This document shows positions 1 through 30,320 of a DNA stretch of 30,320 bases, piece after piece. The notes beneath the pieces are model-generated. The model was not told the origin of the DNA and ran no database searches. It saw nothing but the letters and a program-made list of their open reading frames with translations. Origin of the DNA: a virus. Within the stretch, counting starts at the first letter, position 1, and every line of letters begins with the position of its first letter. The position numbers were made by a program, and so were the translations under genes. The stretch lies in IMG/VR virus record IMGVR_UViG_3300024520_000351, positions 1 to 30,320 of that record, one strand, 5' to 3'.

Positions 1-48
1 GGTGACGCGACGAGCGGTCTTTCGCTAGAGCCAGAAAATACTAGTCGG

Positions 49-94
49 TTGACAAGTCGCAGGAGTTGACAATGTGGTTTCAGGTTGTCATTAT
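49..94 (+). promoter_or_regulatory. Putative sigma70-type promoter with repeated TTGACAA motifs
   Basis: A consensus -35 hexamer TTGACA (66-71) is followed after exactly 17 bases by CATTAT (89-94), a 4/6 match to the -10 consensus. A second TTGACAA lies at 49-55, one 17-base step upstream, and an inverted copy, TTGTCA, lies at 85-90 beside the -10. Three copies around one promoter look like operator sites for a repressor or activator. Transcription would start near base 101 and run through the tRNA-like element into the packaging genes. The promoter call rests on sequence match alone. Confidence 0.5.
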
Positions 95-146
95 GCGACT
101 GCGGTGCGGCGTGGAGGGACACGTAGTCGCAACAAACTATTGCGAC
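56..146. repeat. Four GTCGCA/TGCGAC motifs, the last two forming a hairpin
   Basis: GTCGCA occurs at 56-61 and 126-131 and its reverse complement TGCGAC at 94-99 and 141-146. The last pair extends to GTCGCAA (126-132) and TTGCGAC (140-146), a perfect 7-bp stem with a 7-base loop. Alternating repeats just upstream of the terminase genes could be a packaging (cos/pac) recognition site or transcriptional operators. The repeats are seen directly; their role is inference. Confidence 0.5.
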
Positions 147-240
147 ACCGATAGCTCAGATGGTAGAGCGCCCTGATCAAAACGGCTATAGTGGCGGTGA
201 TTAACGGGGGGCAGCGCAGGTTCGAGTCCTGCTTGGTAGC
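145..240 (+). tRNA. tRNA-like element with abnormal anticodon arm (possible pseudo-tRNA)
   Basis: The D arm is canonical: TA, then stem GCTC (154-157), loop with GG, stem GAGC (166-169). The T arm is canonical too: GCAGG (216-220), loop TTCGAGT, CCTGC (228-232). The acceptor halves 145-151 and 233-239 pair at only 5 of 7 positions, and no CCA is encoded. The stretch from 170 to 215 is about 24 bases too long for a class I tRNA. It can be read as a 24-base insertion (178-201) bounded by GAT repeats that splits an anticodon loop ending TTAACG, or as a class II-like tRNA with stem GCCCT/ACGGC and a loop containing TCA but no U33. Neither reading gives a fully normal tRNA, so it may be a decayed tRNA, an att-type remnant or a structured leader element. 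Confidence 0.4.
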
Positions 241-275
241 TGGTATCAAGCCCAGCCATCGCGCAAACACAAAAT

Positions 276-290
276 CCGTATGGGGGATTT
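276..290 (+). promoter_or_regulatory. CCGTATGGGGG leader element before the 79-aa gene
   Basis: The 11 bases CCGTATGGGGG (276-286) end 4 bases before the ATG at 291. The same 11-mer, at the same distance, precedes the exonuclease start on the opposite strand (26577 down to 26567). In both places the internal ATG opens a four-codon frame (ATG GGG Gnn nnA TGA) whose stop overlaps the gene start as ATGA. It may simply be a G-rich ribosome binding site, or a shared translational control element or coupled mini-leader. Confidence 0.45.
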
Positions 291-530
291 ATGAAACGAA
301 GATTTTTTTTAAAACTCATAGCTACAACTGCAGCGATACCGTCTGCGGTTGCCAAAACAGTCAACCAGAAAAAACAAACGACGCCAGATGGTAAGCGGTA
401 CAAAAAAGCATCGTTCCGTGGAAGGGAGTTTTTTATTTTGGATGAATCGGATAGCTTCCACCCTGTACTCGGTGATGTTTCGATTATGCGTGTAGAAGAG
501 AGAATTGATATCAGGTCTGCCAAACAATGA
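291..530 (+). CDS. Small exported protein with Tat-like signal peptide, hypothetical
   Basis: The product is 79 aa. I do not recognise a family. The N-terminus MKRRFFLKLIATTAAIPSAVA has the twin-arginine pattern RRxFLK, then a hydrophobic stretch and a plausible AxA-type cleavage site near residue 21. This suggests export through the Tat pathway, or insertion as a membrane anchor. The mature part (about 58 aa) is basic at first (VNQKKQ, GKRYKK) and then acidic. The start follows the G-rich CCGTATGGGGG element. Its stop overlaps the methyltransferase start (ATGA at 527-530), so translation is probably coupled. It is the first gene after the putative promoter. Tat-type signals are uncommon in small phage proteins; a general Sec signal is the alternative. 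Confidence 0.65.
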   Translation: MKRRFFLKLIATTAAIPSAVAKTVNQKKQTTPDGKRYKKASFRGREFFILDESDSFHPVLGDVSIMRVEERIDIRSAKQ

Positions 531-1933
531 CAGAACCAGAACTAACACCAGGCATGGCCAAACGAATCCAGATGGTCGCAACAGGCGATCTGGTACCTTA
601 CGCCGGCAACGCCAGAACGCATGACGATAATCAGATCGCAAAGATCGCTGCGAGCATTGCAGAGTTCGGATTCAACAACCCCATCCTGGTCGACACATCT
701 CACGGAACAATCATCGCTGGCCACGGCAGACTAGCCGCAGCAAACCTGCTCGGCCTCAAGGAAGTGCCGGTAATAAAACTCGACCACCTGAATGACAAAC
801 AGCGTCGTGCGTACATTTTGGCCGACAACAAACTGGCTGAAATGTCTGACTGGGATGAGGAGATGCTCCAAGCGGAGATAGAAGATCTCAACAATGATGG
901 GTTTGATATTGAGTTGACCGGTTTTGAGAAGTCCGACTTTGCCGTGATATTTCCCGATGATGTTATCGCGCCCGGTGATGGTGATGGAACATCGCAAGAT
1001 CCTGATGCTGTACCACCGGAGCCGGAAAAGTATGTAACCGAGACCGGTGACATTTGGAACATGGATGGTCACCGGTTGATGTGTGGTGATGCCACCAGCC
1101 AAGAGAACATCGATACCCTGATGGCGGGTGAGCTTGCCGATCTGGTGATCACGGATCCACCATACAACGTGAACTACTCTGGCGCGGCCGGCAGAATCAT
1201 GAACGACGACATGTGCAGTGAAGATTTCCTGAATTTTCTGACCGACTCATACGTCAATATGTTCCAGGCGATGAAAGACGGCGCATCGATATACGTGGCG
1301 CACAGTGAAACAGAGGGTTACATATTCCGCCGAGCGTTTCTGGATGCAGGGTTCAAGCTGCAGAGCTGCCTGATCTGGAAGAAAAACCACTTTGTGCTCG
1401 GGCGGGCAGATTACCAATGGATCCATGAGCCTATACTTTATGGCTGGAAACCAACGGGACCACACAACTGGTACGGCAATAGGAAGAATGTCTCCGTCCA
1501 CGACATGCCAGATGAGTCGCCATTTCACCAGCTCGAAGATGGAACGTGGTCGATACAGATGGGCGATCGAACACTGCTGCTCCAGGGTGATGATATTAAG
1601 ATATCAGAGGCAGCGCCAACGATAATCAATGAGCCTAAACCAAACAAGAGTGACATCCACCCGACAATGAAACCGGTGGCACTGCTTGAAAGGTTCCTGC
1701 TCAACAGCAGCAAAGTACTTGATAACATCCTTGATCCATTTGGAGGGGGTGGTTCGACATTGATCGCAGCGGAACGGAACGAGCGCTATGCAAAACTGAT
1801 GGAGCTCGACCCTAAGTATTGTGATGTGATCGTGCGTCGGTGGGAACAATACACTGGCAAAAAAGCGGCGCTGGAGGGCAGTGGTAAGTCCTTCGATGAA
1901 GTGTGTGCCGATCGTATAGGTGAGATAATTTAA
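527..1933 (+). CDS. ParB-domain/DNA methyltransferase fusion (orphan modification enzyme)
   Basis: The 468-aa protein has two domains. Residues about 12-110 are a ParB/Srx-type N-terminal domain, with the ARTHDDNQIAKIAASI region and a GHGR motif. Residues about 170-450 form an S-adenosylmethionine-dependent DNA methyltransferase with catalytic motif IV DPPY at 210-213 and the AdoMet-binding motif FGGGGST at 405-411. The order DPPY, then target recognition region, then FGGGG is that of beta-class enzymes, and DPPY favours N6-adenine methylation. No restriction endonuclease gene lies beside it, so it is an orphan, probably protecting phage DNA or marking it around packaging. ParB-methyltransferase fusions just upstream of terminase genes are common in this type of phage. 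The target sequence cannot be read from the protein. Confidence 0.9.
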   Translation: MTEPELTPGMAKRIQMVATGDLVPYAGNARTHDDNQIAKIAASIAEFGFNNPILVDTSHGTIIAGHGRLAAANLLGLKEVPVIKLDHLNDKQRRAYILADNKLAEMSDWDEEMLQAEIEDLNNDGFDIELTGFEKSDFAVIFPDDVIAPGDGDGTSQDPDAVPPEPEKYVTETGDIWNMDGHRLMCGDATSQENIDTLMAGELADLVITDPPYNVNYSGAAGRIMNDDMCSEDFLNFLTDSYVNMFQAMKDGASIYVAHSETEGYIFRRAFLDAGFKLQSCLIWKKNHFVLGRADYQWIHEPILYGWKPTGPHNWYGNRKNVSVHDMPDESPFHQLEDGTWSIQMGDRTLLLQGDDIKISEAAPTIINEPKPNKSDIHPTMKPVALLERFLLNSSKVLDNILDPFGGGGSTLIAAERNERYAKLMELDPKYCDVIVRRWEQYTGKKAALEGSGKSFDEVCADRIGEII

Positions 1934-1944
1934 CGGAGGTTTCC

Positions 1945-2220
1945 ATGGGAAACAAAAATCAGAATCCAAAGCAGCAGGTACAGGAACTCGAAGAGTACCT
2001 GCAGGTAAAAACAGGTACCGAGTCGGAGGATGTTGTTGCCGACTTGAAAACCATTATCGACAATCACTTCTCAAGCAGAGATGACCGAGTTGATCAGTAC
2101 GCGATGGCGTCGATCATGGGGTTGTCCGCGGCAGAGAAGTGTAGCAACGAGCAGCTCACCGCGAAAAAAGCGTGGAAACTTGCACTTGCTATGGAAGAGA
2201 ACGACCCACGGAAAGTCTAA
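1945..2220 (+). CDS. Hypothetical protein, 91 aa
   Basis: Family not recognised. The product is soluble and acidic, with a predicted mainly helical composition (QQVQELEEYLQV, a C-terminal segment KKAWKLALAMEE) and no membrane segment or signal peptide. The start is well supported: AACGGAGG lies a few bases upstream of the ATG at 1945. It sits 11 bases after the methyltransferase and 8 bases before the small terminase gene, in the same orientation, so it probably belongs to the packaging operon. A role as a terminase accessory or DNA-binding helper is possible from position only. Confidence 0.75.
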   Translation: MGNKNQNPKQQVQELEEYLQVKTGTESEDVVADLKTIIDNHFSSRDDRVDQYAMASIMGLSAAEKCSNEQLTAKKAWKLALAMEENDPRKV

Positions 2221-2228
2221 CGTGACCC

Positions 2229-2852
2229 ATGGTGGCAAAGAAGAAAGCTGCTAAAAAAAAGCAGAAAAAGCATGACTGGATCTCGGGTACGGCGCTGGGC
2301 AAAAAGCTCGGCGTCACTCGTCAGGCGGTATCGAAAGCGGTTAAAGACGGGCGTTTTGTTAACGGCGTCCGTTATACACCAAAAGGCAGGCCGCAATTCC
2401 ATAGTGATATTGCGCCAAAAGAATGGGAAAGTAATCGAGTCCAGCCACAGGTCACCAATACAGGTAAAGCTGTTGGGGATGATGCGGGAGAGGCTCAACC
2501 GGCAGAGCTGCCGCTTTCAGCGACGCCGCAGAGTAGAGCGGGAGCATCGGTAGCGTACAACAACGCCAGGGCAGTGCGTGAAAACTTCGAAGCGAAAATG
2601 GCGAAGCTCAGATACGAGAAGGAAGCTGGTCTGTTGATACCAACCAGTTATGTCAAAACCCACAACTTCACGCGCAGTAAGATCCTCAAGGAAATGGTGC
2701 TGGGCATGCCTGACCGGGTAGCCTCTGCGATCGCTGCAAAGCTCGGTAAGAAAATCGATCCGGTGATCATCCACAACGCAATGGATGAGGAGTTGAGAAA
2801 CGTACTCGAAGAGGTTGCAAACCAGCATGCAGCTAACATCCCAGCAGGATGA
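2229..2852 (+). CDS. Terminase small subunit (Nu1-like)
   Basis: At 207 aa this is about the size of lambda-type small terminases. A lysine-rich leader (residues 1-15) is followed by a helix-turn-helix (about residues 17-50, ALGKKLGVTRQAVSKAVKDG) ending in a wing-like PKGRPQF segment, as in Nu1-type DNA recognition domains. The C-terminal half (about 110-207) is helical and would mediate oligomerisation and contact with the large subunit. The protein should bind the packaging site and recruit the ATPase. The gene directly precedes and overlaps the large terminase. The ribosome binding site is weak (ACGTGACCC before the ATG), so expression may depend on coupling to the upstream gene. Confidence 0.8.
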   Translation: MVAKKKAAKKKQKKHDWISGTALGKKLGVTRQAVSKAVKDGRFVNGVRYTPKGRPQFHSDIAPKEWESNRVQPQVTNTGKAVGDDAGEAQPAELPLSATPQSRAGASVAYNNARAVRENFEAKMAKLRYEKEAGLLIPTSYVKTHNFTRSKILKEMVLGMPDRVASAIAAKLGKKIDPVIIHNAMDEELRNVLEEVANQHAANIPAG

Positions 2853-4761
2853 GTGCCTTGATCACGACTGGCACGGACTGCTCCCAGAAAAGCGGCTGGA
2901 CGTGTCAGAGTGGGCTGACAAACACCGAAAACTAAGCGATCGGGAATCACCGGAGCCCGGTCGGTGGCGCACATCCCGGGTTCCATACCTGAAGGAACCG
3001 ATGGATTGCCTGAGTTCAAGTAGTCCAATACAGGAAGTCGTCCTGATGTTTGGGGCACAACTCGGGAAAACAGAGACCGGGAACAACTGGACTGGGTACA
3101 ACATTGATCACTCACCGGGATCCATGCTGGCGGTTCAACCCACCGTCGAGATAGGCAAGCGGTTTAGTAAGCAGCGCCTCGCACCAATGATCTCCGCAAC
3201 GCCTAGGTTGTCGGAAAAGATAGCTGATAGCCGATCGCGTGACAGCGGGAACACAACACTCAGTAAAGAATTCCCCGGTGGTATGTTGATCATCACCGGT
3301 GCAAACAGTGCCGCGGGATTGCGATCGATGCCGATCAAGTACCTGTTTGGTGATGAGATCGATGCCTATCCAGAGGACTGCGACGGGGAAGGTGAACCGT
3401 GTGATCTAGCCAAAGCACGGACTCGTAACTTCGCCAGGAAGAAAATACTATGGACATCCACCCCCACATTTGCCAACCGATCGCGCATAGAGGGCAAGTA
3501 TTTAGAAGGTGATCAGCGCCAATACCACGTACCGTGCCCGCACTGTGAGGAAAAAAACACGTTCAAATTTAGAAACCTGTGCTGTAACGACAAGGATCCA
3601 AGCACGGTGTACTACCTATGCGAGGGGTGCGGGAAGGAAATCGAAGAGCACCACAAGACGTGGATGCTGGAAAACGGTGATTGGATAGCCACTGCGCCTG
3701 GTAACGGGGGTGGAAAAATAGCATCGTTCCACCTGACATCGCTATACAGTCCGCTCGGCTGGTTCAGCTGGGTCGAAATCATGGAGGAGTGGTTCAAAGC
3801 GTATAAGAAACCAGACAAGCTGCGGGTATTCACAAACACCATACTGGCAGAAACGTGGAAGGAAAAAGGGGAGGCGCCTGACTGGAAGAAACTGTATGAC
3901 CGGCGCGAAACCTATGAGATCAACACCATACCGGATCAAAAGATCCTGTTTTTAACTGCCGGCGTCGATGTTCAAAAAGACAGAATCGAGGTGGAGGTTT
4001 TAGGGTGGTCTCGACACAAGGAAAGCTGGTCGATCGATTACCGAGTGTTTCCAAACAATGAAGATGGCACCTATGCCTGGCAGGAGCTGGACTCAATGCT
4101 CACAGAGGAGTGGGTGCATCCGAGCGGAATGGGAATCGGCATAAGCCGGCTTGGTCTCGACACCAGCTACGACACACAAACCTGTTATGGTTGGGCAAGA
4201 ACTCACCCCCTGACAAAAGTACTTGCGCTCAAGGGTAGCGATACCTCCAGCGTTTTGATTGGTCACCCCAAAGCGATGGACGTAACGATCGACGGTAAAA
4301 CCGTCACCCGCGGCATAAAGCTGTGGAGTGCCGGCGTATCGGTGGCGAAAGGTGAGATATACGGGTGGCTCAACCAAGAGGCACCGACAGAGGAAAGCGG
4401 AAATCCATACCCCACTGGGTTTTGTCACATACCGCAGTACGATGAAGAGTACTTTAAACAGCTGTGTGCGGAGCAGATCGTGGTACGCATCGTAAAAGGG
4501 TACCGGCGATACGAGTGGGAAAAAACCAGAGAGCGAAACGAAACACTGGATACTCGTGTGTATGCACGGATTGCAGCTCACTCATTTGGTCTTGATCGGT
4601 TCAAAGATGACCGCTGGAACCAGATGGAAGATGATCTCGGCGTGACAAACGCACCAAAAAAGAGTATAAAACCGAAATCGAAAGCAAAAACCAAAGAAGT
4701 TATCAAGGAAAAGCATGGTGTTAAATTCCGTCGCGGTAACTTTTTGAACAAGCGCAGGTAA
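2827..4761 (+). CDS. Terminase large subunit (lambda gpA family)
   Basis: This is the packaging ATPase and nuclease, 644 aa from the ATG at 2827 and close to lambda gpA in length. Visible features in order: an ATP-binding motif GAQLGKTE (76-83) in the position used by gpA proteins; a Walker B-like LFGDEID (173-179); a zinc-ribbon-like pair CPHC (237-240) and CEGC (265-268); then the C-terminal nuclease region starting near FLTAGVDVQKDRIEVEV, with a basic tail. An in-frame TTG exists at 2815, but the AGAGG at 2810-2814 suits the ATG better. It overlaps the small subunit gene by 26 bases, typical of coupled terminase pairs. gpA-type terminases usually cut cohesive ends, which suggests a cos phage. 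Confidence 0.93.
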   Translation: MQLTSQQDECLDHDWHGLLPEKRLDVSEWADKHRKLSDRESPEPGRWRTSRVPYLKEPMDCLSSSSPIQEVVLMFGAQLGKTETGNNWTGYNIDHSPGSMLAVQPTVEIGKRFSKQRLAPMISATPRLSEKIADSRSRDSGNTTLSKEFPGGMLIITGANSAAGLRSMPIKYLFGDEIDAYPEDCDGEGEPCDLAKARTRNFARKKILWTSTPTFANRSRIEGKYLEGDQRQYHVPCPHCEEKNTFKFRNLCCNDKDPSTVYYLCEGCGKEIEEHHKTWMLENGDWIATAPGNGGGKIASFHLTSLYSPLGWFSWVEIMEEWFKAYKKPDKLRVFTNTILAETWKEKGEAPDWKKLYDRRETYEINTIPDQKILFLTAGVDVQKDRIEVEVLGWSRHKESWSIDYRVFPNNEDGTYAWQELDSMLTEEWVHPSGMGIGISRLGLDTSYDTQTCYGWARTHPLTKVLALKGSDTSSVLIGHPKAMDVTIDGKTVTRGIKLWSAGVSVAKGEIYGWLNQEAPTEESGNPYPTGFCHIPQYDEEYFKQLCAEQIVVRIVKGYRRYEWEKTRERNETLDTRVYARIAAHSFGLDRFKDDRWNQMEDDLGVTNAPKKSIKPKSKAKTKEVIKEKHGVKFRRGNFLNKRR

Positions 4762-4765
4762 AAAC

Positions 4766-4981
4766 ATGGCATGGACACAGGAAAACCTCGATGAACTCGA
4801 AGCGGCCATGGCAACTGGCGCTCTTAAAGTAGAGTTTTCTCATCCTGGCGGCAATAAAAAAGTGGAATATCGCAGCCTTGCAGAGATGCGTAAAATAAGA
4901 ATACTGATAATGGAGTCCCTTGGTTTGATCAATGGGTCAACCCGGCGCAAATATCCCACCTACAGCAGCGGATTACACTGA
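4766..4981 (+). CDS. gpW-like head-tail connector protein
   Basis: The product is 71 aa, matching the gpW family of small head-completion proteins (lambda gpW is 68 aa). Features consistent with the family are an N-terminal helix (WTQENLDELEAAMATG), a beta-hairpin segment around GGNKKVEYRSLAEMRK, and a basic C-terminus. gpW stabilises packaged DNA and prepares the portal for the tail connector. The position between terminase and portal is the family's standard place. It begins 4 bases after the terminase stop, and its own stop overlaps the portal start by one base (TGATG). Confidence 0.85.
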   Translation: MAWTQENLDELEAAMATGALKVEFSHPGGNKKVEYRSLAEMRKIRILIMESLGLINGSTRRKYPTYSSGLH

Positions 4982-6546
4982 TGAGCGATGACAAAAAACC
5001 GGTTATTCAAACACGTATGGACCGCGTTATAGGCTGGTTCAACCCACAGCGAGCACACGCTCGAGTAAAAGCCAGAATGCGTACCGAGATGATTCTCAGT
5101 TCCAGGAAGTATGATGCAGCAGGTATCGGTCGCAGAAAGGACGGCTGGATCCGGCCGTCGTCCAGCGCAAACACTGAAAACCGTGGTGCGATCATCGACC
5201 TTCGTAACGGGTCCAGAGATCTGACAAGAAACAATCCGTGGGCGAAAAAAGCGATCGGTGTCATATCAACACAGACCGTTGGCAGCGGAATCCGGCCTGA
5301 ATTCCACGGTAAAGAACGGCAAGATAGCGAATCCGTGAAGGGTTATGCAGAGGGATGGGCGCGATGGGCGAACACAACGGAGTGTGACTACGACGGTTTG
5401 AAAAACTGGGCAGGCATTCAAGAGCAGATAATGCGATCGGTACCACAGGATGGGGAGGCTCTCATCCGGAAACGACTGCTGACATCGGCGCAGCAGCGAT
5501 CGAAAAAGCTGACAATCCCGCTCCAGCTGCAGGTATTGGAGGCTGATTTTCTTGATAGCTTCAAAGATGGCGTCATTGATGGCAACCGGGTTATACAAGG
5601 CGTCGAGTTTGACAACAGAGGAAACCGGGTAGCCTATTGGTTGCACGAAAACCATCCGGGAGACAATGGTGGCGGTGTGCTTAACCTGCCAACCATCAGC
5701 CAAAGCAAGCGGATACCGGCTGACGAAATAATCCACGTTTTTAAGCAAGACCGACCAGGCCAGGTGCGCGGCATCCCATGGCCACACGCGGTAATGATGA
5801 CACTCAAGGATCTAGATGATGCAAACGATGCGTATCTATGGCGGCAAAAAATAGCAGCCTGTTATGTGGCGTTTATTCTCGACTCGGATCCTGATGCGCC
5901 AACCAACAAGGATAGTACGCTCCCGGATTCACTCGAGCCCGGATTACTGGAAGCGCTCGGGCCCGGAAAATCCGTCGAATTTGCGACCCCCCCCGGTGTT
6001 GATGGTTTCCATGAGTTTCATGTTGATCAACTGCACTCGATAGCCACCGGCTACGGGATATCATACGAGAGCCTGACAACGGATCTCAAAGGCGTTAGTT
6101 TTCTATCTGGTAGGATGGGGCAGCTGGACATGATGAAAAACGTTAATGCCTGGCAGCAGAATATGATGATCCCCCAGTTTTGTCAGGCGGTTTTAAAATG
6201 GTTCGAGGTGTCTGCAGATCTTACTCTGTTTAGTAATACCGGGAATGAACTATTTGCTGAATGGATAGTGCCGGCGCGAGAGATGCTGGACCCACAAAAA
6301 GAAAACGATGTGCTGATCGATAAGGTTAGAGCTGGTATGCCGTTGTTTGATTACCTGCAGCAGATTGGATACAAAAACCCAGAGGCCGCACTGCGTAGAA
6401 AGGCCAAAGAAAACACGTTACTGGATGAGCTTGAGGTTATTGTCGACACGGATCCAAGAAAGGTATCCGGTACCGGCAATTCAATACCGCCAGATCAGCA
6501 GGATAACGAAACCGACACCGGTGAGGGTGACGAAAAGGACAACTAG
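4981..6546 (+). CDS. Portal protein (lambda gpB family)
   Basis: The 521-aa product matches lambda-type portal proteins in length and content: an N-terminal NPQRAHARVKARM segment, then GSRDLTRNNPWAKKAIGVISTQTVGSG, the characteristic opening of this family, and a central wing/stem region. Near residues 345-385 it has GISYESLTTDLKGVSFLSGRMG, also a recognisable family signature. It would form the dodecameric ring at one capsid vertex through which the terminase pumps DNA. The acidic C-terminus (TDTGEGDEKDN) is disordered. Translation probably couples to the gpW-like gene by the one-base overlap. No internal protease domain is fused here; that activity is in the next gene. Confidence 0.93.
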   Translation: MSDDKKPVIQTRMDRVIGWFNPQRAHARVKARMRTEMILSSRKYDAAGIGRRKDGWIRPSSSANTENRGAIIDLRNGSRDLTRNNPWAKKAIGVISTQTVGSGIRPEFHGKERQDSESVKGYAEGWARWANTTECDYDGLKNWAGIQEQIMRSVPQDGEALIRKRLLTSAQQRSKKLTIPLQLQVLEADFLDSFKDGVIDGNRVIQGVEFDNRGNRVAYWLHENHPGDNGGGVLNLPTISQSKRIPADEIIHVFKQDRPGQVRGIPWPHAVMMTLKDLDDANDAYLWRQKIAACYVAFILDSDPDAPTNKDSTLPDSLEPGLLEALGPGKSVEFATPPGVDGFHEFHVDQLHSIATGYGISYESLTTDLKGVSFLSGRMGQLDMMKNVNAWQQNMMIPQFCQAVLKWFEVSADLTLFSNTGNELFAEWIVPAREMLDPQKENDVLIDKVRAGMPLFDYLQQIGYKNPEAALRRKAKENTLLDELEVIVDTDPRKVSGTGNSIPPDQQDNETDTGEGDEKDN

Positions 6547-6637
6547 CAAATCGGGGTGTTGTGTGGTTAAAAAAAAGCTGTTAGGCTCTGCACAATTGAT
6601 CGACACAGATATTCTGTAAAAATATGAGAGATATCGC

Positions 6638-8812
6638 ATGGATCTAGACCAAATCGCGCAGGAATACGGGCTGACTCGTAACGACGGTGAGTCGGATGAG
6701 AGCCTGAAACAGCGAATCCAGCAAGTAAAACTCAGTCGTAACGAACTCGAAATCGAAGAGCGGAACGTAAATATTCCCGCTGTTGAGATCCGTGCTGAGT
6801 TTGTGCCAGGCTCTGTCGATGAAGAAAAACGGGTAATCTCATACATTGCAAGCACTGGTGAGCGCGGATTACGGCGCCCAATGTTTGATCGTGACTTTTA
6901 TGAAGAGCTGGAGATCAGCGAAAAAGCGATTCGGATGGATCGTTTTAATTCCGGCGCACCATTTCTCGCCATGCACCGCTCAAACAGTTTTGGTGGAAGC
7001 GGTGTTGATGCACTGAAAAACCAGATCGGCGTTATTGAAGATGGTAGAATCGAAAACGGTGCACTTGTTGTCGATGTTCGGTATTCAGAACGCGATGACG
7101 TAGAACCAATATGGCAGGATGCAAAAACAGGCATTTTGCGAAATGTATCAGTAGGCTATCGCATCCATCGTATGGATGAGGTAGGCAGTGATGGTGGAAT
7201 TCCTATCCTTCGCGCCACTGATTGGGAGCCAATGGAGCTCTCGCAGGTAACGGTTCCTTTTGATGGCGGTGTTGATGCCAGAAACTTGGACACAGAAACA
7301 TCATACCCAGCAAAGGTGAACCTAATCCGGTCACCCGAGACCAAAACCAACCCTAAAGGAGTGTCTACGATGAATCTAGACGAACGTGCGGCCAAGCTCG
7401 GGCTAATCCGGCTCGATGGCGAAAGTGATGCGGCGTTAACAACCCGCGTAGAAGCAGCAGAGGCAGTAGAGGCACAGCGAGCAGCTGGTAGCCAGCAGCC
7501 TCCTGCAGCAGCAGCACCCGCAGCAGCAGCGCCTGCCGCAGGTGGCGAACAGCGTACAGATGAAGGTCTGAACGCGACAGATGTACTGGAAACACTGCAA
7601 CGTGCCGGTATTAATGATATGGAGTTTGCCACAACCTTGACTCGCGAATGCGCGACCATGGCCGACGTGCAATCCCGTGTTATCGATAAGATGGCAGGAA
7701 GTCAGTCCCAGGAAAACACAGATGGTCAGCATCGCGTGGTTGCCAGCCAGGACATGCAGGTCGTTAACCGCATGCGCTCCGGTATTACCGATTCTATACT
7801 GCACCGTTATGCCCCCGCGCAGAACAAAGCAGATGAGAACGCGCAGCCTTTTGTGCGTATGAGCCTGTTTCGTATTTGTGAAGAAATTCTGAATGCAAAA
7901 GGTGTGAACGTTCGCAACTTTAGCCGTGATGAGATTATCAAGCGAGCTATTGCAACGGATGACCTCGCGTTCATCACCGCAGACGTGGCAAACAAGTCAC
8001 TCCGCGCTGGTTATGAAAATGCAGGCCGCACGTTTGTGAATGTTTTCCGTCGCACCTCTGCAAGCGACTTCAAAAACATTAACCGCACTCAAATGTCAGG
8101 TGCTCCTGATATGTTGCTGGTTAAAGAAAACGGTGAGTTCAAATCCGGTGAAGTTAGCGATGCGAATGAGCAGTACGTGCTGCAGACCTATGGTCGCATC
8201 TTGCCATTCACCCGTCAGATGATTATCAACGATGATCTGGATGCCATCACCCGTATCCCTGAGTTGTTCGGTCGCTCTGCTGCCGATAACGAAAGCGATA
8301 TCGTGTGGAATATCTTCGCAGCTAACGCAGCGATGGGTGATGGAACAGCGTTGTTCCATGCTGACCACGGCAACATTGTAACGCCTGGTACTGGCATCAC
8401 TGTAGATGGTGTGGGCGCAGGTCGTCTGTTGATGCGTAAGCAGACCGGTCTGGAGGGGCGTTTGATCAACCTCATGGCTCAATGGATGATTGTTGGTGCG
8501 GAGCGTGAGACTGAAGCCGAAAAGTTCTTCGGTGAAATCACCCCGTCGCAAATCAGTGAAGTTCGACCAGAGGGTATGGCGCGTAGCCTGAGCCTTATCG
8601 TTGAGCCTCGACTGGCCGCACAGCCTTGGTATCTGGCTGCGGGTGTTGGCGCGGTAGACACCATCGAATACGCATACCTTAACGGGGATGACAGCGTATA
8701 CATCGAGACTAAGCCAGGTTTCGAGATTGATGGCATTCAAATCAAAGCTCGTCATGAGTTTGCTGCGAAAGCGATCGATTATCGTGGTTTGGTTAAGAAC
8801 TTAGGCAACTAA
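6638..8812 (+). CDS. Prohead protease-major capsid protein fusion
   Basis: The ORF encodes 724 aa. Residues about 50-215 look like an S78-type (HK97 family) prohead serine protease, with candidate catalytic His113 (FLAMHR) and Ser171 (RNVSVGYR). An Ala/Pro-rich linker follows (about residues 285-303). Residues about 370-724 are an HK97-fold major capsid protein resembling Mu gpT, with the GTALFHADHGN stretch near residue 570. Such single-ORF fusions are known in phage annotation. A strong internal start at 7370 (residue 245) would give a 480-aa capsid-only product. The N-terminal motif (GLTRNDGESD) recurs right after that internal start (GLIRLDGESD). The protease would remove scaffold and linker sequence during head maturation. 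Confidence 0.9.
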   Translation: MDLDQIAQEYGLTRNDGESDESLKQRIQQVKLSRNELEIEERNVNIPAVEIRAEFVPGSVDEEKRVISYIASTGERGLRRPMFDRDFYEELEISEKAIRMDRFNSGAPFLAMHRSNSFGGSGVDALKNQIGVIEDGRIENGALVVDVRYSERDDVEPIWQDAKTGILRNVSVGYRIHRMDEVGSDGGIPILRATDWEPMELSQVTVPFDGGVDARNLDTETSYPAKVNLIRSPETKTNPKGVSTMNLDERAAKLGLIRLDGESDAALTTRVEAAEAVEAQRAAGSQQPPAAAAPAAAAPAAGGEQRTDEGLNATDVLETLQRAGINDMEFATTLTRECATMADVQSRVIDKMAGSQSQENTDGQHRVVASQDMQVVNRMRSGITDSILHRYAPAQNKADENAQPFVRMSLFRICEEILNAKGVNVRNFSRDEIIKRAIATDDLAFITADVANKSLRAGYENAGRTFVNVFRRTSASDFKNINRTQMSGAPDMLLVKENGEFKSGEVSDANEQYVLQTYGRILPFTRQMIINDDLDAITRIPELFGRSAADNESDIVWNIFAANAAMGDGTALFHADHGNIVTPGTGITVDGVGAGRLLMRKQTGLEGRLINLMAQWMIVGAERETEAEKFFGEITPSQISEVRPEGMARSLSLIVEPRLAAQPWYLAAGVGAVDTIEYAYLNGDDSVYIETKPGFEIDGIQIKARHEFAAKAIDYRGLVKNLGN
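7355..7372 (+). promoter_or_regulatory. Internal Shine-Dalgarno and start codon for capsid-only product
   Basis: AAAGGAG (7355-7361) lies 8 bases before an in-frame ATG (7370-7372) inside the fused protease-capsid ORF. This is the strongest ribosome binding site in the head region and much better than the one for the full ORF. It would let the cell make many capsid subunits (480 aa) and fewer protease-containing fusions, much as lambda makes Nu3 inside C. Confidence 0.7.
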
Positions 8813-8828
8813 ACCTAGGTAACAGGCG

Positions 8829-8850
8829 AGAGGGGGTTTTTTACCCCTCT
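8829..8850 (+). terminator. Hairpin after the capsid gene, possible attenuator or terminator
   Basis: AGAGGGG (8829-8835) pairs with CCCCTCT (8844-8850) around an 8-base loop holding six T residues. It sits in the 64-base gap between the capsid and decoration genes. There is no long T run after the stem, so strong rho-independent termination is not expected. It may attenuate transcription or protect the 3' end of the abundant capsid message. Confidence 0.4.
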
Positions 8851-8876
8851 TAATTCAACCAGAAAGGGAAAAGACC

Positions 8877-9236
8877 ATGAAAAATCATGTCCAACCTGGC
8901 AAGCGTATGCTCTGGGAAAACACCACTGGCTCCGACGTTGCGTCTGGCGATCCTGTTATTGTAGGCGGTATGGTCTGCGTAGCAGCGGTCGACATCGCTG
9001 ACACTGAAACCGGGAATGTGGCTGTTGGAGAAGTTTATACGATGCCAAAAGCAACCGGTGCAGGCACTGCCATTGCACAAGGTGAGCGTCCAGCGTTTAA
9101 AGCCACTGTGTTTAGTGGTGCTGCAGCGGTAGCAACAGATACCATTGATGCAGCGGTATGTTGGGAAGCAGCAGCAGATGGTGACGCTACAGTAGATGTA
9201 TTTTTGCTGGAAAGCGGTGGTTCGATAGTACCGTAA
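8877..9236 (+). CDS. Capsid decoration (cement) protein, DUF2190-like
   Basis: The 119-aa protein matches the DUF2190 family, which includes capsid cement proteins that follow the major capsid gene. The typical pattern is visible: SDVASGDPVIVGGMVCVAA, then ADTETGNVAVGEVYTMPKA, then small beta-strand units rich in Ala, Gly and Val. It would bind the expanded head and stabilise it against internal DNA pressure, a role like lambda gpD. The start ATG follows AGAAAGGGAA. A second protein with a related N-terminal module is encoded at 21884-23491. Confidence 0.8.
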   Translation: MKNHVQPGKRMLWENTTGSDVASGDPVIVGGMVCVAAVDIADTETGNVAVGEVYTMPKATGAGTAIAQGERPAFKATVFSGAAAVATDTIDAAVCWEAAADGDATVDVFLLESGGSIVP

Positions 9237-9240
9237 GGCG

Positions 9241-9564
9241 ATGTCGAACTGGGATGATCTCACAGCGGGTGTGTTAGACGTCGAAACAAAGACGTTTAAT
9301 GGCCGAAAGGAAATTACTTTTAATCCTGACGGCGCACCCTCTGAGAGCATCCAAGCAATATTTGATAGAACCTATATCGGGATTGATCCGGATACAGGCG
9401 CAGAAGTCTCAAGCACAAACCCGGTTCTTTTTGTACAGCTTAGTCAGATGACAAAAAAACCAACGCCAGATGATAGTTTCACGGTTGATGGTGAAAACTT
9501 TGAAATAATCGACTCGGATGAAGATGGGCAGGGCGGTGCTACGATTTTCTTAAACAGTTTGTAG
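9241..9564 (+). CDS. Head-tail attachment protein (lambda FII-like)
   Basis: At 107 aa this has the size and composition of the FII/phage head-tail attachment family. A helix-rich N-terminus is followed by beta strands (NPVLFVQLSQM, DSFTVDGENFEIID) and a GQGGATIFLNSL ending typical of this fold. It would join the neck on the head side and form the docking surface for the tail. It follows the decoration gene by 4 bases and precedes the tail terminator candidate by 6. The assignment is from sequence pattern and gene order. Confidence 0.7.
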   Translation: MSNWDDLTAGVLDVETKTFNGRKEITFNPDGAPSESIQAIFDRTYIGIDPDTGAEVSSTNPVLFVQLSQMTKKPTPDDSFTVDGENFEIIDSDEDGQGGATIFLNSL

Positions 9565-9570
9565 GTTAAT

Positions 9571-10137
9571 ATGACTCACCAACGGCAAAAAATAAGGGAA
9601 ACATTCAAAGCCACCCTTATAGGTAACACCGCTGTTGATCAGAATGTTTATGAAAGCCGAACAAGACCATTGTGGGATAAGAAATTTTTTAGCCAATTAC
9701 CGGCGATTCTTATCTACACGCGAAACACTAGAAGTGAAGTGTTTAATGAAGCGGTAAGGGTTTATGATCACAAGGTGACGGTCGATGTGGAGATCGTCGC
9801 AGAGGCAAACGCCGACCTTGATGATCTTATGGATAGTATTGCTGAAGAGGTTGAAAACCTCATGTATCAGAATAATATCCTCTATGATGGGACAGATTGC
9901 TGGGCAGATGAAACAATACTGCAGGGTACAGAGCAGCAGCTGACTCCACCGAACCAGGGTAAAACAGTTTATGGATCCACAAAACTGGAATGGGAAGTAT
10001 CGTATCAACAGGAAGCGCCGGAAGCAGATGTAAACGCTCTTGACGACCTCATAACAGTTGATACAAAATACAACCTTGATGCCGATCAGGATCCAGATGA
10101 TCGGGCAGAAGATTTTATAACGGGACTCGACACATGA
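9571..10137 (+). CDS. Putative tail terminator / neck protein
   Basis: The product is 188 aa. The N-terminal half (IRETFKATLIGNT, RTRPLWDKKFFSQLPAILIYT) and the VYDHKVTVDVEIVAEAN strand resemble the gpU-type tail terminator fold, which caps the completed tail tube and joins it to the head. The C-terminal 40 residues are acidic and Asp-rich, longer than in lambda gpU. The gene sits exactly where terminators are found, between the head attachment gene and the Mu-like tail genes. Its stop overlaps the next start (ATGA at 10134). Function is inferred from position and weak similarity. Confidence 0.6.
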   Translation: MTHQRQKIRETFKATLIGNTAVDQNVYESRTRPLWDKKFFSQLPAILIYTRNTRSEVFNEAVRVYDHKVTVDVEIVAEANADLDDLMDSIAEEVENLMYQNNILYDGTDCWADETILQGTEQQLTPPNQGKTVYGSTKLEWEVSYQQEAPEADVNALDDLITVDTKYNLDADQDPDDRAEDFITGLDT

Positions 10138-10454
10138 GTAAATCGAAAGAAAGTCAAGACGTCACAATGGAGCACTTCAATGAAGAGCTCCAGGTGCGTC
10201 GCATTTGGATAAAGCCTGCGGAAAAATGCCCAAAGGTTCGAGACCCTGAAACTATGCGCCACCTTAAGCCATATGGTCGTGAGGTTACAAAGGGTACACA
10301 CTGGATCCGCCAGATCGGATACGGTGATGTTGACCAAATCAGCAAAGAGGAATACGAGAAAGGCAAGGCAGACTACGACGCCAAGCTCGCGGAAGATGCA
10401 GAAAAAGCTGCCGAAACCAAAACCGAATCAACCGATGAAGGGAGTGCAGAATAA
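10134..10454 (+). CDS. Mu gp38-like protein (DUF2635)
   Basis: The 106-aa product carries the DUF2635 signature in its middle: RRIWIKPAEKCPKVRDPETM, then LKPYGREVTKGTHWIRQIGYGDV (about residues 22-65). In Mu this small protein (gp38) is encoded just before the tail sheath gene, and the same order is seen here. Its molecular role is not known. The C-terminal tail (about 75-106) is a charged, Lys/Glu-rich helix. The stop overlaps the sheath start by one base (TAATG). Confidence 0.75.
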   Translation: MSKSKESQDVTMEHFNEELQVRRIWIKPAEKCPKVRDPETMRHLKPYGREVTKGTHWIRQIGYGDVDQISKEEYEKGKADYDAKLAEDAEKAAETKTESTDEGSAE

Positions 10455-11926
10455 TGCCTTTACCATTTAATGACATACCGTCAAACATTCGTGTGCCTCT
10501 CTTCTATGCGGAGTTTGATAACTCAGCAGCACAGAGCGGCCCTTCAATCCTTGCGTATCGTGGGTTGTTAATCGGTCAGCGTACAAGCACCGGTCTTGTG
10601 GCGGAAAATATACCAACTCGCATCACAAGCCCAGAGCAGGCCGGTGAGTCTTTTGGTCTTGGTAGCCAGTTGCACCGCCAGGTCATCTCATGGTTTGCCA
10701 GCAACACATTCACAGAGCTATGGTGTATTGCGCTGGATGATAACGCTGGTGGTGTTGCAGCGAAGGGTTCCGTCACAATAAATGGCGGGATATTTGAATC
10801 GGGCACACTAAACTTTTACATTGGTGGCGAAAGGGTGCAGGTTCCGGTTGTCCTTGGTGACACGGTTAATGATTTAGCGGCAGATCTCGATGCAGCAATA
10901 AATGCAGATGATAACCTTCGAGTAACATCCGCAGTGTCACTGGGTACGCTTACACTGACCGATAAAGTGAAGGGTGAAGAGGGTAACTCTATAGATTTGA
11001 GGTTTAATCTCAACGATGAGGAAATGCCGTCGTCTTTATCACCGGCAATACAGGCAATGGGTACAGTTACAGCTGGGTCGGCCAACCCTGACATCAGCAC
11101 AGCGATCGCAGCAATGGGAGATGAGTGGTACCAAATCATGTCCATGCCTTATCGTGATACAGCGAACATGACGCTGATGGAAGCAGAGCTAACTCGCCGA
11201 TTCGGGCCCACAACCATGATCGATGGTATGTGTTGTATCGCCATGAACGACACCCTCAACAACATGGGTGCGTTTGGTGATAGCCGCAACAGTCCACACA
11301 TGCAGCTGTCAGAGTGTTATCAGGAGCCTCGGCCAGAGTCAGAGGTGGCGGCAGAAACTGCTGCGTTGATGGCTAAATATGGCCAGAATGATCCTGCGCG
11401 TCCTTTTCAGTTCCTGAACTACGCGCACCGGATAGCCAAGAGTGAAGCCGATCGGTTCACGCTGGCAGAGCGGAACCTACTCCTTTTTGATAGCGTTAGC
11501 ACATTCCATGTTAATGCGAACGGCCAGGTAGCGGTTGATCGACTGATCACAATGTACCAGGAGAACGCAGCTGGAGCACCGGACACATCGTACCTTGATG
11601 TGAATACACTGCTCACGCTCATGTATATCCGTTATGACTGGCGCGTTTATATCGTGAACAAATACCCGCGGCATAAGCTGGCAGATGACGGTACCCGTTT
11701 CGGACCAGGTCAGCCAATCATGACTCCAAAGCTGGCGAAAAGTGAAGCCATTTCAAAGTTCGAAGATTGGGAAAAAATCGGGCTGGTAGAAAATATTGAT
11801 CAGTTCAAGTCAGAGCTGATCGCAGAACGTAACGTATCGGATCCAAACAGACTGGATGTGCTGCTGCCGCCGAACTTGGTGAACCAGCTCCGCATTTTTG
11901 CCTCGCTGATTCGTTTCTTTTTATAA
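10454..11926 (+). CDS. Contractile tail sheath protein (Mu gpL-like)
   Basis: The 490-aa product is close to the length of Mu gpL (about 495 aa). The N-terminus (NIRVPLFYAEFDNSAA, LAYRGLLIGQ) and the C-terminal KLAKSEAISKFEDWEKIGLV followed by PNRLDVLLPPNLVNQLRIFA are typical of Mu-type sheath proteins. A variable domain rich in short strands lies at about residues 95-190. Subunits would polymerise around the tube in an extended state and contract to drive the tube through the outer envelope. This gene marks the virion as a myovirus. The tube gene follows directly. Confidence 0.92.
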   Translation: MPLPFNDIPSNIRVPLFYAEFDNSAAQSGPSILAYRGLLIGQRTSTGLVAENIPTRITSPEQAGESFGLGSQLHRQVISWFASNTFTELWCIALDDNAGGVAAKGSVTINGGIFESGTLNFYIGGERVQVPVVLGDTVNDLAADLDAAINADDNLRVTSAVSLGTLTLTDKVKGEEGNSIDLRFNLNDEEMPSSLSPAIQAMGTVTAGSANPDISTAIAAMGDEWYQIMSMPYRDTANMTLMEAELTRRFGPTTMIDGMCCIAMNDTLNNMGAFGDSRNSPHMQLSECYQEPRPESEVAAETAALMAKYGQNDPARPFQFLNYAHRIAKSEADRFTLAERNLLLFDSVSTFHVNANGQVAVDRLITMYQENAAGAPDTSYLDVNTLLTLMYIRYDWRVYIVNKYPRHKLADDGTRFGPGQPIMTPKLAKSEAISKFEDWEKIGLVENIDQFKSELIAERNVSDPNRLDVLLPPNLVNQLRIFASLIRFFL

Positions 11927-11939
11927 GGAGTGAGTGGAA

Positions 11940-12308
11940 ATGGCAACATCACAACGTAGAGCTGGAATTATATCCGTTAAGGTTAACGGAGAGGTTCAGG
12001 ATGCAAAGGGCAATTTTAGTTATAACCTTGGGCGTCCAAAAAAAGATGCGATCATTGGTGCAGACCAGGTGCATGGATTTAAAGAGGTTCCTCAAGTGGC
12101 CTTTATTGAAGGGGAGATCACCGATCGTCAAGACCTCGATCTGAAAGCGCTCCTCGATCTTGAAGAGGATACAGTTACACTGGATCTAGCTAACGGCAAA
12201 ACCATTGCGCTCACAAAGGCGTGGTATGCTGGCGAGGGCACAGGTAACACTGAAGAAGGTAACATCGCTGTTCGTTTTGAAGCGAACACAGGTAACGAAG
12301 TAACTTAA
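11940..12308 (+). CDS. Tail tube protein (Mu gpM-like)
   Basis: At 122 aa from the ATG at 11940 it matches Mu gpM in size (118 aa). The segments GIISVKVNGEVQDAKGNFSYN, PQVAFIEGEITDR and TVTLDLANGKTIALTKAWYAG are the beta strands expected of Mu-type tube proteins. An in-frame GTG at 11934 is only 3 bases from AAGGAG, whereas the ATG at 11940 is 9 bases away, so the ATG is preferred. The protein would form stacked hexamer rings inside the sheath. Confidence 0.9.
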   Translation: MATSQRRAGIISVKVNGEVQDAKGNFSYNLGRPKKDAIIGADQVHGFKEVPQVAFIEGEITDRQDLDLKALLDLEEDTVTLDLANGKTIALTKAWYAGEGTGNTEEGNIAVRFEANTGNEVT

Positions 12309-12323
12309 TAACAGGAGTCCAGT

Positions 12324-12716
12324 ATGGGTGGCGAAACACATGATGACATCGACCAGGAAGCGCTCGATGAAATAGCAGCGGATCAGGAAAACGAAGAGGG
12401 GAAAGAGGAGTATATCCCTTGGGAGGAGAAGTACGAGCTGGATGAGAATGGTCGTGTACCATTCGAACTGAGAAAGCCAGTCCGGATCGGTGATGAGATT
12501 ATTCCAAAGCTCCGCCTGCGTGAACCAGAGGCTGGTGATTTTGAGCGTTGCAACCTTGAAAACTTTGGTTTTAGCGATCTCAACCGAGTGGTTAGTAAGA
12601 TATCCGGCCAACCACTTGCCGCAATTCGAAAGGTCAAAATGATGGATATGATAAGAATGCAGGAGGTACTCTCCGATTTTTTGCCCATTGGCCAGGAGAC
12701 TGGCGTCAAAAAATAA
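12324..12716 (+). CDS. Tail assembly chaperone, unshifted form (Mu gp41-like)
   Basis: The 130-aa product is acidic at its N-terminus (EEGKEEYIPWEEKYELDE). The body (VPFELRKPVRIGDEIIPKLRLREPEAGDFE) is the recognisable gp41/gpE-type tail assembly chaperone, which keeps the tape measure protein soluble and guides tube assembly. As in Mu, P2 and lambda, the gene lies between tube and tape measure genes and ends at a frameshift site (GTC AAA AAA TAA). AACAGGAG gives the start at 12324 a good ribosome binding site. A fraction of ribosomes should make the longer form, listed separately. Confidence 0.85.
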   Translation: MGGETHDDIDQEALDEIAADQENEEGKEEYIPWEEKYELDENGRVPFELRKPVRIGDEIIPKLRLREPEAGDFERCNLENFGFSDLNRVVSKISGQPLAAIRKVKMMDMIRMQEVLSDFLPIGQETGVKK

Positions 12717-12826
12717 ACGCATTTGCTAAAATATATCATTTCCAGCCATCCGAGCTGCGGAGGTTCACAAAGCACGACATAGACTACTGGTGGAAACAGG
12801 TGGAGGATTTAAAGAAGCATGGCTAA
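12324..12826 (+). CDS. Tail assembly chaperone, -1 frameshift form (gp41-gp42-like)
   Basis: If ribosomes slip back one base in the six-A run at 12708-12713, reading continues from ATA at 12713 for 37 more codons and stops at 12824-12826. The extension reads INAFAKIYHFQPSELRR and then a DYWWKQVEDLKKHG ending, which closely resembles the P2 E' / Mu gp42 extensions. The frame contains no other stop, ends 8 bases inside the tape measure gene and fills what would otherwise be an empty 100-base gap. The product would be 167 aa. Conserved frameshifting in tail assembly genes is well established; use of this site is inferred. Confidence 0.85.
12694..12713 (+). promoter_or_regulatory. Programmed -1 frameshift site with upstream SD-like stimulator
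   Basis: The slippery run is AAAAAA (12708-12713), read as AAA AAA before a TAA stop. AGGAG at 12694-12698 lies 9 bases upstream of the run. This matches the arrangement in E. coli dnaX, where a Shine-Dalgarno-like element pairs with translating ribosomes to promote -1 slippage. No strong downstream hairpin is evident by eye. Confidence 0.75.
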
Positions 12827-14144
12827 AAAAAGGTTTCCACTATCGATAGTAGTACAGGCGGTTGATAAAATATCTGCTCCGTTCAGGAAGATAAACAACC
12901 GCCTCAAAACCGTCACCAACACGACCAAAAAAATGAGAGCGCAGTTCAAAGCTGTAGCCTCGGAAAACGGTCTCGGCAAAGCGCTGGGTAACATCAAAGG
13001 AATCGGTCGGTCATTATTCAACCTTAAATCACTTGTTGCAGGAGGCCTGCTTGGAAAGCTCGCGTTCGGATTTGTCAAAACAGGCGATGAGGTAGCCAAG
13101 ACAGCAAGCAAACTCGGTGTCGGTATCGAGTTTCTGCAGAAAATGCAATTCGCTGGCAGGAAAACTGGAGTCAATGTAGAGACCATGAACATGGCCATGC
13201 AGCGGTTTGGCCGGAGAGTCGGTGAAGCTGCAGCAGGTACAGGAGAGGCGCGTGTCGCGCTTGATGCGCTCGGTATTAGTGTGTTTGGCGCAGACGGGAA
13301 GGTTAGAAAACTCGACAGCCTCATGCCGGAGGTTGCCGACAAACTCAGCAAGATAGAAAACGCTAACGTTCGGAATGCGCTGGCAATGAAGTTCTTCGAC
13401 TCCGAAGGTGTGAAGCTGGTCAACACACTGAAGGATGGCAGCAAGGGTCTGGAAGAGTACTTTGCACAAGCCACAAAAGCCGGGCTTATCACAGAGAAGC
13501 AGGCAAAGCAGAGTGAAGATTTTAACGATGCGATGCTGGATCTCAGTGCAACATTTCTCGGGTTGAGAAACGAGGTTATTGCGCCACTTATCCCTGTACT
13601 GACAGAACTGCTTGGTGAATTCACCGTCTGGCTGGGGGAAAACAAAGAGCAAATCAAAGACTGGGGTGCAACGACAGCGAAGGTTGCTGCTATTCTTGTT
13701 GGCGGTAAAATCGCCATGTTGATCTGGAACATAGGCATCGCGCTCAAAGCGCTTAATGCAACAGCAGCAGCAAACCCGATTCTGGCATTAATAAAAACGT
13801 TCACCCTTGCGTATGCAGCAGGCACGTTACTGGCAAACTTTATTAGTACAAAGTTCCCAGATGCATGGGTGACGCTGGGTGATACAATCGGGCCTATCAT
13901 CGATAAAATGGCTGCAGGCGTTGGTCTTGTTGGTCGGTTCCTTGGGGTTGGTGGTGGCGGTGATACAGGCGGCGGTCAGACGGCGATCGAAGCAGCGGCA
14001 GCGCAAGGTGGAGCACAGACAAACAACGCTGCAGTGACCGTAGACTTCACAGGAGAGCCTCCACCGGGAACACGCATAAGTGGGCAGGCAGATAGAGACA
14101 TGCAGTTCAACCTGGCTATACAGGGCCAGACACTCGCGGAGTAG
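12819..14144 (+). CDS. Tail tape measure protein
   Basis: The 441-aa protein follows the chaperone frameshift region, the standard place for the tape measure. Residues 1-45 are basic and helical (KIRSPFRKINNRLK-type composition). Hydrophobic segments lie near residues 65-85 (LVAGGLLGKLAFGFV) and 285-345 (including VAAILVGGKIAMLIWNIGIA), with coiled-coil-like helices between them. The C-terminus is Gly-rich and ends with PPPGTRIS. At roughly 1.5 angstroms per residue, 441 aa implies a tail of about 65 nm, short for a myovirus; this is an estimate. Its start lies 8 bases inside the frameshifted chaperone frame. Confidence 0.88.
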   Translation: MAKKRFPLSIVVQAVDKISAPFRKINNRLKTVTNTTKKMRAQFKAVASENGLGKALGNIKGIGRSLFNLKSLVAGGLLGKLAFGFVKTGDEVAKTASKLGVGIEFLQKMQFAGRKTGVNVETMNMAMQRFGRRVGEAAAGTGEARVALDALGISVFGADGKVRKLDSLMPEVADKLSKIENANVRNALAMKFFDSEGVKLVNTLKDGSKGLEEYFAQATKAGLITEKQAKQSEDFNDAMLDLSATFLGLRNEVIAPLIPVLTELLGEFTVWLGENKEQIKDWGATTAKVAAILVGGKIAMLIWNIGIALKALNATAAANPILALIKTFTLAYAAGTLLANFISTKFPDAWVTLGDTIGPIIDKMAAGVGLVGRFLGVGGGGDTGGGQTAIEAAAAQGGAQTNNAAVTVDFTGEPPPGTRISGQADRDMQFNLAIQGQTLAE

Positions 14145-14146
14145 TT

Positions 14147-15343
14147 ATGAGCTGGAGAGATAGATACATACAGGCGTCGTTCCGTGGTGTTGACTTTCAG
14201 GTCAAAAAGGCCGGAACCAAACTCGGCAAGCGGATCCAGCAACACGTATTTCCTGGTCGGAATGACTTCTATCCTGAAGAGCACGGGAAAGCACCCCCAG
14301 AATTCACGCTCACATGGTACATCTTAGGTGAAGATTATGATCTCCAGCGACAAAAGCTGGAAGAGATATGCGTAAAAGCAGGCGACGGAGAGCTGGCGCA
14401 CCCTTATCGTGGAGTGCTCCGGGTCCAGTGTTTAGCGATAAACACAACAGAGGTCGATACGGAAAACAGAATCGCCAGAGGTACGATGACGTTTATCGAC
14501 TCCGGCAAAAATTTATATCCTAGCGTCGTCACGGATCCAGCGTCGGCAGTTGCTGAGTCTGGTGAATCAGCAAAAGACTCTGTGGTGGCCGCGTTTGTTG
14601 AAGAGTTCACGGTTGATGGGTTCCCAGCATTTGTCGCGGAATCAGCAGAGGCGCAACTTACAGCTGCAGCAGATGCGATCGAGAACAGCACGTCCTTCTT
14701 GTTTGGGGAATCTGACTCGTTAACAGATCTGTCCATCGCCATCAGTGATATAAAAAACAACACGTTCGCACTTGTCAGAACACCAGGCTCACTCAGCGAC
14801 AGCATCAGACAGTCGGTCGATCTGTTGATGAAGGCAACGGGAAACAACGTGGAATCGTTGCGATCGGCGCTAGGGCTTACCAGTTTTGGTGATGAGTTTG
14901 ATGAGATACCAGAAACAACACCATCCCGTGCACAACAAAATAGCAACCAGAGTGCTATGAACAGACTCATGGAGAACATTTCTCTGTCAGCAGGCTCGCA
15001 GCAGGCAGCGGTGATCGATTACGAATCATCGAATGACGCCATAGCGGTATCAGAACTGCTGGTCACAACGATAGATGATAAGCAGGAAGGCATCATCAGC
15101 GACGATGAATACGAGGCGCTGCAAAACCTCAGAGCAGAGGTTGTGAATGCGTTGCCTCCAGAGGATGAGGAGCTGCCGTTTATTAGGGAATACACACCAC
15201 CGGCAACCATATCGTCGATCAATATATCGCAGTTTTTGTATGGTAACCCTGACAAGGAAACCGACGTCGTGAACCGGAACAGCATCCGTCATCCCGGGTT
15301 TATAACGGGGAGGAAAGCACTCGAGGTTCTGTCGAATGAGTGA
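14147..15343 (+). CDS. Mu gp43-like tail/baseplate protein (DNA circulation N-domain)
   Basis: The 398-aa product begins with the DNA_circ_N domain signature: SWRDRYIQASFRGVDFQVK, then KRIQQHVFPGRNDFYPEEHG and the YDLQRQKLEEICVKAGDGEL stretch (residues 1-95). The family is named for an early link with DNA circularisation, but in Mu the gene (gp43) lies in the tail cluster and is now generally regarded as a baseplate or distal tail component. The C-terminal two thirds is helical and low in recognisable motifs, with many Asp/Glu/Ser residues. It overlaps the next gene by 8 bases. Confidence 0.8.
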   Translation: MSWRDRYIQASFRGVDFQVKKAGTKLGKRIQQHVFPGRNDFYPEEHGKAPPEFTLTWYILGEDYDLQRQKLEEICVKAGDGELAHPYRGVLRVQCLAINTTEVDTENRIARGTMTFIDSGKNLYPSVVTDPASAVAESGESAKDSVVAAFVEEFTVDGFPAFVAESAEAQLTAAADAIENSTSFLFGESDSLTDLSIAISDIKNNTFALVRTPGSLSDSIRQSVDLLMKATGNNVESLRSALGLTSFGDEFDEIPETTPSRAQQNSNQSAMNRLMENISLSAGSQQAAVIDYESSNDAIAVSELLVTTIDDKQEGIISDDEYEALQNLRAEVVNALPPEDEELPFIREYTPPATISSINISQFLYGNPDKETDVVNRNSIRHPGFITGRKALEVLSNE

Positions 15344-16409
15344 AATTAAACTGCTCATTGGTTCCGATAAATACTCAGGATGGGAAAGCATATCGGTCAA
15401 CAAATCGATCGACACCGTCAGTGGGCAGTTCCAGCTCTCGGTATCAGAGAAGTGGATCGGTCAAAAGATGCCATGGGAGATCATGCCGGGTAACTCCTGC
15501 AGGATCACTGTCGATGATGAAACTATGATCACGGGTTATATCGATAAAAGGCAGGTTGAGCGCAGCGGTGACTCTAGAACAATATCACTGACCGGTAGAG
15601 ACCTAACCATGGATATGGTTGATTGCTCCGTTGATATACCGCCATACAACTGGAAGGATATAACGCTGGCCAGCCTGGTAGAAATCGTCGCTGCGCCATT
15701 TGGAATAAGCACCATAGTCAACGAATCCGGCAACACAGAGCGCATAGCGAAAGCCCGTTATAATATGGGGGAGAGCGGGTGGCAGTTCATAGAGCGGTGT
15801 AGCAGGCAGCTGGGAGTGTTAATACAACCCATTAACACTGGCGGGATACTCCTGACTAAAGCAGGCACAAAGAAAGCCGTCACCGCGCTTGTCGAAGGGA
15901 AAAACATTAAAACGCTGTCCGGTACCATCGACCACACAAAGCGATTCAGTAAATACATTGTCAAAGGCCAGAACAACGGGTTTGATGGTGTTACGGAACA
16001 GGGTGCCGCATTTCCTGAAGGATCTGCCACAGACCAAAACGTGGAGCGGTACAGACCAAAGATAATCATCTCCGAAAATGCCGTGCAAACGAACAGAGCC
16101 GGCGATCGCGCAGCCTGGTCGATGACCACAACCGCAGCAAAGTCGTCACCAATAACCGTGACTGTTCCTGGTTGGAGGCAGGGTCCGAGTAAAGACTCGC
16201 CACTATGGGAGCAGAACATGCTGGTACCAATCAAGTCGGACACCCTGAAAATCAACGGGGAGATGTTGATCAAAAACATTATTTACAGTAAATCACCAAG
16301 CGAAATGGTGACCATGAGCCTTATAAGCCCAGATGCATACTCATTGCAACCAGACCTCAAGAAGAGCAATGGTAACTGGGGGGAGTTGTTGAAACGTGAA
16401 TCTATCTGA
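15336..16409 (+). CDS. Baseplate hub protein (Mu gp44 / P2 gpD-like)
   Basis: The 357-aa protein resembles the gpD/Mu gp44 hub family. It opens with a beta-barrel segment (IKLLIGSDKYSGWESISVNK, VSGQFQLSVSEKW), continues with the TGYIDKRQVER and SGDSRTISLTGRDLTMDMVD motif region, then IVAAPFGISTIVNES and GESGWQFIERCSRQLGVL, which are characteristic. It would sit at the centre of the baseplate beneath the tube and hold the spike. Gene order matches Mu. The start overlaps the upstream gene, and its end overlaps the next gene by 14 bases. Confidence 0.88.
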   Translation: MSEIKLLIGSDKYSGWESISVNKSIDTVSGQFQLSVSEKWIGQKMPWEIMPGNSCRITVDDETMITGYIDKRQVERSGDSRTISLTGRDLTMDMVDCSVDIPPYNWKDITLASLVEIVAAPFGISTIVNESGNTERIAKARYNMGESGWQFIERCSRQLGVLIQPINTGGILLTKAGTKKAVTALVEGKNIKTLSGTIDHTKRFSKYIVKGQNNGFDGVTEQGAAFPEGSATDQNVERYRPKIIISENAVQTNRAGDRAAWSMTTTAAKSSPITVTVPGWRQGPSKDSPLWEQNMLVPIKSDTLKINGEMLIKNIIYSKSPSEMVTMSLISPDAYSLQPDLKKSNGNWGELLKRESI

Positions 16410-16977
16410 TATTAAAAGCATGATCGACTCGGCACTGGAGCCGGTAAAACGCAGAGCCATGAATATGATTGGCCGGTGTATTTTGACGGCGATAGAAGAT
16501 GGCGACTTTAGGCAGAAAGCAGAGGTTGGAGTACTCAACGGTGAAACACTCGATGGAATAGAGCGGTTCCAGGATTACGGTTTTACATCGGTACCACTAC
16601 CAGGCGCTGAAGGAATAATGATATTCAATGGTGGCAACAGGGACAATGGCGTCATTATCAGAATGGAAAATCGTGATTTCAGGCTGACCGGTTTGGAAGG
16701 TGGTGAAGTAGCCATGTACACCGATGAAGGAGACAAGATAGTCATCAAAAGAGGCGGTGATCTCGAAGTAAATATGGCCGGAAATGTTATATTCGATATT
16801 GGTGGGAAATATAAGTTTAAAGGGATATCTGGTGTTGATGAAATAATGCAGATACTATCTGACTTTTCAGCAGTAATGAAAGCGGCACAGGTTGTGCCGG
16901 CGATACCATTTAACGCGGCAACATTGACTGCTATACAAACGATAACAGATAGGCTTGATGCGATCAGGGTACCGTAA
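16396..16977 (+). CDS. Baseplate spike protein (Mu gp45-like)
   Basis: The 193-aa product matches the Mu gp45 spike family. An N-terminal helical part (DIKSMIDSALEPVKRRAMNM) is followed by an OB-like domain (RFQDYGFTSVPLPGAEGIM) and a C-terminal series of short strands ending in GDLEVNMAGNVIFDIGGKYK, the trimeric beta-helix that forms the needle. No clear HxH iron-binding tip motif is visible. The start is GTG at 16396, behind GGGGGGAG, and overlaps the hub gene. The spike would pierce the outer membrane on contraction. Confidence 0.88.
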   Translation: MNLSDIKSMIDSALEPVKRRAMNMIGRCILTAIEDGDFRQKAEVGVLNGETLDGIERFQDYGFTSVPLPGAEGIMIFNGGNRDNGVIIRMENRDFRLTGLEGGEVAMYTDEGDKIVIKRGGDLEVNMAGNVIFDIGGKYKFKGISGVDEIMQILSDFSAVMKAAQVVPAIPFNAATLTAIQTITDRLDAIRVP

Positions 16978-17471
16978 TGACTGACTATGCGATAGTTTTT
17001 AAAGATGATGGTTACTTTGATATGCAGTTTGATCAAGGGCTGGCAGACTTTGTGCTGGATGAAGGGCTGGAAACACCGGTTATCATCTCACTGTTTGTCG
17101 ATAAGCGAGCGGATCCAGAGCAGGTAATACGCGCGATGGGTACAGGTCAAGAGGGGGAGACTATCGACCAGCGTGGCTACTGGGGTGATGTTGTCGTTGA
17201 TGTTGAGGGAGATGAAACCGGATCCTTGTTATGGCTCATTGAGAGAGAGAGCCTGACTGACGATGTGGTAACAAGAGCGAAAAACTACATACTTGATTCG
17301 CTCCAGTGGATGATAGAGGACTCTGTCGCCAGTGACGTTATAGTAGACACAGCCAGAATTGGCAACGAAACACTGTGTGCTGATATTCAGATATTAAGGC
17401 CGCAGGGAGATGAGACATACAAGTACGATATACTCTGGCAGCAACAGAAACTAAAGAGGGCGGTGAGATGA
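16977..17471 (+). CDS. Baseplate wedge protein (Mu gp46-like, GP46 family)
   Basis: The 164-aa product has the GP46 pattern: FDMQFDQGLADFVLDEGLE, then VIISLFVDKRADPEQ, RGYWGD near residue 62 and LLWLIERESLTDDVVTRAKN (about 82-101). It is the gp25/W-type wedge initiator that links the hub to the J protein ring. RGYWGD is a strong landmark for this family. The start overlaps the spike stop by one base (TAATG) and the end overlaps the next gene as ATGA, so the baseplate genes are translationally coupled. Confidence 0.9.
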   Translation: MTDYAIVFKDDGYFDMQFDQGLADFVLDEGLETPVIISLFVDKRADPEQVIRAMGTGQEGETIDQRGYWGDVVVDVEGDETGSLLWLIERESLTDDVVTRAKNYILDSLQWMIEDSVASDVIVDTARIGNETLCADIQILRPQGDETYKYDILWQQQKLKRAVR

Positions 17472-18550
17472 CAACTGGGTGGCAGCGGCCAACACTTACA
17501 GAGCTGATCAAACGGATTGTAGCAGACCTATCAAGCCGCCTGACAGGAGACCCAAACAAGATCACGCGCCGATCAAATACCGGTATTATTGGTAGAACAC
17601 TGGCTGGTGCAATCCATCTGGTTTATGGGTATTTAAGCTGGGTGGCTGATCAGATAATTATCGACCAGGCCGAAAAGGAATACCTCGAACGGTGGGCAGC
17701 GATATGGGGAATCACCAGGGATCCCGCTGCGCCGGCACAAGGGGATATCGATATAACAGGTATAGACACCACGGTTATGCCGGCAGGCACTGTCTGGATT
17801 AGGTCGGACGGTGTTGAGTTTACGACGGATTCATTAGAAACAGTTGTCGCAGGGGTGATCACTGCAGCGCTGACAGCGACAGTAGCTGGTCTCGACGGCA
17901 ACACAGATGCAGGATTATCGTTTGAGATACAAACACCGATCGCCGGCATCGATACACCAGCCACAGTAGCAGCAGGCGGTATAGACGGTGGGCTCAATGA
18001 GCAGACAGATGAGGAGCTGCGAGAGGAGCTGCTGTTTAGACTGCAGGAACCACCAAAAGCGGGGTCGGAATCCGATTATGTGCGATGGGCAAAAGAGGTG
18101 CCTGGCGTTACCCGAGCATGGGCGTTTGCATTATGGATGGGGCCGGGAACCGTTGGTATCACATTTGTCCGTGACGGGGATCCAGACATCATACCGGATG
18201 CAGGTGAGGTGCAGGATGTGCAGGATAACATCGATCTGAACAGGCCGGTCACAGCAACACCCACAGCGTTTGCTCCTGTTGAAAACACCATTGATATGAC
18301 AATCAAGCTCGAACCAAACACAGCAGCAGTACAAACGCAAGTGGAAGCAGAGATCGATGATTATTATAAGCGGTTCACCCCCGGCGACACTGTGGTTATA
18401 TCGCAGCTCAGCGAGGCAATAAGTCTTGCTGCAGGTGAGGATGAGCACCTTATTGTATCAACAAACCCAGTGGCTGTGGACGGCAGGATAGCGCTTGCAG
18501 CTGCTGAGTTGCCTAAACGCGGTGTTATTACATATCAGGCGTACCCATAA
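17468..18550 (+). CDS. Baseplate J-like protein (Mu gp47)
   Basis: The 360-aa protein shows the baseplate J landmarks: an N-terminal ADLSSRLTGDPNKITRRSNTG segment, AEKEYLERWAAIWGITRDPA (about 63-82), a Thr/Ala-rich beta domain, then QTDEELREELLFRLQEPPKAG (about 179-199) and a VRWAKEVPGVTRAWAF stretch. It forms the ring around the hub that changes shape to trigger sheath contraction. Length agrees with Mu gp47. ATGA overlap with gp46 and TAATG overlap with the gp48-like gene keep the order seen in Mu. Confidence 0.92.
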   Translation: MTTGWQRPTLTELIKRIVADLSSRLTGDPNKITRRSNTGIIGRTLAGAIHLVYGYLSWVADQIIIDQAEKEYLERWAAIWGITRDPAAPAQGDIDITGIDTTVMPAGTVWIRSDGVEFTTDSLETVVAGVITAALTATVAGLDGNTDAGLSFEIQTPIAGIDTPATVAAGGIDGGLNEQTDEELREELLFRLQEPPKAGSESDYVRWAKEVPGVTRAWAFALWMGPGTVGITFVRDGDPDIIPDAGEVQDVQDNIDLNRPVTATPTAFAPVENTIDMTIKLEPNTAAVQTQVEAEIDDYYKRFTPGDTVVISQLSEAISLAAGEDEHLIVSTNPVAVDGRIALAAAELPKRGVITYQAYP

Positions 18551-19140
18551 TGCCAAGACACAGTGCGTCACAATACGCCAGGCTGAAGCAATTTTTACTC
18601 GCTCCTGGTAAGGCGTTCAACCGTATAGTTGGCAGCGACCTCACTGCACTCATTGAGGGGTTGTGTGAGGAGTTCGACAGGTTAGATCAGCGCGCAACAG
18701 ATATAATCGAAGAGGCATACCCTAATACCACGACAGAGTTACTACCTGATTATGAAAGGGTATTTGCGCTTCCGGACTCGTGTATTGATCAGGAGCAATC
18801 AATAGCGGAGCGTAGAGTGGCCCTTGTTGAGAAGATGACGTACACAGGAGAAGCAACGCCGGCATCAATAGAGGCTGGTGCAGCTGCGCTTGGGTTTGAT
18901 ATTGAGGTTATAGAATACAAGCCATTCCAGTGTGGCGTTAGCGTGTGTGGTGACCCATTAAGCAACGATGATTGGATATACTGCATCACAGTGGCGGCTG
19001 ATGAGTTCACTGAAACCGCGTTCATTTGTGGTGGGAGTCAGTGTGGAGACCCGCTCCGTAAGGTTGTGAACGAGGTGTTGGAGTGTTATATTGCCAGCAT
19101 CATACCAGCGCATGTATGCGTAATTTTTACATTTGGGTAA
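18550..19140 (+). CDS. Mu gp48-like baseplate protein (DUF2313/YmfQ)
   Basis: The 196-aa protein belongs to the DUF2313/YmfQ family, which follows the J gene in Mu-like phages. The N-terminus (ARLKQFLLAPGKAFNRIVGSD) is helical. The C-terminal third has two related Cys motifs, CGVSVCGDPL and CGGSQCGDPL, spaced by about 30 residues. Four paired cysteines of this form are typical of the family and may bind a metal. The protein probably connects tail fibres to the baseplate wedges. Confidence 0.85.
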   Translation: MPRHSASQYARLKQFLLAPGKAFNRIVGSDLTALIEGLCEEFDRLDQRATDIIEEAYPNTTTELLPDYERVFALPDSCIDQEQSIAERRVALVEKMTYTGEATPASIEAGAAALGFDIEVIEYKPFQCGVSVCGDPLSNDDWIYCITVAADEFTETAFICGGSQCGDPLRKVVNEVLECYIASIIPAHVCVIFTFG

Positions 19141-19146
19141 AAGAAT

Positions 19147-20136
19147 ATGGATCGCGTAAACAACAGCACTGCTCAAGTTGATAAGTTCGGACCGGGTAAA
19201 AACGGCCACACAAACGGAAACCCTGGAATACCAACGCCTGCAACAATTGTAGATGATGTTGAGATGGATGCGTTTCAGGAAGAAATAGTACGCACCATTG
19301 AAGGCGCAGGGATTGTGCCAGATTCAGGGAACCTTGGTCAGCTGCTTTTAGCGATTAACCAGCTTGTTCAAAACTCAGCAGTAGCGCTCGAAGGGTATCA
19401 GAGCGGCGCAGAAATGGCATACAACACTGCAACAACACTGGATCTTACTGCCGGAAAAGTCAGAGATGTAACCGACTCAGAAACAATCAGTGTGACAGCA
19501 ATCACCAAAACAGTTAACTCAGCATGGGCAGAGGGAACGGGTCTCGGTGGAAAAGCAGCAGCTGCAACGGTTCCTGGTACGCCGGCATTTTTAACAGTTT
19601 GGTCAGTTGGTGATAGCCCGGCAACAAAGTCGGACATGGTTGTCGATGATAACCTTGCTGGATCAAACGTTTTGATTGATGCAAATGTTATCACAGCAGG
19701 GCTCACAGTGAAGCGTCGCAGGGGTTGGATCTTATGGGATGGCGCTGCTGTTGTTAAATTCTTTCAGGATGGTGATGAAATAACTCTTGATGTGCCGATA
19801 ACCGATATCAGCAGGGCATCATCATCATCAGCACAGCTGGCAACATTATCCGTGCCACCGGATCCTGATATATCAGCAAAGATTATATATAATCAGGGCG
19901 GGGTTGGTGTGGCGCAATCTGTTTACGCGCTAATTACAGCAACAAAACAGGCGAACACAGCTGCGTCATCTTCTGCGTTTAATTTCAAGTTCAGAGAGCA
20001 GACACTGGATACACGATCCTCTGTTGTTTCGCTGCTTGTTCCGTCAGATGTTAACAGTCAGATCAGAACCAGAAGCTCTGCAGGCGGTAACGCTGAAGAG
20101 ATATCCACTGGCGGCTGGGTTGACAGGAGAGGGTAA
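19147..20136 (+). CDS. Tail fibre protein
   Basis: The 329-aa product starts with a segment common to phage tail fibres (MDRVNNSTA, GNPGIPTPATIVDDVEMDAF) that attaches to the baseplate. The rest (about residues 75-329) is beta-rich, with Ser, Ala and Thr in abundance and no enzyme motif. Unlike long Mu-type fibres it is short, and no separate tail fibre assembly chaperone of recognisable type follows. Host range would be set by its C-terminal domain, or by the large protein at 21884-23491. It starts 6 bases after the gp48-like gene. Confidence 0.75.
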   Translation: MDRVNNSTAQVDKFGPGKNGHTNGNPGIPTPATIVDDVEMDAFQEEIVRTIEGAGIVPDSGNLGQLLLAINQLVQNSAVALEGYQSGAEMAYNTATTLDLTAGKVRDVTDSETISVTAITKTVNSAWAEGTGLGGKAAAATVPGTPAFLTVWSVGDSPATKSDMVVDDNLAGSNVLIDANVITAGLTVKRRRGWILWDGAAVVKFFQDGDEITLDVPITDISRASSSSAQLATLSVPPDPDISAKIIYNQGGVGVAQSVYALITATKQANTAASSSAFNFKFREQTLDTRSSVVSLLVPSDVNSQIRTRSSAGGNAEEISTGGWVDRRG

Positions 20137-20300
20137 TGGCTGAAAAAAGATTGTATGACCGAGTTTTCACATGGCAGGATGGTGGGGGTGCTGTTATTGG
20201 TTTCTCGCGATGGCGCCAAGACGAAGCTCAAGTCGAGTTAAGTGTTACAAGCACAAAAGTGAAAGCATATATAGAAACACTGGAGCAGCAAGAAAGCTAA
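20136..20300 (+). CDS. Small hypothetical protein, 54 aa, after the tail fibre
   Basis: This short ORF begins at the ATG overlapping the fibre stop (TAATG at 20134-20138), with AGGAGAGGG upstream as a strong ribosome binding site. The product runs MAEKRLYDRVFTWQDGG to an IETLEQQES ending. It is predicted to be soluble and has no recognised family. The overlap, strong Shine-Dalgarno sequence and 10-base gap to the next gene support expression. A role as a small fibre-associated or fibre assembly factor is possible from position only. Confidence 0.6.
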   Translation: MAEKRLYDRVFTWQDGGGAVIGFSRWRQDEAQVELSVTSTKVKAYIETLEQQES

Positions 20301-20310
20301 AGGAATCGCC

Positions 20311-20664
20311 ATGTCGTTATTTGGTATAGATATATCACACTTAGGCCAGAACGGAATCATTATAGTGGCCTGCGTTTTCCTCTTTTTATATTTTATGTTT
20401 CAGCTTTTTGATCGGATAATTAAAGTCAAGGAGCCGGTGACGCATGATGATGTTAATGCGTTAATCCAGGTGACAAACAGAGAGATCGATAACATGAAAG
20501 AAATCGTTATCGACTCAACAAAGCGAACGACAGACAGCCACGAAAAGGTGTGTGGGTCGCTAAATGAGGTGGCACTCTGCCTTCGTGATATGCAAAACTC
20601 AACACAGCAGCAGGTACACGCAACACAACAGCTGACAAACGTCATGGCGTTAAAGGGGAATTAA
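20311..20664 (+). CDS. Single-pass membrane protein with coiled coil, putative lysis accessory
   Basis: The 117-aa product has one clear membrane segment at about residues 15-35 (IIIVACVFLFLYFMFQLF). A charged stretch and a long amphipathic, coiled-coil-like helix follow (about 48-110, Gln/Asn/Thr-rich near the end). It is predicted to have its long C-terminal part in the cytoplasm or periplasm. The gene opens the lysis cassette, so it may be a type III or XhlA-like holin, or a holin regulator. The next ORF, with two membrane segments, is the other holin candidate. Confidence 0.65.
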   Translation: MSLFGIDISHLGQNGIIIVACVFLFLYFMFQLFDRIIKVKEPVTHDDVNALIQVTNREIDNMKEIVIDSTKRTTDSHEKVCGSLNEVALCLRDMQNSTQQQVHATQQLTNVMALKGN

Positions 20665-20665
20665 T

Positions 20666-20881
20666 ATGCTGGAAGTTATAACAATCTCAAACCTAATGAC
20701 ATTTGGCTGGGTGATCGCAGGAATGATTATCGGTTTTTTGATGCTGCGAATCAGAGACAAGCTTATCGGAGTGGATAAAAATGTATTTAAAACCATGCTG
20801 GAAAACCCAGTTGCCGCTGCTCTTTATTTTGGGCTTACTGGGATCGCTGTCTTTTTGTACATGGGGCTCGCAGTTTCCTGA
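20666..20881 (+). CDS. Putative holin, 71 aa, two membrane segments
   Basis: The protein has two hydrophobic segments at about residues 12-30 (MTFGWVIAGMIIGFLML) and 50-70 (AALYFGLTGIAVFLYMGLA), joined by a basic/polar loop (RIRDKLIGVDKNVFK). Size and topology fit a class II holin that makes the inner-membrane lesion at lysis. It starts 2 bases after the upstream membrane protein gene. Its last 101 bases overlap the transglycosylase gene in another frame. No family is recognised by sequence; the assignment is from topology and position. Confidence 0.65.
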   Translation: MLEVITISNLMTFGWVIAGMIIGFLMLRIRDKLIGVDKNVFKTMLENPVAAALYFGLTGIAVFLYMGLAVS

Positions 20882-21365
20882 TAAGTACGATAGCCAGATA
20901 GAAGATGCAGCGGGAAAGTTCCTGCCAGGCGTAGACTGGCGACTACTCAAAGCGCAATACTATCAAGAGAGCCACCTCAAACCAGAGGCAGTATCACCTG
21001 TAGGCGCTGCAGGTGTCGCACAGTTTATGCCTGGAACATGGGCAGACGTATCCAAACAGCTCGGCCTTGGCAACGCAAACCCACACATGGCAGAACCTGC
21101 CATTCTTGCCGGCGCATATTACATGAGCAAACTACGTCGATCATGGTCATCACCACGACCGGAATCCGATCGACACAGCCTCGCACTGGCTAGTTATAAC
21201 GCGGGTTTTGGTAACCTCCTGAAAGCACAGAGGATGTGCGGGGGGGGTAATTTATACAAGGATATAGAGCCATGCCTGGTAAGGGTTACCGGTCACAACA
21301 GTAAAGAAACCGAGACATACGTGCGTAGGATCTGGCGATACTGGATGGAGATGATGTTCAAATGA
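20781..21365 (+). CDS. Endolysin: lytic transglycosylase (SLT family) with N-terminal signal/anchor
   Basis: The 194-aa protein has an SLT-type lytic transglycosylase domain (about residues 32-170). Catalytic Glu63 lies in YYQESHLKPEAVSP and is followed by GAAGVAQFMPGTW and later ALASYNAGFGN, all hallmarks of goose-type/SLT enzymes that cleave peptidoglycan to anhydromuropeptides. Residues 10-28 are hydrophobic (PLLFILGLLGSLSF) and act as a signal peptide or signal-anchor, so export may not need a holin pore. GGAG at 20768-20771 supports the ATG at 20781, which lies inside the holin gene. Confidence 0.9.
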   Translation: MYLKPCWKTQLPLLFILGLLGSLSFCTWGSQFPDKYDSQIEDAAGKFLPGVDWRLLKAQYYQESHLKPEAVSPVGAAGVAQFMPGTWADVSKQLGLGNANPHMAEPAILAGAYYMSKLRRSWSSPRPESDRHSLALASYNAGFGNLLKAQRMCGGGNLYKDIEPCLVRVTGHNSKETETYVRRIWRYWMEMMFK

Positions 21366-21709
21366 AACTGACAATAGGCTTGATTGCAGCACTTCTGGCG
21401 TTGTCAGCATTCGCCATCAGCCAGGTAAAAAGCAACGCAAAGCTTGGTCAGCAGAATGAAACACTTGTACAGCAGGCGAAAACTTGGCAAAATCAACTAT
21501 CTGAGTCACAAAAGCGCCTCACAGATCTGGATCAACTACTGCAGGAAAGAGAGCAGGCGCATGCAGTAATAGAGGAAGAGAACGATGGCATACGTGCACA
21601 GCTGGAAGTATTAAGACGTGGAGACCAAAGCGTGGAAACTTATCTGGCTGGTGTTATTCCTGACAGCGTTGTCAGCCTGCTCAGCGGTTCCGCAACCCCC
21701 ACAGATTGA
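21362..21709 (+). CDS. Inner-membrane spanin (Rz / LysB-like)
   Basis: The 115-aa product has an N-terminal membrane anchor (about residues 3-20, LTIGLIAALLALSAFAIS) followed by a long periplasmic coiled coil rich in Gln, Glu and Leu (about 25-90). This is the architecture of i-spanins. It starts in an ATGA overlap with the transglycosylase. The Rz1-like gene begins inside it in a +1 frame, as in lambda and P2. Together the two would fuse inner and outer membranes at the last step of lysis. Confidence 0.85.
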   Translation: MKLTIGLIAALLALSAFAISQVKSNAKLGQQNETLVQQAKTWQNQLSESQKRLTDLDQLLQEREQAHAVIEEENDGIRAQLEVLRRGDQSVETYLAGVIPDSVVSLLSGSATPTD

Positions 21710-21884
21710 GCACGTTGTACCACCGGGCAGTTTGATTATTGCCTGTGATATACCAAGGATGGTTGGTAACACGAACGACGATCTGGTACATCACACGATG
21801 GATCTGAAAGAATCCCTCCAGAAATGTAACAGAGACAAAGCGTCACTTAGAAAGTGGCGATCACAATATGCGGAGATACCGTAA
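21618..21884 (+). CDS. Outer-membrane lipoprotein spanin (Rz1 / LysC-like)
   Basis: The 88-aa product has a lipoprotein signal ending in LTALSAC, with lipidated Cys21, then a Pro-containing mature start (SAVPQPPQ), as in Rz1-type o-spanins. It starts with GTG at 21618 inside the Rz-like gene in another frame and ends 175 bases beyond it. The mature part is longer than lambda Rz1, with a second Cys and a charged C-terminus (DLKESLQKCNRDKASLRKW). It would sit in the outer membrane and bind the i-spanin. The stop overlaps the next start (TAATG). Confidence 0.85.
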   Translation: METKAWKLIWLVLFLTALSACSAVPQPPQIEHVVPPGSLIIACDIPRMVGNTNDDLVHHTMDLKESLQKCNRDKASLRKWRSQYAEIP

Positions 21885-23491
21885 TGGGTCAGCGATTCAG
21901 AAAAAATGGTGATGTTATCAGTGTGGTTGCAACACCCGCGATCGGCGCCGTTAAAACAAATGATATTATCAGGTTCGGTCAGCTTCCAGGTATACCAGAG
22001 GCTGGCGGGTTCTTTTGTGTCGCGCAAATCGATGCCGAGATAGGTGAAGTTTTTGATGTAAAAGTACAAGGAATATTTGCAGTTGAAACAGGTGGTACGG
22101 TTTTCGCAGATGGCGATGCGGTTTTTTATGATTTAGTAACAAAGCAGGCCAGCGCAGACAGCGGTCTCGCGTTCATGGGGTACGCTACTGAAGAGGCGAC
22201 AGCAGCAGACACGGAGGTGGAAGTTGTATTTATGCCAGAGCAGCAAAGTATCGAGGGAACGTTTAACGGGCCGCTATTAACAAAATTCATACACACCGAA
22301 TCACAGTTACCTCCAGTCGATTCTGGTGACGGTTTTAGGCACTGGGATACTACTTTTCGTTATGTCATAGAAAATGATTTGAATATTGCTGAGCAGACAG
22401 TTATAGATGCCGGCGAAACACTGATAATTGACGGGCCTGGAGGGATTGAGGTACAGGTCATACACACCGGAAACGATGCGCTTATCAAGCTGGAGGTGGG
22501 TGCGTCTATTTTTGCATGTAGTATGGCTATGGGGCATTCAGGTGCATCCGCATCATCAAAGGTTTTTGATGGGGTTGATAATAATATTTTACAGCTCGAT
22601 AATATTATAGTTACTGCGTTTGGCGAAGATAGAATAGCTGTTTTAAACAATATTGATATATTTAAATTCGGCGGTACTTTGTCGGCTGTTGTTGGTACCG
22701 GCATACCGAGAGTAAATCCGGCCTTTGAGTTCACTGGTACAGTTGGCACGGTCTCTACGCAAAACGTTTTAAGTGGAACTGGGTTTTCTGCCACCCTTAA
22801 TGATCAATATGATTTCAGTGGGATAACACCAACAGCCGAATCGTCTGTAGAGTTTAATTCGTGGCAAATAATTATATCTGATGCGGCAAGTTCTGCTGTT
22901 GTGGTGGCAAACGAAAACACTATTGGTAGCGGTAGGTTTTCAGGGTGTTCTGTTGGCGCTGCAAATATCGGATCAGTTATAACAGGGCTAGGAGCATCTC
23001 CGGAAAAATCTTCAAACTGGCAGTTCTTTGGCAATGAAGGAATGCCAAACACAAAGGCAGCTGGGTCAATAGGTCTTGCAGGAAACCCGACACCAACAGC
23101 CATACTGTCGTCTGGCACATGGGAAAAAATAGCTGGAACATGGTTTTCTGGAAAAAACATGTCACAGTGGTCGCAACCAGCTAATGGTGTGCTGCAGCAC
23201 GACGAGCCAGTCAAAGGTGTTTATGCGCTGATACTTGATGGTTCACTGGCAAAGGTCGGCGGTGGGTCACCAGACAGTTATCTGGTTTCAGTGTTTGAAA
23301 ACGGATCCATAATTCAAGAGGGTGGCCAGGACATCGTGCGTAACTTTTTGAGCAGCGGTGGAGACCCTGTATCATTTACCCTTGTTATACCAGTTGATGC
23401 GCCACCTGTAGGTCAGTACGAAGCGCATCTAATGAATGAATTTAACACAAACGATGCGCTGGTCTCTGACGCAACGCTAACAGCAATATAG
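21884..23491 (+). CDS. Large virion protein with DUF2190-like N-domain, putative head fibre or decoration
   Basis: I chose the ATG at 21884 (535 aa) because CGGAG lies 8 bases upstream and it overlaps the spanin stop; a GTG at 21854 is less likely. Residues 1-120 resemble the cement family encoded at 8877: NGDVISVVATPAIGAVKTND, then a GGFFCVAQIDAEIGEVFDVK stretch, VQGIFAVETGG and FADGDAVFYDL. Residues about 120-535 are beta-rich with Ser, Gly and Thr, like a fibre or spike, ending in a compact domain (about 435-535). A capsid-binding module carrying a long projection suggests a head fibre or adsorption protein. A tail-associated spike is the alternative. No enzyme motif was seen. Confidence 0.65.
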   Translation: MGQRFRKNGDVISVVATPAIGAVKTNDIIRFGQLPGIPEAGGFFCVAQIDAEIGEVFDVKVQGIFAVETGGTVFADGDAVFYDLVTKQASADSGLAFMGYATEEATAADTEVEVVFMPEQQSIEGTFNGPLLTKFIHTESQLPPVDSGDGFRHWDTTFRYVIENDLNIAEQTVIDAGETLIIDGPGGIEVQVIHTGNDALIKLEVGASIFACSMAMGHSGASASSKVFDGVDNNILQLDNIIVTAFGEDRIAVLNNIDIFKFGGTLSAVVGTGIPRVNPAFEFTGTVGTVSTQNVLSGTGFSATLNDQYDFSGITPTAESSVEFNSWQIIISDAASSAVVVANENTIGSGRFSGCSVGAANIGSVITGLGASPEKSSNWQFFGNEGMPNTKAAGSIGLAGNPTPTAILSSGTWEKIAGTWFSGKNMSQWSQPANGVLQHDEPVKGVYALILDGSLAKVGGGSPDSYLVSVFENGSIIQEGGQDIVRNFLSSGGDPVSFTLVIPVDAPPVGQYEAHLMNEFNTNDALVSDATLTAI

Positions 23492-23498
23492 GTGCATT

Positions 23499-23750
23499 AT
23501 GGCTAAAGTTATTTTTCATAGACCAGCGTGTCCTGGTGGCGGTGGCTGTACCGACAGGTGTGCAACGTATGAAGATATTGCAGATAACATAACGATCACA
23601 ACACTCAGCACTGAGGTTGCAGATCCAATGCGTATCGATTACAAAATCCATGATCCCGATGACCCTGAAAACCCAGCAAAAGATCGCGTAGGTTTTCAGG
23701 AATTCCCTCAAGCAGAGGGATGGGATATGGTTATAGTGGCGGGGGTGTAA
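23499..23750 (+). CDS. Hypothetical protein with N-terminal Cys cluster, 83 aa
   Basis: Family not recognised. The N-terminus has three cysteines in a Gly-rich setting (PACPGGGGCTDRCATYED, residues 9-26) that could bind a metal or form disulfides. The rest is acidic and polar (DYKIHDPDDPENPAKDR). There is no signal or membrane segment. The gene starts 7 bases after the large virion protein and ends 1 base before the next gene, so it is probably co-expressed late and may be a minor virion component or an assembly factor for its neighbour. Confidence 0.65.
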   Translation: MAKVIFHRPACPGGGGCTDRCATYEDIADNITITTLSTEVADPMRIDYKIHDPDDPENPAKDRVGFQEFPQAEGWDMVIVAGV

Positions 23751-23751
23751 A

Positions 23752-24015
23752 GTGGCTTTATATTTGAAAAATGCTGTCAACAACGAAAAAGGATCCGGTG
23801 CAAGAATTCTATTATTAACCGGGACAGACGTTGTTGATATTATCGCAAAAAAGGAAGAGCTCGGTTTAAGCAGGCCCGTAGCAATGGGCATCAGGAACGT
23901 GCCGTTTATTGCGCTTAAGTCTAAAGAGATTGGGGTTTGTGTGAAAGACGGTATTAGTTATTTGAGCAAGGAACAGGAAGAAGCTCTGATGGATCTATAC
24001 GACCCACCAGAGTAA
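23752..24015 (+). CDS. Hypothetical protein, 87 aa
   Basis: Family not recognised. The start is GTG at 23752 directly after the upstream stop, so translation likely depends on coupling. The product looks like a small alpha/beta protein (ARILLLTGTDVVDIIAKKEE, then a GIRNVPFIALKSKEIGVCVK strand region and an acidic helix at the end). It is the last rightward gene of the structural block. It ends only 5 bases from the stop of the leftward gene at 24021, with no obvious terminator between them. Confidence 0.6.
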   Translation: MALYLKNAVNNEKGSGARILLLTGTDVVDIIAKKEELGLSRPVAMGIRNVPFIALKSKEIGVCVKDGISYLSKEQEEALMDLYDPPE

Positions 24016-24020
24016 CGTGA

Positions 24021-24224
24021 TTACAACCGAGCGAGATGGTATAACATATCCTCCTGTTTAACCTTTGCTTTCAGGGTAGCAGCTTCACCGCGCCGACCAA
24101 CAGGATCCTTCCTCCAACCTTTTGTCGGGTGATAAATCCAACCAGGAACGTCATCATTGCGCCGTGAATCATGCGGAGGCTTACACCCGCTCCTTTTTCT
24201 TGGTTTCTTTTTTTTACGACTCAT
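24021..24224 (-). CDS. Small basic hypothetical protein, 67 aa
   Basis: The product begins MSRKKKKPRKRSG and has a GWIYHPTKGWRKDP segment, which resembles repeat-like GW motifs but matches no family I can name. It is very basic and soluble, so RNA or DNA binding is possible. The ATG at 24224 overlaps the upstream stop by 11 bases; a longer frame open to 24380 lacks a good start and runs across the upstream gene, so the short form is preferred. It is the last gene of the minus-strand recombination operon. Confidence 0.55.
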   Translation of the reverse strand: MSRKKKKPRKRSGCKPPHDSRRNDDVPGWIYHPTKGWRKDPVGRRGEAATLKAKVKQEDMLYHLARL

Positions 24225-24486
24225 CAGTACCAACCTCGTGGTGTTTAACACAGGCACCCATGGCAGACTCGCGATCGCCGAATACATCGATGCACTCAGG
24301 AATATAATCCTCCCAGCGATAAAACCCTCGCTTGGGAGTACTTGGTGGCGCAGGTGGCCACGCGGTGTATTTTGGCACACCGTTTATTAATGCTTTGGAC
24401 ACACGGTAACCCGTGCAGGACTTAATAAAAGTCCCGCACCGACTACGGAGCCAACTCCACTCAGACTTCGAAGAGTCCGTCATCAT
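24214..24486 (-). CDS. Hypothetical early phage protein, 90 aa, overlapping recT
   Basis: Read leftward from tandem ATGs at 24486/24483 inside the end of recT, with an AGGGTG just upstream. The product carries TGYRVSKALINGVPKYTAWPP and a C-terminal half rich in charged residues (DVFGDRESAMGACVKHHEV). Similar short proteins of unknown function occur beside recombination genes in many phages. The overlap with recT (26 bases) indicates coupled expression. Function cannot be stated. Confidence 0.6.
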   Translation of the reverse strand: MMTDSSKSEWSWLRSRCGTFIKSCTGYRVSKALINGVPKYTAWPPAPPSTPKRGFYRWEDYIPECIDVFGDRESAMGACVKHHEVGTDES

Positions 24487-25285
24487 CACCCTGCTGGTTT
24501 TCTGGTTCGGCTGTTTCGGATTCAACCACAGTAGCATCAACGTCGATTATTTCAGCGTTTAAACTATCGACAGTTGCATCACCCGTTTGTGCCGGCGCAG
24601 CTTTTGGAGTGATATCACGGGTCGGTTGAACATCCCGCACCTCCTCCTCGGCATGCATCCCCATCAGAATATGAGGTGCGTAGAGCCTGCCGAAAAACGC
24701 TGCTGCCCGGTACCGGATCATGAGATCAGGCATCGTCTGCCACTTGGAATCGTTCTTATTGAACCACCCCTCCTTGATAGCCATCTCCATCGATACCCAT
24801 GGCCCGATTAGCTTTTCACCGGTCTCCAATTCGGTGGCCCATGCACGACAGCGAACATCATCTACGGGCTGCTTGTTTATTGTTTTGTTCCGGTTTCCCT
24901 TGGGCCCAGTCCACGCGGTGTACTCGACCTCTTTGGAACCAAGCTCCTCGAGTTCATACCGCAACGGTGAGAACGTACCGCAGCTATTCAGCGCAGCGAT
25001 AATAAACGTTGATGAAAACGATGGTCTACCCTGGATTACGTGCAGGTTTTGCATGACCGCCAGCGGAGAGGCACCGATACGATTTGCCATTTCCAGAGCG
25101 ATCATCGCATTACCCACATTATTACGATACGCCTCCGGCACAAGTGATGACTGTACCAGCGGTTTGACAAGACGCTGTGCCTCCTCGAACTTCGCCATAC
25201 TACTAAAGGCAGAATCGTTATTAGAGGGCAGCATCTGCGAAGGCAGCGAATCCACCTGCGTGGTTTCTGTTGTTTTGTCGTTCAT
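24461..25285 (-). CDS. recT: RecT-family single-strand annealing protein
   Basis: The 274-aa protein has the RecT core. Residues about 50-110 contain NVGNAMIALEMANRIGASPL, then VMQNLHVIQGRPSFSSTFII and a CGTFSPLRYELEELG stretch; the later PWVSMEMAIKEGWFNKNDSKW segment and DLMIRYRAAAFFGRLYAP are also typical. RecT proteins coat 3' single strands made by a partner exonuclease and anneal them to homologous DNA. The C-terminal 50 residues are acidic and ill-ordered. The partner exonuclease lies 2 bases upstream. This pair would repair and concatenate phage DNA and help it swap modules. Confidence 0.92.
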   Translation of the reverse strand: MNDKTTETTQVDSLPSQMLPSNNDSAFSSMAKFEEAQRLVKPLVQSSLVPEAYRNNVGNAMIALEMANRIGASPLAVMQNLHVIQGRPSFSSTFIIAALNSCGTFSPLRYELEELGSKEVEYTAWTGPKGNRNKTINKQPVDDVRCRAWATELETGEKLIGPWVSMEMAIKEGWFNKNDSKWQTMPDLMIRYRAAAFFGRLYAPHILMGMHAEEEVRDVQPTRDITPKAAPAQTGDATVDSLNAEIIDVDATVVESETAEPENQQGDDDGLFEV

Positions 25286-25287
25286 AA

Positions 25288-26562
25288 TTACTCCTGATCA
25301 ATAACGCCAGCTTTGATGGCCTGAGACCGCAGCCAGCTGGGAATGGTTAATTGTGAAATCCGAACCGAGTACCCAGGCCAGACATCGTTTTCAATGCAGT
25401 GTTTGTAGGTTTCAAAGTCAGCCTGATACTCAGCGCGACCAACATCGGTGAAATCCCCATCCATTACATATGGTGCGGCAAGGTAGGGTGCCGACTTCTC
25501 TAGAGCGAGAAAAACAAACGCCTTAAGGTCACGACCGGTCGCCAGCTTATAAACGTCGGAATACCATGCTTCAGCAACGTGATACCGGTACCGGGCTGAG
25601 TGTGGCGCAAAAACGTCTGGGTGCGCGTTCTCGCAGGTTTTAAGATCGACAATGATATCCTTGCTTGGGATCCACCAATCAGCACGACACTGAACAGGCA
25701 CACCGTCCATCTCAGCAACAAACGACACCTCAGGTTTACCATCGCCAGACAACAACACCTTCGCTGCTGGGTGGGCTTTTACAGCGTCACGCATCGCCTC
25801 GTACATATCCCAGTCAGAGCGGGATATAACCTTTGCCTCGCCAGCCTGGGCATAATATTTCTGCTTAACTAAATCAGAAATACGGGCATCAGGGCAAACA
25901 GATAGAAGGCGATCGATCAGGTCACCCTTTGAGCCTTTGGTGGAGAGCGGAGCAGGTCGGTCGCGTTCCTTGGCCGCATATTCAGGAAGGCAAGCATCAA
26001 GCATATCCAGCAGCTTCTCGCGATTACCTTTACTGGATAACGGTTTTTTTAACGTGTTGTTGAATTCAGAGATGATCGACTTACACTCCTTAGAGGAGAG
26101 CGTGTCATCCGCTGCCTGCCCGGTTATTTCGGAAACGATATCCTGCATATCACCGATTGATTTATTCAATGGGTATGGTTTCGCCAGCGATTCATTATAG
26201 CCATCAATAACGGTAGCCAGCTCCTCGTTCGAGGTCACCGGATCAAGGTCGTTGTTGTAATCAACGATCGCATTGGCAATGGCGTCGGTAGAGGATAAGC
26301 ACCCATCGAGCAACGCTGGGTCGATATCAGGAAAGTAATCCAGCTTGAACAGATGTGGTTCCAGCACCGCAGTATGAACAGCAGTACCAACCTCCAGAGC
26401 GCGTGAAGTGCTCACCTCGGGGTTTTCCCGCGAGTGCTTGAAGTGGGCAGGAGAGCGGTGGATTTTATCCAGCTTCGACTTCGTGATAATGCTGGAAGCA
26501 TGATACTCATCGTTCGGATACTCATCAGCATCATAGATGCCGGGTGGACGTATTTCTGTCAT
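25288..26562 (-). CDS. RecE-like 5'-3' exonuclease with repeat-bearing insertion
   Basis: The chosen start is the ATG at 26562 (424 aa), preceded by the CCGTATGGGGG element; an upstream frame to 26610 lacks support. Conserved PDDEXK nuclease parts are visible: RALEVGTAVHTAVLEP (about 54-69), VQCRADWW with Asp295, VDLKT with Asp306 and Lys308, and YHVAEAWYSDVYKLATG. It would degrade 5' strands of duplex ends to feed RecT. About 160 residues (about 75-235) between the GTAVH and later nuclease parts form an insertion that is not usual. It holds related segments with PLSSKGNREKLLDML and PLSTKGSKGDLIDRL, which look like SAP-type DNA-binding motifs. Confidence 0.88.
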   Translation of the reverse strand: MTEIRPPGIYDADEYPNDEYHASSIITKSKLDKIHRSPAHFKHSRENPEVSTSRALEVGTAVHTAVLEPHLFKLDYFPDIDPALLDGCLSSTDAIANAIVDYNNDLDPVTSNEELATVIDGYNESLAKPYPLNKSIGDMQDIVSEITGQAADDTLSSKECKSIISEFNNTLKKPLSSKGNREKLLDMLDACLPEYAAKERDRPAPLSTKGSKGDLIDRLLSVCPDARISDLVKQKYYAQAGEAKVISRSDWDMYEAMRDAVKAHPAAKVLLSGDGKPEVSFVAEMDGVPVQCRADWWIPSKDIIVDLKTCENAHPDVFAPHSARYRYHVAEAWYSDVYKLATGRDLKAFVFLALEKSAPYLAAPYVMDGDFTDVGRAEYQADFETYKHCIENDVWPGYSVRISQLTIPSWLRSQAIKAGVIDQE

Positions 26563-26577
26563 GTGACCCCCATACGG
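26563..26577 (-). promoter_or_regulatory. CCGTATGGGGG leader element before the exonuclease gene
   Basis: Read on the minus strand, CCGTATGGGGG (26577 down to 26567) ends 4 bases before the exonuclease ATG at 26562. It is identical to the element before the gene at 291, with the same spacing and the same four-codon frame ending in an ATGA overlap. No other gene start in the window was seen to share it. Confidence 0.45.
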
Positions 26578-26608
26578 GCAGTTGAAAAGAGACTGGAGAG
26601 TAACACAC

Positions 26609-26641
26609 AACTAGTGAATACACAAGCTAACTAGTGTATTT
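26609..26641. promoter_or_regulatory. Operator-like repeats in the divergent early control region
   Basis: AACTAGTG occurs twice in direct orientation (26609-26616 and 26629-26636), one two-turn step (20 bases) apart. AATACAC (26617-26623) and GTGTATT (26634-26640) form an inverted repeat between and over them. The region lies between the leftward exonuclease and the rightward HTH gene, where repressor/Cro operators are expected. TATTAT at 26653-26658 could be the rightward -10. The likely binder is the small HTH protein, but an off-window repressor is equally possible. Confidence 0.5.
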
Positions 26642-26694
26642 GCCCATCGGGATATTATGTGGCATACTCCCGAATCAACCAACCGGAGATAGGT

Positions 26695-26928
26695 ATGTCA
26701 AACAACGCAATACATGCGGCAGAACAGCAAATCAGCGAGCTGCAAGCCATGGCAAAAGAAGCGGGAGTGACCATAAAGGCCGCTTGTGCAGAGGCAAAAA
26801 TACCAGAATCCACACTGTGGAACTGGGTAAAGAAGCCACCAACAACCCTCGTCAAGTTCAACCAGATAAAAGAGGCAATCGTCATCGTTCAAGCCAGACA
26901 GGGAACAAAAACAGATGCAGCTTCGTGA
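26695..26928 (+). CDS. Small helix-turn-helix protein, Cro-like regulator candidate
   Basis: The 77-aa product starts at the ATG at 26695, 7 bases after CGGAG; an in-frame GTG at 26659 has no such signal. Residues about 22-45 (GVTIKAACAEAKIPESTLWNWVKK) fit a helix-turn-helix: the first helix includes AACAEAKI and the recognition helix includes PESTLWNWV. The size and position beside a divergent promoter with repeated motifs suggest a Cro-type repressor of the early genes. It overlaps the helicase gene by 14 bases. Confidence 0.75.
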   Translation: MSNNAIHAAEQQISELQAMAKEAGVTIKAACAEAKIPESTLWNWVKKPPTTLVKFNQIKEAIVIVQARQGTKTDAAS

Positions 26929-28387
26929 TTTTCAGCAGGAAGGTGCAGCAAACATAAGAGCAGCATACGCACAAAAAGTCAGATCGGTTCTATGGGTTTT
27001 ACCCACTGGTGGGGGCAAGACCTACACCTTCACCTACATCACAAAATCAGCAGCGAGCAAGGGAAACAACGTCGGGATAATTGTCCATCGGCAGGAGCTG
27101 CTCATGCAGGCCAGTATGAGCCTCGCCTCGATGGGGGTGGAGCACGGCATCATAGCACCCGCAAAGGTAGCCAAAGCCATCCAACTACGCCAGATGGAGG
27201 AGCTGGGGGTGAATATGATCGACCAATCCTCACGGGTGCAGGTCGCCAGCGTTCAAGCACTGTCAAGACCAACACGGCTGGGAAAATACGCGCACCTTTT
27301 CAAACTGCTCATCGTCGATGAAGCGCACCACTCAACAGCAGGGCAGTGGCGGAAAACCATCGAGGCATGCCACCACGCTCGTGTGCTGGGGGTGACGGCA
27401 ACACCAATACGGGCAGATGGGCAGGGGCTCGGTACCCACTGCGGTGGATTGTTTGACCAGATGATACTCGGGCCATCGATAAGGCGGTTGATCGATAACG
27501 GATACCTCTGCCAACCACTGGTTTATGCGCCACCAATGAAAGTGGATCTCAGCGGAATCCGCAAAGGGAAGGGAGACTACAACAAAAAACAGATGGCAGA
27601 TGAGATGGATAAACCAACCATCACCGGTGATGCCGTCGACCACTACAGCAGACTATGCCCAAACAAACCAGCTATCGCGTTTTGTGCCAGCATCGAGCAT
27701 GCAGAGCACGTAGCGCAGCAATTCAGGTCGAGAGGATACAAAGCAGCGTCTGTATCAGGCGACACGCCAGATGAGATCAGGCGAAACAATATAAACGGAT
27801 TAAGCAACGGATCCGTCGAAGTACTCACCAGCTGCGACATTGTCAGCGAGGGAACCGACATACCGGTGGTGGAAGCAGCGATACTCCTGCGGCCAACCAT
27901 GTCAACAGGGCTATACCTGCAGCAGGTAGGGAGATCGCTCAGGCCGGTACCGGGTAAAGAGAACGCGATCATCCTCGATCATGTCGGGAATTGCCTGGAG
28001 CACGGGCTACCGGATGAAGAAAGAGAGTGGACCCTGGACGGCAGGATTAAACGCTCTGGAGGCAACACAGACGGTGGATCACTAAGCGTCCGACAGTGCC
28101 CCAAGTGTTTTGCAGCGCACGTACCAAGCCCAATATGCCCGGTTTGCAAACACGTATACCCAATCCAAACCAGAGAGATCGAAGAGGTGGAGGGTGAGCT
28201 GCAGCAGGTAGATGCCCATGCGCTGGAGATGCAAAAGCGCCAAGCAAGGAGTCAGGTCGCGGTCACCAACACAAGAGAAGAGCTGGAAAAAATAGCTGAA
28301 GAGCGAGGGTACAAAAAAGGGTGGGTCGATAAAATGATCGCCGTCAAAGTTAAACAAGGTCGGATGACAGAGGAGGAGGCAGCGTGA
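26915..28387 (+). CDS. DEAH-box superfamily 2 helicase
   Basis: The 490-aa protein has the SF2 helicase motifs in order: N-terminal LRDFQQEGAANIR (Q-like), motif I LPTGGGKT (about 29-36), motif II VDEAHH (134-139), motif III GVTATPIRA, motif V around SEGTDIPVVEAAILLRPT and motif VI QQVGRSLRP. Near residues 395-425 is a CPKC...CPVC zinc-binding pair. It resembles phage and RecG/UvsW-like helicases involved in replication restart or branch migration. The first ATG at 26915 lies inside the HTH gene. It is the largest gene of the rightward early operon and probably works with RecE/RecT. Confidence 0.92.
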   Translation: MQLRDFQQEGAANIRAAYAQKVRSVLWVLPTGGGKTYTFTYITKSAASKGNNVGIIVHRQELLMQASMSLASMGVEHGIIAPAKVAKAIQLRQMEELGVNMIDQSSRVQVASVQALSRPTRLGKYAHLFKLLIVDEAHHSTAGQWRKTIEACHHARVLGVTATPIRADGQGLGTHCGGLFDQMILGPSIRRLIDNGYLCQPLVYAPPMKVDLSGIRKGKGDYNKKQMADEMDKPTITGDAVDHYSRLCPNKPAIAFCASIEHAEHVAQQFRSRGYKAASVSGDTPDEIRRNNINGLSNGSVEVLTSCDIVSEGTDIPVVEAAILLRPTMSTGLYLQQVGRSLRPVPGKENAIILDHVGNCLEHGLPDEEREWTLDGRIKRSGGNTDGGSLSVRQCPKCFAAHVPSPICPVCKHVYPIQTREIEEVEGELQQVDAHALEMQKRQARSQVAVTNTREELEKIAEERGYKKGWVDKMIAVKVKQGRMTEEEAA

Positions 28388-28671
28388 CGGATGATAAACC
28401 AACGATAATCAACGTTGGAACAATCGGTCATATCTCGCACGGAGTGCATCTCGGGATATTGAGATCCGCTGCCGCTGCCGCAATGGTGTCGCTTATAGAG
28501 CGCGAAGATCTGGTGAAAAGAAATGAAGAAATGGTGCTGGAAGTAAGGGATTACACCAGCGATGCAGATGGTTTGATTTTGGATGTTTTTGATCACGCAG
28601 ATTTAAACAAACCTGATGGCATAAAGAAGCGCCGCCATAAGCAGAAAGGGCGTAACCGTAGAGAATGGTAA
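28384..28671 (+). CDS. Small protein with EF-Tu-like but degenerate P-loop, 95 aa
   Basis: The start is GTG at 28384, overlapping the helicase stop (GTGA). Residues about 5-22 read KPTIINVGTIGHISHGVH, strikingly like the start of EF-Tu (NVGTIGHVDHGKT), but the P-loop Lys and Thr are replaced by Val and His, so GTP binding is not expected. A helix follows (LGILRSAAAAAMVSLIERED). The C-terminus (about 75-95) is very basic (KKRRHKQKGRNRREW). Function unknown. It might mimic or interfere with a translation GTPase or bind nucleic acid through its tail. Confidence 0.65.
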   Translation: MTDDKPTIINVGTIGHISHGVHLGILRSAAAAAMVSLIEREDLVKRNEEMVLEVRDYTSDADGLILDVFDHADLNKPDGIKKRRHKQKGRNRREW

Positions 28672-28693
28672 CCCATCCACAAGGCGAGAGACT

Positions 28694-29458
28694 ATGAGCA
28701 ACATTAAATCAGGAGCAGTAGAAGGCGCAACAATACCGGCTAGGGTTAAGACTCTGAAAGTCAGAGTAAAGGATAAGCACGCCAAGCAGCTGCGTGGGAT
28801 GGCTAATAGTGTAAATATGGTATTCAATTACTGTAATGAGCTGAGTTACCGCAATATCACCGAGCGGAAAAGATACCTGTCAGGCTACGATATTCAAAAA
28901 TACCTCACCGGCGCAAGCAAAATGCTTCCAATAGGCCGGGGCACCCTGGATCAGATCGCTGCTGAATACGCGATCAGAAGGAATAAGGTCAAAAGGTCAA
29001 AGCTGAACTGGCGCAAATCTGTAGGCACTCGCCGGTCACTGGGATGGATACCCTTCAAAAAGCGCACTGTAATGTACAGGAATGGCCAGATTTACCATAA
29101 CGGGATACTGTACTCAATCTGGGATAGCTATGGTTTATCACAATACGAGCTGCGTTCTGGCTCATTTAATGAGGATGCTCGGGGTAGGTGGTATCTCAAT
29201 ATAGTTGTTGAGGTTAAAGAGGAGAAATCTACGGGAAAAGAATCGGTAGGGATTGACCTGGGCTGCAAATCAACTGCAACAGATAGCAACGGTTATGTGG
29301 TCCAGGGCCGTGAGTTCCGCAAGCTGGAGGGCAAATTAGGCATCGCTCAACGCTCCAGGAATAAGAAACAGGTCAAGACCATACACGCAAAGATCAAAAA
29401 CCGCAGGGCTGACACCTTGCACAAATACAGTCGAAAACTCGTAGAGGGTAACCCGTAA
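28694..29458 (+). CDS. TnpB-like (IS605 OrfB family) protein truncated after RuvC-I
   Basis: The 254-aa product matches the N-terminal two thirds of TnpB/IS605 OrfB proteins, which are usually about 370-400 aa. The start (TLKVRVKDKHAKQLRGMANS, VNMVFNYCNELS) and the RGRWYLNIVVEVKEE strand lead into the RuvC-I motif GIDLGCKS, with catalytic Asp188. It continues to KIKNRRADTLHKYSRKLVE and stops. The RuvC-II Glu, the zinc finger and the RuvC-III Asp that normally follow are missing, so nuclease activity should be lost. The gene has its own AGGCGAGAG signal and overlaps the next start (TAATG). No tnpA and no IS-type terminal hairpins were seen. It may be a decayed element or a co-opted fragment. 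Confidence 0.8.
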   Translation: MSNIKSGAVEGATIPARVKTLKVRVKDKHAKQLRGMANSVNMVFNYCNELSYRNITERKRYLSGYDIQKYLTGASKMLPIGRGTLDQIAAEYAIRRNKVKRSKLNWRKSVGTRRSLGWIPFKKRTVMYRNGQIYHNGILYSIWDSYGLSQYELRSGSFNEDARGRWYLNIVVEVKEEKSTGKESVGIDLGCKSTATDSNGYVVQGREFRKLEGKLGIAQRSRNKKQVKTIHAKIKNRRADTLHKYSRKLVEGNP

Positions 29459-29640
29459 TGACACCGGAAATGAAAGACCTGTTAGAGAGACAAGGAAATA
29501 TCATCCACAACACATGCAATACCATTGGCTGCAAAGATTGCGGGCTGAAAAACGGGTTTGATGATAACTCTGGATGCGCCTCAACAGACCTGCATGAAAG
29601 GATAATGGATCTGGAAATGAAGGAATCCAACCATGAATAA
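29458..29640 (+). CDS. Small Cys-containing hypothetical protein, 60 aa
   Basis: The product begins MTPEMKDLLERQGNII and has cysteines at 20, 25, 28 and 40 (HNTCNTIGCKDCGLKNG, then SGCAS), which could form a zinc-binding site. It is acidic at the end. The start overlaps the TnpB-like stop as TAATG and the end overlaps the next gene by 8 bases. The family is not recognised. It is part of a run of small early genes. Confidence 0.6.
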   Translation: MTPEMKDLLERQGNIIHNTCNTIGCKDCGLKNGFDDNSGCASTDLHERIMDLEMKESNHE

Positions 29641-29941
29641 CCAGCAAGACAGAGAAGCGTTTGAGGCGGTCGCATCTGAACACTATAACCTGTCAAGGTT
29701 CGATGAAAGAGAGCCTAACGGCAACTACTCCCTCTTCGCCCTGCAAGCACTATGGGATGGGTGGCAAATGAGTACGGTTCACCACCAAGCCCAACTAGCC
29801 GCACAAGCAGAGGAGATCGAGCGGTTAAAGGGTGCCTTACATAGAATATCTAATGACTGCACCGCGCGAAAAGCAGTAATGATTGCACGTAATGCTTTGG
29901 CCATTCAACCCAACACAGAGGGAGAGACTAATGCAAAATGA
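29633..29941 (+). CDS. Hypothetical early phage protein, 102 aa
   Basis: The product is 102 aa, soluble, with a YSLFALQALWDGWQMST segment and an AAQAEEIERLKGALHRI coiled-coil helix. This pattern (a helical protein with a WDGWQ-type motif) is common in phage and prophage small proteins of unknown role. The ATG at 29633 overlaps the previous gene; the stop overlaps the next start at 29931. Confidence 0.6.
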   Translation: MNNQQDREAFEAVASEHYNLSRFDEREPNGNYSLFALQALWDGWQMSTVHHQAQLAAQAEEIERLKGALHRISNDCTARKAVMIARNALAIQPNTEGETNAK

Positions 29942-30212
29942 AATGACGATAGACGGGAACAAGATAACCACTTGGTACGCTGACCACATGGAGCAGCCCT
30001 ACACGGCTGTAAATATGACAGTCTCCATTGAGATGCTGAAAGGTTATGACCTGACAGATGAGGAGAAAACGGAACAGTCTGCTTTGATGGCGGGTTATTG
30101 TCGGTTGCTTGAGGAGCGCGGGTTAATTGGATGGGGTGAAACCGAGTTCGAGTCCATACAGGATCTATTCAGCAATGCCACTAAAGTGGATAGCACAGAG
30201 GGAGAGAAGTAA
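29931..30212 (+). CDS. Hypothetical early phage protein, 93 aa
   Basis: I use the ATG at 29931 because GAGGGAGAG lies just upstream and it overlaps the prior stop; the frame is open further up (29883) without a ribosome binding site. The product is an acidic alpha/beta protein (TIDGNKITTWYADHMEQPY, TAVNMTVSIEMLKGYDLTDEE) with a C-terminal helix (SALMAGYCRLLEERGLIGW). No known family. The stop overlaps the next start. Confidence 0.6.
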   Translation: MQNEMTIDGNKITTWYADHMEQPYTAVNMTVSIEMLKGYDLTDEEKTEQSALMAGYCRLLEERGLIGWGETEFESIQDLFSNATKVDSTEGEK

Positions 30213-30320
30213 TGGGTATTGAGGATTATGTTGTTTTAGTGGATAAGTTTGAGGAGAATACCAACGCAGCGGGGTTTTGCTTTCCTTGTAATTCCTGCAA
30301 GCATAATAAAAACGCAGACG
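30212..30320 (+). CDS. Partial hypothetical CDS at the window edge
   Basis: An ATG at 30212 overlaps the upstream stop (TAATG), and GAGGGAGAG precedes it. Thirty-six codons are visible: MGIEDYVVLVDKFEEN, then a GFCFPCNSCKHNK stretch with three cysteines, before the window ends. The Cys arrangement suggests a small zinc-binding protein. The 3' end is missing, so length and family are unknown. Confidence 0.5.
   Translation, partial: MGIEDYVVLVDKFEENTNAAGFCFPCNSCKHNKNAD

What the first reader, a model, noticed from the sequence alone, without database searches (positions are those of the whole stretch)
28694..29458. TnpB-like protein ending right after RuvC-I, kept in frame within a phage early operon
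The protein has the TnpB N-terminal region and the RuvC-I GIDLGCKS motif, then stops after the HKYSRKLVE helix, where RuvC-II, the zinc finger and RuvC-III should follow. The end is neatly coupled (TAATG) to the next gene. A non-nuclease TnpB fragment with intact RNA-binding parts could be a co-opted RNA-guided DNA-binding or regulatory protein; alternatively it is recent decay. The absence of tnpA and element ends favours either old fixation or a small cassette.
Basis: partly seen in the sequence, partly recalled or inferred. Interest (0 to 1): 0.65.

Follow-up and report, generated by a model that had tools for sequence, protein, structure and literature searches.

The report
Broken transposon gene in phage operon
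The gene is the front two thirds of a known kind of transposon enzyme (TnpB) that has lost its back third and the guide RNA encoded there, so it is most likely a recently broken remnant inside a phage genome rather than a new RNA-guided regulator.

Summary
ORF 28694-29458 (254 aa) is TnpB from its N-terminus through RuvC-I (D188) and the two RuvC helices after it; it then stops at the start codon of a conserved phage gene. It belongs to a widespread proteobacterial IS605-type TnpB family (closest relative 63% identical). Of 154 distinct relatives, 139 are intact (about 350 aa); none with enough downstream sequence lacks the C-half. The family's omega RNA overlaps the RuvC-III codons and runs past the stop codon (24 pairs, 16 with two-sided changes). 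It is found in held-out relatives (E 1e-8 to 1e-29) and nowhere in the window (best E 1.4). The lost segment therefore took RuvC-II, zinc finger, RuvC-III and guide RNA together; tnpA is absent too. The surviving part is undecayed (56 of 57 conserved columns), which fits recent truncation or retention; the codon test cannot separate them. Best reading: a recently 3'-truncated IS605/IS1341 remnant in a phage operon. Co-option as an RNA-guided repressor (TldR-like) is not supported in cis.

The parts
28694..29458 (+). truncated tnpB ORF, 254 aa: disordered 14-16 aa extension, WED-REC, RuvC-I with D188, first two RuvC helices; no RuvC-II, zinc finger or RuvC-III
29441..29457 (.). breakpoint zone where TnpB homology ends and the next gene's translation start begins
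   Evidence: DNA of ten relatives aligned by eye at this point; protein alignment
28654..28675 (+). left copy of an imperfect direct repeat AACCGTAGAG(AAT)GGTAACCC; right copy at 29436-29454
   Evidence: local alignment score 13, reached by 0.4% of random window pairs; chosen after seeing it
29436..29454 (+). right copy of the imperfect direct repeat, AACTCGTAGAGGGTAACCC
28384..28671 (+). 95-aa phage ORF just upstream, no known relatives
29458..29640 (+). 60-aa conserved phage gene (NTIGCKDC motif), intact, starts at the tnpB stop codon
26915..28387 (+). SF2 helicase of the same gene run

Best explanation
The gene is the 5' remnant of an IS605/IS1341-type insertion sequence that entered a phage gene run. 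A deletion or illegitimate recombination at about 29441-29457 joined tnpB codon ~250 to the start of the next phage gene. This removed RuvC-II, the zinc finger, RuvC-III and the omega RNA that overlaps them. If translated, the product is an inactive WED-REC fragment carried as a passenger. Shown: the truncation, the absence of guide RNA and tnpA from this record, intact full-length relatives, the conserved N-half. Inferred: order of events, recency, lack of function.
For: 139 of 154 distinct relatives intact and none other lacking the C-half where downstream sequence is held. Omega RNA with 16 two-sided-changing pairs overlaps RuvC-III codons in relatives, recovered in held-out relatives but not in the window. 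No C-half or tnpA in the record. 56 of 57 conserved N-half columns kept, including D188 that has no use without the rest of RuvC. RuvC stub predicted with lower confidence (pLDDT 75-78) than WED-REC (89-95); match to TnpB 8h1j falls from TM 0.70 for a full-length relative to 0.53. Frameshifted or interrupted copies occur elsewhere in the family, e.g. L016, L048, L055, L130, L110.
Against: The frame is neatly kept with no stop over about 237 TnpB codons, and omega=1 on the window branch is rejected (LRT about 12.6), though most of that branch presumably predates truncation. No empty or intact version of the same phage locus is available.
Confidence: 0.8

Rival explanations
1. Domesticated nuclease-dead TnpB: an RNA-guided DNA binder or repressor (TldR-like) kept by the phage.
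For: N-half conserved and in frame; neutral evolution over the branch rejected; retains WED, REC and RuvC helices that contact omega RNA in ISDra2 TnpB (PMC10097598); phage-encoded TldRs are known (PMC13418256).
Against: No omega RNA in the window by motif, Rfam or a purpose-built covariance model; its template was deleted with the C-half. The RuvC fold is incomplete, whereas TldRs keep guide RNA and DNA binding. No second example of the truncated form.
Confidence: 0.05
2. Trans-acting decoy: the fragment binds omega RNAs made by intact TnpBs of the host or rival elements and so inhibits them.
For: Retained RNA-contacting parts; full-length relatives are common and multi-copy in Gammaproteobacteria.
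Against: No direct evidence; the RNA is held between WED and RuvC in ISDra2 and most of RuvC is missing; no other truncated copy found.
Confidence: 0.05
3. Assembly chimera or larger rearrangement: the C-half exists in the real phage genome beyond the contig end, or the junction is an assembly error.
For: The record is a linear fragment ending 860 nt after the gene; insertion sequences promote misassembly.
Against: The downstream gene is a conserved phage gene at its natural start, followed by tightly packed small ORFs of similar codon use. Nothing suggests a second mobile element at the junction.
Confidence: 0.1

Closest known systems
IS605/IS1341-type TnpB with the alternative RuvC-II glutamate (Ealt), e.g. 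Sansalvadorimonas L122, Salinisphaera L108, Shewanella L107/L109, phage HFM1 L003
   Same: 59-64% identical over residues 17-254 to the nearest ones; same WED-REC and RuvC-I; D188 kept
   Different: They are about 350 aa with Ealt, zinc finger, RuvC-III and an overlapping 3' omega RNA; the window copy has none of these
TldR, TnpB-like nuclease-dead repressors (PMC13418256)
   Same: TnpB-derived, phage-borne, cannot be a nuclease
   Different: TldRs have inactivating RuvC changes but keep guide RNA and DNA binding and a linked gene such as fliC; here RuvC is cut off, catalytic D188 is kept and no guide RNA is present
ISDra2 TnpB (PDB 8h1j, 8exa)
   Same: WED-REC fold and the retained part of RuvC
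   Different: Cut at about ISDra2 residue 272, before Glu278, the TNB zinc finger and Asp361

Membership tests
TnpB family (by descent) | sequence homology to TnpB/OrfB over the N-terminal and RuvC-I regions | tested here: met
Functional TnpB nuclease | complete RuvC triad (D, canonical or alternative E, D) and zinc finger | tested here: not met
   only the first D present; C-half absent from record
Functional TnpB nuclease | 3' omega RNA overlapping or following the gene | tested here: not met
   covariance model negative in window, positive in held-out relatives
IS605/IS1341 mobile element (intact) | right end with terminal hairpin and GGATGTCAA | tested here: not met
   motif hits at chance level; model R1 negative
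TldR | RuvC nuclease inactivated while guide RNA is retained | tested here: not met
   nuclease lost by truncation; guide RNA absent from the record
TldR | stable linkage to a non-transposon partner gene across relatives | tested here: inconclusive
   no relatives of the neighbouring genes with a tnpB beside them, but no close phage relatives held
TldR | RNA-guided DNA binding and repression | not testable with these tools
   needs ChIP-seq and RIP-seq

The most novel reading that the evidence does not exclude
The phage keeps a stand-alone TnpB WED-REC-helix fragment that binds omega RNA made by intact TnpBs of the same family, blocking their cleavage or using their guides in trans: a natural anti-OMEGA decoy.
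Probability: 0.05. Interest if true: 0.7.

Novelty: new member of a known kind. Interest (0 to 1): 0.17.

Why it matters
Because the guide RNA of this TnpB family is encoded by the same DNA as the protein's C-terminus, a 3' truncation cannot by itself give a guide-carrying dead TnpB. That is a simple filter for separating real TldR-like domestications from broken copies in genome scans. A retained decoy fragment would be a new counter-measure against OMEGA nucleases, but nothing here requires it.

Tried and rejected
(1) Relatives of the flanking genes, to find an empty or intact locus: none for the 95-aa upstream and 102-aa downstream proteins; helicase relatives are 28-50% identical and lack this gene order. 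(2) C-half or tnpA elsewhere in the record: none. (3) Guide RNA in the window: Rfam, right-end motif and a purpose-built covariance model, all negative. (4) Codon use or GC as an age marker: uninformative, relatives have similar composition. (5) dN/dS: synonymous sites near saturation (branch dS about 1.6-3), so it cannot date the truncation. (6) The flanking imperfect direct repeat is suggestive but was picked post hoc; relatives also carry GGTAAC a few codons further on, so the breakpoint mechanism stays open.

Full report
What is there. The window is a whole IMG/VR virus record of 30,320 nt, classed linear. It holds packaging, tail and lysis genes, with a GpA-type large terminase at 2815-4761, and at the right end a run of genes including an SF2 helicase (26915-28387). 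In that run the ORF 28694-29458 encodes 254 residues that match TnpB models from their N-terminus to about 65-73% of their length and then stop. Its TAA overlaps the ATG of a 60-aa gene. That gene has relatives in three other viral contigs and in Bdellovibrio phages with about the same start, so the downstream gene is intact and begins where TnpB homology ends (breakpoint 29441-29457).

The family. Scans with the protein and the family alignment gave viral and bacterial loci up to 63% identical, the bacterial ones mostly Gammaproteobacteria and Burkholderiales and often multi-copy. The scan patterns came from the N-half, so they do not favour full-length copies. Of 154 distinct proteins, 139 are intact. 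Seven run off a contig. Eight have the C-half present but in another frame, after a stop, or near a contig end. None with at least 450 nt of downstream sequence lacks it. Some loci have a tnpA, divergent in L122; a tnpA match lies in 14 of 103 viral and 27 of 80 genomic loci. The family has Gly where ISDra2 TnpB has the RuvC-II Glu (alignment) and has a nearly invariant Glu six residues before the first zinc-finger Cys. That is the 'alternative E' arrangement described for some TnpBs and Fanzors (PMC10711439). The full-length relatives therefore look like nucleases of that type (inference).

The guide RNA. The last 110 nt up to a conserved ATGTCA end in relatives align well and give a consensus of 24 pairs. 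Sixteen of these keep pairing through two-sided changes, and the fold includes a pairing between the RuvC-III codons and the 3' end. This is what an omega RNA overlapping the coding sequence should look like; TnpB is known to make omega RNA from its own mRNA (PMC10278001). A covariance model of it finds held-out relatives at E 1e-8 to 1e-29, including frameshifted genes (L016, L048, L055, L130), and nothing in the window even with filters off (best E 1.4). The deletion in the window took the protein C-half and the guide RNA together.

State of the remnant. Of 57 N-half columns conserved in at least 90% of relatives, the window keeps 56; relatives at similar distance from their nearest neighbour miss 5.2 on average. 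There are no stops or frameshifts. In a two-ratio codon model (15 sequences, 236 codons) omega on the window branch is 0.12 against 0.06 elsewhere (LRT about 1.3, not significant), and omega=1 is rejected (LRT about 12.6). Synonymous change is near saturation and most of the branch presumably predates truncation, so this shows only that long neutral drift did not occur. Conservation of D188, of no use without the rest of RuvC, points to recency rather than new function (inference).

Structure. AlphaFold2 gives a confident WED-REC (mostly pLDDT 89-95) and a weaker RuvC-I region (75-78) for the truncated protein. The match to ISDra2 TnpB 8h1j falls from TM 0.70 for a full-length relative to 0.53. 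In ISDra2 TnpB the omega RNA is held by WED and RuvC, and the guide-target duplex lies between REC and RuvC (PMC10097598). The remnant keeps some RNA-contacting parts but not the lobe that closes the complex.

Junction. An imperfect repeat AAC(T)CGTAGAG(AAT)GGTAACCC stands just before the gene and at its end (score reached by 0.4% of random pairs). Recombination between such sites is one possible route, but the comparison was chosen after seeing it and relatives carry GGTAAC nearby.

Verdict. A recently truncated IS605/IS1341 remnant is the most economical account (0.8). A TldR-like co-option fails the defining tests that could be run. A trans-acting decoy role is possible but has no evidence. 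The direct test by close relatives could not be made.

Noticed in passing
window 145-240 (+): Weak tRNA-like match in Rfam (RF00005, 32.7 bits, E 0.0028) that ARAGORN does not call as a tRNA.
   Followed up: partly
window 2815-4761: Large terminase about 50% identical to those of Wolbachia phage WO, the best matches among 807 phage records; the phage itself has no close relative in the collections.
   Followed up: no
window 29458-29640; L187, L188, L189: Small conserved gene with a C-x2-C core (NTIGCKDC) shared with Bdellovibrio phages MAC3UK and phi1402; function unknown.
   Followed up: partly
L003 (Acinetobacter phage HFM1) 171-6062: A full-length TnpB of the same family lies 3.3 kb downstream of a helicase related to the window's, so this element family has entered a similar phage gene neighbourhood more than once.
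   Followed up: partly
L118, L124, L127, L134, L138, L140, L142, L165 (Lampropedia hyalina): Many similar copies in one genome, showing that this Ealt TnpB element family is or recently was mobile.
   Followed up: no
L110 3001-3894 (Shewanella sairae): Another copy interrupted a few codons beyond the window's breakpoint, here by unrelated sequence running to the contig end.
   Followed up: no
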